NCBI RefSeq assembly: GCF_014647475.1
Contig: NZ_BMPG01000004.1
Coordinates: 62,001-126,000, forward strand
Source: Halocalculus aciditolerans
GTDB lineage: Archaea; Halobacteriota; Halobacteria; Halobacteriales; Halobacteriaceae
Length of the DNA stretch: 64,000 nucleotides
Reading direction: 5' to 3'
The translations under genes were made by a program, and so were the position numbers. Under the pieces are notes generated by a model, which was not told where the DNA came from, did no database searches, and saw only the letters and a list, made by a program, of their open reading frames with translations. This document shows, piece by piece, positions 1 to 64,000 of the stretch; position 1 is the stretch's first letter; every line of letters begins with the position of its first letter.

Positions 1-501
1 GACGAGGTTCGACGGCGGGTCGTCGGGTTTCTCGACGACGTCCGTGATTTCGCCGTACTTGTTCGTCACGCAGACGCCGTAGCGACTCGCCTCCTCGTAG
101 GGGACTTCCTCGACGAGGAACGCCGCGTCGGCGCGCTCTTCTTCCTGTCGACGCACGACGTCTTCGAGGTTGGCGTCGAAGATGTTGTCGCCGAGCATGA
201 GCATGAAGTCGTCGTCGATGTACTCCTCGACGGTGAGGAGGGCGTGCGCGAGCCCCTTCTGCTCGCGCTGGTGCGCGTAGGTGATGGGGATGCCCTGGAA
301 CTCATCGCCGTAGTGCTCGATGATCTTCTCCTTCATGTAGCCGACGACGACGACGAACTCGTCAGCGCCGAGGTCGGCGAGCTGCTCGAAGCAGTGCGTG
401 AGAATCGGCTTCCCGGCGACCTCCACCATTCCCTTCGGTTTGTCCTCCGTGAGGGGGCGGAGTCGCGTTCCTTCGCCAGCCGCGAGGACGACAGCCTGCA
501 T
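1..501 (-). CDS. aglF: UTP--glucose-1-phosphate uridylyltransferase, AglF type (3' part cut by window edge)
   Basis: Nucleotidyltransferase that makes a UDP-sugar for N-glycan or other surface glycan assembly in the cytoplasm. The visible 167 residues begin with MQAVVLAAGEGTRLRPLTED, the signature loop of sugar-phosphate nucleotidyltransferases, followed by KPKGMVEV (about 21-28) and LMLGDNIFD (about 99-107), which holds a metal-binding Asp. As recalled, the sequence is very close to AglF of Haloferax. The ATG at 499-501 is the natural start. The C-terminal part lies beyond position 1. It follows the DUF4330-like gene and a small unknown on the same strand, probably as an operon. Assignment to AglF rather than another paralogue is by resemblance only. 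Confidence 0.88.
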   Translation of the reverse strand, partial: MQAVVLAAGEGTRLRPLTEDKPKGMVEVAGKPILTHCFEQLADLGADEFVVVVGYMKEKIIEHYGDEFQGIPITYAHQREQKGLAHALLTVEEYIDDDFMLMLGDNIFDANLEDVVRRQEEERADAAFLVEEVPYEEASRYGVCVTNKYGEITDVVEKPDDPPSNLV

Positions 502-585
502 ACGGGGACCGAACGCACCGAGTGCTAAATACCTTGTACTCTCTCAGACTCGACGCATCGACACACGCTCGGGTCGAAGAGCGGG

Positions 586-948
586 CTACTTCTCGCGAGT
601 CTCAGGTGGTTCGAGAACGGACGCGATTGCCCGCCCAACCCGAGTCTGCGCGAGACGCGCTCCCTGCCGACCGACCCAGACGAATCCCGAATGGAGCGTC
701 GACCCCATCCAGATCGGGTGGAGTTTCTCGACGACGAAATCGAGGAGTCGGATGAATGGTCCGACAGTGTAGGTTTCGCGGAGGTCGATGACGATGACTT
801 CGGGTTCGGGTTCCGCGGTCAGCCACTGGTAGAGCGCGGACTGCTTCGTCACGGCGGCGACCGCGCTCGCCCACCGATTCAGCGTCGAGACGATGACGGA
901 GCTGGCGATGATGCGTTGGATCACGGACTGCCATCGGTGCTCGCTCAT
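586..948 (-). CDS. small conserved haloarchaeal protein of unknown function
   Basis: 120 residues, not recognised by family. It has a mildly hydrophobic N-terminal third (roughly residues 10-35) and a central VIVIDLRETYTVGPF stretch. The coding looks real: it starts 7 nt after the stop of the DUF4330-like gene and is followed on the same strand by aglF, so it is probably in one transcript with two envelope-associated genes. A role in surface polysaccharide or membrane assembly is inferred from position only. Confidence 0.6.
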   Translation of the reverse strand: MSEHRWQSVIQRIIASSVIVSTLNRWASAVAAVTKQSALYQWLTAEPEPEVIVIDLRETYTVGPFIRLLDFVVEKLHPIWMGSTLHSGFVWVGRQGARLAQTRVGRAIASVLEPPETREK

Positions 949-955
949 AGCGTTC

Positions 956-2053
956 TCACAGTGCGGTGACGGTCGCGCGAATCGTTATCGTGCCGAGGTC
1001 GAGCGTTACGGTGCTCCCCTGCTGGATGGGCTGTCCTTTGAACTGGGTGGTGCTCGCGGTTTCGCGGACCCGCAGGGTCGCCTGCATGGTGACGGTCTTC
1101 TTTCGGGGGTTGTCGCGGAGGTAGACGTTCCCGTCCTGACTCACGAGCACCATCTCGGTCGGCTGCACGGACACGGAGTCGATCGTCGCGATGGCTTCAC
1201 CATCGAACTGTTCGACCATGCCCTCGTGGATGCTGTTCGCGGTCTCGGGGTTCACGTCTTCCAGTTGCAGTGTGACCGAGCGAGTGGCCTCCGTCCCGGC
1301 CTGCTGAGCGGCGTTCGTCCGAACCACTTTGCCCGAGAACTCGTAGGAGTCAGTGCGGAACGGGAGGGTCGCGCCGTCCTCGACGACCGTGCCCGCGAAC
1401 CGGGGAGTGGAGGAGCGCTCGTAGGTCACGTAGGAGACGCCGACGTAGACCGTGTTGACGCTCGGGTTGTCCGTACCGTAGACGGAGACGGATTCGACGG
1501 TCCCGAGCGTCCGGTTGTTCACGGTGTACGTGTCGCCGACGTCGATATCCGCGGCAGCCTCAGACGGAACGGTGCTTCGGAGCACAACCTGCGTCTCCGT
1601 GAGCGGGAGTTCCGACCCGGCGTCGCTCACGCTCACGATGTTGCCAGCGACCCGGTACTGGGGCGTGGTGAGCGTGAGTTCGCGATTGATTCGGAGTGGC
1701 TCGCCGGCGAACTCGAACGGCGACGTCCCGGCGACGTCTTCGAGGGCGACGCGAGCGAGGACGTGCTGGTTCCCGTTCACTTCGGTGGCGTAGACGTCGG
1801 TGATGGTGAGTTCCGATTGGCCGCCGAAGGAGATGTTCTCCCCGGGCTCAACGAGGCTCGCGACGTAATCGGGGTGCGTGCCGAGGTCGAGCGTCGCGTA
1901 CTGAGTCGTCGTCTCCGGTTCCTCCGGCGCGGGCGCAGGACGCAAGACGAACGACGCGCCCGCGACGACGACGGCGAGGACTAACAGAACGACGAGGGCG
2001 TCGATAACGTTAACAACGCCGAACAGATTCCCGTCCTCGTCAATGACCTTCAT
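956..2053 (-). CDS. DUF4330-like membrane-anchored protein
   Basis: 365 residues. The N-terminus MKVIDEDGNLFGVVNVIDAL followed by a single hydrophobic segment (about 15-40) is typical of DUF4330 proteins. The remainder is a beta-rich exterior region with several similar segments containing VxVGDTY and RFAGTVVEDG. The ATG at 2051-2053 is preferred over one 39 nt upstream because the domain begins there and an AT-rich TATA-like stretch lies at about 2090-2101. It heads the operon that continues into the small unknown and aglF. Function unknown; an extracytoplasmic envelope role is likely. Confidence 0.75.
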   Translation of the reverse strand: MKVIDEDGNLFGVVNVIDALVVLLVLAVVVAGASFVLRPAPAPEEPETTTQYATLDLGTHPDYVASLVEPGENISFGGQSELTITDVYATEVNGNQHVLARVALEDVAGTSPFEFAGEPLRINRELTLTTPQYRVAGNIVSVSDAGSELPLTETQVVLRSTVPSEAAADIDVGDTYTVNNRTLGTVESVSVYGTDNPSVNTVYVGVSYVTYERSSTPRFAGTVVEDGATLPFRTDSYEFSGKVVRTNAAQQAGTEATRSVTLQLEDVNPETANSIHEGMVEQFDGEAIATIDSVSVQPTEMVLVSQDGNVYLRDNPRKKTVTMQATLRVRETASTTQFKGQPIQQGSTVTLDLGTITIRATVTAL

Positions 2054-2376
2054 AGCTGTGTGAACCGCTCTTGTTCGAGATGCTCTGACCAAATATTTAA
2101 AAAGTGTGCTTCAGCCTGCGTGTTCGACGGATTCCTCATGAACCGCCATGGGACACACGTTCCGTAGGAAGGCGGCTCGCCATCAGATCATTGACTCAGG
2201 GATATCAGCCAGACTGGCTCTGTAGAGAACCCGCAGCTACGAACAGGCTAGGTGGGTCTAATCGCTCGGTATCGCGGGCTCGTCTGACGCTCTCGCGTCA
2301 ATCGCTGTGACCACCGGACTATACAACAAATTGCACCACCAATAGAATTATTAAATTACACCTGGTAGTCTCCTGT
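2054..2376. other. divergent intergenic region with two promoters
   Basis: No credible gene. The left end holds an AT-rich TATA-like stretch (2090-2101) for the leftward DUF4330-like operon. The right end holds the promoter of the HTH gene. The middle (about 2110-2310) has no recognised structure. Confidence 0.5.
2325..2351 (+). promoter_or_regulatory. promoter of HTH/TumE-like cassette 1
   Basis: AACAAAT (2325-2331), ten bases, then ATAGAATTAT (2342-2351). The second element begins 35 bp before the ATG at 2377, the right place for a TATA box serving a leaderless mRNA. The same two elements with identical spacing stand in front of cassette 2 (35531-35557). AACAAAT may be a BRE-type or operator element; its role is inferred. 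Confidence 0.6.
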
Positions 2377-2895
2377 ATGAACGACGCTCCCGGAGTTGAA
2401 CGCTGGAAGGAGCACCAGAGCGCGTTCGACCGCGTGCGCTCCATCGCCGTCACGGTCTCCGAGCCGAGATCGGCGGACTGGATAGCCGAGCAAGCCCACG
2501 TCGCGGGGAACACTGCCCGCGACCATCTCCAGCGTCTCGTCGAGATGAACGTTCTCCAGACCAGTAGCGGGGAGACCGCGACCCGCTACGCGCCTGACCC
2601 GCTCTACACGCGCATGCAGGCGCTTCGGGATCTCCTCGACAGTCGCGACCGCGACGACCTGCTCGAACTACGCAGTGACCTGCAGGAACAGATCGAGGAT
2701 TGGCAATCCACGTACGACGTAGACAGCCCCGACGACCTCCGCGAGCAAGCCGCACGCACGGACACTGCTGAGCAGACGCGCGAGCTGCGACACACCGCCA
2801 ACGACTGGGAAATTGTCGCGTATCGGCGGCGGCTCGTCGAGGACGCCATCGAACACTACTCCGACTACGCGGGGAGTGCCCCCGCTCCCGCCTGA
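2377..2895 (+). CDS. DUF7342-like HTH protein, cassette 1 (putative antitoxin/regulator)
   Basis: 172 residues. The N-terminal half is a winged-helix fold: a helix around RWKEHQSAFDRVRS, then ADWIAEQAHVAGNTARDHLQRLVEMNVL as the recognition region and a wing before residue 75. The C-terminal half is predicted coiled coil with the recurring element EDWQSTYDVDSPDDLR. The same layout occurs in the proteins at 35583 and 46760. It ends 4 nt before a TumE-like partner. The family name is from memory of haloarchaeal annotations. Toxin-antitoxin function is inferred from the partner; a plain repressor pair is the alternative. Confidence 0.75.
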   Translation: MNDAPGVERWKEHQSAFDRVRSIAVTVSEPRSADWIAEQAHVAGNTARDHLQRLVEMNVLQTSSGETATRYAPDPLYTRMQALRDLLDSRDRDDLLELRSDLQEQIEDWQSTYDVDSPDDLREQAARTDTAEQTRELRHTANDWEIVAYRRRLVEDAIEHYSDYAGSAPAPA

Positions 2896-2899
2896 CGCG

Positions 2900-3343
2900 A
2901 TGGTCGCGTTCGACGGCGGTTACGACCCCGGTGAAGCCTCACACACGGTCCTGCTCGAACTCCGTCGCACAGTTACACGCCATCCTGTCGTCCAGCATGC
3001 CAGCGGCGAGCCGCCCGGCCAGTTCAGCCGCGTTGTCGCGACACTCGACCCGGTTGTTCTCGGGAGCAGCGCGGACGAGGGAACGCTCACGATTCGGTGG
3101 TACGCGGGTGAAACCGCTGCTTCTGAGCCGGAGTTTGCCTTCCACTACAGCGACTCCTCGGGATTCGACTGCGGCTGGCACTACGAACCCAACCCGCACG
3201 TCGAAGGGCGGGCGCACTATCAGGAACGCTCGACACCCGATGACGACTACGTCTATGAGGAGATAGCGTTCAGCAGCCTACAGCCGATCCGTCTCCTCTG
3301 GGAAATCCTCGAGCGGCTCGAAGACCGACAGAGAGACCACTGA
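2900..3343 (+). CDS. TumE-like small beta-rich protein, cassette 1 (putative toxin)
   Basis: 147 residues, starting 4 nt after the HTH gene stop. The ATG at 2900 is chosen because the longer frame overlaps the HTH gene. The core has a strand with IRWY, then FAFHYSDSSGFDCGWHYEP and a later AHYQE, ending in a helix LLWEILERLEDR. The pattern W...HY.D...GF.CGWH...H[FY] is shared with the proteins at 36098 and 46750 and resembles the TumE (DUF6516) layout of a beta sheet with paired aromatic/His positions. A toxin role is inferred. Confidence 0.65.
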   Translation: MVAFDGGYDPGEASHTVLLELRRTVTRHPVVQHASGEPPGQFSRVVATLDPVVLGSSADEGTLTIRWYAGETAASEPEFAFHYSDSSGFDCGWHYEPNPHVEGRAHYQERSTPDDDYVYEEIAFSSLQPIRLLWEILERLEDRQRDH

Positions 3344-3393
3344 ACGCATCGTTTCGTGATCGAGAGATGTGAACCGTCTCGGCGTTAGTGGTT

Positions 3394-3412
3394 CGAGACG
3401 CGGAGCGTCTCG
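3394..3412. repeat. short perfect palindrome (8-bp arms, 3-nt loop)
   Basis: cgagacgc - gga - gcgtctcg, 51 bp after the cassette 1 stop. It has no T-tract, so it is not a clear terminator. Similar small palindromes with a 2-5 nt centre occur at 5243, 55690, 57514 and 58632. Confidence 0.6.
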
Positions 3413-3566
3413 TCAACTCACTCCGTGGCAACTTCTGTTTCAACTGCGGAAGCGAGAAGGCGGCCCCCGTCATCCCCTCCGTCGAAGGCGACGAGATCGC
3501 GAAACCATCCTGATCACACTGGCTCTGGCTGGTTCGACGTCGAGACGTGGATCTGAATATCGGGTG

Positions 3567-4361
3567 TTAGGCGTGAGTGCTCGTGAGTTCGTCGTAGAAG
3601 GCGACGGAGAAGACGAGGAAGAAGGTGCTGGCGACGCCCATGAAGAGGGTGAGGACGAGGGCGACGGCGACGAGTGCGGGGAGGGAGAGCGTGGGGAGGC
3701 CGATGCCGGCCGCAGCCTGGGGGGAGAGGAGGAGGCTGGCAGCGCCGTAGATGGCTCCGACGAGGAGGCCGAAGACGAGGACGAGCACCATGTAGCCGAT
3801 GGTGGTGAGGACGTTGGCGCGGACGACGCGGTAGCTGTGTTTGAGGCCGTCGACAGAGCCGTGGCCGTCGACGACGATTGCCTGCGCGTAGAACTGGATG
3901 AAGAACGCGAAGACGAGGTAGATGAGGAGGAAGAGGAGGGCGACGACGGCGACGATGGCGATGACGATGGTGTTCGTGCTCGCGAACCCGAGGACGAAGC
4001 CGACGCCGCCGATAATGACGAAGGCGAACCCGAGGACGAAGTTCACGGCGAGGATGATGAGGTAGGCGACGAGGAGGGAGACGTAGTTATCCCTGCCGTA
4101 CTCGACGAAGTGAGAGAGATTGCTCGGGTAGCCGCTGAGGGAGTCGTGGGCCATCCCGATCATCCCTCCCTGGACGAAGGGAATCACGACGAGGAAGGCG
4201 AGTGAGAGGACGAGCGAGTAGACCGAGGAGACGAGCGGGTTCGTCGACTGGAGGGCGAGCTGTGGGGCCTGCAAGAGAAAGAGGAGACTCATCGGGATGA
4301 AGAGGGCTGGTGAGCGGGCGAGCGCGCTGGGCGACCGACGGATTGCTTGGAGGACCGTCAT
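3567..4361 (-). CDS. polytopic membrane protein of DUF7847-like type
   Basis: 264 residues with about six hydrophobic segments, among them SVYSLVLSLAFLVVIPFV, LIILAVNFVLGFAFVIIG and IAIVAVVALLFLLIYLVF. A soluble-facing element GLKHSYRVVRAN lies between the last segments, as in haloarchaeal membrane families related to the glycerophosphodiester phosphodiesterase membrane domain. The ATG at 4359-4361 is preferred over the longer frame because hydrophobic coding begins there and the upstream extension reads as Glu/Asp low complexity. Function unknown. Confidence 0.75.
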   Translation of the reverse strand: MTVLQAIRRSPSALARSPALFIPMSLLFLLQAPQLALQSTNPLVSSVYSLVLSLAFLVVIPFVQGGMIGMAHDSLSGYPSNLSHFVEYGRDNYVSLLVAYLIILAVNFVLGFAFVIIGGVGFVLGFASTNTIVIAIVAVVALLFLLIYLVFAFFIQFYAQAIVVDGHGSVDGLKHSYRVVRANVLTTIGYMVLVLVFGLLVGAIYGAASLLLSPQAAAGIGLPTLSLPALVAVALVLTLFMGVASTFFLVFSVAFYDELTSTHA

Positions 4362-4490
4362 AATCGAGCCAACACGATACCACGACTTAACAGTGAGTGA
4401 GAGACCGTACCACGGAACACGCGTTTCGGACGGAAACGGCTGTTTGAGTCTCCCGAAGGCACTTATTCGTCCGACGGGCACGAGCGAGGT

Positions 4491-4670
4491 ATGGCCGGAG
4501 AGTTCATCATCATCCTCCTCTTCATCGTCTTCGTCGTCGTCCTCCCGCTCTGGACGTACAGCGACGCCGCCGAGAACAGCACGCAACCCGCGTTCCTCTG
4601 GGCGCTCGTCGTCTTCCTCGCCCCCCTGCTCGGCCTCCTCCTCTACGTCCTCCTCGGTCGGAACAGATGA
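4491..4670 (+). CDS. small two-segment membrane protein (PLDc_N-like)
   Basis: 59 residues with two hydrophobic helices (about 4-20 and 34-54) separated by a polar link containing YSDAAENS. This layout matches the small PLDc N-terminal-type membrane proteins common in haloarchaea. It is divergent from the neighbouring membrane gene, with about 130 bp between them. ATG at 4491; the stop is the TGA at 4668-4670. Function unknown. Confidence 0.65.
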   Translation: MAGEFIIILLFIVFVVVLPLWTYSDAAENSTQPAFLWALVVFLAPLLGLLLYVLLGRNR

Positions 4671-4782
4671 CCAGCGCTGTCGAGGCTGCGCGTCTCAGTC
4701 GCTCTCAGTGATCGCCTGCTGGGTCTCGTCGAGGAGGGTGCGAACGCGTTCGGCGAGGTCGCCACGACGGGGGACGCCTCTT

Positions 4783-5211
4783 CTACGCCTCTGTCGTGGC
4801 TTCGAGTTCGTCGAAGAGCTCGCGGACGAGCGCTTCGACCTCGTCTCGAATCCGTGCGGCCTCTTCGACTGATCGGCCGTCGGGGTCGTCGAGGTCCCAG
4901 TCGCGGTTCTCGCCCGCCCAGCCCGCGGGGCAGACGTCGTCGGCCGAGCAGCCCATCGTGATGACGATGTCGCTGCGCTGAATCTCCTCGAACGTCACTT
5001 CGCGGGGCGTTCGGTTCGCGATGTCGATGCCGACGGCGGCCATGGCGTCGACGACCTCCGGGTGGACGTGATCCGCCGGGTCGGTCCCTCCAGTGACGAG
5101 TTCGACCTCGTCTCCGAGGTGTCGCTCGGTGCGTTCGCGTTCGGCGAAGGCGGAGGCCATCTGAGAGCGGCCAGCGTTCTGCACGCAGACGAGAGCGACG
5201 GTGGTCGTCAT
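4783..5211 (-). CDS. arsC: arsenate reductase, low-molecular-weight phosphatase type
   Basis: 142 residues; reduces arsenate to arsenite in the cytoplasm for export by the neighbouring ACR3. The P-loop CVQNAGRSQ (C at about residue 9) gives the C-x5-R motif of the LMW-PTP fold. The resolving cysteines are in GCSADDVCPAG (about 89-99), as in the thioredoxin-coupled Staphylococcus-type enzyme. The ATG at 5209-5211 is the only start that stays in frame, because an 86-bp tandem repeat covers the 5' end. The ancestral start was probably at 5389 (MPEKTTVAL...). Third gene of the arsR-acr3-arsC operon. Confidence 0.9.
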   Translation of the reverse strand: MTTTVALVCVQNAGRSQMASAFAERERTERHLGDEVELVTGGTDPADHVHPEVVDAMAAVGIDIANRTPREVTFEEIQRSDIVITMGCSADDVCPAGWAGENRDWDLDDPDGRSVEEAARIRDEVEALVRELFDELEATTEA

Positions 5212-5377
5212 CGGGCGACCTCCGAGCGAGCGTGCAGAGCAAGCGAGACTCGTCTCGCCCAGTTCTGCACGCAGACGAGAGCGACGGTGGTCGTCATCGG
5301 GCGACCTCCGAGCGAGCGTGCAGAGCAAGCGAGACTCGTCTCGCCCAGTTCTGCACGCAGACGAGAGCGACGGTGGT
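5177..5377. repeat. 86-bp perfect tandem repeat at the arsC start (2 full copies plus 29 nt)
   Basis: Units start at 5177, 5263 and 5349, with the third copy only 29 nt long (5349-5377). The two full copies are identical by eye, suggesting a recent duplication. Each unit carries the first codons of arsC, its ATG and a small palindrome gcgagac-tc-gtctcgc (5243-5258 and 5329-5344). Since 86 is not a multiple of 3, the copies shift frame. Confidence 0.92.
5208..5297 (-). CDS. mini-ORF 2 upstream of arsC (29 codons, repeat-derived)
   Basis: Encodes the arsC N-terminus MTTTVALVCVQN followed by frameshifted repeat sequence. Its TGA overlaps the arsC ATG (ATGA), so ribosomes ending here could restart on arsC. 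It exists only because the 86-bp unit is duplicated. Confidence 0.35.
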   Translation of the reverse strand: MTTTVALVCVQNWARRVSLALHARSEVAR

Positions 5378-5389
5378 TTTCTCGGGCAT
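5294..5389 (-). CDS. mini-ORF 1 upstream of arsC (31 codons, repeat-derived)
   Basis: Starts with the probable ancestral arsC start (MPEKTTVALVCVQN), then runs into repeat sequence and ends at a TGA overlapping the ATG of mini-ORF 2 (ATGA). It begins 3 nt after the acr3 stop. Translation is plausible, but it may be only a remnant or a coupling device; no function as a peptide is claimed. Confidence 0.4.
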   Translation of the reverse strand: MPEKTTVALVCVQNWARRVSLALHARSEVAR

Positions 5390-5391
5390 GG

Positions 5392-6453
5392 TTAGTCGGT
5401 GGTGGTGTAGGTGGGGGTGGTCGTTTCGGCGTCGAAGAGCCGGGTCTTGGTCGCGAGGGCGACGCGGACGAGCGCGAGCATGACGGGGACTTCGATGAGG
5501 GGGCCGACGACGGTGGCGAGGGCGACGTTGCTGCCGATGCCGAAGACGGCGACGGCGACGGCGATGGCGAGCTCGAAGTTGTTCGAGGAGGCGGTGAAGG
5601 CGAGGCTCACGCTCTCGGTGTAGTCGAAGCCGAGGAGCGCGCTGACGCCGTAGGCGGCGGCCCAGAGGACGACGAAGAAGACGAGGAGGGGGATGGCGAT
5701 GAGGACGATCTGGCCGGGGTTAGAGATGATGTAGTCGCCTTTGAGCGCGAACATCACGACGACCGTGAAGAGGAGGCCGAGGAGGCCGAGCGGGCCGATG
5801 CGGGGGATGAACCGCTCGTAGTAGGTGTCGCGGCCGACGGTGCGGAACGCGACTTGTTGGGTGAGGTAGCCGAGGAGGAGCGGCAGGCCGAGGAAGACGA
5901 AGACCATCTGGGCGATCAACACCGTCGAGACGTCGATGCCGCCGCCGCGGAGGACGGTGAGGAAGAAGAACGCGTAGGGGACGAAGAGCGCGATCTGGAG
6001 GAGGCTGTTGACGCCGACGCAGACCGCACACATCTCCTGGTTGCCGGCGGCGAGCTCGTTCCAGACGAGTACCATCGCGATGCAGGGCGCGATGCCGACG
6101 ATGACGAGGCCGGTGACGAACTCGGGGTGGCCGCCGAGGAAGAAGACGGCGAGCCCGTACATGAGGAACGGGGCGATGAGCCAGTTGAAGACGAGGGTCA
6201 GCCCGATTTCCTTTCGGGCCGTGCGGGTGACGCGCGGGATGCGCTCGTAGTCGATCTCCGCCATGATCGGGAAGATCATCACGAAGAGGCCGAGGGCGAT
6301 GGGGAGACTCGTCCCGTGGAACGTGATCGCGTTCAGCGCGTCGGCGACGCCCGGGACGAATCGACCGAGCGCGACGCCGACCACCATCGCGAGACCGATC
6401 CAGAGCGTCAGATACCGGTCGAGCACGCCGAGGTCGTCGCTCACGCGAGCCAC
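5392..6453 (-). CDS. arsB: ACR3-family arsenite efflux transporter
   Basis: 353 residues, about ten transmembrane helices. The helix-4 motif GIAPCIAMVLVWNELA holds the conserved Cys that ACR3 proteins need for arsenite binding. A second family element, SNNFELAIAVAVAVFGIGS, lies near residue 290. It exports arsenite from the cytoplasm. It follows arsR by 46 nt and precedes the arsC region by a few nt, so the three form one operon. Length is normal for ACR3. Confidence 0.94.
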   Translation of the reverse strand: MARVSDDLGVLDRYLTLWIGLAMVVGVALGRFVPGVADALNAITFHGTSLPIALGLFVMIFPIMAEIDYERIPRVTRTARKEIGLTLVFNWLIAPFLMYGLAVFFLGGHPEFVTGLVIVGIAPCIAMVLVWNELAAGNQEMCAVCVGVNSLLQIALFVPYAFFFLTVLRGGGIDVSTVLIAQMVFVFLGLPLLLGYLTQQVAFRTVGRDTYYERFIPRIGPLGLLGLLFTVVVMFALKGDYIISNPGQIVLIAIPLLVFFVVLWAAAYGVSALLGFDYTESVSLAFTASSNNFELAIAVAVAVFGIGSNVALATVVGPLIEVPVMLALVRVALATKTRLFDAETTTPTYTTTD

Positions 6454-6499
6454 CTCCCGTCGTGGGCGTGAGTGAGTCGGGCCGACGGTTCGACGCGAA

Positions 6500-6892
6500 T
6501 CACGCGTCCGCCCTCCGGTCGTCGGCGGTCGCGAGGAGGTCGTCGGTCAGCGGGGTCGTCGAGTAGTACCGCCAGTTGCCGTCCTTGCGGCGGGTGACGA
6601 GACCCGCCTCGACGAGGTCGGCGAGGGCGTGACTGACGGCGCTCTCGCTGACGTCGACGAGGGGTTCGAGCTCGCAGACGCAGAGCTCGTTACCGGCGAC
6701 TGAGAGGGCGCGGGCGAGGCGGTAGCGCGTCTCGTTCCCGAGAACAGCGAAGACGGGACGGGCACCGTCGTCGGCGAACGCTGTGTCGGCGAGGTCGTTC
6801 AGTTCGTCGAGGCGCTGCTCGACGTCGGAGTCACAGCAGTCCCCTAGTTGGTCCGCGAGGAGACGGCGAATGCGGTCAGGAGTCGTCGCCAT
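6500..6892 (-). CDS. arsR: ArsR-family metalloid-responsive repressor
   Basis: 130 residues, winged helix. The metal-sensing helix has ELCVCELEPLVDV with the two Cys of the classical arsenite site, followed by the recognition helix SESAVSHALADLVEAGLV and a wing with RRKDGNWRYYS. An additional CC pair stands near residue 20. The ATG at 6890-6892 is chosen over an upstream one because it starts the conserved part. First gene of the ars operon; it presumably represses its own promoter in the 125-bp gap upstream. Confidence 0.9.
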   Translation of the reverse strand: MATTPDRIRRLLADQLGDCCDSDVEQRLDELNDLADTAFADDGARPVFAVLGNETRYRLARALSVAGNELCVCELEPLVDVSESAVSHALADLVEAGLVTRRKDGNWRYYSTTPLTDDLLATADDRRADA

Positions 6893-7018
6893 TACCTGCA
6901 GTTGAATCCTCATTCACATAGCTTCTGCGAATTGAATGCGAGTTCAGATACGGTGCTGGCAACGGATCGCACCGCGCAAAAAGCGAGAGAGACGTGATTC
7001 GACGGCGTCGACAGGGGC

Positions 7019-7618
7019 TCAAAAGCCCCAGCGGAGGCCGGACATCGTGCCGAGGACGGCGATCATGAGGACGAGTTCGACCAGGCTCAGCATCCCGTAC
7101 TTCTTGTTGAGGGAGGCGAGTCGCTCGTGGTCGGTGTCGTCGGCGGCGATTTCGTCGAACATCCCGGCGGTGAAGGTGTGGAGCGGGCCGAATCCGAGGA
7201 CGAGCAGCGCGATTGCGAGGACGAGCGCGGCCCACAGTGAGAGCGACGGGGCCGCCCAGAGCCCCATCATGCTCGCGAGGCCGATACCGGAGGCGATGAC
7301 GCCGACCGAGACTGGTTCCATGAGGAGGTTCATCTTCGGGACGAAGCCCCCGGCGAACTCGGCGTTCGCCTCCTCGGAGAGACCCCCCATCACGGGGCCG
7401 AGGACGGCCGCGCCGAGCACGGCGGTCCCGAACCAGAACGCCCCGAGGAACAGATGGACCGTGAACAGCACCCGAGAGTCCCCGGAGAGATACCCGAGAA
7501 CCGGGAGTAGGAGTGGGACGGCGATTGCGCCGACGGCGAACGGCCGAGAGGCCGCGTCCACCATCAGCCGGTAGCGTTCGCGACGGTTCGACGGGCGTCG
7601 TGCATCAGCTAACGCCAT
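7019..7618 (-). CDS. CopD-like / DUF2269-like membrane protein
   Basis: 199 residues with about five hydrophobic segments; VHLFLGAFWFGTAVLG and MLSLVELVLMIAVLG are typical of small CopD-like membrane proteins. A His in the first of these (VHLFLG) and HTFTAGMF are candidate haem or copper positions. It stands between the ars operon and a small histone-fold gene on the same strand, with no clear operon link. Substrate unknown. Confidence 0.65.
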   Translation of the reverse strand: MALADARRPSNRRERYRLMVDAASRPFAVGAIAVPLLLPVLGYLSGDSRVLFTVHLFLGAFWFGTAVLGAAVLGPVMGGLSEEANAEFAGGFVPKMNLLMEPVSVGVIASGIGLASMMGLWAAPSLSLWAALVLAIALLVLGFGPLHTFTAGMFDEIAADDTDHERLASLNKKYGMLSLVELVLMIAVLGTMSGLRWGF

Positions 7619-7756
7619 GCGGTCTCCCCCTTCATCACGGGCGGACCAACTAATGTCACCCGGATAAATGGACGGGGTGGTTAGCGTCGTTGGCCCAGTC
7701 AGAAGAACGAGCGGATTGGTTGCGCATCAGTTCGGAGACGCTTCCAGCGCGCGGCC

Positions 7757-7924
7757 TTAGAGGTCGCGGGCCTGGACGGTCTTGCGGCCGTTGGCGTCGG
7801 CGCGTTCCGCGGCGTCCTCGATGAGTTCCTCGACTTCCTCGTCGAGCGCGTCGTAGAAGTCGCCGGCGACGTTCTTCTCTTCCAGTGCGTCCTTGACTGC
7901 GGCTTTGACCACGAGGTTTGCCAT
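7757..7924 (-). CDS. small DUF1931-like histone-fold protein
   Basis: 55 residues: MANLVVKAAVKDALEEKNVA, then a long acidic helix DALDEEVEELIEDAAERAD and the end NGRKTVQARDL, which is the loop and final helix of a histone-type fold. Single gene; the ATG at 7922-7924 and TAA at 7757-7759 are clear. DUF1931 proteins are predicted DNA-binding or transcription-associated; the role here is not shown. Confidence 0.8.
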   Translation of the reverse strand: MANLVVKAAVKDALEEKNVAGDFYDALDEEVEELIEDAAERADANGRKTVQARDL

Positions 7925-8111
7925 ACGGGATGTCGTTCACCCGTTCGTCACTTATACTTGACTACCGAGTCGGCCGAAATCCGCCCGCCCATGGCGGTTC
8001 GCGCGCCTCGAATCCGGAACGACCTGCGAGAGTGAGGAGCAGTGCGCGCGGAGAAGCGACCACAGACGACCGGGTGTGTACACGATTGCTCGGCCGCGAG
8101 GCGTCGAGTGG

Positions 8112-9467
8112 TTAGTCCGCGTGCTCGGGCCGTCCGCGCTCCCCACCGCTCGTGAGTGCGCCTCGAATATCCCGACCGGTTCGGCGGAGGAGGCGCTGGA
8201 CGCTCCGTCGGCGTTTCGCGAAGAGGACACCGGCGAGGACGAGGTAGAGGACGGTGTACGCGTAGAGGACGGTGATGCTGAGCGCCGTCGCCGTCGCCTC
8301 GGGATACGTCTGGATGAGGGAGAACTCGGCAAGGACCTGAGAGGCGAAGAGCGCGAGGAGGAGGAGGGCTTCGCGGGCGCTGATGGAGAAGTTCGCGAGA
8401 ATCGCGATGGCGAAGAGGCTCTGAGCGGCCGTGATCCAGATCTCGGCGGCCTGTTTCGCGTCGAACGCGAGCGTGCCGATGCTCCCGAGGGAGATGGAGT
8501 AGACGACGGCGAGCGTCCCGATAAGGAGCGTCCACTGGTTGAGTTTCGAGGAGATGAGCGCGTTGAATCCCGCCGTCGAGCGCGCCTTGTTCACGAGGTA
8601 GGCGACGACGATGAGTTCCGGGCTCTCGGAGGCGAGCGGGGCGAGCCACTGAATCATGAAGAACTCGGGGACGCCGTACTGGAGGCCGACCTGTTCGAGG
8701 CCTTCGGCGAACGGGTGGACGGCGGTGAAGATGACCGCGCCCGAGAACACGAAGCCGGCGAGCACGACGGCGGCACGCGGGAGCTTCGGGAGGCCCTGGA
8801 AGTACGCGGGGACGCTGCCGTGGGCGTCGGGTTCCTCGACGTCGCCGCGAATGATGACGAGGATGTAGAGGACGTAGAGCCCGACGAGAACGAGGGTGTC
8901 GAGCGGGCCGATGCCGCCGCTGAGCGGGACGAGGAAGGCGAACGCCGTGGCGGCGAGTAAGAAGGTGATTTCGAGGGAGATGCCGCGGTCCAGAGTGACG
9001 GCGTCCGCGAGGAATCCCTCGCGTCGTTCGACTGCGGAGTCGTGGGTTCGGGCGGCGCGATAGATGCTGAACAGGGCGATACCGGCCCACCCGAGGCCGA
9101 TGAGGATGCGGTTCGCGCCCGTCATGTTCGCGACGGCGAGGTTCGCCGCCTGCGCCGAGCCCTGTCCGGCCTCCCACGCGTAGAGGGCGTCGACGGCGTA
9201 CTCGGGCGCGACGGCGAGCACCGCGAGCACCGCAATCGCGAACGCCTGCGGCACGTCTTTCTCCGCGGTTTCCGCCGCCCACGCGAGGATGAACGCCGCC
9301 CCGAGAATACTGAGCCCGGCGACGGCGACCGCCGCGGCCGGCGTGATGTTCTCACCCGGATGAACGGCTCCATAGCCGCCGTAAGTCCCGAACACCCACA
9401 GCCAGGGCACGGTGAGCAGTAGCGTGACGGCGACCGGAACCAACGGGTGGCGGAGTCGAGAACGCAT
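8112..9467 (-). CDS. sodium/calcium exchanger (CaCA) family protein
   Basis: 451 residues, ten to eleven helices in two halves. The two alpha-repeat-like motifs are AVLAVAPEYAVDALYAWE (about 82-99) and WLAPLASESPELIVVAYLVN (about 275-294); the acidic residues are those expected for cation binding in the exchanger superfamily. A cytoplasmic basic tail KRRRSVQRLLRRTGRD closes the protein. Transported ion inferred as Ca2+ or another divalent cation. Confidence 0.82.
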   Translation of the reverse strand: MRSRLRHPLVPVAVTLLLTVPWLWVFGTYGGYGAVHPGENITPAAAVAVAGLSILGAAFILAWAAETAEKDVPQAFAIAVLAVLAVAPEYAVDALYAWEAGQGSAQAANLAVANMTGANRILIGLGWAGIALFSIYRAARTHDSAVERREGFLADAVTLDRGISLEITFLLAATAFAFLVPLSGGIGPLDTLVLVGLYVLYILVIIRGDVEEPDAHGSVPAYFQGLPKLPRAAVVLAGFVFSGAVIFTAVHPFAEGLEQVGLQYGVPEFFMIQWLAPLASESPELIVVAYLVNKARSTAGFNALISSKLNQWTLLIGTLAVVYSISLGSIGTLAFDAKQAAEIWITAAQSLFAIAILANFSISAREALLLLALFASQVLAEFSLIQTYPEATATALSITVLYAYTVLYLVLAGVLFAKRRRSVQRLLRRTGRDIRGALTSGGERGRPEHAD

Positions 9468-9665
9468 CGTCTACCAGAACCCCCGCGCGCCCCACGGATA
9501 ACTCACAAGATACCGGCCAACCGACCGGAATCGACCGGCAGAAGACGCAGAAGCCCGTATCCGCCCGTTAGCGGCCTGCGTCGAATTTCACGGGCGAGAG
9601 CGCGCAGGATCGCCGAAAACCACCGGTACGGGGGGTATCGGTGATTCCGTCGAGAAGTCGGCGTG

Positions 9666-9848
9666 TCAGTCGTCGACGACCTCGACGTCGGCGTCTCCCG
9701 CGTTCCGCTTCACGCTCTCGATACCGCGCTCGACGCCCTGTTTCGACTGATAGCCCTCGCCGCTATCCGCGATGATCTTCCCGTTCGACGCGACGAGTCG
9801 CCACCGCCACTCGCCCGCTGCATCCTCGAACACTTCGAACGTGGCCAT
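9666..9848 (-). CDS. YegP/DUF1508 family protein (HVO_2922 type)
   Basis: 60 residues made of one DUF1508 repeat: FEVFEDAAGEWRWRLVASNG, then KIIADSGEGYQSKQGVERGIESV. Bacterial YegP has two repeats, the haloarchaeal form one, so the length is normal. Start ATG at 9846-9848. It is divergent from the lipoprotein gene at 9960. Biological role unknown. Confidence 0.88.
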   Translation of the reverse strand: MATFEVFEDAAGEWRWRLVASNGKIIADSGEGYQSKQGVERGIESVKRNAGDADVEVVDD

Positions 9849-9959
9849 ATTCGACACGTCGGCCGCCTCCGACTTACAACTACGCCCTCGTCGACGAGGC
9901 GTGCGTCCTCGTGTCGCCGAGGCGATGCTTCGAAGTGGACGGGCGAGAGATCTGGGCGT

Positions 9960-10892
9960 ATGGATGCCTCGCGGCGTCACGCCCTCCAGGTCGCTGGCGC
10001 AACGGCGCTCACCGCGCTCGCCGGTTGTTCGGCGAACAGCGCACTCGACGCGTCTGAGCCGGAGACGACGTACACGCTCTCCACCGACTCGGTCGACCGG
10101 TCCCCAATCGAACACGCGCTCTACGAACCCGGCGACGACGCCCTCTTCGGCGAGCCGGAACGCACGGCGCTCGACGCCATTCTCCCCGACGGGCGGCACA
10201 CGACGTACGGCTACCAGCCGCTTCCGGACGACGCCTACGTCGAAGACGACGGCACGTACTATCAGACGAAGCACGTCGTCACCGGGCGAGAGCGTATCGA
10301 GCGCCCGCTCGTTCGCGCTGACCCGGTTCCAGAGCAGGAAATCCCGGCCGATGCACTCTCCCTCGACTCGCTCAACCGGCCGAGCGCGCGGGTCGTGAAA
10401 ATCCTCCACGGCCACAGCCAGTCCGGGGGGCGAACGGCGGGCGACCTCCTTCGCGGCGACGCCTACGTCCTCCGACGGCCCGCGGAACTCGACAGCGAAC
10501 TCGCCTCGGGCGACGTCGACGGTCGCGTCGTCAGGCTGACCGAAGACGGCCCGTGGGCCTACCGCCTGCACGTGACCCGCGAATCACTCGCTGAGACCGC
10601 TTACACCGCCTTCGCCCTCGCTCTCACCGACTCTCGAACCCGCTTCCGAGACATCGTGTTCGCCTCCCGAATCGATACGACGCTCGCTCCAGCAGACCTC
10701 TCCGCGGCCGCACGAGACGACCTCACGCAAGCGATTACCGAGGGAACGTACCGTGAGACCGCCGCGCTATCTGACGGGTTCGGCGAGCTCCTGACCGCAC
10801 TCGACCTCGGCCGCGAATCGACGAACGGCCGGCTCCTCTGGTACCAGAACCGGCTCTACCGGTACGGCCTCTACGTCGACGACGCGAAGTGA
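9960..10892 (+). CDS. haloarchaeal lipoprotein, function unknown
   Basis: 310 residues. The N-terminus MDASRRHALQVAG with lipobox LTALAGC (Cys23) indicates a Tat-type lipoprotein signal. The rest is acidic with no recognised domain; the C-terminal half is predicted helical. The ATG at 9960 is chosen because the signal starts there; the longer frame overlaps the opposite YegP gene. It ends where the convergent membrane gene stops. Confidence 0.7.
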   Translation: MDASRRHALQVAGATALTALAGCSANSALDASEPETTYTLSTDSVDRSPIEHALYEPGDDALFGEPERTALDAILPDGRHTTYGYQPLPDDAYVEDDGTYYQTKHVVTGRERIERPLVRADPVPEQEIPADALSLDSLNRPSARVVKILHGHSQSGGRTAGDLLRGDAYVLRRPAELDSELASGDVDGRVVRLTEDGPWAYRLHVTRESLAETAYTAFALALTDSRTRFRDIVFASRIDTTLAPADLSAAARDDLTQAITEGTYRETAALSDGFGELLTALDLGRESTNGRLLWYQNRLYRYGLYVDDAK

Positions 10893-11348
10893 TCAGACGG
10901 GCGAGCGGCTTTCGATCCAGCCGCCGAGGTCGCCGCCGAGCGTCCCGGTCGCCGCTGCGACGAAGCCGATGAAGCCGAGGAAGAGAACGGCAGTCGCGGC
11001 CGCCATCCCGAGGCCGGAGACACCGTAGGTTTGCGTGAAGTACCCGGTCGGGGTCGAGAGCGAGGCGACGGCGGGTAGCACGGCGAGCGTTGCGGCAGCA
11101 ACGCCAGCGGAGCGACTCCGTCCGCCGTGGCGACGAGCGAGGAATCCGGCGAGAAAGCTCGCGGCGAAGACGACACCGAGCGAGTAGGACGTACGTTCCG
11201 CGGCGGTCAGAATCCGGTGTGTCTGGAGAGCGAACCCGAAGAGCCCGCCGAGCGCTGCGGCTCTCACCGACGGGTCGTCGCTCAACGCCCGGAGCGTGCG
11301 CAGGTCCACAGTAGGAGAGGTGACGGGAGCGGACGTGAAAAGCTTCAC
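10893..11348 (-). CDS. four-helix small membrane protein (DUF5518-like)
   Basis: 151 residues, four hydrophobic segments after a short N-terminal part, with small-residue patterns such as AALGGLFGFALQT and AASFLAGFLARRHGGRS. The size and four-helix layout resemble haloarchaeal DUF5518 proteins, but the match is by general appearance only. Convergent with the preceding lipoprotein gene with no gap. Confidence 0.55.
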   Translation of the reverse strand: MKLFTSAPVTSPTVDLRTLRALSDDPSVRAAALGGLFGFALQTHRILTAAERTSYSLGVVFAASFLAGFLARRHGGRSRSAGVAAATLAVLPAVASLSTPTGYFTQTYGVSGLGMAAATAVLFLGFIGFVAAATGTLGGDLGGWIESRSPV

Positions 11349-11407
11349 CCAGCGGTCGAGGAGGGACGAGCGTCAGAGGGCGTCTCCGCGTCTCACCGTA
11401 GAAGGGC

Positions 11408-12013
11408 TCAACGGCGGACGAGTTCGGAGTCGACGTACGCGGCGAGAGAGACGCGCGTTTCGGCGACGACATCGCGGTCGGTTGTCGCGCGGCCGTAGCG
11501 GGTGCCGGCGATGGTGGCGAAGACGTGTTCGGCGACGCGTGTCGTGTCGACGTCGCGGAAGACGCCGTCGTCGACGCCGCGTTGGATGATGTCGCGTATC
11601 GTGGCGGCGATCTTCTCGTCGAGGCGCGTGAACTGCTCGCGGAACGCGTCGTTCGAGACCGCTTGTGCGCGGAGAACGACGAGCACCGTGAAGATCCGGT
11701 GCGGTTTCTCGTCCTCGCGGAGCGGGAGGAGTTTCTCGACGAGGTGATCGAGGTCGGCCTTCGGGTCGTCGCCGAACTCCGTGTCGATGCTGCGTTCGAA
11801 CCGGTCGATGGTGTAGTCGAGGAGCGCGACGAGCAAGTCGTCCTTCGAGTCGTAGTAGTAGTAGGTCGCCGCTTTCGACTTATCGAGTTCGTCGGCGATA
11901 CGCGCCATCGAGAGGTCCGCGTACCCGTAGGAGAGGAGCGCCTGATAGGTCGCCTGCATGATCTCCTCCTCGGCGTCGCTCCACTTCTCCGCCGACGGAG
12001 GCGTCGACGTCAT
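11408..12013 (-). CDS. TetR/AcrR-family transcriptional regulator
   Basis: 201 residues. The N-terminal HTH reads ALLSYGYADLSMARIADELD then KSKAATYYYYDSKDDLL, the hallmark of TetR DNA-binding domains; the rest is the helical ligand-binding and dimer domain. It lies downstream of the MFS exporter and CARDB protein on the same strand with its own 222-bp upstream gap, so it is the likely local regulator of that export system. Ligand unknown. Confidence 0.9.
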   Translation of the reverse strand: MTSTPPSAEKWSDAEEEIMQATYQALLSYGYADLSMARIADELDKSKAATYYYYDSKDDLLVALLDYTIDRFERSIDTEFGDDPKADLDHLVEKLLPLREDEKPHRIFTVLVVLRAQAVSNDAFREQFTRLDEKIAATIRDIIQRGVDDGVFRDVDTTRVAEHVFATIAGTRYGRATTDRDVVAETRVSLAAYVDSELVRR

Positions 12014-12192
12014 CGTCCCCCCACAGGACGGACTCCGCGCGCCTCGAACGCTGCTCGCTCCGAAACCCGAACCATACTGGGAGTAGGGATTCGGGAAGGA
12101 TATGACCTTTGTCTACGTCGTTCGGCGAGCATCGCCGACACGACCTCCATCACCGCGACTACCGCCGTCGCCTTCCTGTTTGAAGCGGGGCT

Positions 12193-12235
12193 GGTGAACG
12201 CAGAGAAAAACGAAAGAGAACGCGTGAGAGGCGGT
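12193..12235 (-). terminator. probable T-rich terminator after the CARDB protein gene
   Basis: Immediately after the stop, the minus strand reads through pyrimidine runs (ctctttcgtttttctctg), the oligo-T signal used for archaeal termination. No strong hairpin is present. Confidence 0.4.
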
Positions 12236-13891
12236 TCAGTCGCGGCGCAGCCAGATGAAGCCGCCGATGAGGAGGCCGGCGAGGATGACCGCGCCACCGC
12301 CGATGGGGAGGAGGGGGAGTGAGTCGGACTCGGCGATGCGAATCGGGACCGTGTAGTCCATCGTCTGGCGCGTCACGCCGTTCGGCTCCTCGTACGTGAC
12401 GACCATGTCCAGCGGGTAGGTCGTCCCGCCGGAGGTGGCGGAGGCGCTGACGGCGTACGTGACGGTCTTCGTCTCACCGGGTGCGAGCGTCTCGATGTGG
12501 CTCGTGCGGTAGTTGCTCTCGATGGGACGCTGGAAGTACTGCGTCTCGAAGACGATGCTCGGCCGGATGTTGTGCACCGTCTCCTCGCCGTTGTTCGTCA
12601 CTTGGAGGGTGAGGGGCGTCCAGTCGGAGCCCTTCGGCGTGTCGCCGCGTGTGCCGGACGGAACCGTGCCGACCGCAGTGATGTCGAACTGGTTCTCGTG
12701 CGGGGCGACCGGGACGGCGACGGTGTGCCCGTCGCTCGGGTAGCGGTCGCCGTAGTCGTTGTCGTAGTTGACGGTGAAGGTGAGCGGGAGCGAGCTCACG
12801 TTCGCGGTCTTCGGGATCGACCCGCCGTTGAACGCGAAGTGCACGGACTCGCCCGCATCGAGTTCACCCAGCGCGTACTGCTGCTGGTCGAACGTCGCGT
12901 CCGTCCCCTTCGCCGAGAGGGCGAGCGTCGCGTTGCTGACCCGCTCGGAGCCGTCGTTCACGACGGTGCCGGTGAGCGTTCCGTCCTTGCGGCCGATCCG
13001 GAGCGAGGCGTCGACGTTCCGGATCGAGAACGTCTGTTTCGGCTGCGGTCGGAGCGTCGAGACGAGGCGGTTCGACTGGCGCGTGACGCCGTCCGCGTCG
13101 TCGAACTCGACGCTGACCGGCACGGAGTAGTTGTGGACGCCGGTCGTATCGGCGACCGCGGCGCTGTAGGTGAGCGTCTTGGTCTCGTTCGGCTCCCAGC
13201 GACTCACCGTGGTCGTCGCGGTCTGACCGGATGCGCCGAAGGAAACGTCCGTCGACTGCGAGGCGACTTTCACGACCGCGTTCTTCGCGACTTCGGAGCC
13301 CGTGTTCTTCATCGTGACCGAATACTCACCGCGCTGTGCGACGTTCACGTCCGTCCGCGTGTCGACGACTTCGAACGCCGCGCGGTCGGTGACGACGACG
13401 GGAATGTTGAACGTCTCCACGTTGTCGTCGTTCTCGTAGCGCAGGTTCTCGCGGCCCTGCTGGTAGTAGACGTCGGAGGTGTGGTCGTAGTGCGCGGTGA
13501 CCTTGAGGTGGTAGGTCCCGGGCTCCGTCCCCTCAGGTACCGTCACCTCGATGGGGTACGGACCGTTCGAGCCCATGCGGACGGTCCCCGCGGGGTAGTG
13601 GTCGGTGTGGACCTCGATCGGCGTCCCGTTGTCGTCGACGTCGAGGGACACCGAGCGGGCGATCTGGACGCGTTGTTCGTACGCGGTCGGGCCACCGCGG
13701 TCGAGGTCACCGTTGTTCTGGATGTAGAGGCTGATGGTGTCCTCGGTGCCCGGAACGAACTCGTTGTTCGTCGCCGTGCCGGTGAGTGACGGTCCACCGG
13801 AGACGTGTTCGACGGCCGCGACGATACCGGGCGCGGCGCTGAAGAGGAGCAGTGCGATTACCGCTGTCGTTGCGATTTTCGTGTGTTTCAT
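12236..13891 (-). CDS. CARDB/COG1361-type surface protein with C-terminal membrane anchor
   Basis: 551 residues. Signal peptide at 1-26 (ending GIVAAVEH), several beta-sandwich repeats with phrases such as VTMKNTGSEVAKNAVVKV, GTVVNDGSERVSNATL and LQVTNNGEETVHNI (CARDB/NEW3-like), and a final helix LPLLPIGGGAVILAGLLIGG then RRD. It is thus exported, with its repeats outside and the tail anchored. It follows the MFS exporter by 12 nt, an arrangement seen in haloarchaea where such a protein may assist the transporter. That functional link is inferred. Confidence 0.82.
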   Translation of the reverse strand: MKHTKIATTAVIALLLFSAAPGIVAAVEHVSGGPSLTGTATNNEFVPGTEDTISLYIQNNGDLDRGGPTAYEQRVQIARSVSLDVDDNGTPIEVHTDHYPAGTVRMGSNGPYPIEVTVPEGTEPGTYHLKVTAHYDHTSDVYYQQGRENLRYENDDNVETFNIPVVVTDRAAFEVVDTRTDVNVAQRGEYSVTMKNTGSEVAKNAVVKVASQSTDVSFGASGQTATTTVSRWEPNETKTLTYSAAVADTTGVHNYSVPVSVEFDDADGVTRQSNRLVSTLRPQPKQTFSIRNVDASLRIGRKDGTLTGTVVNDGSERVSNATLALSAKGTDATFDQQQYALGELDAGESVHFAFNGGSIPKTANVSSLPLTFTVNYDNDYGDRYPSDGHTVAVPVAPHENQFDITAVGTVPSGTRGDTPKGSDWTPLTLQVTNNGEETVHNIRPSIVFETQYFQRPIESNYRTSHIETLAPGETKTVTYAVSASATSGGTTYPLDMVVTYEEPNGVTRQTMDYTVPIRIAESDSLPLLPIGGGAVILAGLLIGGFIWLRRD

Positions 13892-13903
13892 GTCGTGTTG
13901 TGG

Positions 13904-15460
13904 TTAGTCGCTGGTCGGTTGCGTGCCGGTGCTCTCGGAGCCGTCCTCCTCCATCGCTTCGACGTTCGACTGCTCGGACAGCCGAAGCTCGGGGATGAGG
14001 ATGGCGATGAGGAAGGCGACGACGAGGACGGGAATGACAGAATAAAACATCTTGTCCATGCTCAGCGAGACGGCGCGGATGACTTCCTCACGGAGGACGC
14101 GACTGACCTGTGGCGTGTGCAGGGAGACGGGGCCGAGCGACCCGCGGCTCTGTGCGCGCCCCGTGATGCGGACCATCCGACTGCTGAGTTCGTTGCTGTA
14201 GATAGAGCCGAAGACGGCGACGCCGAGGCCGCCCGCGAGCGAGCGGAGGTAGGAGAGCGTCGTGGTGACCGACCCGAGGTCGGCGGGGCCGACGGCGTTC
14301 TGCGCGGCCGTCGTGAGCACGGGCATGATCATCCCGAAGCCCGCGCCGGTGATGGCGAGATACCCGGCGAGCACGCGGAAGGACGTCCCGCCGTGGATGG
14401 TGGAGAGGAAGAAGAACCCGACGCCGGCGAGCACCGACCCGACGACGGGGAACGGCTTGTACCGGCCGGTTCGGGTGAGGAGTTGGCCGATGACGAAGGA
14501 CATGCCGGTCATGCCGAGAATCATCGGCGCGAGCAGGACGCCCGCGTAGGTCGCGGACACCCCGCGCGTGTACTGGAGGAACGTCGGGACGTAGGAGATG
14601 ACGAGGAGGCGGCCGACGCCGGCCGTGAAGCTGAGGCCGAGACAGCCCGCGACCACCGGGTTTCGGAAGAGGTGGAGGGGGAGAATCGGCTCGTCGACCG
14701 AGTACTCCTGGAAGAGGAAGAGCGCGATCGCCATTATCGTGGCGAACGCGAGCGTGAGGATCTGCCAGGAGAGCCACTCGTAGTCGGAGCCGCCCCACTC
14801 GGAGAGGAAGACGATGCCGACGGTCGTGACGAGGAGGAGACAGACGCCGAGCACGTCGATGGTGTGGTCCTCGTCGGGAATCGGGAGGTCGAGTGTCGGC
14901 TCGATGACCGCGAGCGACGCGAGCCCGATGGGGAGGTTGATGAGGAAGATGAGCCGCCACGTGTAGTGGTCGGAGAGCCATCCGCCGAGGAGGGGGCCGC
15001 CGACGTTCGAGAGCCCCATCAGGATGACGAGGAAGCTGACGTACTTCCCGCGTTCGCGCGGGCTGAAGAGGTCGCCGATGATGGTCATCGCGAGCGAGAT
15101 GAGACCGCCGCCGCCGATGCCCTGAAGCGCGCGGAAGAGCGTGAGCTGCGTGACGTCCTGTGCGACGCCGCAGAGCCCCGAGCCGACGAGGAACGCGAGG
15201 ATCGCGAACTCGAAGAGTCCCTTCCGGCCGTACATGTCGCTCAGTCGGCCGTAGAGCGGCATCGTCGCCGCCATGGTGATGAGGTAGGACGTGACGATCC
15301 ACGTGATCTTGTCCGTGCCCGCGCCGAGTTCGTTGAGGATTTTCGGGAGCGCGGCGGAGACGATGGTCTGGTCGAGCGCCGCCATCAGCACGGCGAGCAT
15401 GATGCCGATGAGGATGACGAGTCGTTCGCGTCCGATACCGTCGTCCTGTGTCTCACTCAT
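13904..15460 (-). CDS. MFS drug exporter, DHA2 (EmrB/QacA) type
   Basis: 518 residues, fourteen predicted helices. Motifs: LDQTIVSAALPKIL in helix 1, GRLSDMYGRKGLF (motif A, loop 2-3), ALQGIGGGGLISLAM and GLSNVGGPLLGGWLSDH (motif C, antiporter). It uses the proton gradient to export hydrophobic compounds. First gene of an operon with the CARDB protein; a TetR gene is just beyond. A TATA-like stretch lies at about 15505-15515, upstream of the ATG. Confidence 0.9.
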   Translation of the reverse strand: MSETQDDGIGRERLVILIGIMLAVLMAALDQTIVSAALPKILNELGAGTDKITWIVTSYLITMAATMPLYGRLSDMYGRKGLFEFAILAFLVGSGLCGVAQDVTQLTLFRALQGIGGGGLISLAMTIIGDLFSPRERGKYVSFLVILMGLSNVGGPLLGGWLSDHYTWRLIFLINLPIGLASLAVIEPTLDLPIPDEDHTIDVLGVCLLLVTTVGIVFLSEWGGSDYEWLSWQILTLAFATIMAIALFLFQEYSVDEPILPLHLFRNPVVAGCLGLSFTAGVGRLLVISYVPTFLQYTRGVSATYAGVLLAPMILGMTGMSFVIGQLLTRTGRYKPFPVVGSVLAGVGFFFLSTIHGGTSFRVLAGYLAITGAGFGMIMPVLTTAAQNAVGPADLGSVTTTLSYLRSLAGGLGVAVFGSIYSNELSSRMVRITGRAQSRGSLGPVSLHTPQVSRVLREEVIRAVSLSMDKMFYSVIPVLVVAFLIAILIPELRLSEQSNVEAMEEDGSESTGTQPTSD

Positions 15461-16073
15461 GGCGTCGACGTCCGGGCGGTGAACCGTGGGTGACTGGGAG
15501 TGTGACGATACATACGACCTACTGGCTGAGCACCGGGTCGTGTGACGCGGCCCGCAGCGGGCTTTCCACCCCGTTTACTGGCCGTGAGTGGTCGTGAGCC
15601 CGCGTCGTACGGTCCGTTCGTGCGTTGCGCTGTCCGCACCACGCGACGGCGTCGGAGCCGGCCGGTGTCTCAGGTGGGGCCTGCGGCGCTCCGGAGTGCC
15701 GTGGCGGCGTGGAGAGCGCGTGTTGATCTGGTGGTGCCACGGTTTTAACGAACGTTCAATCAGTCATATGGCTTTTGAAACGGTGATCTCGAGTGAGGAT
15801 CGCCGAATCCGCGCACAGACCCCGTTAGACGCCTCATCGATAGGTCAAAGGGATTCTTCACCGAACACTCTCCACTGAGAGATAGCCGTTCACTCCCGCT
15901 GGACGGCGGTGCGCGTTCCGGGATTTTTCTACCGCTCGGTTAGTAGTGTGGTCGCCTCGGGTGGCCGTCGCGGGGACGCGGCGCTGTGAGAGCGGCGTGC
16001 CACCAGAAGGGACGAGGAGGAGAGAGACGGGAGCGGCGGAGAACGACTCGGCGCTGGCGAGGTCGTTTCGCGT
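15461..16073. other. 613-bp region without a convincing gene
   Basis: The left end holds the MFS promoter (TATA-like stretch near 15505-15515). A palindrome GAACGTTC (15750-15757) sits beside a TTTTAA stretch and could be a TetR-type operator or a second promoter. A 36-codon frame starts at 15769 but has no supporting feature. The rest, to 16073, shows no repeat, RNA gene or coding signal that can be named. RNase P and SRP RNA core motifs were looked for and not found. Confidence 0.4.
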
Positions 16074-16217
16074 TCAGCCCTCGGTGAGTTCGTCGTCGTA
16101 GAGGCGGTACTGGAGGGCCTGGCGGATGTGGCGTTCGACCGGCTCGGAGTCGTTCTTCCGGAGCGCGCGCCGGAGGTGTTCTTCGACACTCAGTTCATCG
16201 GGGCTATCCGACGTCAT
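16074..16217 (-). CDS. small acidic protein, conserved-looking
   Basis: 47 residues, predicted two helices: SVEEHLRRALRKNDSEPVER then HIRQALQYRLYDDELTEG. The start at 16215-16217 leaves a compact ORF; a longer frame upstream reads poorly. It is divergent from aCPSF1. Function unknown. Confidence 0.55.
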   Translation of the reverse strand: MTSDSPDELSVEEHLRRALRKNDSEPVERHIRQALQYRLYDDELTEG

Positions 16218-16593
16218 GCGCGGGAGTTGTTTTGTCCGGGATAAAGTCGTTCGCAGCGTTCTCAGGGAGTGAAGCAACGGCGAATCGGTGTAACGCACCG
16301 AGACACGGGACCCGCGTCGTTCGGCGCGGTTTCGAAGGGAAACCGTGGCGGGGTCGTCGACGACGGTGGCGTCGAGGAGGGGTTCAGTAGCGGGTTTTGC
16401 CGGGTCAGTCGCGCGGGCGGGGAGCGTTGGTGGCGTGAGGGCTTCGAAAACGTTTATAGGTAGAGCGCAGTACGATACATCGAAGATACCGTTCGAGCGT
16501 TCGCTCTCGCGCGGCTATCGACTTATCGTCCCGACCTCTCGACACCGGGGAGCGTTCGACCTCCCGGTGTGGCGGGTTCGGGCAGTGTAACTC
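16218..16593. other. intergenic region with the aCPSF1 promoter
   Basis: No gene is visible. A TATA-like tttatagg at about 16454-16461 would place transcription start near 16487, giving a leader of about 105 nt for aCPSF1, long for a haloarchaeon. The leader contains an imperfect cggtgtggcgggttcggg stretch but no strong hairpin. Confidence 0.45.
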
Positions 16594-18501
16594 ATGAGTA
16601 CGACCCCACTCGAACGCGTTCGAGCCGACATTGAGGCTGAGACTCCCGACGACATCGACATCTCCAGGGTGACCTTCGAGGGCCCGGAGCTCATCATCTA
16701 CAGCAGCACGCCGGAGAAGTTCGCGGCGCGGAGCGGGCTCATCGGCGAGCTCGCCGGAACAGTGAGAAAGCGCATCACGGTGCGTCCGGCGGAGGGCGCG
16801 CAGGCGAGTCCGGCGGAGGCGAAGCCGAAGATCGTGGAGATGATTCCGGAGGACGCGGGCATCACGAACCTCCAGTTCTACCCGGAGACCGGGGAAGTGC
16901 TCATCGAGGCGGAGAAACCCGGACTCGTTATCGGGCGGCACGCGAGCACGCTGCGCGACATCCAGCAGGAGGTCGGGTGGACGCCGGAGGTGCTGCGGAC
17001 GCCGCCGATGGAGTCCTCGACGGTCGACAACGTCCGGAAGTTCCTCTTGGAGAACCGCGACGAGCGCCGGGAGTTCCTCGAGCGGACGGGCGAGCAGATT
17101 CACCGCGAGCCGATGCACGAGACGGACTACGTCCGAATCACGACGCTCGGCTGCTGTCGCGAAGTCGGGCGCGCGAGCTTCATCCTCAACACGCCCGAGT
17201 CCCGCATTCTCGTCGACTGCGGCGACAAACCCGGCGCGGAGGGCGAAGTCCCCTACCTCCAGTTGGAGGAGGCGAACCCGATCGCGAACCTCGACGCGGT
17301 CGTGCTCACGCACGCGCACCTCGACCACTCCGCGCTCCTCCCGCTCCTCTTCAAGTACGGCTACGACGGCCCCGTCTACACGACGCAGGCGACGCGCGAC
17401 CTGATGGGCCTCCTCCAGCTCGACTACCTCGACGTCGCCTCGAAGGAGGGGCGGACGCCGCCCTACGAGTCCGAGATGGTCAGAGAGGAGCTCAAGCACA
17501 CGATTCCGCTCGACTACGGCGACGTGACGGACATCGCGCCCGACGTGAAACTCACGTTCCACAACGCCGGGCACATCCTCGGGAGCGCGGTGTGTCACTT
17601 CCACGTCGGCGACGGCTTCCACAACGTCGTCTTCAGCGGCGACATCCACTACGAGGACACCCGCCTCTTCAACGGCGCGGTGAACGACTTCCCGCGCGCC
17701 GAGACGCTCGTCATGGAGTCCACGTACGGGAAGCGGAACGACCACCAGACCGACCAGGAGGAGTCCGAAGAGAAACTCCTCGACCTCATCCAAGAGACGC
17801 ACGACGAGGGCGGGCAGGTCGTCATCCCCGCGTTCGCCGTCGGCCGCAGTCAGGAGCTCATGCTCGTCCTGGAGGAGGCGATGCGGGAGGGGGAGATTCC
17901 GACGATGCCCATCTACCTCGACGGGATGATTCGGGAGGCGACGGCGATTCACACGGCGTATCCAGAGTTCCTCCGTGACGGTCTCCGAGACCGCATCCTC
18001 CACGAGGACGAGAACCCCTTCCTCGCCGACCAGTTCCAGCAGGTCGACGGCGGGCGGGAGATGCGCGAGGACATCGCGGGCGACGACCCCTGCGTCATCC
18101 TCTCCACGTCCGGGATGGTCACCGGCGGCCCCATCATGGGGTGGCTGGAACTCCTCGGCGGCGACCCGGAGAACACGATGATCTTCGTCGGCTACCAGGC
18201 GCAGGGGACGCTCGGGCGGAGCATTCAGAGCGGGCGACGAGAGATCCCGTTCAGCGACCGCGGCAGCCGCACCAAGCAGTTGACGCTGCGGTTCGACGTC
18301 GAGTCCGTCAGCGGGTTCTCCGGGCACGCCGACCGCGGCGGCCTGATGGGGTTCGTCGAGACGATGCATCCGCGCCCGGAGAAGATCCTGTGCGTTCACG
18401 GCGACGAGGACGCCACCGACCAGTTCTCCTCGGCGCTCTACCAGGAGTTCAACGTCCGGACGCACGCCCCGAAGAACACCGAGACCTTCCGCCTCGACTA
18501 G
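16594..18501 (+). CDS. beta-CASP ribonuclease aCPSF1 / transcription termination factor FttA
   Basis: 635 residues. Two N-terminal KH-type domains (about 1-145, with GLVIGRHASTLRDIQQEVGW) precede a metallo-beta-lactamase core (THAHLDHSALLP near 238-249; NAGHILGSAVCHFH; FSGDIHYEDT) and the beta-CASP insert with VIPAFAVGRSQELM; the last zinc-site part is SGHADRGG and CVHGDED. This is the universal archaeal RNase that cleaves nascent RNA and terminates transcription. Full length for the family. Apparently monocistronic with a long leader. Confidence 0.95.
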   Translation: MSTTPLERVRADIEAETPDDIDISRVTFEGPELIIYSSTPEKFAARSGLIGELAGTVRKRITVRPAEGAQASPAEAKPKIVEMIPEDAGITNLQFYPETGEVLIEAEKPGLVIGRHASTLRDIQQEVGWTPEVLRTPPMESSTVDNVRKFLLENRDERREFLERTGEQIHREPMHETDYVRITTLGCCREVGRASFILNTPESRILVDCGDKPGAEGEVPYLQLEEANPIANLDAVVLTHAHLDHSALLPLLFKYGYDGPVYTTQATRDLMGLLQLDYLDVASKEGRTPPYESEMVREELKHTIPLDYGDVTDIAPDVKLTFHNAGHILGSAVCHFHVGDGFHNVVFSGDIHYEDTRLFNGAVNDFPRAETLVMESTYGKRNDHQTDQEESEEKLLDLIQETHDEGGQVVIPAFAVGRSQELMLVLEEAMREGEIPTMPIYLDGMIREATAIHTAYPEFLRDGLRDRILHEDENPFLADQFQQVDGGREMREDIAGDDPCVILSTSGMVTGGPIMGWLELLGGDPENTMIFVGYQAQGTLGRSIQSGRREIPFSDRGSRTKQLTLRFDVESVSGFSGHADRGGLMGFVETMHPRPEKILCVHGDEDATDQFSSALYQEFNVRTHAPKNTETFRLD

Positions 18502-18558
18502 CGGGTGACGGGTTCGGCGAACCGAACGTTTTCCGCGCGCGACCCCCGATTTTCGCGT

Positions 18559-18759
18559 ATGGCTCTCGACGGAATCCGTGAGCGCGTGGTCTTTCTCGGG
18601 GGGAAAGCCGTCGGCGTCGACTGCCCGCACTGCTCGTTCGCGGGGCGCGACGCGCCGCTCGACCCGGGCGTGTTCGACGCAGTCACCTGCCCGGAGTGCG
18701 GCGGCGTCGTGCTCACCGAAGCGGAAAAAGCCGAGCTTCGGCGAGCCGGGAAGCTCTAG
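18559..18759 (+). CDS. small zinc-ribbon protein
   Basis: 66 residues with two Cys pairs, DCPHCSF and TCPECGG, spaced 22 residues apart, forming a rubredoxin-type zinc knuckle. It begins 57 nt after aCPSF1 with an ATG at 18559 and ends convergent with the antiporter gene (2 nt between stops). Function unknown; nucleic-acid contact is possible. Confidence 0.75.
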   Translation: MALDGIRERVVFLGGKAVGVDCPHCSFAGRDAPLDPGVFDAVTCPECGGVVLTEAEKAELRRAGKL

Positions 18760-18760
18760 C

Positions 18761-20629
18761 TCAGGAGTGGAGGTCGGGGTGGCACTGGTCGAGCGCCTCG
18801 TGAACGGCGTCGCGGCGGCCGAGGAGCGTGAGGTGGTCGCCGTGTTCGAGCGTGTGCTCGGGTTTCGGGAGTTCGGAGTTGCCGTCGCGGCTGACGAGCG
18901 CGACGAGGACGCCGTCCGGGAGTTCCTGGTCGAGGTCGGCGATGGTCTTCCCGATGAGGGCGTCGGCGGTGACCTCGATCTCTTGGACGTCGCCGCTGCG
19001 GCCGAGTTCCGTCATCCACTCGGAGAGCGCGGGGCGCTCGATGGCGTTGTCCATCGACTGCGCGATGGAGTCGTCGGCGGCGATGGCGCGGACGCCGAGG
19101 TCCTCGAAGGCGGCGGCGTTCCGCGCGTTGTTCACGCGGGAGATGACAGAGTCGACGCCGAACTCGGACTTGCCGAGTTGCGCGACGAGGAGGTTCGCGT
19201 CGTCGTCTTCGGTCGCGGCGGCGACGATTTTCGCGTTCTCCGCGCCGGCCGCGCGCAAGACGCCGGTGTCCGTGCCGTCGCCGTGGTGGACGGTGAACCC
19301 CTCGTTCCGCGCGACTTCGACCTGTGATTGGTCGGCGTCGATGAGAATGACGTTTTCGCCACGGTCCTCCAGTCGTTTGGCGAGGCCTTGACCGACACGG
19401 CCCGCGCCGACGATGATAACGCGCATTGGGAGTATGTTGAGTGCTTCCGCGATGTGTCTGGCGAACCCGCCCTGCAGGACGACCGTCGAGAGAATGACGA
19501 GGAAGACGGTGCCGACGAGCGTCGTCGCCGCGGCCGGGTTCGTCGCTTGGAGTTCGAGCGCGAAGAGCGTCGCGACCGAGGCGGGAATGATGCCGCGGGG
19601 GCCGACGGCGCTCATGAAGACGCGCTCGTTGAACGTGAACCGCTGGCCGTGCGTGCTGAGGAGCACGGCGACGGGACGGATCACGAGAATGACGGCGGCG
19701 ACGACGGCGACGCCGCCGAGGCCGAGCGTGAGGAGGTCGTCGAAGGAGAGGAGGGAGGCGAGCGAGATGAAGACGAAGGAGAGGACGATGAGCGTGATGT
19801 CGCCTTTGAACGACTCGATCTCTTCCTCGTAGGGGAGGTCGGCGTTCCCGAGGAGGAGACCGGCGACCGCGGTCGCGGCGATGCCGGCCTCGGAGGCGAG
19901 CGTCTGCGCGATGACGTAGGTCGCGAGCGCGCCGACGAGGATGACGAGGCGGGAGTGCCGGACGGCGTTCGACGCGGAGAAGTTCAGATTCGTGAGCGCG
20001 TACCAGAGAACGCCGGCGGCGAGCGCGCCGACGAGCACGCCGATGCCGAGTCGGGAGAAGAACGCCTCGACGAGGAAGGCGGGGCTGGTGTTGCCGGTGA
20101 GGACGATTTCGAACACCGCGATGGCGAGGAGCGCGGCGGTGACGTCGTTGATGATACCCTCCGTCTCCAGGGCCGCGCCGACGCGGTCCCTGACGGGGAC
20201 GACGTCGAGGATGGGCGCGATGACGGTCGGCCCGGTGGCGATGAGGAGCGCGGAGATGAGGAAGGCGAGCGGCCACGACGCGCCGAGCGCGAAGTGCACG
20301 GTCACCGCGGTCCCGAGGAGCACGACGGCGGCACCGACCGTCACGAGCCGGAAGGTCTCGCGCGGCGTCTGCCGGAGCTTCGAGAGCTTCAGGTGGAACG
20401 CGCCTTCGAAGATGATAATCGCGACCGAGAGGCCGACGATGGCCGAGAGCGGGTCGGGGCCGCCGAACGCGGACAGCCCGACGAGGCCGAGGCCCTCCGG
20501 GCCGACGATGATGCCGGAGGCGATGAGGAAGAGGACGCTCGGAATCTGGAAGCGGTCGGCGAGGAGCTGGGAGAGGACGCCGAGGCCGAGGATGACGACG
20601 ACGACGCTGAGGATGCCGGTCGCGCTCAT
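18761..20629 (-). CDS. cation:proton antiporter with TrkA-N and TrkA-C domains
   Basis: 622 residues. An N-terminal CPA-type membrane domain of about twelve helices (PSVLFLIASGIIVGPEGLGL at 30-49; ATGPTVIAPILDVVPVRD, the unwound-helix region; VGPRGIIPASVATLFALELQ) is followed by a Rossmann RCK domain starting MRVIIVGAGRVGQGLAKRLE (about 401) and a TrkA-C domain (about 535-610). The nucleotide-binding part probably gates Na+ or K+ exchange for H+. Alone in its transcription unit. Confidence 0.9.
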   Translation of the reverse strand: MSATGILSVVVVILGLGVLSQLLADRFQIPSVLFLIASGIIVGPEGLGLVGLSAFGGPDPLSAIVGLSVAIIIFEGAFHLKLSKLRQTPRETFRLVTVGAAVVLLGTAVTVHFALGASWPLAFLISALLIATGPTVIAPILDVVPVRDRVGAALETEGIINDVTAALLAIAVFEIVLTGNTSPAFLVEAFFSRLGIGVLVGALAAGVLWYALTNLNFSASNAVRHSRLVILVGALATYVIAQTLASEAGIAATAVAGLLLGNADLPYEEEIESFKGDITLIVLSFVFISLASLLSFDDLLTLGLGGVAVVAAVILVIRPVAVLLSTHGQRFTFNERVFMSAVGPRGIIPASVATLFALELQATNPAAATTLVGTVFLVILSTVVLQGGFARHIAEALNILPMRVIIVGAGRVGQGLAKRLEDRGENVILIDADQSQVEVARNEGFTVHHGDGTDTGVLRAAGAENAKIVAAATEDDDANLLVAQLGKSEFGVDSVISRVNNARNAAAFEDLGVRAIAADDSIAQSMDNAIERPALSEWMTELGRSGDVQEIEVTADALIGKTIADLDQELPDGVLVALVSRDGNSELPKPEHTLEHGDHLTLLGRRDAVHEALDQCHPDLHS

Positions 20630-20873
20630 CGGGGCGGCCCTCCGTGCGGCAGGCTGCCGGGCAGCGAGGTGCGGTGCGTCCGCGCGCGGTCCGGCGTGCG
20701 CCGAACGCGTGCCGCCTCACGCGACTCGCGGCCGAGCGACCGGCGGGCGTCGAGGCGGCGCGCGAGCCGCGATTTGTGGGGTGATTGTGTGTGGCGTCCG
20801 TTCGAGCTGGGTCGGCGTGTGAATCGGCGATTGTGAGGCATTGTGATCGGTGAGAAGACGAGGGGGCGACGAG

Positions 20874-20975
20874 TCAGTCGCGCGTCGGCTCTTCGAGCCG
20901 GCCGAGCGAGGCGTCGTCGCTCACGCCGGTCGAGGCGGCGAGCGTGCCGGTTTCGTCGGAACCCTCGAACCCCAT
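20874..20975 (-). CDS. possible 33-codon small protein
   Basis: A short acidic frame beginning MGFEGSDETGTLAASTG. A TATA-like gcttaacc sits about 30 bp upstream of the ATG, and gtata-aca-tatac, a perfect small inverted repeat, lies directly before it, which suggests real leaderless transcription. No family recognised. It is directly downstream of the KaiC-like gene on the same strand. Low certainty. Confidence 0.35.
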   Translation of the reverse strand: MGFEGSDETGTLAASTGVSDDASLGRLEEPTRD

Positions 20976-21006
20976 GTATATGTTATACGTATCCTACTGG
21001 TTAAGC

Positions 21007-21843
21007 TTACTCCCTCTGGTCGACGGTTACCCGGCGGCCGTCGCCGGAATCGTCGATGCGGACGAGCGTATCGACGGTCGAGCGAATCGCCTCCAGCGAC
21101 GCGCTCGAACACCGGTCCACGTCGAGCGTGAACACCTGCGGCGTCGTCTCCAGCTGGCGGCGGCAGAGCGCCAGAAGGCGGGAGACGGCCCGAACGGAGG
21201 TCTCGGCGAGGAGCTCCTCCAGCGAGTGAACGACGAGCGTCGAGTCGCCGTCGAAGCGTGCGATGACGTCGTCCACGGTGAGGAAGAGGGAGGTGTAGTC
21301 GCGGACGGTCGGGAGCGAATGGACGGGCGTCGCCGCGTACGGGTCGCTGTCGGCCGCGTCCTCGACGTCCACCTGGACGACGCCGAGGCGGCTGTCGGCG
21401 AGCAGCCGGTCGAAGTCCCGCGCGACGCGGTCGGCCGAATAGTCGGTAGAGACGACACAACACCCCGTCGCCGGTCGGAGTTCGTAGCCCGCGAGGAAGG
21501 CGAGGCCGACGTCCCACGCGTACGAGCGGTCGTCCGCGGCGACGACGAGCTGGCCGGGCGGGCGCTCCAGGTGCCGTTCGAGATACTCCGCGTCGTGGAA
21601 CGCGCGCCGCGTGAACTCGCCGCGACTCGTCTCCGAGCGGGGGCGAACGTCGGAATCGTGACCGTGAGAGGCGGCCGTCGGGCGGTTTCGGGACACGAGA
21701 AATCGGGGAACGGCGGGACCGTTCCCCCACAGGACGACTCGACCGATGTCGGCGGACGGCGCGGCGCGGAGCCACGCGCTCGCGTGCGTCCAGCCGACCC
21801 CGATAGCTCGTGGCTGACCACGACGCCATCGGACGGGGTACAT
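21007..21843 (-). CDS. KaiC/RecA-like protein without Walker A (DUF7504-like), start uncertain
   Basis: 278 residues from the ATG at 21843, or 229 from a GTG at 21696 that removes a poorly conserved N-terminus. The conserved-looking part has a strand GQLVVAADDRSYAW, then CCVVSTDYSADRVARDFDRL, a Walker-B-like STLVVHSLEELL and a final VFTLDVDRC...DTLVRID. This resembles the inactive RecA-like proteins that haloarchaea encode near signal transduction genes. No nucleotide-binding loop is visible. An AT-rich stretch at 21890-21960 is the probable promoter. Confidence 0.5.
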   Translation of the reverse strand: MYPVRWRRGQPRAIGVGWTHASAWLRAAPSADIGRVVLWGNGPAVPRFLVSRNRPTAASHGHDSDVRPRSETSRGEFTRRAFHDAEYLERHLERPPGQLVVAADDRSYAWDVGLAFLAGYELRPATGCCVVSTDYSADRVARDFDRLLADSRLGVVQVDVEDAADSDPYAATPVHSLPTVRDYTSLFLTVDDVIARFDGDSTLVVHSLEELLAETSVRAVSRLLALCRRQLETTPQVFTLDVDRCSSASLEAIRSTVDTLVRIDDSGDGRRVTVDQRE

Positions 21844-22023
21844 TCCCAGCGGACCGGGAATTGACTGCGTGTACGAACGCCGACGAGTTAACTCTTTCCC
21901 ACCAATCGGAATTTGATTCCGATATTCGACGTCGAACCGACAAAATACACCGATTAATTGGCTGTTCGTCCACAAATGAGGAGATGGAGTGCTCAATGTC
22001 CGAGCGTCGTCGTCGAGTGGTCG

Positions 22024-22584
22024 TTAGACGACGCTGACCGCGCCGTGGAAGAGGCCGATGGTGATGAGGAGGCGGCCGAGGCTGCCGACGAAGGTGGCGA
22101 CGGCGAATTTGACGTAGCTGCGTTCGAGGATGGCGAAGGCGTAGATGGAGACGGTGTCGGGGAAGAACGGCACGCAGAGCGCGATAGCGAGGCCGCCGTA
22201 GCCGTACCGCTGGGCGAGACTGACCGAGCGGCGTTCGGACCACGCGAGGACGTTCCAGCGCGAGCGGCGGAGCCACCGAGTGATGGGGCCGGACTCCTTG
22301 ACTTCCTGGCCGATGTGGAAGGCGAAGACGCTGCCGGCGGCTTTCCCGAGCGCGCTGACGAGCATGACGGTGGCGAGGTTACCGTTCCCGCCGAGGCCGA
22401 CATCGATGGGGGCGAGGAGGACGACTTCGCTGGGGCCGGGGAGGGCGAAGGCGATGAGGAAGGAGTAGCCGAGGACGAGGCCGAGGCCGGGCCAGCCGGT
22501 CGCGGACTCGACGAGCGCCCGGAGGCCGCCGAAGAGGGAGGCGACGTCGACGCCGAGGGCGGAGGGGAGGAAGAGCGCGAGCAT
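22024..22584 (-). CDS. VTT/SNARE-associated (DedA-like, YqaA) membrane protein
   Basis: 186 residues, about five helices. The family core is GYSFLIAFALPGPSEVVLLAP (re-entrant region) and ALGKAAGSVFAFHIGQEVK. DedA-like proteins act in membrane lipid handling or ion homeostasis. The start abuts the GtrA gene stop, so it is the last of three tightly packed genes. Confidence 0.82.
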   Translation of the reverse strand: MLALFLPSALGVDVASLFGGLRALVESATGWPGLGLVLGYSFLIAFALPGPSEVVLLAPIDVGLGGNGNLATVMLVSALGKAAGSVFAFHIGQEVKESGPITRWLRRSRWNVLAWSERRSVSLAQRYGYGGLAIALCVPFFPDTVSIYAFAILERSYVKFAVATFVGSLGRLLITIGLFHGAVSVV

Positions 22585-23016
22585 CTAGAGGCTCCGCCCC
22601 CACGTCCAGTAGGTGTCGAGGGCGTAGCGATAGAAGCCGCTGACGACGATGGCGGCGGCGTTCGCGGGGAGGTAGGTGATGCCGCGCAGTTCGACGAGGG
22701 CGGCGAGCACGGCGAGCTGGATGGGGACGGCGGTGCCGCGGACGAGGTTCGTCTTCGCGAGCCCGCGGAGGTACTCGTAGGTCCCGGAGTGTCGGACGGC
22801 CCGGAACGTCCACGCGTTGTTGAGGACGTAGGAGAGGACGATGGTGAACTCGATGGCGAGCACCGCGCCGACGAGGTAGTCGAGGCCGCCGGCCTCGATG
22901 AGCGCCCAGAGGACGACCATCTGGACGCCGGCGGTGAAGATGCCGACGAGGACGAAGCGGCGGAGCTGCTGTGAGAACGTCCCGTCGTAGAGGTAGCGGA
23001 GGAGTCGCTGGACCAT
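22585..23016 (-). CDS. GtrA-like membrane protein
   Basis: 143 residues with four helices: FVLVGIFTAGVQMVVLWALI, LVGAVLAIEFTIVLSYVLNN, then AWTF, a third around VPIQLAVLAAL and a fourth ending FYRYALDTYWTWG. GtrA family proteins are proposed flippases for lipid-linked sugars. It sits between the sulfatase-like enzyme and the VTT protein with no intergenic base on either side, so it is translationally coupled in an envelope operon. Confidence 0.87.
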   Translation of the reverse strand: MVQRLLRYLYDGTFSQQLRRFVLVGIFTAGVQMVVLWALIEAGGLDYLVGAVLAIEFTIVLSYVLNNAWTFRAVRHSGTYEYLRGLAKTNLVRGTAVPIQLAVLAALVELRGITYLPANAAAIVVSGFYRYALDTYWTWGRSL

Positions 23017-24444
23017 CTAGCGGTACCCCAGCGCTTCGAGGCGCGCTTCGAGGTCGGCGTCGGTCGAGGCGGCCGCCGCGTCCGCGCCGTGGCGGCGAAT
23101 CCGGTCGGCGTGCTCGGCGGCGATGGCGCGGAAGGAGTCGATGCGTCGGGCTTCCTCGGGCGTCGGATTCGCGGCGCGGTCGGCCTGCTGGTCGGGGTCG
23201 GACGGCCGGTGGTAGAGCGCTTCGTCACCGTTCGCCGTGTTCCGGATGTACGTCCAGTCGTGGTCGCGGACGCTGACGAGGAGGTCGCCGTCGTCGAGCG
23301 AGCGCGGGATGGGCTGGAGGGTGACGTCGTCGCCGCGGACGGCGACGGAGACCACGGGCGCTTCGCTCGGGGTGTCGCCGGCGACGACGGTGGGGACGAG
23401 GGAGTTCCCGCGCCACGCGTCGGGCGCGCGGACGTCGAGGAGGTCGGCGACGGTGGGCGGGACGGCGTCGAGGCCGACGTGCTGGTCGACGCGCCGGGCG
23501 TCGGCACCGGGGACGTCGACGATGAGGGGGACGTTGATGAGTTCGTCGTAGAGCTTCGGGTAGTGGGCGAGGTGGCCGTGTTCCTGGAACTCTTCGCCGT
23601 GGTCGCCGGCGACGACGACCGCGGTGTCGTCGCGGACGCCGGTCTCGGCGAGGGTGTCGAGGAGGCGGCCGACGCTGGCGTCGACCTGGCGGGCGGCGGC
23701 CTGATAGAGGGTGCGGAGTTCGGCGAGCGTGCGGTCGTTGACGCTGAGGCCGAGGCCCGTGCGGGTGTGGGCGTGGAGCATTCGATGCGTGCCGAAGCGG
23801 CCGTCGGAGACCTCGCGGATGTAGCGGGGCGCGGGGACGTACGGAGTGTGGGTGTCCATGTAGTGCACCCAGAGGAAGAACGGCTCGGTGGCGTTCTCGA
23901 CGAACTCGGTGGCGGCGTGTTCGACGTCGAACATCCGGGAGGCGTCGAGGAAGGGGCGTTCGTCGGTGTCGCCGCGGAGGCGCGCGCCGAGGCGGCGGGC
24001 GGGCGTGCCGGCGAGCTGGAGCCAGGCTTCGACGGTCGGGTGGGTCGCGAGGAAGCGACTGTAGAGGCCGCTGCCGACGCGCGTGACGAAGGAGTCGAAG
24101 GTATCGAATCCGTCGTCGTACCCCCAGTGGCGAGTGAGGAAGCCGTTCGCGGCGTTAAAACCACCGGTAGCGATGCCGGCGTCGGAGAGTTCGCGGGCGA
24201 GCGTCGGCGACTCGGTGACGCCGATGCTGCCGGTGTCGGCGAACACGGGGCGTGACGCGAGAATCGACGGGAAGGAGAAGGGCGTCCAGTTCCCGTTCGC
24301 GAAGGCGTTCTCGAAGACGGTCCCGCGTTCGGCGAGACCGTCGATGACTGGCGTGTGTCGGTCCGCGTCGTACGCGCCGACGGCGTCGGCGCGGAGCGAG
24401 TCGACGGTCACCAGCACGACGTTCGAGGGGGTGGCTCCAGACAT
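23017..24444 (-). CDS. sulfatase / phosphotransferase-like alkaline phosphatase superfamily enzyme
   Basis: 475 residues. The metal site begins VLVTVDSLRADAVGAYD (Asp-17 region); the nucleophile segment is NWTPFSFPSILASR and the C-terminal site is VVVAGDHGEEFQEHGH. The nucleophile position holds Thr/Ser, not the Cys of formylglycine sulfatases, so a phosphoester or phospho-group transferase is as likely as a sulfatase. The ATG at 24442-24444 is preferred to a GTG 9 nt upstream. First gene of the three-gene envelope operon. Confidence 0.82.
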   Translation of the reverse strand: MSGATPSNVVLVTVDSLRADAVGAYDADRHTPVIDGLAERGTVFENAFANGNWTPFSFPSILASRPVFADTGSIGVTESPTLARELSDAGIATGGFNAANGFLTRHWGYDDGFDTFDSFVTRVGSGLYSRFLATHPTVEAWLQLAGTPARRLGARLRGDTDERPFLDASRMFDVEHAATEFVENATEPFFLWVHYMDTHTPYVPAPRYIREVSDGRFGTHRMLHAHTRTGLGLSVNDRTLAELRTLYQAAARQVDASVGRLLDTLAETGVRDDTAVVVAGDHGEEFQEHGHLAHYPKLYDELINVPLIVDVPGADARRVDQHVGLDAVPPTVADLLDVRAPDAWRGNSLVPTVVAGDTPSEAPVVSVAVRGDDVTLQPIPRSLDDGDLLVSVRDHDWTYIRNTANGDEALYHRPSDPDQQADRAANPTPEEARRIDSFRAIAAEHADRIRRHGADAAAASTDADLEARLEALGYR

Positions 24445-24625
24445 GGTGAACACGGTTCGGGGCAGCGCGCTGCCCGAGAGTCCGTTCGATTATTGTCGAT
24501 ACTAGCCGCTCAGTCAGACTTAGCGGTTGTGGTGAGCCGTCTAGTCGCCGACAGAACCCGGTCGCGCCGGCGAGCGCGACGCCCCCACGTCGACCGCGAG
24601 CGTGACCGAGAACGCGCACGATCAC

Positions 24626-24705
24626 CAGTCGAGTTATTAATTCTCTCGCTGAGAGTGGCAATCTTTGGCAGTACTGGCGGCGAGCGTAGCAGTCGAGTTA
24701 ATAAC
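24626..24705. repeat. direct repeat in the divergent promoter region (cagtcgagttaNtaa)
   Basis: cagtcgagttattaa (24626-24640) and cagtcgagttaataac (24690-24705), 64 bp apart. The right copy contains the TATA-like element of the P-type ATPase gene, about 27 bp before its ATG; the left copy may be a second regulator site or the leftward promoter. Operator function is inferred. Confidence 0.45.
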
Positions 24706-24728
24706 GGTGGTGCGTCTAGAGACACGTA

Positions 24729-27071
24729 ATGAGCCCCACGGGTCCGAGAACGAAGCGCGACCGCCGGGGGCACGACGCCGCGGACGCGGAAACGGTGACC
24801 GTGCGGCTGACCGTGCCCGACATGGACTGTGCGTCCTGCGCGGGGAAGGTCGAGAGCAGCCTGGAGCGCGTGCCGGGCGTCGTCGAGTACGAGACGCGGC
24901 CGACGACGGGCCGCGTCGTCGTGACCTCCGACGCCGAATCGACCGACGAAGCCGGCGTCGTCGCCGCTATCGAAGGCGCGGGCTACGACGTCGTCGGCAC
25001 GGACGGCGACGGCGAGCGCGACGACGGTCACGGGCACGACCACGGGTCGGGCGCGGGGAGCGTGTGGCGGAGCACGCGCGCGACCGAGACCGCGGTCAGC
25101 GGCGTGCTGCTCGGGTTCGGCCTCCTCTCCGAGTTCGTGCTCGCGGGGGCGAATCCGCCGGTCGCGAGCCTCCTCGGTGAGCCGATTCACCTCGCGGACG
25201 CCTTCTTCCTCGTCGCGGTCGCCGTCGGCGGGCAGGCCATCTTCCGGAACGGCTACTACTCCGCGAAGAACCGCAACCTCGACATCGACCTCCTGATGTC
25301 CGTCGCCATCGCCGGCGCGCTCGCGGCGAGCCTCGCGTTCGGGGAGGCGCTCTACTTCGAGGCCGCGACGCTCGCCGTCCTGTTCAGCGTCGCCGAGCTC
25401 CTAGAGCGCGCGTCGATGGACCGCGCCCGCGACTCCCTCCGGGAGCTGATGGACCTCTCGCCGGACGAGGCGACGGTGAAACGCGATGGCGGCACGGAGA
25501 CCGTCCCCGTCGAAACCGTCGCGGTCGGCGACGTCATCGCGGTGAAGCCCGGGGAGAAGATTCCGATGGACGGCGTCGTCGTCGGCGGCGAGAGCGCCGT
25601 CAATCAAGCGCCCATCACGGGCGAGTCCATCCCGGTCGACAAAGCCGTCGACGACGACGTCTACGCCGGCACAGTCAACGAATCGGGCTACCTCGAAATC
25701 GAAGTGACCGCGGAGTCCGGCGACGACACGCTGTCGCGCATCGTGACGATGATCGAAGGCGCACAGTCGGCGCAGACCGAGCGCGAGCAGTTCGTCGAGC
25801 GCTTCGCGGACTACTACACGCCGGTCGTCGTCGCGTTCGCCGTGGTCGTCACGCTCGCCAGCCCCGCCGTCCTCGGCGTGGCGTGGTCCGAAGCGGTCGT
25901 GTACGGGCTGACGCTCCTCGTGCTCGCCTGCCCGTGTGCGTTCGTCATCGCCACGCCCGTGTCGGTGGTGTCGGGCGTGACGAGCGCCGCGAAGAACGGC
26001 GTGCTCATCAAGGGCGGGAAGTACCTGGAGGCCGCCGGCGACGTCGACGCCGTCGCGTTCGATAAGACGGGGACGCTCACGACGGGCGAACTCACCGTGA
26101 CGGACGTCGTCCCGCTCAACGGGAACACCGAGGCGGACGTCCTGCGGTGTGCGCGCGGCCTGGAGAAGCGCAGCGAACACCCCATCGGGGAGGCCATCGT
26201 GGCGCGCGCCGACACCGCCGCCGTCGCGGACCCCGAAGTCGACGCGTTCGAGAGCATCACCGGGAAGGGCGTTCGCGCGGACCTCGCCGGAGAGACGCAC
26301 TACGCGGGGAAGCCCGGGCTCTTCGCGGACCTCGGGTTCGACCTCTCGCACGTCCACGCGACGACCGACGGCGGCGTCGTGACGCGCACCACCCAGCAGC
26401 TCTGTGAGCGCCACGACTGCCTCGACCTCCTCGCCGAGACGGTCCCCGACCTCCAAGCCGAGGGGAAGACGGTCGTGCTCGTCGGCACGGAAGACGAGCT
26501 CGAGGGCGTCATCGCGGTCGCCGACGAAGTCCGCGAGGAAGCGAAACGAACCATCGAGCGCCTGAAGGCGGCGGGCGTCGAGCGGACCGTGATGCTCACG
26601 GGCGACAACGCCCGCACGGCGAAGGTCATCGCCGAGCGGGTCGGCGTCGACGACTACCACGCCGAACTCCTCCCCGAGGCGAAAGTCGACGCCGTCGAAG
26701 CGCTCGTCGCCGAACACGACGGCGTCGCGATGGTCGGCGATGGCATCAACGACGCGCCCGCGATGGCGACGGCCACCGTCGGCATCGCCATGGGCGCGGC
26801 CGGCACCGACACCGCGCTCGAAACCGCGGACGTCGCCCTCATGAGCGACGACCTCTCGAAGCTCCCTTACCTCTACGAACTCGCCGACACGGCGAACGGC
26901 GTCATCAGGCAGAACGTCGCCGCGAGCCTCCTCGTCAAAGCCGGCCTCGCGCTCGCCGTCCCCTTCGGCTACGTCCCCATCTGGCTCGCCGTGCTCGCCG
27001 GCGACGCCGGCATGACCGTCGGCGTCACGGCGAACGCCATGCGGCTCTCCCGAATCCGCGCCGAGGAGTGA
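24729..27071 (+). CDS. P1B-type heavy-metal ATPase (Zn2+/Cd2+/Pb2+ class)
   Basis: 780 residues. HMA domain near the N-terminus with DMDCASC (Cys34, Cys37), a His-rich linker GHGHDHGS, transmembrane segments with the CPC motif LACPCAFVIATP (about 399-410), phosphorylation site DKTGT (about 443), TGDNA (about 624) and GDGIND (about 670). The last helix region LAGDAGMTVG carries the D-x-G of the Zn/Cd class rather than the copper pattern. Exports toxic divalent metal. A direct-repeat pair lies upstream; no regulator gene is adjacent. Confidence 0.93.
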   Translation: MSPTGPRTKRDRRGHDAADAETVTVRLTVPDMDCASCAGKVESSLERVPGVVEYETRPTTGRVVVTSDAESTDEAGVVAAIEGAGYDVVGTDGDGERDDGHGHDHGSGAGSVWRSTRATETAVSGVLLGFGLLSEFVLAGANPPVASLLGEPIHLADAFFLVAVAVGGQAIFRNGYYSAKNRNLDIDLLMSVAIAGALAASLAFGEALYFEAATLAVLFSVAELLERASMDRARDSLRELMDLSPDEATVKRDGGTETVPVETVAVGDVIAVKPGEKIPMDGVVVGGESAVNQAPITGESIPVDKAVDDDVYAGTVNESGYLEIEVTAESGDDTLSRIVTMIEGAQSAQTEREQFVERFADYYTPVVVAFAVVVTLASPAVLGVAWSEAVVYGLTLLVLACPCAFVIATPVSVVSGVTSAAKNGVLIKGGKYLEAAGDVDAVAFDKTGTLTTGELTVTDVVPLNGNTEADVLRCARGLEKRSEHPIGEAIVARADTAAVADPEVDAFESITGKGVRADLAGETHYAGKPGLFADLGFDLSHVHATTDGGVVTRTTQQLCERHDCLDLLAETVPDLQAEGKTVVLVGTEDELEGVIAVADEVREEAKRTIERLKAAGVERTVMLTGDNARTAKVIAERVGVDDYHAELLPEAKVDAVEALVAEHDGVAMVGDGINDAPAMATATVGIAMGAAGTDTALETADVALMSDDLSKLPYLYELADTANGVIRQNVAASLLVKAGLALAVPFGYVPIWLAVLAGDAGMTVGVTANAMRLSRIRAEE

Positions 27072-27138
27072 GCACGGGGAGAGTCGACTCGGGGAGACCG
27101 AAGCCGTCTCCGACTTTTCGGAAGCCACTCCCCCTGCA

Positions 27139-27376
27139 GTGAGGAGCCTGTACGGGGAGAGGCCGTCGGGAGTTCCCGGAGTACCGGGACAGGGACGGCG
27201 GGCGGCGGATCGACTTCGACGACTACGTGGCGGACATCGAGTCGCTGACGGGCAGCTCTCTCGCGCCGGACCCGAGTGACGGAGAAGCGTACCGCGCGAG
27301 CGCGTTCTCGTCCACGCGAGAGGTCGAGGCGGTCGCCGCGTGCCTCGACGAGCGCGCGGGAGACGCAGGCGACTGA
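27139..27376 (+). pseudogene. possible coding remnant without a start codon
   Basis: An open frame with protein-like composition (FPEYRDRDGGRRIDFDDYV, then LTGSSLAPDPSDGEAYRASA) ends at TGA 27374-27376. It has no ATG; the only in-frame possibility is a GTG at about 27224. Family unknown. It may be the tail of a decayed gene, or noncoding. Confidence 0.3.
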
Positions 27377-27492
27377 GCGCCCACGGCGGCGCGGTTCTCG
27401 AAGGGACGCGCGACGCGTCGACAGCTACTGGCGAGCGTGGCGCGCGAGGGACTGACGGCTCTCCGCGAATCGGCTAGGTGTGCGAGAGTGCG

Positions 27493-28266
27493 TCAGTCGG
27501 CGGCCTGGCCGCCGTCGACGGGGAGCGTGTGGCCGGTGATGTAGGAGGCGTCGTCGGAGGCGAGGAAGGCGGCGACGCCGGCCATCTCCTCGGGTTCGGC
27601 GGCGCGCCCCATGGGGATGTCCGTCATCGCGGAGGTGTCGAAGGGGAGGGTGCTCGGGTCGGCGTTCCCGCCCTTCGAGTTCGCCTGGATGTTCGTGTTC
27701 GTCGGGCCGGGCGCGATGGCGTTCACGCGAATTCCCCGACTCGCGTACTCCAGGGCGACGGACTTGGTGAGGCCGACGACGCCGTGTTTGCTCGCCGAGT
27801 AGCTCGCGAGCCCGCCCATCCCGACGAGCCCGGCCTCGGAGGCGGTGTTGACGATGACCCCGCTCCCCTGGTCTTCCATGACGGGGAGTTCGGCCTTCAG
27901 ACACGCCCAGACGCCCTTGAGGTTGATGTCGAGGAGGCGGTCCCAGTTCTCGTCGGTGATGTCGGTGGCTTCGGCGAAGCCGGTGAGGATGCCGGCGTTG
28001 TTGTGCGCGATGTCGAGGCTGCCGTAGGTGTCGACGGCGACGTCGACCATGTTCTCGACGGCGGCGGTGTCGGAGACGTCGACGGCGACGAACACGGCGT
28101 CGCCGCCCGCGTCCTCCACGAGGTCGACGGTCTCTCGGCCCGCTTCTTCGGCGACGTCGGCGACGACGACGCTCGCGCCTTCCTCGGCGAAGCGGAGCGC
28201 CGACGCCCGGCCGATACCCGACCCCCCACCGGTTACGACTGCCGTCTTCCCGTCGAATCCGTACAT
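27493..28266 (-). CDS. SDR-family oxidoreductase
   Basis: 257 residues, classical short-chain dehydrogenase: TGGGSGIGRASALRFAEEGA (NAD(P) site, 12-31), HNNAGIL (about 88-94), catalytic Ser near NTASEAG and the YSASKHGVVGL motif (Tyr about 156, Lys about 160), then INLKGVW. C-terminus ITGHTLPVDGGQ. Substrate not predictable; similar to 3-oxoacyl reductase and sugar dehydrogenase types. Single gene. Confidence 0.92.
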   Translation of the reverse strand: MYGFDGKTAVVTGGGSGIGRASALRFAEEGASVVVADVAEEAGRETVDLVEDAGGDAVFVAVDVSDTAAVENMVDVAVDTYGSLDIAHNNAGILTGFAEATDITDENWDRLLDINLKGVWACLKAELPVMEDQGSGVIVNTASEAGLVGMGGLASYSASKHGVVGLTKSVALEYASRGIRVNAIAPGPTNTNIQANSKGGNADPSTLPFDTSAMTDIPMGRAAEPEEMAGVAAFLASDDASYITGHTLPVDGGQAAD

Positions 28267-28431
28267 GATTGTCTCTCAACGAGTGGGACGCGGTCGGGGG
28301 AGATAGCCGTTCGCATCAAGTCGCTGTCCAAAGCGCCGAGAGCAGACGGGCGAAGAGAGTCAAGGAAAGTGACGGAGCGTGGAGTCGTGGACTCGGTGGG
28401 TTTTTCGCTCGGAGACGCGAACTAGCTCGGT

Positions 28432-29634
28432 ATGCGAACGCGGACCGCCGTCGCCGTTCTCGTCGTGATGCTCGCGCTCGGCGGCGTCGCCGCGTACGGG
28501 CTGACGCAGGGGCCGTCGGGCTCGCTCTCGACGGAGTGGGTGTCGGATACGTCGCGGGCGAACGAGGTGAACCACCACCCGCTCGCGGTCGGCACGCTCG
28601 ACGGCGAGCCGCTCGTCGTCGCGCCCGTGAGTTCCGTCGCCGGGCCAGACGCGAAATGTTCGTTCGTCGCGTTCGACGCGACGGGCGCGACGCGGTGGAC
28701 GCACGACGTCGACGAGTCGGCGTGCGCGATTCACGGCATCGGCGACGTCGAACTGGCGGACGCGACCGGCGACGGCACGGTCGACGTGCTCGCGCCGACG
28801 ACCGAGGAAGTCCTCTACGCCCTCGACGCGCGAGACGGGAGCGTGACGTGGACGGCGAACCTCACCGCCTACGGCTACGCCGGGCCGACCGTTCTCACCG
28901 ACCCGGAGCGAGTCGTCGTCCAGCCCGACACGGCGGGCGTCGTCTTCGGCTTCGACGAGAACGGCTCCACCCTGTGGCGGCACGACCTCGACGAGTACGT
29001 CTCGGCGGACACGCGGAGCGTGACGCTCGGCGACGGGCGGCGGGGCGTGGCGGTGGGGTCGAGCGGGCACGTGACGGTCTTCGACGCGAACGGGACGGTC
29101 GTCTGGCAGGACGCGGCGCGGGCGACGTGGCTCGAAACCGCGGAAATAGACGGGGAGCGGAGTCTCGTCGCGTCCGGCGGGTCGTCGGTGACAGTCTTCT
29201 CGGTGAACGGGACGGAGCGCTGGGAGCGAGATGGGTTCAAACGGCCGGCGCTCCACGACGTCGTGGACGGCGACGGCGACGGGGTGAAGGAGCTCTACCT
29301 CGGGAGCGGCGGGGATACGGTCGCGGCGCTGAACGCGCGGACGGGGGAGACGGAGTGGGAGACGACGCTGTCGACGGACGCGAACATCCTCCCTGCGCCG
29401 GTGGTCGGCGACCTGGACGGCGACGGCGAGACGGAGGTGGTGGCGGCGACGAACGACGGCGTCGTACACGTCCTCGACGCGGAGAGCGGGGAAGTGATGG
29501 CGTCGAGCGAGCGCGACGTGAGCGTCTGGGTGCATCCGACGCTCGCCGACCTCGACGGCGACGGACAGGACGAGATTCTGGTGATGTACGGGGACGGGCG
29601 AGTGGTCGCGCTCTCCTACGAGGGAGACCGATGA
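28432..29634 (+). CDS. PQQ/FG-GAP-type beta-propeller membrane-anchored protein
   Basis: 400 residues. Signal/anchor helix at about 5-24, then repeated propeller blades with Asp-rich loops typical of FG-GAP/VCBS and PQQ-like repeats: DATGDGTVDVLAPT, DGDGDGVKELYLGS, DLDGDGETEVVAA, DLDGDGQDEILVM. The DxDxDG loops probably bind Ca2+. Exported; faces the outside. It overlaps the next gene by 4 nt (ATGA), so it is coupled to the small membrane protein. Role unknown; possibly sensing or adhesion. Confidence 0.8.
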   Translation: MRTRTAVAVLVVMLALGGVAAYGLTQGPSGSLSTEWVSDTSRANEVNHHPLAVGTLDGEPLVVAPVSSVAGPDAKCSFVAFDATGATRWTHDVDESACAIHGIGDVELADATGDGTVDVLAPTTEEVLYALDARDGSVTWTANLTAYGYAGPTVLTDPERVVVQPDTAGVVFGFDENGSTLWRHDLDEYVSADTRSVTLGDGRRGVAVGSSGHVTVFDANGTVVWQDAARATWLETAEIDGERSLVASGGSSVTVFSVNGTERWERDGFKRPALHDVVDGDGDGVKELYLGSGGDTVAALNARTGETEWETTLSTDANILPAPVVGDLDGDGETEVVAATNDGVVHVLDAESGEVMASSERDVSVWVHPTLADLDGDGQDEILVMYGDGRVVALSYEGDR

Positions 29635-29942
29635 GCGGGCCGCCGACCGCGGCGACTCCGCTCCTCAACGCCGTGCTCCTCGCGTGCCTCCTGCTCAGCG
29701 GCGGGGTTCTCGTGCTCTCACTGGTCGCGTACGCGCGGCGGCGAACGCGCTCCATCCTCCTCCTCGTCGCGGCGTTCGCGGCGCTCTGCGCGCACTCGCT
29801 CGTCGCCGTGCTCATGCTCGCCGGCGTCGTCACCGAGAGCACCCACCACCTCGCCGAGCACACACTCGTCCTCGTGCAGTCCGGGCTCGTGCTCGCCGCC
29901 GTCTACTACGCGCGCACCGTCGAGCGCGCCGCGGACGAATGA
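29631..29942 (+). CDS. small three-helix membrane protein (DUF7521-like)
   Basis: 103 residues with three hydrophobic segments (about 12-31, 40-61 and 76-94). The ATG overlaps the propeller gene's TGA. The same kind of protein is commonly paired with a winged-helix gene in haloarchaea; one follows 68 nt downstream. Function unknown. Confidence 0.65.
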   Translation: MSGPPTAATPLLNAVLLACLLLSGGVLVLSLVAYARRRTRSILLLVAAFAALCAHSLVAVLMLAGVVTESTHHLAEHTLVLVQSGLVLAAVYYARTVERAADE

Positions 29943-30010
29943 GTCGACCTTAGTAGGACGAATCCGAAGCGTGGAGTACTAGCGATGGTCGTGACAGGAG
30001 GCGGGCGGCG

Positions 30011-30520
30011 ATGACGGAGCAGCGGCCGCGTATCGAGTCGTACGTCGCCGAGCATCCGGGAGTCCACTTCTCGGCGCTCGCGGACGCGCTCGACCTCGCG
30101 AACGGCCAGGCGCAGTACCACCTCCACCGCCTCGTCAAAACGGACGAAGTCGAGCGCGCGGAGTTCTACGGGCGCACGCACTACTACCCGCCCGACTGCC
30201 CGTCGTGGGACCGCGCCGCGCTCGCGCTCGCCCGCCGCGAGACCGCGCGAGACGTCCTGCTCGTGCTCCTCGACGGCCCCGCGTCGCCGAGCGACGTGGC
30301 GGCGCGAATCGACGTCGCGCGGAGCACGCTCGAACACCACCTCGACCACCTCACCACGCACGACATCGTGCGGAAGGACCGCGGCGACGCGGGCCGCGTG
30401 ACGCTCCGCCTCGTCCACCCCGACGAGACGCGGCGCGTGCTGGAGACCGTCGACCCCTCGCTCGCGGAGCGGTTCGTCGACCGGTTCATCCGCCTCGTCG
30501 ACAACGCCCTCGACCCATGA
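30011..30520 (+). CDS. double winged-helix transcriptional regulator
   Basis: 169 residues. Two HTH units: HFSALADALDLANGQAQYHL then HRLVKTDEV, and PSDVAARIDVARSTLEHHLD then HLTTHDIV. The pair resembles haloarchaeal tandem winged-helix regulators of membrane genes. It overlaps the start of the polytopic gene at 30517 (ATGA), so the two are probably co-expressed. Ligand unknown; regulator of this locus by inference. Confidence 0.8.
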   Translation: MTEQRPRIESYVAEHPGVHFSALADALDLANGQAQYHLHRLVKTDEVERAEFYGRTHYYPPDCPSWDRAALALARRETARDVLLVLLDGPASPSDVAARIDVARSTLEHHLDHLTTHDIVRKDRGDAGRVTLRLVHPDETRRVLETVDPSLAERFVDRFIRLVDNALDP

Positions 30521-31944
30521 CGCCCGCGCGGAGCGCGTCGGCGCGCGTCCCGCGACTCGCCGCCCTCCTCCTCGCGCTTCTCGCCGGGCTCGTCGTCACC
30601 GTACAGCCGGTGTCGGCGCACGCGCTCTCGGGCACGCGGTTCGACGCGCCCGTTCCGCTCACCCTCCTCTACGCGGCCGCCGCCGTCACCGTCCTCGTCA
30701 CCGCGCTCGCCGCGACGCGCCTCGTCACCACCGACGCCCGCGAGCGGACCAGAAAGCTGCTCTCTCCGCGCGCGACCCGCGTCCTCGTTCGCGGCGCGCA
30801 AGCCCTCGCCCTCCTCGTCTTCGCCGTCGCCCTCGCCCAGGGCCTCACCGGCCGCCAGGTCCGCGCGGAGAACGTCGCCACCCTCCTCGCGTGGGCCGTC
30901 GTCTTCGACGGTCTCGCCCTCCTCGCCGCCCTCCTCGGCTCCCCCTGGCGCGTCCTCGCCCCCTGGACCGCTATCTACGACGGCCTCGCCGCCCTCGAAG
31001 GCCGCGACCCCACACTCCTGAACGTCGACGCCGACCCGTCCGCCGAACCGGGTCAGCGCGTCCGCCTCGCCAGCTGGCCCGCCCTCGTCGCCTTTTTGCT
31101 TCTCATCGGGGTGTTCGAGAACCTCACCGTCCTCCCCGAGTCGCCCGCGCGAACGGCGGTCCTCCTCGCCGCCTACGCCCTCGTGATGCTCGGCGGCCTC
31201 CTCCTCGTCGGCCGCGACTGGCTCGCGCACGCCGACCCCATCGGCGTCTTCCTCGACCTCGTCGCCCGCGTCGCGCCCCTTCGCGTTGCCCGCGACGACG
31301 ACGGCGCGCTCGCCGCCACCCTCCGCGCGCCCTGGACGGCGACGAGCGAGCCCGTCGCCTCGCTCGGCCGCGTCGCCTTCGTCGTCGCCGCCGTCTACAC
31401 CATCAGCTTCGACGGCTTCACCTCGACGCCCGCCTTCCGCGGCCTCCTCTTCTGGAGTACCGACGTTCCGGAGATTCCCTACGGCGTCGCCGGCGTCGCC
31501 CTCTACCTCCTCGGCTTCGCGCTCTTCCTCGCCGTCTTCGCGCTCACCGCCCGCGCCGCCGACGCCCTCGGCGGCCGGAGCGACACGCGCGCCGCCGCGC
31601 GACGCCTCGCCCCCACCGTCCTCCCCATCGCCGTCGCCTACGAGTTCGCCCACTACGGCGCGTACGTCACCACGAGCGCCGCCCGCCTCCTCGAAGTCGC
31701 CCTCGCCGGCGTCGGCTACGCCCTCGAACTCGCGCCGCTCGCGGGCGTGAGCGTGCAGGCCTACTGGACGTTCGAAGTCCTCGTCATCGTCCTCGGACAC
31801 GTCGTCGCCGTCCTCGCCGCCCACCGCGCCGCGCTCGCCCGCTACGACGCCAGCGCGCGCCGCGCCCACCTCCCCCTCACCGTCCTCATGGTCGCCTACA
31901 CCGTCGTCTCACTCTGGATCATCTCCCAGCCCGTCGTCGCCTGA
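30517..31944 (+). CDS. large polytopic membrane protein of unknown function
   Basis: 475 residues, at least ten hydrophobic helices, starting with a signal-like segment ending VQPVSAHAL. One conserved-looking region is WFxxDVPEIPYG-like (LFWSTDVPEIPYGV) and another is PIAVAYEFAHYGAYVTTSA. No known transporter signature was found. The His/Tyr-rich EFAHYGAY segment could be a metal or haem site, which is speculation. Coupled to the double winged-helix gene. Confidence 0.7.
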   Translation: MTPARSASARVPRLAALLLALLAGLVVTVQPVSAHALSGTRFDAPVPLTLLYAAAAVTVLVTALAATRLVTTDARERTRKLLSPRATRVLVRGAQALALLVFAVALAQGLTGRQVRAENVATLLAWAVVFDGLALLAALLGSPWRVLAPWTAIYDGLAALEGRDPTLLNVDADPSAEPGQRVRLASWPALVAFLLLIGVFENLTVLPESPARTAVLLAAYALVMLGGLLLVGRDWLAHADPIGVFLDLVARVAPLRVARDDDGALAATLRAPWTATSEPVASLGRVAFVVAAVYTISFDGFTSTPAFRGLLFWSTDVPEIPYGVAGVALYLLGFALFLAVFALTARAADALGGRSDTRAAARRLAPTVLPIAVAYEFAHYGAYVTTSAARLLEVALAGVGYALELAPLAGVSVQAYWTFEVLVIVLGHVVAVLAAHRAALARYDASARRAHLPLTVLMVAYTVVSLWIISQPVVA

Positions 31945-32238
31945 TCAGTCGTCGGCGGCGTCGCCCATCATCGCCAGCACTTCCTCGCGAGAGACGAGTT
32001 CGTCGTCGCCCGTGCGGAGTTCGTGCTCGCTCGCCGCGATCTGTTTCCAGCCTTCACGGGAGAACTCGGGGTGTTTGACCGCATCGCGCGCGGCGTACCG
32101 GAGGAACTCGCTCCGGGAGTTGAATCCCTGCTCCTCCCAGGTCGCGTCGATATCGTCTAAGAACGCCTGCGTGAGGCGGAGATTAATCTGGACGGTCTCC
32201 GGTCCGTCGTCGCCGGATGGACTCTCTGCACCGGACAT
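31945..32238 (-). CDS. ribbon-helix-helix (CopG-like) protein
   Basis: 97 residues. A beta strand VQINLRLTQAF followed by two helices LDDIDATWEEQ and SRSEFLRYAARDAV forms the RHH DNA-binding unit; the C-terminal tail is acidic. It follows the TauE/SafE gene on the same strand at 87 nt, with a TATA-like stretch of its own near 32265. It may regulate the metal-type operon upstream; not demonstrable here. Confidence 0.8.
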   Translation of the reverse strand: MSGAESPSGDDGPETVQINLRLTQAFLDDIDATWEEQGFNSRSEFLRYAARDAVKHPEFSREGWKQIAASEHELRTGDDELVSREEVLAMMGDAADD

Positions 32239-32324
32239 GATATACAGGTGCTTTACGCGCGCATATTGATAAGCGTTCCCTCGACCTCGACGCTGAGCAC
32301 AACGAGCGGTCAGAGAGTTCGCGC

Positions 32325-33170
32325 TCAGGTGAGCGGCTGGTAGTAGGGGAGTTCGAAGTGTGGGACGTGGACGCCGAGGAGGGCGAGGCTGTGGGCGATG
32401 GGCATCCAGGCGAGGAGGAGGAAGGCAAGGCCGAGCGCGCGGTGGAGGCGGGTTCGGGTGGCGGCGTCGACGGAGCCGAGGACGGTGGCGTAGAGGAAGA
32501 CGGCGGGGACGGTGCCGAGGCCGAGGGCGGCGAGGGCGACGACGCCGGTGAGCGGGTCGCCGCGGGCGAGGGCGTAGAGGAAGGCGGGATAGATGAGGGG
32601 ACAGGGGAGGAGGCCGTGGAGGAGGCCGAGACCCACAATCCGGGAGGAGCCGGCCCAGGCGTCGACGCGCGTGGAGAGGGTGGCGACGTGGCGGTCGAGG
32701 GGCGTGGAGACGTGACCGAGAAGGCCGGGGCGGCCGGAGAGGTAGGCGAGACCCGTGGAGAGGACGAAGCCGCCGACGAGGAGGCCGGTGACGGCGCGGA
32801 GCCCGGTGCCGGCGGCGAGGACGACGTCGACGGTCGAGTAGGCGGTCGCGCCGAGGAGGCCGAAGAGGCCGCCGATGGCGGCGTAGCTGGCGGTGCGGCC
32901 GAGGTTGAAGAGCGCGTGTTGGCGGAGTTCGAACCAGGTGGGGGCCGAGTCGTCGGTGGCGAACTGGCGGGTGTAGGCGGTGACGAGGGGGCCGCACATC
33001 CCGATGCAGTGCGCGCCGCCGAAGACGCCGATGAGGAGGAAGACGCCGAGTTCGACGCGACCGGCGGTGAGCGCGCCGCCCGCGTGGAGCGGGAGGAAGA
33101 GCGGGGAGAACGCGGAGGACGGCGGGAGCGAAGAGAACGCGAAGAGCGGCGGGGCGAGCGGGGGTGTCAC
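32325..33170 (-). CDS. sulfite exporter TauE/SafE-family (UreH/DsbD-like) membrane protein
   Basis: 281 residues, about seven helices. The motif GAHCIGMCGPLV (about 49-60) with two Cys is the hallmark of the UreH-type branch, which handles metals or cytochrome assembly; a second GLLHGLLPCPLIYPAFLYAL carries another Cys near residue 190. Its ATG overlaps the stop of the P19-like gene. With the two upstream genes it forms a coupled operon likely dealing with copper or iron. Confidence 0.82.
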   Translation of the reverse strand: MTPPLAPPLFAFSSLPPSSAFSPLFLPLHAGGALTAGRVELGVFLLIGVFGGAHCIGMCGPLVTAYTRQFATDDSAPTWFELRQHALFNLGRTASYAAIGGLFGLLGATAYSTVDVVLAAGTGLRAVTGLLVGGFVLSTGLAYLSGRPGLLGHVSTPLDRHVATLSTRVDAWAGSSRIVGLGLLHGLLPCPLIYPAFLYALARGDPLTGVVALAALGLGTVPAVFLYATVLGSVDAATRTRLHRALGLAFLLLAWMPIAHSLALLGVHVPHFELPYYQPLT

Positions 33171-34207
33171 TCGCCGAGGGTTCGGTCGGGCATCTCGATG
33201 AAGGCGGTTTCGTAGCCTTCGTGGCGGGCGAACTGGGGCGGGGTGTCGACGTGGAGGGTGACCGCTCGCGGGGGTGCGTCGAGGACGACGCCGTAGTGGG
33301 AGCCGAGGGCGGGGTCGAGGGTTTCGGTGAGGTCGCGGGTCTCACCAGCGATGGTGGCGGAGAGGCCCATGCGGGGGAGCGGGTAGCGGTTGTAGGGCGT
33401 TCGGGGGGAGACAGCGAGGTAGGACTGTGAGTCGCTTCCGCCGAAGCGGGTGGCGTCGTCGAGGACGGTGGCGACGACGACGGCGTCGCCGGTGCTGGCG
33501 GAGCCGAGAGCAGTGCCGGGGAGCGCGGACGGCGCGGGGGCGCGACTGCTGGGGAGCATCCCCATCTCCATGTGGTCGACCGCGCCGCGCGTCCCCTGCT
33601 TCTCGGAGAGGCGAGTGAAGGAGACCTCGTTGAGCTTTCTGGTGCTGTAGTCGAGGGTGAAGTCGAAGGAGAGCGACGGCGGGTTTCGGAGCGCGCCGGT
33701 ACGGCGAGTAGCGGGTTCGCCGACGTCGACCGTGACGTCGTAGGTGCCGTCCCCGGGGAGGGAGACGTTGTCGCCGAAGTGCCAGCCCATCGGCTGGGAG
33801 AGCATCGGCCACGGGCGATTCGACACGACCTCCTCGCCGTCGCGCATGGCGGTGACGTTCAAGCTGACGTCGGTGAGCATCCGCCCGGACGCTGCGTGCC
33901 AGACGACGGGCATGACGTGCATCGTGTCGTCGTCGGCGATTTCGACCGTATTCGTGTGGGTGCCGGTGAGGAGCCAGAAGCGATGCGGGTAGGTGTAGGC
34001 GAACGCGCAGGCGTACCCGGATGCTTTCGCCATGCCGCTCATCTGCATTCCTTCGACGTGCGTCGGGTAGTAGACGGCGTCCGGGCGGTCCTCGACGAGC
34101 GGCGGGGCGGCGCGCTGGCTCGGTCGGAGGTCGAAGAGGTCCGTGCAGCCGGCGAGGCCGGCCGCGCCCGCGGCGGAGAGCGCGCCGAGGAGTCGGCGTC
34201 TACGCAT
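33167..34207 (-). CDS. P19-like periplasmic metal-binding lipoprotein (DUF7350 type)
   Basis: 346 residues. Signal ending GLAGC (Cys21, lipobox). Methionine- and histidine-rich elements HVEGMQMSGM (about 51-60), DDTMHVMPVVWH (about 93-104) and QPMGWHFGDNVSLP (about 138-151) parallel the P19/Tp34 Cu/Fe site; the C-terminal half is an added beta domain. It probably binds iron or copper outside the membrane. The start overlaps the end of the DyP-like gene by 8 nt. Family from memory. Confidence 0.75.
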   Translation of the reverse strand: MRRRRLLGALSAAGAAGLAGCTDLFDLRPSQRAAPPLVEDRPDAVYYPTHVEGMQMSGMAKASGYACAFAYTYPHRFWLLTGTHTNTVEIADDDTMHVMPVVWHAASGRMLTDVSLNVTAMRDGEEVVSNRPWPMLSQPMGWHFGDNVSLPGDGTYDVTVDVGEPATRRTGALRNPPSLSFDFTLDYSTRKLNEVSFTRLSEKQGTRGAVDHMEMGMLPSSRAPAPSALPGTALGSASTGDAVVVATVLDDATRFGGSDSQSYLAVSPRTPYNRYPLPRMGLSATIAGETRDLTETLDPALGSHYGVVLDAPPRAVTLHVDTPPQFARHEGYETAFIEMPDRTLGE

Positions 34208-35468
34208 CGAGACCCTCCGGAGTGGGGAGCGCGCGAATCGAGCGGGGCGGAACGAGGTAGTTGCCTCGGTGCGTGACGTCGATGTACTGGAGGATGCCGT
34301 TGTTGTTGCGCTGGCCGACGGGCGTGGACTCGGCGAGGTCGGTGCCGTTCATCGCTTCGCGCGTCCGCACGAACTCGTCGATGGTGCGCTGGAAGGAGAG
34401 GAAGTGGAGGCCGGCGTGACCGCCGTCGGTGGAGTCGAAGTCGCGGCGGAGGAGGAGCGGGCGGTCGTTCTCGCGGAGACTGAACAGCTTCTGGGCGTGG
34501 CCGACGAGGCCGTCTTCGTTCGCGGCGTCTTCGGCGGGTTTGGCCTGGTCCATCGCCGCGTCAGTGCCGAGGTTGTCGCCGACGCCGTCGACGACGCCGT
34601 GTTTCGCGTGGTAGGGGGCGAACATCTTGCCGACGCGCTGGTAGCGGTCGTCCTGCTCGTACCACTGCCCGAGGTCGAGCGTCATGTGGGAGGCGTGGAG
34701 GGTCGTGCCGCCCGCGAAGGCCCCCTCGGGGATGGTGACGCGGTCCTCGGGGGCCTGCGTCTGCCGGTAGTCGGATTTGAACCCCATGTAGAGCGGGGCG
34801 TCCTCGGGAACGGGCTCGGAGTCGGGGACGCCGTCGACGTCCTGGTGGGCGGCGGGCTGGCCCGCGCCCTTGAAGCCCGTGCGCCGCGTCGCGACCGAGA
34901 ACACCTCGGTGAGCGCGCCCGCGACGTCGACGCCGTTCAGCGTCTCCGCCTCGCCAGTGAGGGCTTCCTCGGCGGCGAGGAGGACGTGGCCGTGGTCGCT
35001 CGCCAGGTAGAGCACCGCGTCGGGCGTGTCGAGGACGGGGTCCTCGAAGGACGCCAACGCCTCGGGCGCGGGAAGCTCGACGCCCGATAGTTCGGCGTCG
35101 AAGCGCTCGAAGTACGCGGGCGAGTACGCCATCGCCGAGAGCAACCCAGTATTACTCCACGCGTACGCCCGGTCGAGCGTCCCGAGCGCGTTTGCGACGG
35201 TCTCCCGTTCTCCCTGCGTCGGCGTGCCGTCGCCGTCGTAGTCGAAGAGTAAGAGGAGGCGGTGCGTCGGCGGCGCGGCGTTCCCCGCGTCGTCCCGCGC
35301 GAGAGAGTCGCCCCACGCGTGCTGGCGCTCGGGAACGCTCGAAACGTCCCCCGTCGGCACGTCCGGATTCTCCGTCCGGTCCAGACACGCAGAAAGCGCG
35401 CTCGCGCCCCCGATGGCGACCGCGGCCTTCACGAACGACCGCCGGTCGAGCCCCTTTCCCCGATGCAT
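34200..35468 (-). CDS. DyP-type peroxidase-like Tat lipoprotein (DUF7405 type), catalytic Asp apparently missing
   Basis: 422 residues. Tat motif DRRSFVKA and lipobox ALSAC (Cys28). The C-terminal third GGHAGLHFLSFQRTIDEFV and NNGILQYIDVTHRGNYLVPP is typical of EfeB/DyP proteins. The usual GxxDG site seems to be GFKGAGQP, without the Asp that activates peroxide, so normal peroxidase activity is doubtful. The start at 35468 follows the Tat signal; the longer frame is not needed. First gene of the three-gene operon, divergent from cassette 2. Confidence 0.78.
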   Translation of the reverse strand: MHRGKGLDRRSFVKAAVAIGGASALSACLDRTENPDVPTGDVSSVPERQHAWGDSLARDDAGNAAPPTHRLLLLFDYDGDGTPTQGERETVANALGTLDRAYAWSNTGLLSAMAYSPAYFERFDAELSGVELPAPEALASFEDPVLDTPDAVLYLASDHGHVLLAAEEALTGEAETLNGVDVAGALTEVFSVATRRTGFKGAGQPAAHQDVDGVPDSEPVPEDAPLYMGFKSDYRQTQAPEDRVTIPEGAFAGGTTLHASHMTLDLGQWYEQDDRYQRVGKMFAPYHAKHGVVDGVGDNLGTDAAMDQAKPAEDAANEDGLVGHAQKLFSLRENDRPLLLRRDFDSTDGGHAGLHFLSFQRTIDEFVRTREAMNGTDLAESTPVGQRNNNGILQYIDVTHRGNYLVPPRSIRALPTPEGLDA

Positions 35469-35530
35469 ATACACACTGCTTCGAGACGGCCCCGTTACGG
35501 CGTTCTGGTACACCCATCGAACAGAGCGAA

Positions 35531-35557
35531 AACAAATATCCAGCACCATAGATATAT
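35531..35557 (+). promoter_or_regulatory. promoter of HTH/TumE-like cassette 2
   Basis: AACAAAT (35531-35537), ten bases, ATAGATATAT (35548-35557). The latter begins 35 bp before the ATG at 35583, the same layout as for cassette 1. An ATG inside it at 35556 is in frame but would put the start within the TATA box. Confidence 0.6.
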
Positions 35558-35582
35558 GTTCTATCCGCCCGTAGCTAGTAGT

Positions 35583-36098
35583 ATGTCCGAGAGGGGGAAC
35601 GAGAACACACAGTCGTCGATGACACGCGGAGAGCGCGTCCGCGCAGCAGCCCGCACGCTACGTACGCCCCGGACCGCCTCTTGGGTCGCCGACGAGACCG
35701 GCGTCTCAGTCAAGACCGCCCAGAAGTACCTCGACCAGCTCGTCGAAGACAACGTCCTGCGGCGAATCGAACAGGGCGACCAGACGTGCTACTGCGTCGA
35801 TCAGCTCATGGCGACCTATCGCGAAATCGCCGCCCTCCAGCGTGAACACGACCGGGAAGCGCTTACGTCCGCGCTCGAATCCATGCGTGAGAAGATTACG
35901 GAGTGGCAGGTCTCGTACGACGTCGAAACCCCGGGCGAGCTCCGTGCGAGTATCGCCGACCTCGACGACGCCGAGGAAATCGAAACGCGCCGAGAGACGG
36001 CCGCCGAGTGGGAGCACCTCGACGAGCGCATCCCCGTCGTTCGCGCCGCCCTCACCGAGTACGACTGGGCGAGCGAGCACGACACAATCCCTGTCTGA
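35583..36098 (+). CDS. DUF7342-like HTH protein, cassette 2 (putative antitoxin/regulator)
   Basis: 171 residues. HTH segment TASWVADETGVSVKTAQKYL followed by DQLVEDNVLRRIEQGDQTCY as the wing; coiled-coil second half with TEWQVSYDVETPGELR, matching EDWQSTYDVDSPDDLR of cassette 1. The ATG at 35583 fits the TATA spacing. Its TGA overlaps the next ATG (TGATG). Function as in cassette 1, inferred. Confidence 0.78.
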   Translation: MSERGNENTQSSMTRGERVRAAARTLRTPRTASWVADETGVSVKTAQKYLDQLVEDNVLRRIEQGDQTCYCVDQLMATYREIAALQREHDREALTSALESMREKITEWQVSYDVETPGELRASIADLDDAEEIETRRETAAEWEHLDERIPVVRAALTEYDWASEHDTIPV

Positions 36099-36538
36099 TG
36101 GGGCTCTCCGGGACAATCGACACCTCGGTCTACGAAGGGGTCAAAGACATCCTGCAGCGAGATCCACGGATTACGCGCGTCACGTATGAGCCTGACAGTA
36201 TCGTCAAGCGGTTCCTCCGCGCGAAAATCGACCCATCCCGAGTCAGTCCACCGACCGGACCCGAACCACCGACGCTTGACGTCGAGTGGCGCTTCACCTC
36301 GAACGACGAACAGTACCGGATTCACTACGCAGACCCGAACACCGGATTCACCTGCGGGTGGCATCGCGACGACGACCACCCTGCACTCGGCCCGGTTCAC
36401 TTCCAGTACGAGAGCGCACGCAGCGAGTCGAGCGACCACCAGCGCGCTCAGTTCGAGAACGCCGTCCCGACGGAGGTACTCTGGACCGCACTCGACCGCC
36501 TGTTCGACGAGAAAATTCCGGAGCTCGCGCAAAGCTGA
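36098..36538 (+). CDS. TumE-like small beta-rich protein, cassette 2 (putative toxin)
   Basis: 146 residues, overlapping the HTH gene by one base. Core LDVEWRFTSNDEQYRIHYAD then GFTCGWHRDDDHPALG and VHFQYE; final helix EVLWTALDRLFDEK. Same pattern as the cassette 1 partner at about 25-30% identity by eye. The N-terminal helix ends DSIVKRFLRAKI. Role inferred. Confidence 0.65.
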   Translation: MGLSGTIDTSVYEGVKDILQRDPRITRVTYEPDSIVKRFLRAKIDPSRVSPPTGPEPPTLDVEWRFTSNDEQYRIHYADPNTGFTCGWHRDDDHPALGPVHFQYESARSESSDHQRAQFENAVPTEVLWTALDRLFDEKIPELAQS

Positions 36539-36678
36539 CGAGCGTTCACAGCCGACGAACCCGATTCTCAGATGTCGGAGAGAGCCGTTTCGACGCGTGC
36601 ACCAGAACCGTGTAGGCGGCAGCACAGAAAGTGTCCGTATGAGCGATGTCTCTCGCGGTCGCGGGGGAGGGGAGTTCG

Positions 36679-37857
36679 ATGGGTAGGCCGCGGCCGGCGT
36701 CACGACTGCTCGCGCTCGCCGGCCTCGGTATCGTGCTCCTGAGTGGCGTGCCGACGGCGGCGGCGCACGGCGGCGGCCACTACCTGCCGGGCGTCCACCA
36801 GTGGTACGCGCTCGTCCCGCTCCTCGGCGGGCTCGGCGTCGTCGCCGCGGGCGTCTTCCTGCGACGCAGCGACTACGCCGTCGGCGTCGGCCGGCTCCTC
36901 ACCGTCGTCTTCTTCGGACTGGTCGTCGCCGCGTTCGGCGCGGTCGCGCTCGTCCAGCTCTCGCCCGTGCTCTCCCTCAACGTGAGCCAGCGACCGCTCA
37001 CGTCCGAGACGCTCACGGCGTTCCGCCTCATCGCCGGCGTCGCCGTCATCGCCGGGAGTTTCGCTGTCGGCCGCCTCCGCTGGCCGGAGCGACCGCGCTA
37101 CGCCGTCCTCGGCGTCCTCCTCGGCGCGTGGGTCGTCTACCCCGCCGCCTTCGACAACCTCGGCCTCCAATCCTCGGTGAATCCCGCGGGCTACGTCCTC
37201 TTCGCGAGCGTGCTCGCCGGCGTCGCCTACATCGCCTACCGGGACGCGCGCCACGCGCTCGCCGCGCTCGCCGCGGACCCGCTCGCGCGACGCTTCGGCG
37301 TCGCCGTCGGCCTCCTCGCCGCCGTCTTCTTCATGTTCTCTGCGGGCATCCTCATCATCTTCCCCGACCCCACTGGAAACATCTCGTGGGCGCACTCCTT
37401 CGTCCGCGTCCTCCCGGTCAAAGACCCGCTCGTCTACTGGCCCGCCGTCGAGTTCTGGTTCCCCAGCCTCCCCCTCACCGGCTACCTCTCTCTCGGCATG
37501 ATGGCGCTCGTCCTCTCGCTCGCCGCGCTCGTCGGCGTCAACGCCGCCATCGTCGCCTACCAGTGGCACTGCCGGGACGACGCCGGATTCAACGGCGCGG
37601 CCGGCGCGGCCGCCATCGCCGCGCCGAACGCCTGCTGTTGTTGCGGCCCCGTCCTCTCCCAGCTCGCCGTCGTCGCCCTCGGCCCCACGGCCGCGATGCC
37701 CTTCTACTGGCTCTTCATCGACGTCTCCTCGCCCTTCGGCGTGCTCTTCTTCGCCGCGAGCTTCGCGCTCCTCCTCGGGAACCTCGTCCGCTTCGCGAAC
37801 GCCGTCACGCCCACCGTCGCCGACGCCGCACCGAACGCCGCGGACGCGCCAGCCTGA
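36679..37857 (+). CDS. polytopic membrane protein with a CCCC motif, function unknown
   Basis: 392 residues, about nine helices; N-terminal signal-like helix and AAAHGGGHYLPGVHQ, then a Cys run PNACCCCGPVLSQLAV near residue 320, followed by FYWLFIDVSSPFG. Four consecutive Cys next to a helix are rare and suggest a metal or redox site near the membrane. The ATG at 36679 is chosen because hydrophobic coding follows directly; an earlier in-frame ATG (36646) is possible. It lies beside the metal-type operon and cassette 2. Confidence 0.65.
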   Translation: MGRPRPASRLLALAGLGIVLLSGVPTAAAHGGGHYLPGVHQWYALVPLLGGLGVVAAGVFLRRSDYAVGVGRLLTVVFFGLVVAAFGAVALVQLSPVLSLNVSQRPLTSETLTAFRLIAGVAVIAGSFAVGRLRWPERPRYAVLGVLLGAWVVYPAAFDNLGLQSSVNPAGYVLFASVLAGVAYIAYRDARHALAALAADPLARRFGVAVGLLAAVFFMFSAGILIIFPDPTGNISWAHSFVRVLPVKDPLVYWPAVEFWFPSLPLTGYLSLGMMALVLSLAALVGVNAAIVAYQWHCRDDAGFNGAAGAAAIAAPNACCCCGPVLSQLAVVALGPTAAMPFYWLFIDVSSPFGVLFFAASFALLLGNLVRFANAVTPTVADAAPNAADAPA

Positions 37858-37920
37858 GTCGAAACCCGCGGGCGTCGCCTCCTCACCAACCACTATGCGC
37901 GTTCTCGTCGACGTGCCGGT

Positions 37921-38559
37921 ATGGACGTGCTCCTGCTAGGTGCGAGCGGCCGAATCGGCGTACGAACTGCCAGCGAACTCACCGCGCGCGACCACTCCGT
38001 CACGGGCGTCTCTCGAAGCGGAACCATCGACGGCGTCGACGACGAGGAGGTCGTTCCCATCGCCGGCGACGCCACGAGCGCGAGCGACATCGCGAAGCTC
38101 GCCACCGCGCACGACGCCGTCGTGTCGACGCTCGGCCCGAGCGGCGACGAGAACCCCGACGTCCTCGTCGAGATGATGAACGCCGTCATCGACGGTCTCC
38201 GCACCGCGTCAGTCGACCGACTCGTCTGGACGGGCGGCGCAGGCGGCCTCAACGTCGCCCCCGAAACCAAACTCGTCGACACCGACGAGTTCCCCGAGGA
38301 GTGGGAGCCGCTCGCGCGCGCCGCCATCGACGCCTACGGCGTCCTCGAAGACGCCGACGACCTCCGGTGGACGTATCTCGCGCCCGCCGCGGTCATCGAG
38401 CCCGGCGAACGCACCGGCGACTACCGCACGAACGAAGGCGAACTCGTCACCGACGACGACGGCGACAGCTACGTCTCCATGGAGGACTTCGCCATCGCGC
38501 TCGCCGACGAACTCGAAACCGGCGACGCCATCCACACGTACACCGGCGTCGGCTACTGA
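37921..38559 (+). CDS. NAD(P)-binding atypical SDR protein
   Basis: 212 residues. Glycine-rich nucleotide motif LLLGASGRIGVRTASEL (4-20), VVSTLGPSG at about 66-74, and WTGGAGGLN at about 102-110. It resembles the NmrA/BVR-like SDR group that binds NAD(P) without a classical catalytic Tyr-Lys pair. Possible flavin reductase or redox sensor. Convergent with artA. Confidence 0.85.
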   Translation: MDVLLLGASGRIGVRTASELTARDHSVTGVSRSGTIDGVDDEEVVPIAGDATSASDIAKLATAHDAVVSTLGPSGDENPDVLVEMMNAVIDGLRTASVDRLVWTGGAGGLNVAPETKLVDTDEFPEEWEPLARAAIDAYGVLEDADDLRWTYLAPAAVIEPGERTGDYRTNEGELVTDDDGDSYVSMEDFAIALADELETGDAIHTYTGVGY

Positions 38560-38640
38560 CCGCGCGCTACAGCCCTTCCACGGGAACGCGAAACCACACG
38601 CTGAACCACGAGCCCGTGACGAGCGAGAGAGCGCGGTCGA

Positions 38641-39528
38641 CTACTCCGTCTGCGTCTCGGTGAGACCTTGGAGGTCGTACTCGTTCCCGGTGGCGACTTC
38701 GAGGAGGTCTTCGAGGAAGCCCGCGAGCTCGGGGAGAACGCGGACGAGGCCGAGCGTGATGGCGACGAGAACGACGAGTGAGAGCGACTGGGCGATGATG
38801 CGGTCGGCGACGATGTAGGAGACCATGTACTGGTCGACGCCGAAGACCGGGCGGATGAGAGCCTGGAAGAACGGCCCGGCGAACCACTGCTCGCCGTTCG
38901 AGAGCGCGATGAACGCGACGCGGAGGACGTTCAGCGCGTAGATGATGGGGATGGCGACGCCGAACGCGATGGCGCGGCGGCGGAGCGGCGCGTCGACGGC
39001 CGCGATGAGCCCCGTCACCACCGCCATACTCCCGACGCCCGTGCACGCGAGGAGCACCGTCGTCACGTAGCGCTGCTCGGGCGTCACCATCAGGAAGCTA
39101 TCGTTCGGGATGTTGTACGTGATGATCTCGGGGTCGTAGCCGAGCGTGTGCAGGATCCAGTCGACGTGCGCGACGATGGCGTGCACGCCGACGACGTGCA
39201 GGTAGCGTACCGTCAGGAAGGGCAGGTAGACGATACCCATGACCGCGATCGCCTTCTGCAGCGTCGCCATCCCGTTCCGGCCGTTGTACGCGAGGTACGC
39301 CGCGTAGAGACAGCCCGGAACGGCGAGCGCGCTCAACACGCCCTCGATGGGCGACGCCTGCACGAACGCGAAATGGTCGATCAGCAGGCCCCAGAACACC
39401 GCGAAGGACGCCCAGGCCGCAACCGACACGTAGCGAGCGACCGCCTCACGTCGACCCGCGAGCACCACCGAACCCACGAACAACGCGATGACGACCCACG
39501 CGAGCCGGTCAGTCAACGCGAGAGACAT
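38641..39528 (-). CDS. artA: archaeosortase A
   Basis: 295 residues, about eight helices. The exosortase/archaeosortase signature is complete: active-site Cys in LLACTGVGSMAVV (near 161), Arg in NVLRVAFIALS (near 201) and a final His/Asp-type position further on. ArtA cleaves the PGF-CTERM tail and joins the protein to a lipid. Two PGF-CTERM proteins lie directly after it (39822 and 41583), including the S-layer protein. An acidic tail ends the protein. Confidence 0.95.
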   Translation of the reverse strand: MSLALTDRLAWVVIALFVGSVVLAGRREAVARYVSVAAWASFAVFWGLLIDHFAFVQASPIEGVLSALAVPGCLYAAYLAYNGRNGMATLQKAIAVMGIVYLPFLTVRYLHVVGVHAIVAHVDWILHTLGYDPEIITYNIPNDSFLMVTPEQRYVTTVLLACTGVGSMAVVTGLIAAVDAPLRRRAIAFGVAIPIIYALNVLRVAFIALSNGEQWFAGPFFQALIRPVFGVDQYMVSYIVADRIIAQSLSLVVLVAITLGLVRVLPELAGFLEDLLEVATGNEYDLQGLTETQTE

Positions 39529-39821
39529 TGCCCGATTCTTCGCGCCGTACCCGGAAAGCGATGACGGTCACCGCCCGATCGGCGTCGACACTGTCGGCGC
39601 ACGGAACGCCACCGCCTCATTCCCTGAATGTCCCGTCGAATTCGGCGACGTCCTCGGCCGATTCAGCGCATCCGACACCGAATCGCCGATACGGACGCTG
39701 GAGTCGACAGCGAGCGATACAGGAGTAACGGACCGTGGGACGCCGAACCCGTGAACTCGAACCAGCCCGTCTCTCATCACGACGACACTCGGGCCTCTGC
39801 CGAAGCCAAGCGGTGTCGTGT

Positions 39822-41342
39822 CTACTGCCGCCGTCCGATAAGCATGACGAGTACGAGTGCCATTAGGCCTGCTGTAACCTCGAAACCGGGTGTCGTCGTG
39901 CTCGTGGTCGTATCACTCGTGGTTGTATCCCTCGTGGTCTCGGTCGACGTCGACGTTGTCTCCGCTTCCTCCGTGGTGCTCTCGTTCGCCAGACTCACAG
40001 CCGTCTCATTGGGCGTCTGTTTCGTTCCGTTCGCAGTGAAGTTTACCGTTCCCACGCTCTGATTCGTCACGTTCACCGTCTGATTCGTCGCATTCACCGT
40101 CTGATTCGTCGCGTTCACCGTCAGATTGGTGGTCGTCGTTTGATCGCTATGATGGCTGGAGCTGCCGCTATTTCCGTTACCGTGGTCGTCTTCCTCGTTT
40201 CCGTCCGTCGAATCGGTCTCGGTTCCATCACCCCACGACTCAGGATGGAGAGCCTTCGCGAGGGTCGTAATCGGCTGAACGACGCGGGGTGCAGGCTGGT
40301 TCAAATAGTTGTTATCGAGAACCACAACGTTCCCGTTCTTCACCGCGTCAGTGCTGTTGTACGCCGAAGTTTTCGGAACAGACGGATTCTGACTATTCCG
40401 TACGATCCACTCGGGGTTCTGCTGAACAATGACCTCACTACTAATCTCCTTGTATCCAGTGATTCCTGCCTCAGCGGCGACGTTCGTCCCGCCAGCGAGC
40501 GTGATGATGTTATCGATGAACGTCTCGCTCCCGGCAGTGTACCCGTAGAAGGTGTAGAGGACGCCTGGCCGGTCAGTTCCGGAGGTCGCTTCATCGACGG
40601 TGGCGAGCCGAGATTCCATCGTGGAAACGGTCTCACTCGCTCCGTCGCAGTTCCCGGTGAGGCGGCCCGTCGCGTGAGTTTGCTCCTTGATATCCGCGAT
40701 ACTCTCCGCGGCCTCATAGTGGTAAACGGTAAGTCCGGAGTCACGGAGCGTACCCACGGTCTCGTCTGAAATCGTATCAGGGGCGAGGACCAAGTCTGGT
40801 TCGAGGGAGACGACCTTCTCTTGGTCGACATAGCTCATCCCGGATCCGGACACGTCTGCTTTCTCGCTCGCGCCGTCAAGATAACTCGCAGATCCCGTCA
40901 CCCCCACAACGCGGTCCGCAGCACCAATCTCCCAGACAATCTGCGCCGCACTCGGACTAAGCGTCACAATACGTTCCGGGGGCGTATCCATCGTGACGAC
41001 CGTTCCTGTCGCATCGGTCTCCGAGACCGGATACTCACAGGTCGTCTCAATCGGGCTTGCCCCGCTAGATGTCGTCGTCGACGTCGTTGTCGTCGATGAC
41101 GTACTGGTCGTCGTCGTTGACGTCGATGTCGTCGTTGACGTCGTTGTCGATGACGTGCTGGTCGTCGTCGTCGATGTCGTCGTCGTGGTCGTTGTCGTTG
41201 CAGTGTTCCCCGCCGCGGCAACGGGCCCAGCGGTAACCGCTTCCGGTCCACTTGCGCCTGTCGCTCCGACCGAACCAGTGATTCCCCCACTGAACACTGA
41301 GCCAATGACCACGAAGGCGAGAAGAAGGGCTCTAAGTCTCAC
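39822..41342 (-). CDS. BtuF/FecB-type substrate-binding protein anchored by PGF-CTERM
   Basis: 506 residues, GTG start. Signal peptide (1-26), Thr/Ser-rich link (about 48-92), then the class III binding domain with TPPERIVTLSPSAAQIVWEI and DRPGVLYTFYGYTAGSETF, ending about 365. After this come a His/Asp-rich stretch, a run of N-glycosylation sites (NLTVNATNQT, NATNQTVNVT), another Thr link and TTTPGFEVTAGL then a helix and RRQ, the ArtA signal. Such proteins are normally lipoproteins; ligand likely cobalamin or ferric siderophore. No permease is adjacent. Confidence 0.85.
   Translation of the reverse strand: MRLRALLLAFVVIGSVFSGGITGSVGATGASGPEAVTAGPVAAAGNTATTTTTTTTSTTTTSTSSTTTSTTTSTSTTTTSTSSTTTTSTTTSSGASPIETTCEYPVSETDATGTVVTMDTPPERIVTLSPSAAQIVWEIGAADRVVGVTGSASYLDGASEKADVSGSGMSYVDQEKVVSLEPDLVLAPDTISDETVGTLRDSGLTVYHYEAAESIADIKEQTHATGRLTGNCDGASETVSTMESRLATVDEATSGTDRPGVLYTFYGYTAGSETFIDNIITLAGGTNVAAEAGITGYKEISSEVIVQQNPEWIVRNSQNPSVPKTSAYNSTDAVKNGNVVVLDNNYLNQPAPRVVQPITTLAKALHPESWGDGTETDSTDGNEEDDHGNGNSGSSSHHSDQTTTTNLTVNATNQTVNATNQTVNVTNQSVGTVNFTANGTKQTPNETAVSLANESTTEEAETTSTSTETTRDTTTSDTTTSTTTPGFEVTAGLMALVLVMLIGRRQ
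41079..41202. repeat. (GTC)-rich trinucleotide stretch coding for the Thr/Ser link
   Basis: Runs of gtcgtc with interspersed gac and gat; on the coding strand Thr and Ser codons. Such runs can change length by slippage, altering the link between the signal and the binding domain. Confidence 0.6.
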
Positions 41343-41359
41343 ATCTCTACGAGAGACTT

Positions 41360-41377
41360 GATAAACAAAAGTTTATC
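41360..41377 (-). promoter_or_regulatory. inverted repeat GATAAAC-AAAA-GTTTATC upstream of the BtuF-like gene
   Basis: Perfect 7-bp arms with a 4-bp centre, 18-35 bp upstream of the GTG start, covering the expected TATA position. It looks like an operator rather than a terminator. It has the arm/spacer size of the DtxR-like sites at 51092 and 52342 but a different core. Confidence 0.5.
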
Positions 41378-41530
41378 TAAGACAAGTTTAGTTGTGGGTC
41401 GGGTTTGAGAGACTCAATAACGGAGTATCGCCACGCAAGCGGAGTGCTGCAGTGCTCACTCCCGGGTTTTCGGTGACCCATTCAGAGGCACGGCATCGCA
41501 GGAGCTAACGCTGCTCGGTGTAGCGCGCCA

Positions 41531-41570
41531 AAGAAAAACCGAAGCCGCGTGTGACCGCTATCGGCGGTCA
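41531..41570 (-). terminator. terminator of the S-layer glycoprotein gene
   Basis: Minus-strand hairpin tgaccgc-cgata-gcggtca (41552-41570) followed by the T-rich run cggtttttcttt (41531-41542), 12 nt after the S-layer stop. The hairpin plus oligo-T is the clearest terminator in the window. Confidence 0.7.
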
Positions 41571-41582
41571 GTCGTAGTTAGT

Positions 41583-44219
41583 TTAGTTGTCGCGGCGGAG
41601 CGCGATGAGCGCAGCGCCGAGGAGCGCGATGAGACCAACAGCAACGCCGAAGCCGGGCGTGCTGGTAGACGTCGTCGTGGACGTCGACGTCGTGCCGCTG
41701 GACGTCGTCGTCGTGGACGTCGTCGTGGACGTCGTCGTGGACGTCGTCGTGGACGTCGTCGTGGACGTCGTGGTCGTGCTCGTGCTCGTGCCAGCGTCTT
41801 CAACTACCATACCGTCAACGTCGTCAACGTCCTCGGAGAGGGCGTTGATGGAGACGGTGAAGTTGGTGCCGACCTGCGTGTCGCTGAAGTCGAAGTCGCC
41901 GGCGAAGGTGCCGTCAGCGGTCGCGTTGACGGAGGAGTCCGTCTTGATGAACGGGTTCTGGTCAGAGTCCGACTGCGCGCGGATCGTGAACTCGTTGCCA
42001 GGCGCCCAGTTCGTCGTACCGCTGATGGTCTGGTTCGCTGCGGGCTCGACAACGATCGTGTCGTTGTCGTTCGTGTCGAAGGACGTGTCAGCGTCTTCGA
42101 CGCTGAAGTCCGTGTTAACGTGCTTGAGCTTCTTGGAGATCTTGCTCTCCTTCGGGATCGTGACGTTAACTTCGTACTCGTCTTCAACTTCGACGTCGTT
42201 GCCACCGTCGAACGTCTCAGCGGTGGACGGTTTGAACGCGACGAAGAGCGAGTTGTTCTTCTGGTCAACGACGGTGTTCGCAGTAGCCGTGACGTTGATG
42301 ACCTTGTTAGGCGCGTTCGGAGCGGGGTTCGTCTGCGTGACGTTGATGACGAACTCGCTGTTCGTCACGTCAAGCTCGCTGCCACCGTTGGAAGTTGCCT
42401 GAAGGTCCTGAAGGTCCTTGCTTTCGAGCGCGCCGAAGAAGCCGCTACCTTCGATCTGAAGGACGACGAGGTCGCTCGTGGATTCGTCCTCAACCTTCGT
42501 GATGGAGGAGTCCTCGACGAGCGTCTCGTTGTCGATCGCCGAGTAGACGTCGGCCTTCTCGTCGAGCGTGGTGTCGCTCGCAGTCGTCCACGTCGTGACA
42601 CCCGTCAGGGAGCTGGACTGGACGAACAGGGAGCCGAGTGCGTCGGGCGAGTCGAACGTGTTGTTGTAGTCGTCGATGTCGTTAGCGTCGGTGCTCGTGT
42701 TGGTAGTGACGCCAATGTCGTAGCCGTCACTGCTGGTCGCGAGGAGACCATCGAGGTCGCCCTCCTCGTAGACGTTCGAGAGCTTGTCGTCGCTCGTGAC
42801 GGAAAGGACGTCGCCACCGCTGGTGGACAGGTTCTGCGGGTCGTCACCAGCGTTGTAGGTGTTGAACTGGACGTACACCTTGCCGTCATCGTTGTCGTCG
42901 ACGATCGTACCGGCGATCTTGTAGTTCGCGTCATCGGAACCGACCGAGACGTGAGCGGTGTCCGTATTCTGCAGGTTGACCGTGATGTTCGCGACGTCAC
43001 CCTGACCGACCGTGTAGGTGCTCGGGCTGAGGCTGACCTTCTCGTCGCCAGCTTTCTTCACGTTGAGCGTGTCCATGTCCTCAGCGGACGTGTCGGTCAC
43101 GTCGAACGTGAAGTTGTGTTCGCCCGTCGGCGTCTTCGGGCTGGAGTCCTGCGCGTTCAGCGTGTAGGAGACGTCGTTGCTACCGGAGATGACGAGGATG
43201 TCATCGCTGGAGTACTGGTCCTCGGTGACGTCCGAGTACGCGCTGCTCGGGAAGAGGTTTTCGAGGTCAGTGTAGTCCATTCCGCTCGCGGAGACGTTAA
43301 CCGCGTAGTCACCGCGGTTGGAGTCGAGATCGAGGTCGACCGTCTCTCCACGCGTGACGTTGTCGCTGTCGAAGGACGCGGAGAAGGACTGGGTTGCGAC
43401 CTCCCAGGTCGTGGCACCAGCGTTACTGAAGGTGGAGCCAGCGCTCCCGCCCGAGATCTGGACGTATTCGCCGTTAGGAGCTTCGATGACGTAGTCACCG
43501 TCGAGTTCGGACGTGCCAAGGACGTAGACACCGTCGTCACCCGTGGTGAACTGGGTCGCCAGGCCGCCGACGACCTCGTCGCCAGCGTCGTAGCTACGAA
43601 CCTCGTAGGTGGCGTCAGCCTGACCGCTGAAGTAGAGGTCCTGGCCCTGCCAGAACGTCGTGTTCGTGTCGAGCTTGTCGTCGAACTCGTAGTCGCCCTG
43701 GTTCGGCGCGTTGACCGAGATGGAGCCGAGCTGAGCGTTGTTCACGTCGTCACCGTTCTGGTCGGTGATGTCAGCCGTGATAGCAACGTTCGTGTCAGTG
43801 TTCACGTTGGGGTACTGAATCGTGGCACCCTCAACGGTGATGTCGGCGTCGACGTTGGAGCTAGAAGGCTGAACCTCGAAAGCGATGTCGCCATTGTTGG
43901 TGACGAAGCCGCTCTTGGAGGTGCCAATGCTGGAGGCGATGTTATTCACGCTCGTGAACTCAGCACCGTTGCTGAGCGAAAGCGTGACGTTAACCGTGCC
44001 ACCGCTATTGGCGCTGTTCAGATTCGGTGCTGTGAATGCGATATCGTGCGTCACCGACGCTCCAGAGTTAACGGGAGCAGACGGGCTGATGTTGACATCC
44101 GTCGGAGAGTTCGCAGCAGCGGCGCCACCGGAGAAGGCGACGACGCCCGCGAAGACGGACACAACCATCAGCGCGGTGAGGAACACCGCACGCGTTTTGG
44201 TATTAGTGTCGTTTGTCAT
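41583..44219 (-). CDS. csg: S-layer (cell surface) glycoprotein with PGF-CTERM tail
   Basis: 878 residues. N-terminal signal MTNDTNTKTRAVFLTALMVV type ending AAAAN (about 36). Large, acidic, beta-rich extracellular region with many NxS/T sites. A Thr/Ser-rich stretch (about 817-848), STPGFGVAVG and a final helix then RRDN form the archaeosortase signal. This is the main cell wall protein. Base use is less GC-rich than its neighbours and Lys/Asn/Thr rich, a normal S-layer feature. Promoter with long leader and a clear terminator present. Confidence 0.95.
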   Translation of the reverse strand: MTNDTNTKTRAVFLTALMVVSVFAGVVAFSGGAAAANSPTDVNISPSAPVNSGASVTHDIAFTAPNLNSANSGGTVNVTLSLSNGAEFTSVNNIASSIGTSKSGFVTNNGDIAFEVQPSSSNVDADITVEGATIQYPNVNTDTNVAITADITDQNGDDVNNAQLGSISVNAPNQGDYEFDDKLDTNTTFWQGQDLYFSGQADATYEVRSYDAGDEVVGGLATQFTTGDDGVYVLGTSELDGDYVIEAPNGEYVQISGGSAGSTFSNAGATTWEVATQSFSASFDSDNVTRGETVDLDLDSNRGDYAVNVSASGMDYTDLENLFPSSAYSDVTEDQYSSDDILVISGSNDVSYTLNAQDSSPKTPTGEHNFTFDVTDTSAEDMDTLNVKKAGDEKVSLSPSTYTVGQGDVANITVNLQNTDTAHVSVGSDDANYKIAGTIVDDNDDGKVYVQFNTYNAGDDPQNLSTSGGDVLSVTSDDKLSNVYEEGDLDGLLATSSDGYDIGVTTNTSTDANDIDDYNNTFDSPDALGSLFVQSSSLTGVTTWTTASDTTLDEKADVYSAIDNETLVEDSSITKVEDESTSDLVVLQIEGSGFFGALESKDLQDLQATSNGGSELDVTNSEFVINVTQTNPAPNAPNKVINVTATANTVVDQKNNSLFVAFKPSTAETFDGGNDVEVEDEYEVNVTIPKESKISKKLKHVNTDFSVEDADTSFDTNDNDTIVVEPAANQTISGTTNWAPGNEFTIRAQSDSDQNPFIKTDSSVNATADGTFAGDFDFSDTQVGTNFTVSINALSEDVDDVDGMVVEDAGTSTSTTTTSTTTSTTTSTTTSTTTSTTTTSSGTTSTSTTTSTSTPGFGVAVGLIALLGAALIALRRDN
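41660..41790. repeat. (GTC)-rich trinucleotide stretch in the S-layer gene
   Basis: Consists of gtcgtcgtggac-type units (gtcgtggacgtc repeated), coding for Thr/Ser runs before the PGF motif. Several 12-bp units are identical, so the length may vary between strains. Confidence 0.65.
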
Positions 44220-44333
44220 TGTTGAGTTCTGGTTCGACGTCCACGTTGGTCGCGCTCGACCGCACGAGCGATACTGAACGCTTCAGTCATGGGTAGGGGT
44301 ACATCACAATCAACAGTAGTCACGGGTAAATAC
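44220..44333 (-). promoter_or_regulatory. S-layer gene promoter and 5' leader
   Basis: TATA-like gtaaata (44326-44332 on the plus strand; tatttac on the minus strand) lies about 107 bp before the ATG. Transcription would begin near 44302, giving a leader of about 83 nt, unusual among mostly leaderless genes. Strong haloarchaeal S-layer genes are known to have leaders. No Shine-Dalgarno sequence is evident. Confidence 0.55.
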
Positions 44334-44549
44334 TTTGTGCAGGGATTCGGCGCGAAACGCCCGAAATCGTGCGAAAGAGACCCACACGCGTGATTGGGTG
44401 TGAATCGGGTTCTGCGTCGGCCTCAGCGGGCCAGGAGACGCAATTACCGAGTTCGGTTGGCGAGTGATTTCGACGTCGAAGTTCCTGTAAGAATCGTCGG
44501 GGAGACGGGTTCTGTCGTCCGTGCGCGCACAGAACCCTGCGGGTTCGAG
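44220..44549. other. region between the S-layer gene and a small membrane gene
   Basis: Holds the S-layer promoter and leader at its left end. From 44334 to 44549 no gene, repeat or RNA is evident. Confidence 0.4.
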
Positions 44550-44729
44550 TCAGCGGTAGATGACGAGGTAGGTGATGATGAAGATGAGGGCGGCGACGCC
44601 GACGACGTTCTCTGGGGTGAAGGTCCAGTAGCCGGCGTAGTCCGCGCCGTAGACGACGACGGTGGCGTAGATGGTGGAGAGGACGAGGTTGAGGAGGAAG
44701 TGGACGCGGCGGTCGCCGGACTGAGCCAT
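44550..44729 (-). CDS. small two-helix membrane protein
   Basis: 59 residues: basic N-terminus MAQSGDRRVHFLLNLVLSTI, first helix, a loop DYAGYWTFTPENV and a second helix ALIFIITYLVIYR. ATG 44727-44729, TGA at 44550. Compact and typical of haloarchaeal small membrane proteins; function unknown. Downstream of the HerA-like ATPase. Confidence 0.6.
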   Translation of the reverse strand: MAQSGDRRVHFLLNLVLSTIYATVVVYGADYAGYWTFTPENVVGVAALIFIITYLVIYR

Positions 44730-44760
44730 AGGGCGAGAATACGGGCAGGGAGAGTTAAAG

Positions 44761-45780
44761 CTACCTCCGGCTGGCGCGCGGGCTGTCACCGAGGTGTGGG
44801 GTGTGGCGCTCGCGGACGCGAACGGTGAGGGCGTGTTCGGTGGTGTCGTCGACGAGGAGGGCGTCGCCAGTGTCACGGGGGAGTCGGTGGAGGGCGGTTT
44901 CGTCGAGGGTGGCGGGGGCGATGTCGCGGAGTGCCTGGCGGTCGGCGCGACTGGAGAGGTGGTGGGCGAGGAGGAGGTCGGCTTGCGCGCCGGCGACAGG
45001 GGGGAGCGTGCTGGGGCGTTGGGTGGCGAGGACGAGGCTGACGCCGGGTGCGCGCCCGCGCGTGAGGAGGCTGTGGAGGGCGGGGGCGGCGGTGCCGCGA
45101 AAGGGGACGTGGGCTTCGTCGACGAGGAGCCAGGGGAGGCGGTCGAGGTCGGTGGTGACGGCGTGCTCGTAGAGGGCGCGGGCGAGTGCGCCGACGACGG
45201 CGTCGCGGGCGGCGGGGGCGAGGCGCGTGCAGTCGAGGACCGTCACGGCAGAACCGAGAACGTCACCGAGGGCGGCGTCGGCGTCGAAAATGTTCCAGTC
45301 GGCGGCGAGCGCGAGGTGGTTCCGTGCCGCGCGAACCCCGGGCGCGTCGGGTCTGTCGCGTGCGGCGAGGAACGACCGCATCTCGTGGAGCGAGTCGGCG
45401 TCGCTGGCGGCGCGCCAGACGAGCGAGCCTGCAGAGGAGTCGGTGTCGAGGCCGAGGAGTTCGGGCCACTGCGCGGGCGGGACGGCGCTCGCGGGAATCC
45501 GGGGTTCGATAGTGCGGGCGGAAACGCCGTCGGGGAGGCCGCAGAGCGCGCCGAGCGGGTCGACGACGACGCCGGTGACGTCGCTCGCGCGTGCGAGACC
45601 TTCAGCGATAACCCCGAGCGTGTGGGATTTCCCCGTGCCCCGTTTCCCGAGGACGAGCGCGGCGTGCGGTCGGTCGAGGTCCAGCCCGACGGGCGCGCCG
45701 GCGGAGCCGTCCCGCGCGAGGTAGTGGCCGAGCCGAACGCTCGGCCCGTGCTCGTCCGCGTGCCGTCCGATGACGTCCAT
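44761..45780 (-). CDS. HerA/VirB4-like P-loop ATPase
   Basis: 339 residues. Walker A LGKRGTGKSHTLGVIAEGL (about 44-62), DPLG at about 75, Walker B PWLLVDEAHVPF (about 223-234), then LLTRGRAPGVSLVLATQRPS, a sensor segment typical of the HerA group. No NurA or DNA-end partner is adjacent. The ATG at 45778-45780 is chosen as the domain starts there. Possible role in DNA translocation or conjugation-like processes is family-level only. Confidence 0.8.
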   Translation of the reverse strand: MDVIGRHADEHGPSVRLGHYLARDGSAGAPVGLDLDRPHAALVLGKRGTGKSHTLGVIAEGLARASDVTGVVVDPLGALCGLPDGVSARTIEPRIPASAVPPAQWPELLGLDTDSSAGSLVWRAASDADSLHEMRSFLAARDRPDAPGVRAARNHLALAADWNIFDADAALGDVLGSAVTVLDCTRLAPAARDAVVGALARALYEHAVTTDLDRLPWLLVDEAHVPFRGTAAPALHSLLTRGRAPGVSLVLATQRPSTLPPVAGAQADLLLAHHLSSRADRQALRDIAPATLDETALHRLPRDTGDALLVDDTTEHALTVRVRERHTPHLGDSPRASRR

Positions 45781-45826
45781 AGCGGAGAGTCGCCGCGCGC
45801 TCTCGTTTGAACCTTCGTGCGAGCGT

Positions 45827-46750
45827 TCAAATACGAACGGGCGGCCAGTCCGGGTCATGGACCTCAGACTCAGCGAACTCCGCGGCGACGAGCGCGCCAT
45901 CGAGGGTCTCCCCGTGCGGCTCGTGGTGGCGTTCGTCGTCGGCGTCGCCTGCCTCTCCGTGATGCTCAACCTCGTCTCGGGCGTGAACACGCTCGCGGCG
46001 AGCGAACTCGGCGCGCAGCCGACGCCCGACGTCGTCCACCCCGGGAGTCGGGAGCTCGACGTCCGCGCCGTCGACGCGAACGGCGACCCCGTCGCGGGCG
46101 TCACGGTCGTCCTCAAACCCGGGACCGCCCGCCTCGACGACGGCATCGCCGTCGCGAAGACGAACGAGAACGGCGTCGCGTCCCTCGATGTCACACCGCG
46201 ACTCCGCGCGAACCAACAGGAGGGAACGCTCGACGTCACACTCAAGCCGCCGAGCGGCTCCTACACCGACAACCGACAGAACACGGGCGTGCTCGTCGTC
46301 GAGGGGTAGGTCACTCCACTCCTCGTGGAGGCGTTCGACTCGCTCCCGAACCCGGTCGAGGACGGTGAACAACACGTCGAGATAATGTGGGTCGAGCGGC
46401 GACGGTTCGGCGTCGCCGGCATCGGGCGGCGGATGGAAATGCGTGCGCGGTGCGGTCGTCTTCGGATGCCGGTCCCACCGACACTGGAAGCGACCGTCGT
46501 CGTCTCGCTCTTCGACGTAGTGAACGGAGTAGTCGCCGGCGTCGAACCAGCGAATGTCGAGCCGGGCGGCCGTGACGGAGGTCGAATACGCACCAGCAGT
46601 GAGCGAAACGCGGAGAACACGGGGGGAAAGATTCGACGGGTCGAACGCCCAGTCGTCGACGAGTGGGTGAGTCGCGGCGCGCTGGGCGAGCGTCTGGAGT
46701 GTCGGGACGTCGAGGCGGCCCTCGGGGAGGGCGTCGGTGTCGTCGGACAT
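45827..46750 (-). CDS. TumE-like protein, cassette 3, with run-on C-terminus (probable frameshift)
   Basis: The conserved part is the first about 147 residues (46310-46750): LDIRWFDAGDYSVHYVEERD then GRFQCRWDRHP, THFHPPP and a final helix TVLDRVRERVERLHEEW. Homologues stop here; in this copy the TGA is one base out of frame, so the frame runs on to 45827 for 307 codons, wholly antisense to the DUF7382 gene. The extension reads like an antisense shadow. The gene seems damaged or newly extended. Partner at 46760. Confidence 0.5.
   Translation of the reverse strand: MSDDTDALPEGRLDVPTLQTLAQRAATHPLVDDWAFDPSNLSPRVLRVSLTAGAYSTSVTAARLDIRWFDAGDYSVHYVEERDDDGRFQCRWDRHPKTTAPRTHFHPPPDAGDAEPSPLDPHYLDVLFTVLDRVRERVERLHEEWSDLPLDDEHARVLSVVGVGAARRLECDVERSLLLVRAESRCDIEGRDAVLVRLRDGDAVVEAGGPGFEDDRDARDGVAVRVDGADVELPTPGVDDVGRRLRAEFARRERVHARDEVEHHGEAGDADDERHHEPHGETLDGALVAAEFAESEVHDPDWPPVRI
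45857..46309 (+). CDS. pilin-like DUF7382-type protein with carboxypeptidase-regulatory-like domain
   Basis: 150 residues. N-terminus RGDERAIEGLPVRLVVAFVV with one hydrophobic segment (about 20-45) similar to archaeal pilin-like signals, then a beta domain: LDVRAVDANGDPVAGVTVVL and NENGVASLDVTPRL, a Big/carboxypeptidase-regulatory-type fold. Likely exposed outside the cell. Start ATG 45857. It overlaps the run-on tail of the cassette 3 gene on the other strand. Confidence 0.72.
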   Translation: MDLRLSELRGDERAIEGLPVRLVVAFVVGVACLSVMLNLVSGVNTLAASELGAQPTPDVVHPGSRELDVRAVDANGDPVAGVTVVLKPGTARLDDGIAVAKTNENGVASLDVTPRLRANQQEGTLDVTLKPPSGSYTDNRQNTGVLVVEG

Positions 46751-46759
46751 CCGGGGTCG

Positions 46760-47254
46760 CTATGCGGACGCCGATTCGCCGGTTCGGCCGTCGGCGTCCC
46801 GCTCGGCCCGATGAATCGCTTGCTGGAGGATTTCGAGGTGGTCGCGGACGCTCCGCCAGCGAGTCAACGCGTCCCACCGGTCGTGAACGTCTTCGTGGTC
46901 GATATCCTCGAATGTCGCCGGCGAAATTGCGTCGGGGCTCGGGGCGTCGAAGCGGTCTTGGAACGACTGGTCTTCCGCAAGTAGCGCATCGACTTCCTCA
47001 CGGAGGTCTGCCGTGGAGTGTTCGCGTGCGAGCGTTTCGATGCGTTTCCAGCGGAAGTAGGAGTCGTTACGCCGGTATTCGGCGGGACGAGTACCGCGGC
47101 GTTCGGCGATTCCCATTTCGACGAGCTGCGTCAACGCCGAGCGCGCACCGTCCGTCGAGCAGTCGGCGCGCTCGCCGATCGTTTTCGCGCTCGCGAAGTC
47201 GGTCGTTCCGGTGACGACGTCGTACGCTGGAACGTGGTTCGATTCGCGTCCCAC
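46760..47254 (-). CDS. DUF7342-like HTH protein, cassette 3, N-terminus frameshifted
   Basis: 164 residues from a GTG at 47254; HTH part ASAKTIGERADCSTDGARSA then LTQLVEMGIAERRG, and the shared second half. The family N-terminus (RARWDANRTTFQR, compare RWKEHQSAFDR of cassette 1) is found in another frame starting ATG at 47295; the two frames join if one base was lost near 47224. The stop is 9 nt before the TumE-like start. Probably a decayed or N-terminally shortened copy. Confidence 0.55.
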   Translation of the reverse strand: MGRESNHVPAYDVVTGTTDFASAKTIGERADCSTDGARSALTQLVEMGIAERRGTRPAEYRRNDSYFRWKRIETLAREHSTADLREEVDALLAEDQSFQDRFDAPSPDAISPATFEDIDHEDVHDRWDALTRWRSVRDHLEILQQAIHRAERDADGRTGESASA

Positions 47255-47320
47255 CGCGCCCGCGCACCGTCACCCGTCTCTGTCCCGTCACTCATACGCG
47301 GATAGTCGGCGGCTATGTCG

Positions 47321-47330
47321 ATATATCGTT
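47321..47330 (-). promoter_or_regulatory. TATA element of cassette 3
   Basis: On the minus strand aacgatatat starts 35 bp before the ancestral ATG at 47295, matching atagatatat of cassette 2 at 8 of 10 positions and at the same offset. This supports 47295 as the original start. Confidence 0.45.
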
Positions 47331-47377
47331 CTCCCGGTCGTAAGATATCTGCTTAGAGCGCGAGTCGTCGAGGGGCG

Positions 47378-48124
47378 TCAGTCCCAGTCGATCCAGTCGT
47401 GCTCCCAGCCGGGGCGTTTCTCCATGGCGCGTTCGGCGTGCTCGACGTCCTCGCGGTGGGTTCGGTTGCGGATCGGGACGCCGGTTTGTTCGCCGTCGAC
47501 GAGGAGCGGGGCGAAGGTGGCGGGGCCGCGGTCGTCCACTCGCGTGCCCGCGCGGTCGTAGACTGCGAGCGTCTGCTCGCCCGCCCCGTCTCCGGTCGGG
47601 AGGACGAGTCGGCCGTCGTCGGTGAGCTGGCGGCGGAGGCGGTCGGGCGGGGCGACGGCGGCGGCTTCGACGAGGATGCGGTCGAAGGGCGCGTAGGCGT
47701 CGAGGCCCTCCGCGCCGTCACCCTGGTCGACGAGGACGCCGCCGTACCCGGCCGTATCGAGGTTGGTTCGGGCGTCGTAGACGAGTCGGCGAGAGATATC
47801 GATTGCGTGTACGTGTCTCGGGCTCGTGAGTTCCGCGGCGACGGCGGCGGTGTAGCCGACGCCCGCGCCGACGACGAGCACCGAGTCGTCCTCGCGGACG
47901 TCGAGCGCCTCGAAGAGCCGCCCGACCGTCGCCGGGGACAGCACGCGCGTTCCCTGGTGTTCGAAGGAGCGGTCCGCGTACGCGCGGTGCGGGACGTCCG
48001 TCTCGACGAACTCGTGGCGCGGGACCGACCGCATCGCGTCGCCGAGTGTTCGAGAGCGGACGACCCGCTTCGTGTCGTGTTCGAGGCTCGCGACCATGTC
48101 CTCTCGCACCGCCGCGTACTCCAT
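47378..48124 (-). CDS. pcm: protein-L-isoaspartate O-methyltransferase
   Basis: 248 residues. The SAM motif VLVVGAGVGYTAAVAAEL (about 83-100), N-terminal SVPRHEFVETDVPHRAYAD and the VEAAAVAPPDRLRRQL region match the family. It repairs isoaspartyl residues in damaged proteins. A C-terminal haloarchaeal extension ends WEHDWIDWD. Convergent with none; upstream region of about 100 bp before valS. Confidence 0.9.
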   Translation of the reverse strand: MEYAAVREDMVASLEHDTKRVVRSRTLGDAMRSVPRHEFVETDVPHRAYADRSFEHQGTRVLSPATVGRLFEALDVREDDSVLVVGAGVGYTAAVAAELTSPRHVHAIDISRRLVYDARTNLDTAGYGGVLVDQGDGAEGLDAYAPFDRILVEAAAVAPPDRLRRQLTDDGRLVLPTGDGAGEQTLAVYDRAGTRVDDRGPATFAPLLVDGEQTGVPIRNRTHREDVEHAERAMEKRPGWEHDWIDWD

Positions 48125-48222
48125 ACCGTCTCTCAGAGCTACAGCGTCTTGAAGGCTACCCGACCGTGGAGCGGCAGAAATATAGAGAGGAGAGAGCGGC
48201 GTGTCAGGACTTCAGGGCGTGC

Positions 48223-50865
48223 TCAGGGGTAGATGAGGACGGTGCCGAATTCGGTTTCGATGACGGCGACTTCCTCGCCGGACTGCGCGCGGAACTCCTC
48301 GTCGATGGTGACCCAGTCGGCGTCGAGTTCGAACTCCTGGCCGTCGTTCTCGACGGTGATCGTATCTCCTGTGTCTTTCTGGGCTTGGATGACGCTCGGG
48401 TCGGCCTCTTGGAGGGCTTGGATGACGAGGCCGGCGTCGCCGCGGAACTCGGGGCCGATCTCGGACTCGTCCGCGTCGACGTCGACGGGTTCGAGTTCGA
48501 CGTCGGGGCGGCCGTCGGCGACGCGGACGGGCGCGTTGATGGTCTCGGAGAGGTCGTAGGTGTCGACGCTCGGGGCGTCGGGGAAGTCGAAGTAGACCTC
48601 GACGCGTTCGAGGTCGGCGTTGAGCGGGTAGCCGTTCGCGGACTTCCACGCGCGGACTTCGCTCGCGGTCTCCGCGATGTAGTCGCCTCGCGCTTCGGCG
48701 TCCTCGTCGTGGTAGTCGAGGGCGGGCCAGTCGGCGTTGTGGACGCTGCCGTCTGCGCCGGGGAGGTAGGTCCAGATCTCGTCGGTGAGGTGGGGGCTGA
48801 ACGCGGAGAGCATGCGGACGCTCGCGGACACGGCGGTGTAGAGCGTGTAGCGGGCGGCGTCGCGCTCGCCGGGCCGACCGTTGTAGAGGCGTCCCTTGGC
48901 GAGTTCGACGTAGTCGTCCGCGAGGTCGTCCCAGACGAACTCGCGGAGTTCGCGGAGCGCGGCGTCGAAGCGGTAGGCGTCCATCTCGGCTTCGACGGTG
49001 CTGGCGACGCGGGAGAGCTTGGAGAGGATCCACTTGTCGGCGTCGCGGAACGCGGGGTTCTCGATGTCTGGGGTGTCCTCGTCGAAGTGGCCGCTCGCGA
49101 ACTTGAAGATGTTCCAGAGCTTCGTGAGGAAGCGAGAGGCGGATTTCGCTTCCTTCCACTGGAACTGGACGTCCGCGCCGGGCTGTCCGCCGATGGCGAG
49201 CGCCTGACGGACGGCGTCGGCGGAGTACTCCTCGACGGCTTCGTCGGGCGCGACGACGTTCCCGCGACTCTTACTCATCTTATTTCCATCAGGACCGAAG
49301 ACCATGCCGTTGACGAGGATGGTCTCCCAGGGCGGCTGTTCGGTGAGGCCACCCGTCCGCAGGAGGGTGTAGAACGCCCAGGTGCGGATGATGTCGTGGC
49401 CCTGCGGGCGGAGGCTGACGGGGTCGAAGTCGTCGAGGTCGACGTCGCCGGGCCAGCCGGAGATGTGGAGCGGCGTGATGGAGGAGTCCATCCAGGTGTC
49501 CATGACGTCGGTCTCGCCGGTCCACTCGGCGCTCCCGCATTCGGGGCAGTCGCCGACTGCGGGCGGTTCCTCGGTCGGGTCGACGGGGGTCTCCTCAGAG
49601 TCCGCGATGTGCCAGTGCCCGCAGTCCTCGCACTGCCAGGCGGGGATGGGGGTGGCGAAGACGCGCTGGCGGGAGATGACCCAGTCCCAGTCCATGCCCT
49701 CCGTCCACTCGACGAGGCGGGCGTGCATGTGGTCGGGAATCCACTCCACGTCGTCGGCGAGGTCGAGGACGCCCTCCTTGTCGACTTCGACGAACCACTG
49801 GTCCTTCGAGAGGATCTCGATGGGCGTATCGCAGCGCCAGCACGCGCCGACGGACTGCTCGGTGGGTTCGGTGTCGTTCAGGTAGCCCTCGTCGTCGAGG
49901 TCGGCGGCGATGGCCTCTTTCGCTTCGTCGATGGTGAGGCCGGCGTACTCGCCCGCACCGTCGTCGAGGTGGCCGTCCTCGGTGAAGACGGCGCGGAGGT
50001 CGAGGTCGTACTCCGCCCACCACGTCACGTCCTGTTTGTCCCCGAAGGTACAGATCATGACCGCGCCGGAGCCGAAGTCGGGGTCGACCTCGTCGTCCGT
50101 GATGAGTTCGACCTCGTGCCCGAAGAGCGGCACCTCGAACGTGTCGCCTTCGCGGCCCTCGTAGCGCTCGTCGTCGGGGTGGACGGCCATCGCCACGCAG
50201 GCGGCCATGAGCTCGGGGCGCGTCGTCGCGATTTCGACGTCGTCGTTCCCGACGCCCGGGAACGTCACGTAGTGGAGCGTCCCCTCGCGCTCGATGGGTT
50301 CGACCTCGGCGTCCGCGATGGCGGTCTCGCAGCGCGGACACCAATTAACCGGGTGTTCGTCCCGGTAGACGGCGTCGCGGTCCGCCATCTCCACGAAGGA
50401 CTCCTGGGTCTTCCCCCAGTAGTCGGCGTCCATCGTGCGGTACTCGGCGTTCCAGTCCTGACTGAACCCGAGCTCCCGCATCGTCTCCTTCATCGACGCG
50501 ATCTGCGCCTCCGTGTGCTCGACGCACATCTCGCGGAACTCGTCGCGCGGGACGTCCGTCCGCTGAATACCGTGGTTCTCCTCGACTTTCACTTCGGTCG
50601 GGAGGCCGTGGCAGTCCCAGCCCTGCGGGAAGAGGACGTCGTCGCCCTGGAGGCGGTGGAAGCGCGCCGCGAAGTCGATGTAACTCCAGCCGAGCGCGTG
50701 CCCGATGTGGAGTTCCCCCGTCGGGTACGGCGGCGGCGTGTCGATGATGTACTGGGTGTCCGGGTCGGTCTCGCCGTCGAAGGCGTAGACGTCGCTGTTC
50801 TGCCAGTCGTCCTGGAGTCGAGGCTCGAGTTCGTCGGGTTCGTAGGCGTCGGGAACGTCAGTCAT
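48223..50865 (-). CDS. valS: valine--tRNA ligase
   Basis: 880 residues, class I synthetase. HIGH signature [17 protein letters not shown] (about 49-65), the KMSKS site [16 protein letters not shown] (about 527-542), editing domain between, anticodon-binding domain and short C-terminal part after about 640. Two Cys pairs (CEDCGHWH and CPECG) near 410-445 form a zinc knuckle as in archaeal enzymes. Charges tRNA-Val in translation. Full length. Confidence 0.97.
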
Positions 50866-51056
50866 GGATTGTCGTGGTCGTCGCTGTCGGTCGTGTCGCG
50901 GGTCGTGGCGCGCGTGAGAAACGGACGTACAGTGTTCCGATGACTCGGTCGTCGCGTCGAGTCGGAGCGGGGGTTACACACGTACTACGGCGGCAGCGAC
51001 GCACATACCCGCAGGGTCGACTGGCGCGCGTAAAAAACTTCCCGTCCGACCCGTTC

Positions 51057-51073
51057 GTTTAGGCCTGCCGAAA
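51057..51073 (+). promoter_or_regulatory. possible degenerate DtxR-like half-site
   Basis: GTTTAGG (51057-51063) is identical to one arm of the site at 51092 but its partner arm is only loosely conserved (ccgaaaaac). It may be a weak secondary site. Confidence 0.3.
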
Positions 51074-51082
51074 AACCGGTGG

Positions 51083-51109
51083 CTATATGGTGTTTAGGGC
51101 AACCTAAAC
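51083..51109 (+). promoter_or_regulatory. promoter with DtxR/SirR-like operator for the iron ABC importer
   Basis: TATA-like ctatatg (51083-51089), 28 bp before the ATG, then a perfect inverted repeat gtttagg-gcaa-cctaaac (51092-51109) between TATA and start. The TTAGG...CCTAA core is that bound by DtxR-family metal regulators. Fe2+-bound repressor would block transcription in iron sufficiency; the regulator gene is not in the window. Confidence 0.72.
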
Positions 51110-51113
51110 GAGT

Positions 51114-52250
51114 ATGGACCGACGGACCTTCCTCGGCGTCGGCGGCGCGGCGCTCGGCGCGACGCTCGCCGGCTGCTCGGGCAGCGGCGGCGACACCACG
51201 ACTAGCTCGACCACCAGCCAGACGACGACCACGACCACGCAGACCACGACGGAAGACGCCTCGTACACCGTCTCGATGGCCCCGATGGGCGACGTCACCT
51301 TCGACAGCGTCCCCGAGACCTGGGTCGCGAACAACGGGAGCTACGCCGACATGGGCGTCGCCCTCGGCGTCGACGAGCCGAAGGCGCTCTGGCTCGCGAA
51401 CCGCTGGCACACGAACTACTACGACGGTATCGACGGCGTCTCCGCCGACAAGAGCGACACCATCTCTCTCTATCAGGACGGCGTGTCGAAGGAGCGCTAC
51501 TACGCCCTCGACGCCGACGTCCACGTGCAGGACCCGAACTTCCTGATGAACCGCTTCAAGGGCTGGTCGGAGGCCGACGTCGACGAGGTCGCGGAGAACA
51601 TCGCGCCGTTCTTCGGGAACGCCAGCTTCTCTCGGACCTACTCCTGGCACGAGGACTACCAGTACTACACGCTCTACGAGGCCTTCGAGAAGGTCGCCCA
51701 GCTCTTCCAGCGCACCGACCGCTACGAGGCGTTCGCGAGCCTCCACGAGGACGTCCAGTCGAACCTCGACTTCGTCCCGACGAGCGAGTCGGAGCGCCCG
51801 CGCGTCGCTATCCTCTGGCCGACGTCGAGCGAACCGACCTCCTTCTACCCGTACCTCGTCGGCGACGGCACGAGCTACAAGCAGTGGCGCGACCTGAACG
51901 TCCGCGACGCGCTCGCCGAAACCGACGTCCAGGACTTCCACTCCGGCCGCGGCGAAGTCGACTACGAGACCCTGCTCAAAGTCGACCCCGACGTCCTCCT
52001 CCTCCGCGCCAACGAGTCCAAGACCGCCGCCGAGTTCGAGGACTCCGTCGTCGCCTTCATGGAAGAACACGAGACGGCGAGCGAACTCACCGCCGTGAAG
52101 AACGGCGACGTCTACCGCGGCGGCCCGCTCTACCAGGGCCCCATCGCGAACCTCGTCCTCACCGAGCGCGGCGCACAGCAGCTCTACGGCGTCGAAGACG
52201 AGCTCTTCGACCGCGGGCGCGTCGCCGACATCGTCAGCGGCGACATCTAA
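51114..52250 (+). CDS. iron(III)/siderophore ABC transporter substrate-binding lipoprotein
   Basis: 378 residues. Tat motif DRRTFLG and lipobox ATLAGC (Cys21), a Thr/Ser link, then a class III binding fold: MAPMGDVTFDSVPETWVANN, VDPDVLLLRANES and GDVYRGGPLYQG. It captures a ferric chelate outside and delivers it to the permease. First gene of the importer; iron control by the operator upstream. Confidence 0.88.
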   Translation: MDRRTFLGVGGAALGATLAGCSGSGGDTTTSSTTSQTTTTTTQTTTEDASYTVSMAPMGDVTFDSVPETWVANNGSYADMGVALGVDEPKALWLANRWHTNYYDGIDGVSADKSDTISLYQDGVSKERYYALDADVHVQDPNFLMNRFKGWSEADVDEVAENIAPFFGNASFSRTYSWHEDYQYYTLYEAFEKVAQLFQRTDRYEAFASLHEDVQSNLDFVPTSESERPRVAILWPTSSEPTSFYPYLVGDGTSYKQWRDLNVRDALAETDVQDFHSGRGEVDYETLLKVDPDVLLLRANESKTAAEFEDSVVAFMEEHETASELTAVKNGDVYRGGPLYQGPIANLVLTERGAQQLYGVEDELFDRGRVADIVSGDI

Positions 52251-52341
52251 CCACCGGCCGTGTCGCCGTGACCCGGTCGGCGGGCGGCGACGCTCCCACG
52301 ACAGGCCCCTGCATGCGTCTTCGTTCTCCGACCGCAATGGA

Positions 52342-52365
52342 TTTAGGTAGCCCTAAACGATATAG
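52342..52365 (+). promoter_or_regulatory. second DtxR/SirR-like operator and TATA before the permease gene
   Basis: Inverted repeat tttagg-tagc-cctaaa (52342-52357) directly before a TATA-like gatatag (52359-52365). Here the operator lies upstream of, and against, the TATA/BRE region, unlike the first site. It gives the permease/ATPase pair its own iron-controlled promoter. Confidence 0.68.
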
Positions 52366-52417
52366 TGGTGATGGACGTGGCGTCGCGAACACCAGAGACT
52401 CGACCGCGGAGGACACC

Positions 52418-53530
52418 GTGACCTCCGAAGAGACGAGTACCGCGACACGCGACGGCCACCCCTTCGTCGACCCGCGGAACCAGCGCCTCGCCGGTCTCGT
52501 CGTCGGCAGCACGCTCATCGTACTCGTCGGCGCATTCATTCAGGTGTCACAGGGCTCCTACGGGACGCCCTTCGGCGTCACCTACCACGTGCTCACGAAC
52601 CCGCACATCCTCTTCAACCCGGACGTCTGGGCGGCCTTCTTCACCGGGAGCGACCTCCCCGAGTGGTTCAGCCGGGACGCCCTCATCATCTGGAGCCTCC
52701 GGATGCCGCGCGTCTTCGTCGCCGCGCTCGTCGGTGTCAACCTCGCGATCTCCGGCGCGATCTTCCAGGCAATCACGCGGAACGAGCTCGCGAGCCCGTA
52801 CGTGCTCGGCGTCTCCGGCGGCGCGGGCCTCGCCGTCCTCGTCACGCTCGTCTTCTTCGCGAGCGCGACCTACGTCCTCCCGTTCGCCGCCGCGGTCGGC
52901 GGCGCGCTCGCCTTCCTCCTCGTCTACGCCATCGCCTGGAAGCGCGGCACGAGTCCCGTTCGCCTCGTCCTCGCCGGCGTCGTCGTCGCCACCGTCTTCC
53001 AATCCCTCCAAACGGGATTATTCTACTTCCTCGACAGCACCGGCGCGGTGAAGACCGCAATCGCGTGGACGACCGGCTCGCTCACCGGCGTCGGCTGGCA
53101 GCAGGTCCGCCTCGTCGCCCTCCCGACGCTCATCGTTCTCCCCGTCGCCGTCGCCGCTGCCCGCCACCTCAACGTCCTCCTCCTCGGCGAGAAGACCGCG
53201 CGCTCCCTCGGCATGAGCGTCGAACGCATCCGCTTCGGCCTCTCCGGCCTCGCCATCCTCGCCGCGGCCGCCGCCGTCTCCGTCGCCGGCCTCGTCGGCT
53301 TCGTCGGCCTCGTCGTCCCCCACGTCGTCCGCACCGTCGTCGGGAGCGACTACAAACGCCTCGTCGTCGGCTGCATCTTCGCCGGCCCCGCCCTCATGGT
53401 CGCCGCCGACGTCATCGCCCGCCTCGCCCTCAACCCCGTCCAGGTCCCCGTCGGCGTCGTCACCGGCGTCATCGGCGGCCCCTACTTCCTCTACCTCATG
53501 CGACGCCACGAAGACTTCAGCGCCCTCTAA
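52418..53530 (+). CDS. iron/siderophore ABC transporter permease (FecCD type)
   Basis: 370 residues, about ten helices. Family motifs RMPRVFVAALVGVNLAISGA, NELASPYVLGVSGGAGLAVL and GLVGFVGLVVPHVVR are those of FecCD permeases. GTG at 52418 is preferred because the operator and TATA lie at 52342-52365; an in-frame ATG at 52337 is an alternative that would put the operator inside the gene. Followed by the ATPase after 6 nt. Confidence 0.9.
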   Translation: MTSEETSTATRDGHPFVDPRNQRLAGLVVGSTLIVLVGAFIQVSQGSYGTPFGVTYHVLTNPHILFNPDVWAAFFTGSDLPEWFSRDALIIWSLRMPRVFVAALVGVNLAISGAIFQAITRNELASPYVLGVSGGAGLAVLVTLVFFASATYVLPFAAAVGGALAFLLVYAIAWKRGTSPVRLVLAGVVVATVFQSLQTGLFYFLDSTGAVKTAIAWTTGSLTGVGWQQVRLVALPTLIVLPVAVAAARHLNVLLLGEKTARSLGMSVERIRFGLSGLAILAAAAAVSVAGLVGFVGLVVPHVVRTVVGSDYKRLVVGCIFAGPALMVAADVIARLALNPVQVPVGVVTGVIGGPYFLYLMRRHEDFSAL

Positions 53531-53536
53531 CCACCC

Positions 53537-54403
53537 ATGTCACAGACCCAACCCAACACCACGGACGACGCGCACTACGAACCTTCGTCGAACGCCGCGA
53601 GCACGCCGTCGGAGTCTGACGCGAAACTCCACGCGAACGACCTCCAACTCGGCTATCCCGGCCTCGACGAACCCGTCATCGACACCGAGACGCTCGTCAT
53701 CCCGGAAGGCGAAGTCACGGCGCTCGTCGGCCCGAACGGCAGCGGGAAGAGTACGCTACTGAAGTCGCTCGCCCGCCACCTCGAACCCGAAGCCGGCGAC
53801 GTCCTCCTCGACGGCCGCGAGCTCGCCGACTTCGGGTCGAAGGAGTTCGCCCGCGAGCTCGGCATGCTCGCCCAGCAGAACACCGCCCCCGAGGGCATCA
53901 CCGTCGAGGAGCTCATCCACCACGGGCGCTACCCACACAAGGGCTTCTTCGACGGGCGAACGGAAGAAGACGAGACGGCCGTGGAGCGCGCGCTCGAACT
54001 CGCGGGCGTCACTCACCTCCGCGACGTCGAAATCGGGAGCCTCTCCGGTGGCCAGCGCCAGCTCGTCTGGATCGCGATGGCGCTCGCCCAGGAGACCGAA
54101 ACCCTCCTCCTCGACGAGCCCACGACCTACCTCGACCTCCGCCACCAGCTTCAGGTGATGGACGTCATTCGCACGCTCAACGAGGAGCGCGGCGTCACCG
54201 TCTGCGTCGTCCTCCACGACATCACGCAGGCCGCGCGGTTCGCCGACTACCTCGTCGCCCTCCAGGACGGCGACGTCTACGACTGGGGTCGCCCCGAAGA
54301 CGTCGTCTCCGAGCAGCTCCTCGCCGAGGTCTTCGGTGTCGAAGCCGCCGTCGAGTACGGCGCGGAACCCACCATCACGCCGAAGCGCGCGCTCGACGAC
54401 TGA
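53537..54403 (+). CDS. iron/siderophore ABC transporter ATP-binding protein
   Basis: 288 residues. Walker A GPNGSGKSTLLK (about 65-76), Q-loop LAQQNTAPEG, signature LSGGQRQLVWIAMAL (about 168-182), Walker B LLLDEPTTYLD and H-loop VVLHDITQAA. It powers import by the FecCD permease before it. The N-terminal 30 residues are an acidic haloarchaeal extension. Confidence 0.95.
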   Translation: MSQTQPNTTDDAHYEPSSNAASTPSESDAKLHANDLQLGYPGLDEPVIDTETLVIPEGEVTALVGPNGSGKSTLLKSLARHLEPEAGDVLLDGRELADFGSKEFARELGMLAQQNTAPEGITVEELIHHGRYPHKGFFDGRTEEDETAVERALELAGVTHLRDVEIGSLSGGQRQLVWIAMALAQETETLLLDEPTTYLDLRHQLQVMDVIRTLNEERGVTVCVVLHDITQAARFADYLVALQDGDVYDWGRPEDVVSEQLLAEVFGVEAAVEYGAEPTITPKRALDD

Positions 54404-54505
54404 GCGCGCCGGGCTCACCGGTCGTCCGGGTGTTCGCCCGCGAAACCCCTCGTTCTCGTCCTGTTTCGACGCGTACAAACCCCGGTTTCTCGACTAGCCG
54501 GTATC

Positions 54506-56431
54506 GTGTCCGCCGATCAGGAGAGCGTCTTCGACGAGTACCGCGAGTCGGTCGACCGGCCGCTCTACCGACTCTTCACGGCGTACGGCCGCGACGTCTG
54601 GGAGTGGTTCGCGCTGGGGATGGTGGCGAACGTCGTCGCGCGCGTCGGGAGCCTCCTCCCGCCGCTCGTGCTCGGCGCGGCGCTCGACAGCATCTTCACC
54701 GGGGACTCACCCTACACACTCCCGCTCGTTCCCGCGAGCTGGCTCCCCGCGACCGACCCCGCGCAGTTCCGCTTCTCAGTCATCGTCATCACGGGCGCGT
54801 TCGTCTCGACGGCCGTGTTCACGTGGGTGTACGGCGTCGCCGCGAACACTTTCGCCCACCGCGTGATGCACGAGGTCCGCACGGACTCCTTCGAGAAGAT
54901 GCAGAACCTCGACATGGCGTTCTTCGACGACAAACAGACGGGCGAAGTAATGAGTATTCTCAACAACGACGCGAACAACCTCGAAGTCTTCCTGGATAAT
55001 GCCCTCCAGAACTCCGCGCGCCTCGTCGTCATGGCCGTCGGCGTGCTCGGCATCATGGTGTGGCTGAACGCCCAGCTCGCGCTCGTGATGCTCGTCGCCC
55101 TCCCCGTCCTCGTCGGCCTCACCGCGTGGTTCATGCGCGTCGTCGTCCCCCGCTACGCCCGCGAACGCGCGAACGTCGGCCACCTCAACACCCGCCTCGA
55201 GAACTCGCTCTCCGGTGTCGAACTCGTGAAAACCACCGGGAGCGAAGCGTACGAAGTCGGGCGCGTCCGAACCGCGTCGAAGAACCTCTACGACGCCACG
55301 ATGGCCGTCCTCCGCCTGAACTTCGTCTACCGGCCGGGGATGGAGCTCGTCGCCGGCCTCGCGTTCGCCGCGACCTTCGCCATCGGCGGCTTCTGGCTCT
55401 TCGCCGGCCCGCCGCGCTTCTTCACCGGCACGCTCTCCGCCGGCGCGTTCGTCACGTTCATCCTCCTCACCCAGCGCATCGTCACGCCGCTCGCCGAAGT
55501 CTCCAACATCGTCGACCAGTACGAGAACGCGAAGGCCTCCAGCGAGCGCGTGTTCGGCCTCATGGACATCCCCGCCCGCATCCGAGACGCCGAGGACGCC
55601 ACCGAACTCACGGACGTCGACGGCGACGTCGAATACGACGGCGTCACCTTCGGCTACGTCGACGAATCGCGCCGCGATTCGTCTGCCAACCAGAACGCAG
55701 AGCGTTCTGGTGAGGAGGACGAGGTCGTCCTCGAAGACGTCTCCTTCCACGCGAACCCCGGCGACACCGTCGCGCTCGTCGGCCCGACCGGAGCCGGAAA
55801 ATCCACGGTCGTAAAACTCCTCCTCCGCCTCTACGACCCGAACGAGGGGAGTATTCGCCTCGACGGTCACGACCTCCGTGACGTCACCGTCGACAGCCTC
55901 CGCGACGCGGTCGGATACGTCGGGCAGGACACCTTCCTCTTCGACGGCACCGTGAGAGACAACATCCGCTACGGTCACTTCGACGCCGGCGACGACGCCG
56001 TCGTCGAGGCGGCGAAAGCCGCGGAAGCCCACGCGTTCATCCAAGAACTCCCCGACGGCTACGAGACCCGCGTCGGCGAGCGCGGGGTGAAACTCTCCGG
56101 CGGGCAGCGCCAGCGCGTCAGCATCGCCAGAACGATCCTTCAGGATCCGCCCGTGCTCGTCCTCGACGAAGCCACGAGCGCCGTCGACACCGAGACCGAA
56201 CTCGCCATCCAGCACAGCCTCGACGCCCTCAGCGAAGACCGCACCACCCTCAGTATCGCCCACCGCCTCTCGACGGTGACTGACGCCGACCTCATCCTCG
56301 TCGTCGAAGACGGCCGCGTCGTCGAACGCGGCACCCACGACGCCCTCGTCGACGAAGACGGGCTCTACGCCGCGCTCTGGGACGCCCAGACCGGCGACAC
56401 CCGCGCGCTCGAACAGGAACTCCTCGAGTAG
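54506..56431 (+). CDS. ABC transporter with fused membrane and ATPase domains (exporter type)
   Basis: 641 residues; GTG start at 54506. Six-helix membrane domain (about 20-320) with FAHRVMHEVRTDSFEKMQNL, then an ATPase domain: Walker A GPTGAGKSTVVKLLL (about 427-441), signature LSGGQRQRVSIA (about 531-542), Walker B VLVLDEATSAVDTE. Works as a dimer to export lipids, drugs or similar. An unusual segment at about 386-402 corresponds to two palindromes in the DNA. Confidence 0.92.
   Translation: MSADQESVFDEYRESVDRPLYRLFTAYGRDVWEWFALGMVANVVARVGSLLPPLVLGAALDSIFTGDSPYTLPLVPASWLPATDPAQFRFSVIVITGAFVSTAVFTWVYGVAANTFAHRVMHEVRTDSFEKMQNLDMAFFDDKQTGEVMSILNNDANNLEVFLDNALQNSARLVVMAVGVLGIMVWLNAQLALVMLVALPVLVGLTAWFMRVVVPRYARERANVGHLNTRLENSLSGVELVKTTGSEAYEVGRVRTASKNLYDATMAVLRLNFVYRPGMELVAGLAFAATFAIGGFWLFAGPPRFFTGTLSAGAFVTFILLTQRIVTPLAEVSNIVDQYENAKASSERVFGLMDIPARIRDAEDATELTDVDGDVEYDGVTFGYVDESRRDSSANQNAERSGEEDEVVLEDVSFHANPGDTVALVGPTGAGKSTVVKLLLRLYDPNEGSIRLDGHDLRDVTVDSLRDAVGYVGQDTFLFDGTVRDNIRYGHFDAGDDAVVEAAKAAEAHAFIQELPDGYETRVGERGVKLSGGQRQRVSIARTILQDPPVLVLDEATSAVDTETELAIQHSLDALSEDRTTLSIAHRLSTVTDADLILVVEDGRVVERGTHDALVDEDGLYAALWDAQTGDTRALEQELLE
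55663..55710. repeat. two adjacent perfect palindromes inside the ABC exporter gene
   Basis: cgaatcgcg-c-cgcgattcg (55663-55681) and ccagaacgc-aga-gcgttctgg (55690-55710), each with 9-bp arms. They code for a polar linker (ESRRDS then NQNAERSG) between strands of the ATPase N-terminus. Looks like inserted small palindromic elements that kept the frame. Confidence 0.7.
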
Positions 56432-56557
56432 GCGAACACGGAGTGTTCGCCGACCGAACGGGCGGAGAGCGGCAGCGACCCGCGAGTAGGTGGGCGAGAA
56501 GCGTCCACCTGGGGTCGAACCGGAACCCCCTTCTCGCTCCGTTCGGATTCCACGAGC

Positions 56558-57454
56558 ATGGAACTCGGCGTCATCGGCCTCGGGCGGATGGGGCGCATCG
56601 TAGTGGACAGAGTCCTCGACGGCGGCCACGACGTGGTCGCGTTCGACATCGACGAGGACGCCGTCGCGGACGCGGCCGCCGCGGGCGCGACTCCCGCGGA
56701 CTCCATCCCCGACCTCGCCGAGAAGCTCGGCGCGGAGAAACGCATCTGGCTGATGGTGCCCGCGGGCGACCCCGTGGACGCCGCGCTCGACGAACTCGAC
56801 GACTACCTCGACGGGGACGACGTCGTCGTCGACGGCGGGAACTCCTACTTTCAGGACTCCGTGCGCCGCGCGGAGTTCTGTCCCGCCGCCTACCTCGACT
56901 GCGGGACTTCTGGTGGCCCCGCGGGCGCGGAACTCGGCTTCTCCCTCATGGTCGGCGGCCCCGAGTGGGCGTACGACGAACTCACGCCCGTCTTCGACGC
57001 CGTCGCCACCAACCCCAGCGGCCACGACCACATGGGGCCCGCCGGCAGCGGCCACTACGTGAAGATGGTGCACAACGGCGTCGAGTACGCGCTCATGCAG
57101 GCCTACGGCGAAGGATTCGACCTCCTCGCGAACGGGCGCTACGACCTCGACCTCGAATCTGTCGCGCGCACGTGGAACAACGGTGCGGTCATCCGCTCCT
57201 GGCTCCTCGAACTCTGCGAGGAGGCGTTCAGAGAAGAAGGGAACGACCTCGGCGACGTCGCCGACCACGTCGCCGGCGGCTCCACGGGAACGTGGACCGT
57301 CCAGGAGTCCCTCGAACAGGAAGTCGCCCTCCCCATCATCTACCAGGCGCTCGCCGAGCGCTTCGACTCCCGGAACGACGGGAAGTTCGCTCGGAGACTG
57401 GCGAATCGGCTGCGGTACGGGTTCGGGAGGCACGACGTGGTTCGGAACGACTGA
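56558..57454 (+). CDS. gndA: 6-phosphogluconate dehydrogenase (decarboxylating), short haloarchaeal type
   Basis: 298 residues. NAD(P) fold VIGLGRMGRIVVDRVLDGG (4-22), GGNSYFQDSVRRAE (about 94), CGTSGGPAGAELGFSLMVGG (about 116-135) and catalytic GSGHYVKMVHNGVEY. The family length of about 300 corresponds to the YqeC/gnd-II form used in the haloarchaeal pentose pathway. It turns 6-phosphogluconate into ribulose 5-phosphate and CO2. Confidence 0.92.
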   Translation: MELGVIGLGRMGRIVVDRVLDGGHDVVAFDIDEDAVADAAAAGATPADSIPDLAEKLGAEKRIWLMVPAGDPVDAALDELDDYLDGDDVVVDGGNSYFQDSVRRAEFCPAAYLDCGTSGGPAGAELGFSLMVGGPEWAYDELTPVFDAVATNPSGHDHMGPAGSGHYVKMVHNGVEYALMQAYGEGFDLLANGRYDLDLESVARTWNNGAVIRSWLLELCEEAFREEGNDLGDVADHVAGGSTGTWTVQESLEQEVALPIIYQALAERFDSRNDGKFARRLANRLRYGFGRHDVVRND

Positions 57455-57831
57455 GCGCTAGCGAAGGAGTGAGAACCACGTTACCGTGCGAGCGGCGGTA
57501 GCCGCGAGCACGACGTTGCTCGGAAGGAGCAACGCGACTGAGGACGCTATTGGCCGAACGCGGGGTGAACGCGACCCGAGGCGCGAGGTCGGGCGAGGAG
57601 AGGAAGCGCTCTGTGCCCTTGCGTTCACGACGGCGAGTCGCGGGGTCGCGACCGGGGTCGCCGTCGGGGTTTCGCTACCCGGGCCGCGGCGGCTGTCAGC
57701 GGATACGGGTGGCTGGCCGCGTTCTCCGGTTTGAACCTTTACCTGCGTGGTAGGCGAGAAAGCTTACGGTGGCTGGCCGAACATGGGTTCGAACGGGCGG
57801 CCGCTCCGAGGGGTACACGGCCGTCCGACGG
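57455..57831. other. 377-bp gene-free region with a palindrome and a direct repeat
   Basis: Contains a palindrome cgttgctc-ggaag-gagcaacg (57514-57534) and two copies of ggtggctggccg (about 57707 and 57767). GC-rich potentially folded sequence lies at 57560-57690, but no known RNA motif or coding frame could be supported. Confidence 0.45.
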
Positions 57832-58410
57832 TCACTTATTCGTATCCCACTCGCCGTACTCCAGCGTTCGCTGCACCGACTGGCGGGCTTGCGGGCCGCG
57901 TTCGCGTTCGACGAGGCGGAGCGCGAGGTCGATGCCGGCGGTGACGCCGCCCGCGGTGAGGACGTCGCCGTCGTCGACGACGCGGTCGGTGGTGAGGTCG
58001 ACGTCGTACGCGGCGAGGTCGTCGCGTGCGGTGTGGTGTGTGGTCGCCGGGCGGCCGTCGAGAACGCCGGCCTCGGCGAGGAGCATCGCGCCCGTGCAGA
58101 CCGACGCGACAGTCACGCGCCGCGACGCGTACTCCGCGACGACGCGGGGAATGCGGCCGTTCTCGTACTCCGACCACGCGCCCGCCGTCGACCGGTCGTT
58201 CCACCTACCGCCCGGCACGACGAGACAATCCAGTGACGGCGCGGGCCGGAGGTCGCCGTCCGTCACGACCGTCATCCCGTGACTCGCCGTCACGGTCTCC
58301 GACGCCGCCACGAGCCGCACGTCGAACCCCGCCGACTCCAAGACCTCGTACGGACCGACCGCGTCCAACTCGTCGAACCCCGGATACAGCAGGATGTCGA
58401 TGAACTCCAT
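57832..58410 (-). CDS. DJ-1/PfpI family protein
   Basis: 192 residues. ILLYPGFDELDAVGPYEVL at the start, then LVVPGGRW (about 63-70) and nucleophile motif VASVCTGAMLLAEAGVL (Cys about 103) followed by ATTHHT. The layout is that of DJ-1/PfpI proteins with a Cys-His pair; possible glyoxalase, hydratase or protease-like function. The ATG at 58408-58410 is selected as the domain starts at once. Confidence 0.9.
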   Translation of the reverse strand: MEFIDILLYPGFDELDAVGPYEVLESAGFDVRLVAASETVTASHGMTVVTDGDLRPAPSLDCLVVPGGRWNDRSTAGAWSEYENGRIPRVVAEYASRRVTVASVCTGAMLLAEAGVLDGRPATTHHTARDDLAAYDVDLTTDRVVDDGDVLTAGGVTAGIDLALRLVERERGPQARQSVQRTLEYGEWDTNK

Positions 58411-58459
58411 ACCCCAGCCTTCACCGCGGGGGCACGTCAACACTCCGCCGCTTCACAAC

Positions 58460-58470
58460 CGTTTTAATCG
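58460..58470 (+). promoter_or_regulatory. probable promoter of tRNA-Arg
   Basis: TATA-like gttttaatc about 28 bp upstream of the tRNA 5' end, consistent with its own transcription. Confidence 0.45.
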
Positions 58471-58492
58471 CGGTGCGTCTACAGAGGAACGA

Positions 58493-58565
58493 GGGCGCGT
58501 AGCTCAGTGGACAGAGCACTTGGTTCCGGACCAAGATGTCGAGGGTTCAAATCCCTTCGCGCCCG
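58493..58565 (+). tRNA. tRNA-Arg, anticodon CCG
   Basis: 73 nt. The acceptor GGGCGCG pairs with CGCGCCC at the 3' end; D-arm GCTCAGTGGACAGAGC; anticodon stem CTTGG/CCAAG with loop TTCCGGA, so anticodon CCG reading CGG; T-arm GAGGG TTCAAAT CCCTT. No intron. CCA is not encoded. A nested hairpin region follows at 58614. Confidence 0.96.
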
Positions 58566-58868
58566 TGCAACGAGTTTTCGAGCGGAGCGAGGAAACGAAC
58601 GAACCGGCACGAAGGGATTCTGAGTCGGGGAGCAACGCGCAGCGTTGCGACCGTGGTTCAGAATCCCCGCGAGGTCGAATCCTTCGTGGCGTCGACGACG
58701 AGCAATGACCGGGAGTCGTCGGTGACGCTCTTCTGGGTGTCGCGAGCGTCTGCGGGTATAGTTAGTCTTCTAGTATATGCGTATTGTGGTCGTGGGGCGT
58801 CGAAGAGTGTGTTTTCTGGGGTCCGTGTAGAGAAGAAGTTCTAAGTTGACAGTGAGTGTAACGGGGGT
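58566..58868. other. gene-free region after tRNA-Arg with nested inverted repeats
   Basis: Outer arms gggattctga (58614-58623) and tcagaatccc (58658-58667) enclose an inner gcaacgc-gca-gcgttgc (58632-58648). Elements resembling the tRNA T-arm end (aatcccttcg) recur inverted nearby. No coding frame is convincing to 58868. Confidence 0.55.
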
Positions 58869-60323
58869 ATGTCTCGGGGTGACGGTCCGACGTTCGATGG
58901 CGGGGTGGGGCTCGTCGCGCTGGGTGGGGCGTTCGTCATCGTAATGCTGTGGAATCAGGTGTTCGCGCCGAGTTCGGCCGTCGACGTGGTGCAGACGGGG
59001 TACGTGGGGTTAGCGAGTCTGGTGTTGGTGCTGGGTGGGTTGTGGTTGATCTGGTCGGAGTGGCCGGCGGCGAGTCAGCGGCGGGTGTTGGGGTGGTCGC
59101 TGGTAGGCTGTGGGTTCTTGGTGGTGTTGGCGTTTCTCCAGCTGTGGGATCACGTGCGGGCGGGGACGCCGGTGAGTCGGCCGGGGATGATGGTGCTTCG
59201 GTTGGCGGTGTTCGGCTGCGTCGGCGGCGCTGCGACGGGGTTCTATCAGTCGAAGAGTCGGCGTGAGCAGGCGCGTGCGGAGGAGAACCTGGAGCGGTTC
59301 ACGACGCTCTTCGAGGAAGCGCCGCTGGCGGTGGTTGCGTTGACGGGCGAGGGTGAGGTGGTGATGTGGAACGCGGCGGCGGAGTCGCTCTTCGGGTATC
59401 GCGCGTCGGAGGTCGTCGGGCGGCCGTATCCGCTCGTGCCGGGCAGGCGGTCGGAGGAGTTGGCGGAGCATCTCGGGCAGACGACGAGCGGCGAGCACCT
59501 GGAGGGGGTGCGGACGAAGCGCCGGCGGAAGGACGGGACGCTTCTTGACGTGGAGTTGTGGGCGACGCCGATATCGACGGGGGCGGGCGGCGTCGAGCTC
59601 GTCCTAGCGGTCTTCCGGGATTTGACGGCGTCGGAGATCGCGGACGAGCAGCGCTCGGTGTTACAGCGGTTGTTCCGCCACAACCTCCGGAACGACTTGA
59701 CGGTCGTCCGGGGGAACGCGACGGATATCGCGGCGGAGCGGTCGACGTCGCCGACGGAGGCGGCGGATCGCATCGTCTCGGCGGCGGACCGACTGATTCA
59801 GCTCGCAGAGCACGTCGGCCGGCTGGACGCCGACGGGACGGTGCACTCGTTCGACGTCACGGTGGTGGTGGAGTCGGCGGTGACGGAGGCGCGCGAGCGC
59901 TATCCGGACGCGACGATAACTCTCGACGCGCCGGCGGAGGCGCGGGCGCAGACGGTGTCGGGTATCGAGGCGGCGTTCGTCGAGGCGCTGGAGAACGCCG
60001 TCGTGCACACGGACGACCCGTCGCCGGAGGTGGCGGTGTCGGTCGAGGAATCCGACGACGTCGTGGAGGTGCAGTTCGCGGATTCGGGGCCGGGAATCCC
60101 GGCTACGGAGTGGGAGCCGGTGGCGGGGCAGCGCGAACGCCCGCTGAGACACGCGTCGGGGCTGGGGCTCTGGATGATGCACTGGGCGGCGTCGCGCTCG
60201 GGCGGGACGCTCACGAAGGCCGACCGGTCGCCGCGCGGGACGGAGTTGACGTTCGCGCTCCCGCAGACCGCAGAGAGAGAGAGCGACGAGGCAGCGTCGC
60301 GGGCGGACGCCGAGGCGGAGTGA
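58869..60323 (+). CDS. membrane-bound PAS sensor histidine kinase
   Basis: 484 residues. Three to four N-terminal helices (to about 120), then a PAS domain (about 140-255; FEEAPLAVVALTGEGEVVMW), phosphoacceptor box RHNLRNDLTVVRGNA (His about 270), and HATPase with ENAVVHTDD (N box) and FADSGPGIP (G1), GLGLWMMHWAA (G2). It senses an unknown signal; no response regulator is adjacent, which is common in haloarchaea. Confidence 0.9.
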   Translation: MSRGDGPTFDGGVGLVALGGAFVIVMLWNQVFAPSSAVDVVQTGYVGLASLVLVLGGLWLIWSEWPAASQRRVLGWSLVGCGFLVVLAFLQLWDHVRAGTPVSRPGMMVLRLAVFGCVGGAATGFYQSKSRREQARAEENLERFTTLFEEAPLAVVALTGEGEVVMWNAAAESLFGYRASEVVGRPYPLVPGRRSEELAEHLGQTTSGEHLEGVRTKRRRKDGTLLDVELWATPISTGAGGVELVLAVFRDLTASEIADEQRSVLQRLFRHNLRNDLTVVRGNATDIAAERSTSPTEAADRIVSAADRLIQLAEHVGRLDADGTVHSFDVTVVVESAVTEARERYPDATITLDAPAEARAQTVSGIEAAFVEALENAVVHTDDPSPEVAVSVEESDDVVEVQFADSGPGIPATEWEPVAGQRERPLRHASGLGLWMMHWAASRSGGTLTKADRSPRGTELTFALPQTAERESDEAASRADAEAE

Positions 60324-60404
60324 GCGGCGAGGGAGGGTGAGCAGCGAGGGTGGGGTGAACGGCGGGTCCGAACGTTCTTGCGCGTGCGCGGGATAGTCGC
60401 GAGT

Positions 60405-60755
60405 ATGGACCGGAGGCGACGACGCGTGCTGGTCGGGACGGCGGGAGTGCTCGGCGCGCTCGCCGGCTGTACGGGGGGTTCGGCGTCGCTCCGGGTGGAG
60501 CGCGTGTGGTTCCCGGACGGCGGCGGCGAGAACGGTCAGTTGGCCGTGCACGCGGAAATCGCGAACCCGAGCGCGGACCGGCTGTCGGGCACGGCGTACC
60601 TCTACGCGACCGTCGACGGCGAGGAATACGTCCGGCGGGACGCGGTGTCGGTCGACCCGGGGACGAGCGTCATCGCGAGCGCGTCCTTCCCGATGGCCTA
60701 CGAGGCCGCCGTGTCGGGCGACATCGGCGGACGGGCGGACGTCGTCGTAGAGTGA
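60405..60755 (+). CDS. small lipoprotein, function unknown
   Basis: 116 residues. Tat-like MDRRRRRVLVG and lipobox ALAGC (Cys22), then a single beta-sandwich-type domain: LAVHAEIANPSADRLSGTAY, then VDGEEYVRRDAVSVDPG. Resembles FxLYD-like domains of haloarchaeal lipoproteins. Downstream of the sensor kinase by 81 nt; a link is not shown. Confidence 0.7.
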   Translation: MDRRRRRVLVGTAGVLGALAGCTGGSASLRVERVWFPDGGGENGQLAVHAEIANPSADRLSGTAYLYATVDGEEYVRRDAVSVDPGTSVIASASFPMAYEAAVSGDIGGRADVVVE

Positions 60756-60851
60756 TCGCGGAAGAGTCGCGGAGTAGTTGCGGCCGTCCCCACCGAGGGC
60801 TCGTTGGAGTCGTCGCGGGGTAGCCGCTTGAGTCGTCGCGGAGTCGTCGGG

Positions 60852-61322
60852 TTAGTCGACGCGTTCGCCCTGGTAGTCGCCGTCGTAGGTGTCTTCGTGG
60901 TCGGCTTCGGCGAGGACGAGTTGGGCGATGCGTGCGCCGCGTTCGAGTTCGATGTCGTGGTGGACCTGGAGGAGGCCTTCGCCTTTCCCTTCGTAGCCGG
61001 CGTCCCAGACGGCGGTGTTGAGCATGCAGGAGTTCCGGAGGAGGCTGGAGCGCGGGTAGACGAAGCCGACGTGCCCCTCGGGGATGCGGACGGTCTCGGC
61101 GTATTCGACGACGTAGCCGCCGGGTGAGAGTGAGAACACCGCGTCGTCGCCCGCGGGCTGTCGGCGCTCGCGCTCACCGATTTCCTTGCCGTCGACGCCG
61201 ATGCGGCCGGTCTCGCGCTGGTCGAGGACGCCGTCGAGCGTGAGGTCGACGCCGTTCGGCTGCACCTGGTCGTCGCGGAGCTCGCCGAGCTGGCTGGCGA
61301 CGTACGCGCCACTTTCGAACAT
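60852..61322 (-). CDS. dUTPase of the DCD-DUT family
   Basis: 156 residues. PNGVDLTLDGVL (about 22-33), YPRSSLLRNSCMLNTAVWDA (about 88-107) and YEGKGEGLLQVHH, the trimeric nucleotidase fold. Shorter than typical dCTP deaminase, so the dUTP nucleotidohydrolase is favoured. It keeps dUTP low and makes dUMP for thymidylate synthesis. dCTP deaminase is the alternative. Confidence 0.85.
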   Translation of the reverse strand: MFESGAYVASQLGELRDDQVQPNGVDLTLDGVLDQRETGRIGVDGKEIGERERRQPAGDDAVFSLSPGGYVVEYAETVRIPEGHVGFVYPRSSLLRNSCMLNTAVWDAGYEGKGEGLLQVHHDIELERGARIAQLVLAEADHEDTYDGDYQGERVD

Positions 61323-61483
61323 ACTGGGGTGGGAGGCCGCCGCGCGCTAAACATTTCGCTTCTCGCTCGCATCGGACCGACCGGGCCGCAACGGCCCGCG
61401 CCGTGGTCGACCGCGAAAGCGGCATCGTTCGCTGCCGCCTCCGACACGTCTATGCGGCGAACGCGAGAAGAACGGGACGTCCC

Positions 61484-61633
61484 ATGACTGACTCCGCGGA
61501 GTCGTCGACGCTCCCAGCGAGAGTTGCCAGTCTCGTCGACGCCGTCGTCGCGTGGTGGCGCGGCCTCGACCGCGGCTACCAGGCGACGGTCCTCGGCGTG
61601 TGCCTGCTCGTCGCCGTCGCCCTCCTCGGGTAG
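61484..61633 (+). CDS. small single-helix membrane protein
   Basis: 49 residues with one hydrophobic helix near the end (TVLGVCLLVAVALLG). The TAG is directly followed by the ATG of the YeiH gene, so the two are coupled. An upstream GTG/ATG frame from 61403 is possible but less likely. Function unknown. Confidence 0.5.
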   Translation: MTDSAESSTLPARVASLVDAVVAWWRGLDRGYQATVLGVCLLVAVALLG

Positions 61634-62617
61634 ATGGTTCGGCCGCGCGACCGACTCCCCGGCCTCCTCGTGCTCGTCGCGGTCGCGCTGGTCGCGTCGG
61701 GCGTCGGCGCGCTCGCCCCGATGGTGAGTCCGCTCGCGGTCTCCATTCTGCTCGGCGCGCTCGTCGCGAACACCGTCGGTCTCCCCGGTATCGCCCGCCC
61801 GGGCGTCGCGCTGCATCCGCTCCTCCTCGAAACCGGCATCGTCCTGCTCGGCGCGTCCTTCCCGCTCGGCGCGCTCCTCGGCTCCGGGCTCACCGTCGTC
61901 GCGCTCGCCGCGGCCACGGTCGCGTTCGCCGTCGCGTTCGCCGAACTCCTCTCTCGCGGCGTCTTCGACCTCGACGAGCGAACGGGGAGCACGCTCGCCG
62001 GCGGCCTCGCCATCTGCGGCGTGAGCGCCGCCGCCGCGGTCGCGGGCGCAATCGACACCGACGACTCCGCGCTCGCGTACGTCGCCGGGACCGTCCTCCT
62101 CTTCGACGCTGTGACCCTCGTCCTCTTCCCTCTCGTGGGTCACGCGGTCGGTCTCGGCGGGCGCGAGTTCGGCATCTGGGCGGGCCTCGCGATGTTCTCG
62201 ACGGGTCCTGTCGCCGCCGCCGGGTTCGCCTACGGTCCGGCCGCCGGGAAGTGGGCGACCCTGACGAAGCTGGTGCGGAACGCCTTCATCGGCGTCGTCG
62301 CCCTCGGTTACGCGGTGGCGTACGGCGAGCGCGGCGACGCCTCAGTACGCGGGTTCGTGTGGACGCGCTTCCCGAAGTTCCTCCTCGGGTTCGCCGTCGT
62401 CGCCGCCGTCGCCAACGCCGGGGTTCTGACGGCCGCGAACGTCGACGTCCTCTCGCGGGTCGCGGACTGGCTGTTCGCGCTCGCGTTCGCCGGCCTCGGC
62501 TTCGACCTCGACGTCCGCGAGATGCGGGACGCCGGCGTCCGCCCCGTCGTCCTCGCCGCCGTTCACCTCGTCGTCGTCGCCGCCCTCGCCTACGTCGCCG
62601 TGACGCTCCTCGCGTAG
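61634..62617 (+). CDS. YeiH/UPF0324-family putative sulfate exporter
   Basis: 327 residues, about ten helices. Family elements VSPLAVSILLGALVANTVGL, ETGIVLLGASFPLGALLGSG and FSTGPVAAAGFAYGPAAG fit YeiH (PSE family). Substrate commonly called sulfate or sulfonate, weakly supported. Preceded with no gap by a small membrane ORF. Confidence 0.88.
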   Translation: MVRPRDRLPGLLVLVAVALVASGVGALAPMVSPLAVSILLGALVANTVGLPGIARPGVALHPLLLETGIVLLGASFPLGALLGSGLTVVALAAATVAFAVAFAELLSRGVFDLDERTGSTLAGGLAICGVSAAAAVAGAIDTDDSALAYVAGTVLLFDAVTLVLFPLVGHAVGLGGREFGIWAGLAMFSTGPVAAAGFAYGPAAGKWATLTKLVRNAFIGVVALGYAVAYGERGDASVRGFVWTRFPKFLLGFAVVAAVANAGVLTAANVDVLSRVADWLFALAFAGLGFDLDVREMRDAGVRPVVLAAVHLVVVAALAYVAVTLLA

Positions 62618-62782
62618 CGAACACGCGAAGGAGAGAGAACGGAAGAGGCGATGACGTCCGAGACGGACGTGCTCGCGTAGCTGTGGAGCATCCCGGGGTG
62701 GCGTGCGAATCGGTGGCGTTCGGCGCTCTATTATTCCATCTGTGTGATTAAGGGCCATACCCTCGACCTCAAACACACCGGA

Positions 62783-62790
62783 TTTATAAT
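62783..62790 (+). promoter_or_regulatory. TATA box of the aconitase gene
   Basis: tttataat centred 29 bp before the ATG at 62816, implying a leaderless mRNA. Confidence 0.6.
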
Positions 62791-62815
62791 CGTAGAAGGG
62801 TGAGTTTCAGACGCT

Positions 62816-64000
62816 ATGGGAAAGACGATCACCGAGAAAATCCTCGACGACCACCTCGTTGAGGGCGAACTCGAGCCCGGCGAGGAGATCGGGATCGAGA
62901 TCGACCAGGTCCTTTCGCAGGACACCACGGGTACGATGGTCTGGCTGCAGTTCGAGGCGCTCGGCCTCGACGACGTGCAGACCGAGCTGGCGGCGCAGTA
63001 CTGCGACCACCAGACGTACCAGTTCGACTTCAAGAACACGGACGACCACCGCTTCCTGCGCTCCGCGGCGGGCACCTACGGTGCGTACTTCTCCCGACCG
63101 GGTAACGGCATCTGCCACCAGGTCCATAAGGAGAACTTCGCCGCGCCCGGGAAGACCCTCCTCGGCTCCGACAGCCACACGCCGACGCCCGGCGGCCTCG
63201 GCGAGCTCGCCATCGGTGCCGGTGGCCTCGACATCGCCGTCGCCATGGGTGGCGGCGCGTACTACGTCGAGATGCCGGAGATCGTGAACGTCCAGCTCGA
63301 AGGCGAACTCCCCGAGTGGGCGACCGCGAAGGACATCGCACTCGAGATGCTGCGTCGCCTCACGGTCAAGGGCGGCGTCGGCAAGATCTTCGAGTACACC
63401 GGCGAGGGCGCAGAGTCCCTCACCATCCCCGAGCGCACCACCATCACGAACCTCGGGACGGAGCTCGGCGCGACCTCCTCCATCTTCGGGACGGACGAGA
63501 AGACGAAGGACTGGCTCTCGCGCATCGGCCGCGAGGACGAGTACGTCGAGCTCTCCGCCGACGACGACGCGGAGTACGCCGACACCATCACCGTCGACCT
63601 CTCCGAGCTCGAGCCGCTCATCGCGAAGCCGTCGATGCCGGACAACGTCGTCCCCGTCCGCGAGGTCGCGGGCCAGGACGTCGAGCAGGTCATGGTCGGC
63701 TCCTGCACGAACGGCGCGTACGAGGACATCCTCCCGGCCGCGAAGATGGTCGAGGACCGCGAAATCGCGCGCCACACCGAGATGATCGTCGCGCCCGGCT
63801 CCAAGCAGGCCAGCGAGATGCTCGCCCGCGAGGGCTGGACGGCCGAACTGATGGCCGCCGGCGTCAACTTCTCCGAGGCGACCTGCGGGGCGTGTATCGG
63901 CATCGGTCACGTCCCCGCCTCCGACTCCGTCTCGCTGCGTACCTTCAACCGGAACTTCGAAGGTCGCTCCGGCATCGAGGACGACTCCGTCTTCCTCTGC
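62816..64000 (+). CDS. aconitate hydratase (5' part; cut at the right edge)
   Basis: 395 codons to the window edge. LGSDSHTPTPGGLGELAIGA (about 118-137) and GGGAYYVEMPEIV are substrate-site elements; the Fe-S cysteines are in VGSCTNGAYEDI (about 300) and EATCGACIGIGHVP (about 361-364). The order fits the mitochondrial/archaeal-type aconitase A-like branch. It interconverts citrate and isocitrate in the TCA cycle. The end of the protein lies outside the window. Confidence 0.95.
   Translation, partial: MGKTITEKILDDHLVEGELEPGEEIGIEIDQVLSQDTTGTMVWLQFEALGLDDVQTELAAQYCDHQTYQFDFKNTDDHRFLRSAAGTYGAYFSRPGNGICHQVHKENFAAPGKTLLGSDSHTPTPGGLGELAIGAGGLDIAVAMGGGAYYVEMPEIVNVQLEGELPEWATAKDIALEMLRRLTVKGGVGKIFEYTGEGAESLTIPERTTITNLGTELGATSSIFGTDEKTKDWLSRIGREDEYVELSADDDAEYADTITVDLSELEPLIAKPSMPDNVVPVREVAGQDVEQVMVGSCTNGAYEDILPAAKMVEDREIARHTEMIVAPGSKQASEMLAREGWTAELMAAGVNFSEATCGACIGIGHVPASDSVSLRTFNRNFEGRSGIEDDSVFLC

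What the first reader, a model, noticed from the sequence alone, without database searches (positions are those of the whole stretch)
5177..5389. 86-bp tandem repeat creates two coupled mini-ORFs in front of arsC
Two identical 86-bp units and a 29-nt third piece cover the arsC start. Each repeat ends one mini-ORF in a TGA overlapping the next ATG (ATGA), so 31- and 29-codon ORFs lead stepwise into arsC. The ancestral start at 5389 is now disconnected from arsC. Copy number changes would alter translation of arsC, an easy route to heritable tuning of arsenate reduction. The repeat and frames are seen directly; the tuning idea is inferred.
Basis: partly seen in the sequence, partly recalled or inferred. 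Interest (0 to 1): 0.65.

Follow-up and report, generated by a model that had tools for sequence, protein, structure and literature searches.

The report
Structured mini-ORF leader of archaeal arsC
The repeat in front of this salt-loving archaeon's arsenate-reductase gene is a doubled copy of a conserved RNA-folding leader, found with zero, one or two units across related species, that most likely lets ribosomes reach arsC only after they have read the gene upstream and a short decoy open reading frame.

Summary
The repeat is real: two identical 86-nt units (5176-5261, 5262-5347) plus a 30-nt third piece (5348-5377). It makes 31- and 29-codon ORFs that end in ATGA overlaps leading into arsC. 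It is not just a fresh duplication. The same unit (a mini-ORF that copies the ArsC N-terminus up to CVQN, a spacer, then a stop/start overlap) precedes arsC in 16 of 26 Halobacteriaceae genomes and in two Haloarcula-group genomes, with 0, 1 or 2 units. The distance between copies (86, 89, 110, 113, 131 nt) is always 2 mod 3. The spacer folds as RNA: an inner hairpin, an outer stem using the mini-ORF's own CVQN codons, and a hairpin closing the Shine-Dalgarno site and start codon. Nine of 24 base pairs show changes on both sides (0 of 500 shuffles), while the peptide is not conserved as protein. Close relatives with zero units have an intact ArsC beginning at the window's first mini-ORF start. 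Best reading: a cis-acting leader that makes arsC translation depend on ribosomes coming from acr3 through the mini-ORF; the window carries two such steps. Copy-number tuning is plausible between species but untested within one. I found no published description. Nothing was measured.

The parts
6500..6913 (-). arsR (ArsR/SmtB-family regulator), first gene of the operon
   Evidence: Pfam HTH_5, NCBIfam HTH_metalloreg
5392..6453 (-). acr3 arsenite efflux gene; its stop TAA (5394-5392) lies 2 nt before the first mini-ORF start
   Evidence: TIGR00832 E=9e-117; gap of 2 nt
5294..5389 (-). mini-ORF 1 (31 codons); its start is the ancestral ArsC start
   Evidence: intact ArsC with the same N-terminus in Halarchaeum sp. 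CBA1220
5208..5297 (-). mini-ORF 2 (29 codons), start overlaps the stop of mini-ORF 1 (ATGA)
4783..5211 (-). arsC (142 aa, LMW-phosphatase type), start overlaps the stop of mini-ORF 2 (ATGA)
5262..5347 (-). 86-nt unit, first in reading direction
   Evidence: covariance-model hit G000:C4:67262-67371, E=2.4e-27
5176..5261 (-). 86-nt unit, second in reading direction
   Evidence: covariance-model hit G000:C4:67176-67285, E=2.4e-27
5348..5377 (-). 30-nt partial copy of the repeat in the first mini-ORF
5350..5358 (-). X1 (GCGUGCAGA, codons of CVQ in mini-ORF 1), 5' strand of stem P1
   Evidence: covariation of P1
5316..5324 (-). X' of unit 1 (UCUGCACGC), can pair with the X before it or the X after it
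5329..5344 (-). P2 inner hairpin of unit 1 (GCGAGAC-GA-GUCUCGC)
   Evidence: I12; covariation
5289..5309 (-). P3: hairpin closing the Shine-Dalgarno-like GGAGG and the start codon of mini-ORF 2
5264..5272 (-). X2 (same 9 nt, in mini-ORF 2)
5230..5238 (-). X' of unit 2
5243..5258 (-). P2 inner hairpin of unit 2
   Evidence: I11
5203..5223 (-). P3: hairpin closing the Shine-Dalgarno-like GGAGG and the arsC start codon
5178..5186 (-). X3 (same 9 nt, in arsC; codons of the P-loop CVQ)

Best explanation
The repeat unit is a cis-acting translational leader of arsC that acts as RNA plus a translated mini-ORF. The arsC Shine-Dalgarno site and start codon are closed in a hairpin (P3), so ribosomes rarely start there on their own. 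Ribosomes that finish acr3 restart on the mini-ORF, whose start lies at or near the acr3 stop. They run through the structured spacer, terminate on a TGA that overlaps the arsC start, open P3 and restart on arsC. ArsC is then made in proportion to, and below, Acr3, which suits an enzyme whose product (arsenite) is harmful without efflux. The window carries two units, hence one extra termination-reinitiation step, predicted to lower ArsC further. Shown by sequence: the architecture, its conservation, the RNA covariation, the phase rule and the empty sites. Inferred: the coupling itself, its direction and the effect of copy number.
For: Architecture in 18 loci with ATGA, GTGA or TGATG overlap and spacing always 2 mod 3 at five different lengths. 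RNA covariation: 9 pairs changed on both sides, 30 cells, covariation score 0.219 against 0.080 shuffled (0/500) and at most 0.067 for slid partners (RNAalifold agrees). The start-codon window folds at -17.8 kcal/mol on average in element loci, against -7.1 for the most structured candidate start of 87 arsC loci without it. The spacer's pN/pS is 0.94, against 0.57 for the following arsC codons, so the peptide is not what is kept. In most loci the mini-ORF start lies close to the upstream stop, acr3 or, in G339, arsR (gaps -23 to +20). Literature: 13 of 14 overlapping gene pairs tested in Haloferax volcanii (9) and E. coli (5) were strictly coupled (PMC6728339), and about 20 nt between stop and start nearly abolishes coupling (PMC10666635), so without the mini-ORF the displaced arsC start would be uncoupled from acr3.
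Against: No expression, ribosome-profiling or reporter data. Related sequences are not independent, so the shuffle counts overstate significance. P1 is weak or lost in Haloarcula pellucida and G339, so only P2, P3 and the overlap are general. The element is absent in several close relatives (CBA1220, KA-4, G010), so it is not essential. In the Haloarcula pellucida locus no coupled upstream gene is seen, and in G247 the acr3 stop lies 42 nt before the mini-ORF start. GC-rich haloarchaeal DNA forms hairpins easily: z-scores of single sequences are often modest, about -1 for the window's P3.
Confidence: 0.6

Rival explanations
1. Leader-peptide attenuation switch. The segment X' pairs either with X1 (mini-ORF) or with X2 (arsC). 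A ribosome that slows or stalls on the CVQN codons of the mini-ORF frees X' to pair with X2, which adds a second lock on the arsC start. ArsC would respond to translation speed, for example to cysteine or thiol status under arsenic.
For: Two mutually exclusive 9-bp helices exist in nearly all units and are near iso-energetic (window -47.0 against -46.6 kcal/mol; spread about -6 to +8). X1, X' and X2 changed together in G247 and G379. X1 is identical or nearly identical to X2 within each genome.
Against: X1 and X2 are the same sequence by descent, so alternative pairing follows automatically and cannot be separated from P1 by covariation. P3 closes the start in both states. Nothing points to a stall signal or ligand. 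P1 is degraded in two loci.
Confidence: 0.17
2. A neutral relic: repeated tandem duplication of the arsC start, homogenised by recombination, tolerated because ATGA overlaps keep arsC translated.
For: Presence and absence is patchy (8 label changes on the ArsC tree). Three close pairs have clean empty sites (window/CBA1220, G066/KA-4, G222/G010). The window's two units are identical.
Against: Covarying hairpins with indels in multiples of three. Direct repeats of about 30 nt that can excise precisely would be expected to vanish quickly without selection, yet they are kept in 11 of 13 Halobacterium genomes.
Confidence: 0.15
3. Recombination-driven phase or dose variation: X-X recombination changes unit number within populations, tuning ArsC heritably.
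For: 0, 1 and 2 units among relatives; every recombinant keeps an intact ArsC.
Against: No within-species variation could be examined. It is an evolutionary consequence rather than an alternative to the coupling mechanism, and no effect of copy number is known.
Confidence: 0.05
4. The unit is skipped at RNA or ribosome level (splicing or translational bypassing from X1 to X2), giving the long ArsC.
For: Matched X1 and X2 sequences flank a structured gap, and a Shine-Dalgarno-like site precedes the landing copy, as in phage T4 gene 60 bypassing (PMC5009743). Joining X1 to X2 is in frame and gives the N-terminus seen in zero-unit relatives.
Against: A start codon with a coupled stop is kept in every unit, which bypassing or splicing would not need. 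The spacer frame is open. By eye no bulge-helix-bulge motif was seen at the X boundaries.
Confidence: 0.03

Closest known systems
Translational coupling by termination-reinitiation at ATGA/GTGA overlaps (Haloferax volcanii, E. coli; PMC6728339, PMC10666635)
   Same: Same 4-nt stop/start overlaps, in haloarchaea, with a Shine-Dalgarno-like motif before the downstream start
   Different: The upstream partner is not a normal gene but a short ORF that copies the start of the downstream gene and carries conserved RNA hairpins; the unit can be present 0, 1 or 2 times
RNA-unfolding type of translational coupling (start site closed by structure until the upstream ORF is read; reviewed in PMC12548453)
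   Same: Start codon and Shine-Dalgarno site closed in a hairpin next to the upstream stop
   Different: Structure conserved by covariation over a family and combined with a duplicated segment that offers two alternative pairings
Translational attenuators with leader peptides (erm, cat type; from general knowledge)
   Same: Short leader ORF, mutually exclusive 1:2 and 2:3 helices, start site in a hairpin
   Different: No known inducer or stall sequence; here a stall on segment 1 would close the start, not open it; the leader sequence is a copy of the regulated gene's start
Phage T4 gene 60 and mitochondrial bypassing elements (PMC5009743)
   Same: Matched sequences flank a structured gap inside a gene
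   Different: Here the downstream copy has its own start codon coupled to a stop

Membership tests
Coupled gene pair by termination-reinitiation | Stop of upstream ORF overlaps or lies within a few nt of the downstream start | tested here: met
   ATGA, GTGA or TGATG in all 19 units, and GTGA in G339
Coupled gene pair by termination-reinitiation | Downstream translation depends on translation of the upstream ORF | not testable with these tools
   needs a reporter assay
Coupled gene pair by termination-reinitiation | Upstream ORF is translated | tested here: inconclusive
   Frame open in all units, spacing always 2 mod 3, spacer indels in multiples of 3; pN/pS 0.94 shows no peptide constraint
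Structured cis-regulatory RNA | Conserved secondary structure with compensatory changes | tested here: met
Structured cis-regulatory RNA | Member of a described Rfam family | tested here: not met
   No match near a gathering score in 4700-7100; the only overlapping one is a chance-level lncRNA hit
Leader-peptide attenuator | Two mutually exclusive helices of similar stability | tested here: met
   but it follows from X1 = X2
Leader-peptide attenuator | Specific stall codons or conserved stall peptide | tested here: not met
   Spacer peptide not conserved as protein; CVQN is kept but is the copied P-loop start
Mobile element | Multiple copies in a genome or at unrelated sites | tested here: not met
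   Strong model hits lie only at arsC; the one extra hit in an element genome is weak (29.9 bits, partial); none in viral contigs

The most novel reading that the evidence does not exclude
An archaeal leader-peptide attenuator made from a copy of the regulated gene's own start: ribosome progress on the mini-ORF's P-loop codons decides whether X' pairs with X1 or X2 and so sets ArsC output, with unit number (0, 1, 2) as a built-in dial.
Probability: 0.15. Interest if true: 0.78.

Novelty: new variant of a known kind. Interest (0 to 1): 0.57.

Why it matters
If right, it is a conserved, structured upstream ORF in archaea, where few such leaders are described. It ties a detoxifying enzyme to its efflux pump by translation rather than by a protein regulator. 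The unit is built from a duplicate of the gene it controls, so copy-number change costs nothing to the protein. The natural 0/1/2-unit series in close relatives makes the effect of repeated reinitiation steps directly measurable in Haloferax reporters.

Tried and rejected
Mobile element: only one site per genome at high score, none in viral contigs. Known RNA family: none. Conserved small protein: the C-terminal ALHAREVVA-like pattern is explained by the X' pairing, the Shine-Dalgarno site and P3; pN/pS 0.94, and G247 (ALDTR) and G379 (VLAAR) change the peptide while keeping most of the pairs. Bulge-helix-bulge intron: by eye no matching motif; not tested with a model. Binding site for an ArsR dimer: not tested; the arms covary instead of keeping one sequence. 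Decayed second arsC gene: only the first 12-20 codons are copied and the spacer is not arsC-like. Strain-level copy number: not possible, one genome held for the genus. Weak covariance hits (E 1e-7 to 1e-3): of those I read, most are arsC loci matching by the X2 sequence alone or chance; G223 has a mini-ORF with an ATGA overlap but without the CVQN copy.

Full report
OBSERVATION. The array is exact: two 86-nt units at 5176-5261 and 5262-5347 and a 30-nt partial copy at 5348-5377. All features read on the - strand. The operon is arsR (6913-6500), acr3 (6453-5392), mini-ORF 1 (5389-5294), mini-ORF 2 (5297-5208), arsC (5211-4783). Each mini-ORF ends in a TGA that overlaps the next ATG. The genome is a 27-contig haloarchaeal draft with a single arsC and a single copy of this region.

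RELATIVES. Searching for ArsC relatives and for pairs of the TGCGTnCAGAAC motif showed that the mini-ORF is not special to this genome. Within the family, 16 of 26 genomes have at least one unit: 11 of 13 Halobacterium, the window, Halarchaeum acidiphilum (two units), another Halarchaeum (G238), G222 and G396. Outside it, Haloarcula pellucida and G339 (same genus) have one each. The distance between successive motif copies is 86, 89, 110, 113 or 131 nt, always 2 mod 3, which is what keeps the mini-ORF stop overlapping the next start. At least four different indels in the spacer are multiples of three (read).

EMPTY SITES. Halarchaeum sp. CBA1220 carries the orthologous operon (acr3 about 89% identical over the aligned stretch) without any unit: its ArsC reads MPEKTTVALVCVQNAGRSQMAYAF from the start that in the window begins mini-ORF 1. 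Halobacterium sp. KA-4 against G066 and G010 against G222 are two more such pairs. Recombination between the repeated X segments always gives an in-frame ArsC, so units can be lost or gained without harming the enzyme. On an ArsC tree of 106 rows the unit count needs 8 changes, and it occurs on two well separated ArsC lineages, so gain, loss or transfer of the leader has happened repeatedly. The tree rests on few columns and many forks are weak.

RNA STRUCTURE. In an alignment of 17 units (A1, MAFFT, not fitted to structure) three helices stand out: P1 (X1 with X'), P2 (inner hairpin) and P3 (Shine-Dalgarno-like site and start codon with codons 2-4 of arsC). Nine of 24 pairs have changes on both sides, 30 cells; none of 500 shuffles reaches this, and slid partners give at most 3 pairs and 8 cells (RNAalifold). 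Clear cases are G247, where GUGUCCAGA pairs with UCUGGACAC in place of GCGUGCAGA with UCUGCACGC, and P2, which has CG, UA and GC at the same pair. P3 is a 7-8 bp stem around the start codon in most units, with GGUCGUC/GACGACC, GGUGGUC/GACCACC or GUGACGG/CCGUCAC. Start windows average -17.8 kcal/mol, against -7.1 for the most structured candidate start in 87 arsC loci without the unit. P2 and P3 are also seen in Haloarcula pellucida and G339, where P1 is weak (read from the sequences). Related rows inflate such counts, and single-sequence z-scores are modest for some units.

WHAT IS KEPT. Spacer codons in Halobacterium show pN/pS 0.94, against 0.57 for the next 30 arsC codons, so selection appears to act on the RNA and the frame rather than on the peptide. 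The apparently conserved peptide end is accounted for by X', the Shine-Dalgarno-like site and P3.

MECHANISM. Overlapping pairs tested in Haloferax and E. coli were strictly coupled in 13 of 14 cases (PMC6728339), and about 20 nt between stop and start nearly abolishes reinitiation (PMC10666635). In most element loci the mini-ORF starts close to the upstream stop. A closed arsC start, an overlapping stop and a short ORF bridging from acr3 fit a device that makes arsC translation depend on ribosomes from acr3 (or arsR in G339). This is inference; no expression data exist. In the window's two-unit leader the predicted equilibrium fold pairs X1 with X' of unit 2 and X2 with X' of unit 1, leaving arsC's X3 free of X'. 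The extra unit might therefore alter the switch as well as add a reinitiation step; I would not lean on a thermodynamic fold of a translated RNA.

ALTERNATIVES. Because X1 equals X2, X' can pair with either at similar energy, which is the layout of a leader-peptide attenuator; covariation cannot tell the two pairings apart. A neutral relic is possible but fits the covariation and the persistence of excisable repeats poorly. Bypassing or splicing is not excluded but is not needed.

NOVELTY. Literature searches found no paper joining arsC with translational coupling and no description of such a leader in haloarchaea, in a library limited to open-licence papers. I file it as a new variant of translational coupling leaders.

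Noticed in passing
L121 3069-3452 (Halarchaeum sp. CBA1220 plasmid NZ_CP054710.1, WP_255494165.1): The public annotation starts this ArsC downstream of the P-loop, at ATGGCGTACGCC, so the annotated protein lacks the catalytic CVQNAGR motif; the frame from the MPEKTT start at locus position 3013 includes it.
   Followed up: partly
L095 / L139 (Halarchaeum rubridurum): A mini-ORF (MPHTATTETTGTTAPHATATTTADTVNGMMVR) ends in ATGA at arsC but lacks the CVQN copy and the P1/P2 hairpins; only a short start hairpin remains. It may be a degenerate or separate version of the leader.
   Followed up: partly
window 38641-39528 (-), 39822-41342 (-), 41583-44219 (-): Archaeosortase A (TIGR04125) next to a PGF-CTERM-anchored substrate-binding protein and an S-layer-type glycoprotein with PGF-CTERM; the Thr/Ser-rich linkers explain the low-complexity tandem repeats at 41068-41200 and 41668-41771.
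   Followed up: partly
ArsC tree: The leader occurs on two well separated ArsC lineages, within Halobacterium too, which suggests that ArsC bodies were exchanged downstream of a kept leader, perhaps at the conserved P-loop codons.
   Followed up: no

Follow-up and report, generated by a model that had tools for sequence, protein, structure and literature searches.

A second, BtuCD-unlinked BtuF-like protein of Halocalculus aciditolerans as a candidate surface-displayed capture protein

Within the window, a stretch of 64,000 nucleotides from Halocalculus aciditolerans, a gene on the minus strand encodes the second BtuF-like substrate-binding protein of this genome. Its type of tail is ordinary among haloarchaea; the unusual point is that a second copy, unlinked to BtuCD, occurs in an odd build and in an odd place. 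The reading that we consider best, at slightly less than even odds (about 0.45), is that of a lipid-anchored, stalked capture protein displayed at the coat and feeding a distant BtuCD.

Gene and protein architecture

The gene, the parts of its product and its two immediate neighbours are as follows (window coordinates).

39822-41342, minus strand: whole gene for the second TIGR04281 (BtuF-like) protein, 506 aa, GTG start, intact open reading frame
41262-41342, minus strand: Sec-like secretion signal, residues 1 to about 27, without lipobox Cys (extent read from the sequence)
41052-41207, minus strand: Thr/Ser link, residues 46-97 (52 residues), 90% Thr plus Ser, predicted disordered
40227-41051, minus strand: class III (Peripla_BP_2) binding domain, residues 98-372, with E175 and E303
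39978-40127, minus strand: cluster of 11 N-glycosylation sequons, residues 406-455
39825-39893, minus strand: PGF-CTERM tail, residues 484-506, made of PGFE, a hydrophobic stretch and RR
38641-39528, minus strand: artA, the immediate downstream neighbour, coding for archaeosortase A and present once in the genome (TIGR04125, 275.2 bits)
41583-44219, minus strand: the immediate upstream neighbour, coding for an S-layer-like glycoprotein (halo_sig_pep, BGTF domain, DUF7827, PGF-CTERM)

A sequence-only reading of this DNA had described a class III binding domain held between Thr/Ser-rich links, with clustered glycosylation sites and a PGF-CTERM ending, and this description holds. The protein matches PF01497 (101.1 bits, residues 125-345) and scores 394.6 bits against TIGR04281 (residues 102-404), over the cut-off of 325, which makes it a member of that family. 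After the binding domain come an acidic stretch, the clustered sequons (all but one of the 12 N-x-S/T sequons of the protein), a second Thr/Ser-rich link and the PGF tail, so that the C-terminal region amounts to 135 residues, compared with a median of 58 in BtuCD-linked copies. The tail scores 19.3 bits with PF18204, just over the cut-off of 18.8, and 19.6 bits with TIGR04126, under the cut-off of 24.5. Its PGFE is divergent: the residue following PGF is Gly in 37/38 linked and 24/28 unlinked proteins that bear the motif. A PGF motif, a hydrophobic stretch and a basic end, together with artA in the genome, are nonetheless the features of an archaeosortase A substrate. A lipoprotein identity was ruled out, as there is no lipobox cysteine and the first Cys is residue 102. 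Upstream of the gene, in the AT-rich stretch at 41343-41380 (minus strand), TTTATC lies some 23 nt ahead of the GTG start codon, which might be expected of a leaderless transcript with its own promoter.

The archaeosortase-type tail had been thought unusual for a class III binding protein, which is not the case. TIGR04281 (peripla_PGF_1) is an existing NCBI family, named 'PGF-CTERM-anchored ABC transporter substrate-binding protein', which we detected in all 26 genomes of the taxonomic family at E 0.001 (over the cut-off in 25/26) and in 290/292 genomes of the class at E 1e-50 (over the cut-off in 284/292). The survey of relatives proposed in the earlier reading gives the same answer: an exact PGF tail ends 35/42 BtuCD-linked and 28/31 unlinked proteins and is thus the standard build, the norm for haloarchaeal BtuF.

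Two BtuF copies and the origin of the second

The source genome (G000) encodes two BtuF copies, a point absent from the earlier reading, as is the position of artA next downstream. The canonical copy lies on another contig (G000:C3:222319-223293), where its gene is divergent to a BtuC-like permease gene beyond which lies a BtuD-like ATPase gene. The binding domains of the two copies are 71% identical, and a tree of 79 domains places the window copy nearest to two canonical BtuFs, the one encoded in the same genome and that of G004 (support 100/100). No orthologue of the window copy was found in the other genomes among the 26 of the family searched; its best matches outside its own genome are canonical BtuFs, that of G004 being the top one (69%). 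A search of genome contigs for relatives retrieved solely bacterial ones, at 26-27% identity.

Since the window copy branches before the split between the canonical copies of its own genome and G004, a recent duplication within the genome was rejected. Either a lateral gain from a relative or an older duplication with loss elsewhere is possible. The GC3 of the window gene is low (0.68, whereas six other genes from this genome lie at 0.84-0.96), which suggests a recent gain and would favour the first of these origins.

Gene neighbourhood

The S-layer-like gene, the window BtuF gene and artA lie on the same strand. The S-layer-like product encoded upstream reaches 216.8 bits with NF041335, below the cut-off of 1100. 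Of 20 relatives examined, 8 have a PGF-tailed open reading frame whose end lies at most 260 nt upstream of artA, with a gap of about 257 nt in G004, the nearest relative by BtuF; no BtuF match was found in the artA stretches of any of the 20. The window gene therefore looks inserted into a conserved neighbourhood.

No BtuC or BtuD match was found in the 17 kb around the window gene (L024), which accordingly is not beside btuC or btuD. The earlier claim that no permease or ATPase is near stands for about 10 kb but not beyond, where a complete FecCD-type importer (lipobox binding protein, permease and ATPase) is encoded at 51114-54403 on the plus strand. This importer is an unlikely partner of the window BtuF because it has a lipobox binding protein of its own. 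An ABC exporter-like gene follows it at 54506-56431. Elsewhere in the window, a 403-aa membrane protein with a CCCC motif, encoded at 36646-37857 (plus strand), has no match in NCBIfam and none above a cut-off in Pfam.

Fold and ligand pocket

A structure model, built from only 10 sequences, has high confidence for most of residues 101-372 and pLDDT below 50 for residues 35-96 and 373-498, the links. Residues 103-372 match class III binding proteins of the PDB, the best matches being the iron and haem binding proteins 4hn9 (Z 26.6) and 2r7a (Z 26.0), followed by the BtuFs of Vibrio cholerae (5ysc, Z 23.5, rmsd 2.9, 239 aligned) and Escherichia coli (1n2z, Z 22.9, rmsd 2.9, 232 aligned, about 22% identity over the aligned part). 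As iron and haem binders score slightly above the BtuFs, the fold does not settle the ligand. The window protein shares with E. coli BtuF the class III fold and the residues at E72 and E202, but the E. coli-type model NF002894 gives it 67.1 bits, under its cut-off of 234, and while E. coli BtuF is soluble and periplasmic the window copy is predicted to be lipid-anchored.

The window copy retains each of the 29 positions whose conservation reaches 95% or more among the 42 BtuCD-linked domains. Its E175 and E303 occupy the positions of E. coli BtuF E72 and E202, which we take to be the glutamates docking on BtuC; Glu is found at these positions in 37/37 and 37/37 unlinked domains, the window copy included, and in 41/42 and 40/42 linked ones. 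The pocket, presumably lined in E. coli BtuF by Y50, W66 and W85, is less alike. The Y50 position is Ser in the window copy and Tyr or Phe in 34/42 linked domains, so that its ligand may differ, and in the domain alignment W66 and W85 are not conserved in these haloarchaeal proteins, whose corrinoid binding therefore rests on the naming of the family. Between the window copy and the canonical copy of its genome dN/dS is about 0.14, a value that indicates purifying selection only roughly since dS is near saturation and the GC3 of the two genes differs. Together, the conserved positions, the docking glutamates and dN/dS speak for a functional protein that still interacts with BtuCD.

Unlinked copies and long scaffolds among relatives

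Thirty-one of the 292 class genomes have at least two TIGR04281 matches at E 1e-50, tandem domains being counted apart. These 31 genomes and G023 were searched again (32 in all), and the neighbourhoods were fetched together with those of further family genomes; the sample thus consists of multi-copy genomes and a selection of family genomes and is not a random draw. A copy was called linked when a BtuC tblastn match at E 1e-20 or better lay within 3 kb. The final set holds 42 linked domains and 37 unlinked ones, the latter spread over 31 proteins. L167, L173 and L187 were left out of the tree as fragmentary, and the set does not include the second G233 copy. Among copies near contig ends, L120 (G003) was kept among the 31 unlinked proteins but excluded from the pair test, while L185, whose first domain is cut by the contig start, L201 and L207 were retained.

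In the tree, well-supported branches carry no fewer than 11 switches between the linked and the unlinked label. Unlinked domains comprise an old clade of 15, separate copies in G000, G002, G018, G023, G108, G172, G185 and G221, a tandem group in family f4 and the single copies of G020 and G003. C-terminal extensions of 100 aa or more, a threshold picked after the lengths were seen, are present in 15/31 unlinked and 3/42 linked proteins; a Fisher test on these counts ignores relatedness, and a tree-aware pair test was made as well. Of 10 independent pairs taken from well-supported branches, an average of 8.2 have the long tail on the unlinked side, and none shows the opposite (median p 0.008). 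Two binding domains in one frame occur in 7/31 unlinked and 0/42 linked proteins. PGF-pre-PGF domains over the cut-off were found in L166, L155 and the linked L121 among 10 proteins scanned. In G002 (L118, 6356-9508, plus strand) a single open reading frame of 1051 aa combines a signal, a BtuF-like domain, then a stretch of S-layer-glycoprotein sequence that contains DUF7827 and BGTF, and a PGF tail. Stalked builds are also found in two BtuCD-linked copies, those of G005 and G006, each beside its own BtuCD, and a stalk alone consequently does not mean display beyond the S-layer.

In the openly licensed literature searched, as far as its texts were accessible, we found no archaeal BtuF that is BtuCD-unlinked, stalked, tandem or fused to S-layer sequence; the accessible parts of PMC6719526, PMC8305020, PMC12175726, PMC5997447 and PMC8660799 hold nothing on haloarchaeal BtuF.

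Proposed function and alternatives

We infer a chain of export, anchoring, display, capture and transfer by combining sequence, neighbourhood and published facts. The second BtuF would be exported by Sec, and its tail would be cleaved by the neighbouring ArtA, leaving the protein anchored to lipid. The stalk, presumably glycosylated, may position the binding domain at the S-layer or carry it through, and a corrinoid-like ligand could be captured there. The ligand would then be passed in trans to the BtuCD of the genome, either by direct docking of the second copy or via the canonical BtuF below the S-layer and from there to BtuCD. The S-layer of Haloferax volcanii, according to the accessible part of PMC8640222, has pores of about 13 Å, is nearly closed and strongly restricts access to the membrane, which provides a reason to capture a bulky cofactor outside. 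In this species, PGF-tailed proteins are known to be processed by ArtA and anchored to lipid (PMC7157517, in the part accessible). The accessible text of PMC8241124 reports N-glycosylated ArtA substrates and ABC transporter components, with no BtuF named among them there, and that of PMC8875312 names, in an S-layer extract, a carbohydrate-type binding protein of another family than TIGR04281.

The earlier suggestion of a surface scavenger that hands on its ligand is hence supported indirectly, by the unlinked spare copy, the long stalks, the S-layer-like and artA neighbours, the docking glutamates and the scaffolds of relatives; localisation, ligand and transfer are predictions. Counting against it are the Ser at the Y50 position, the lack of conserved W66 and W85, the divergent PGFE tail, the stalks of the linked G005 and G006 copies, the lack of an orthologue in the other family genomes searched and the low GC3.

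A plainer account is that of a redundant second BtuF working like the canonical one, beneath the S-layer on a long flexible tether and without any role in crossing it. Membership of the same family, the identity between the two copies, the retained docking glutamates and the stalks of the linked G005 and G006 copies are all in keeping with it, but long scaffolds track unlinking across the tree and the fusion in G002 would put the domain in the coat itself; we hold this account to be a serious though rather unlikely one. The duplicate might also have switched to another ligand (haem, a siderophore, another corrinoid) and serve a different FecCD-type permease, of which the genome has four. The Ser at the Y50 position and the iron and haem binders heading the structural matches point this way, yet those Z values are so close that they cannot separate ligands, the near-invariant positions are all kept and the tree puts the window copy beside BtuCD-linked BtuFs, which makes such a switch improbable. 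Very improbable, in our estimate, is a surface decoration without transport role, that is, an adhesin, decoy or coat component that has kept the fold only: mucin-like links, the place beside an S-layer-like gene, the G002 fusion and the tandem domains of other lineages would suit it, whereas the apparent purifying selection on the domain and the docking glutamates in every unlinked domain would be needless for mere decoration.

Compared with the TIGR04281 BtuFs at large, the proposed capture protein shares the fold, the tail type and the docking glutamates, but is a second copy away from BtuCD with a long N-terminal Thr/Ser link as well as a longer C-terminal region. With the haloarchaeal S-layer glycoprotein, itself an ArtA substrate, it has in common a Sec signal, sequons, a Thr-rich spacer, PGF-CTERM and a place in the same gene neighbourhood, although a ligand-binding domain takes the place of coat domains. 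Its proposed role resembles that of BtuG of Bacteroides, a surface-exposed lipoprotein that captures B12 and feeds a transporter (PMC6143338, in the part accessible). BtuG, however, is described there as a seven-bladed beta-propeller with a lipobox and the outer-membrane BtuB as partner, and common ancestry is not indicated. The folded part of the window protein is of the class III type and no beta-propeller.

More broadly, and tentatively, haloarchaea may repeatedly have turned spare BtuFs into coat-level corrinoid receptors, by way of mucin-like stalks, tandem heads or fusion to S-layer-like sequence, as an archaeal counterpart of BtuG that gets a bulky cofactor across a tight S-layer; we consider this possible, with the balance tilted against it. 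If it were so, the passage of large nutrients through a near-closed S-layer would become testable by single-gene deletions in tractable haloarchaea. It would also make archaeosortase anchoring a means of building nutrient receptors, and show that ligand-binding domains can be carried by an S-layer-like protein.

Other features of unlinked copies

The old clade of 15 unlinked copies (L157, L164, L170, L205 and others) has tails below 100 aa throughout. At the position of E. coli BtuF R246 its members carry Arg, which is thus present in 15/37 unlinked domains and in 0/42 linked ones, the latter all having Gln. Another PF01497-type protein is encoded within about 1 kb in 12/15 of them. Tandem two-domain BtuF-like proteins unlinked from BtuCD include L155, L181, L194, L201, L207 and L209; their domains mostly have Gln or nothing acidic at the start of the N-lobe helix, a site that is Asp or Glu in most copies with a single domain.
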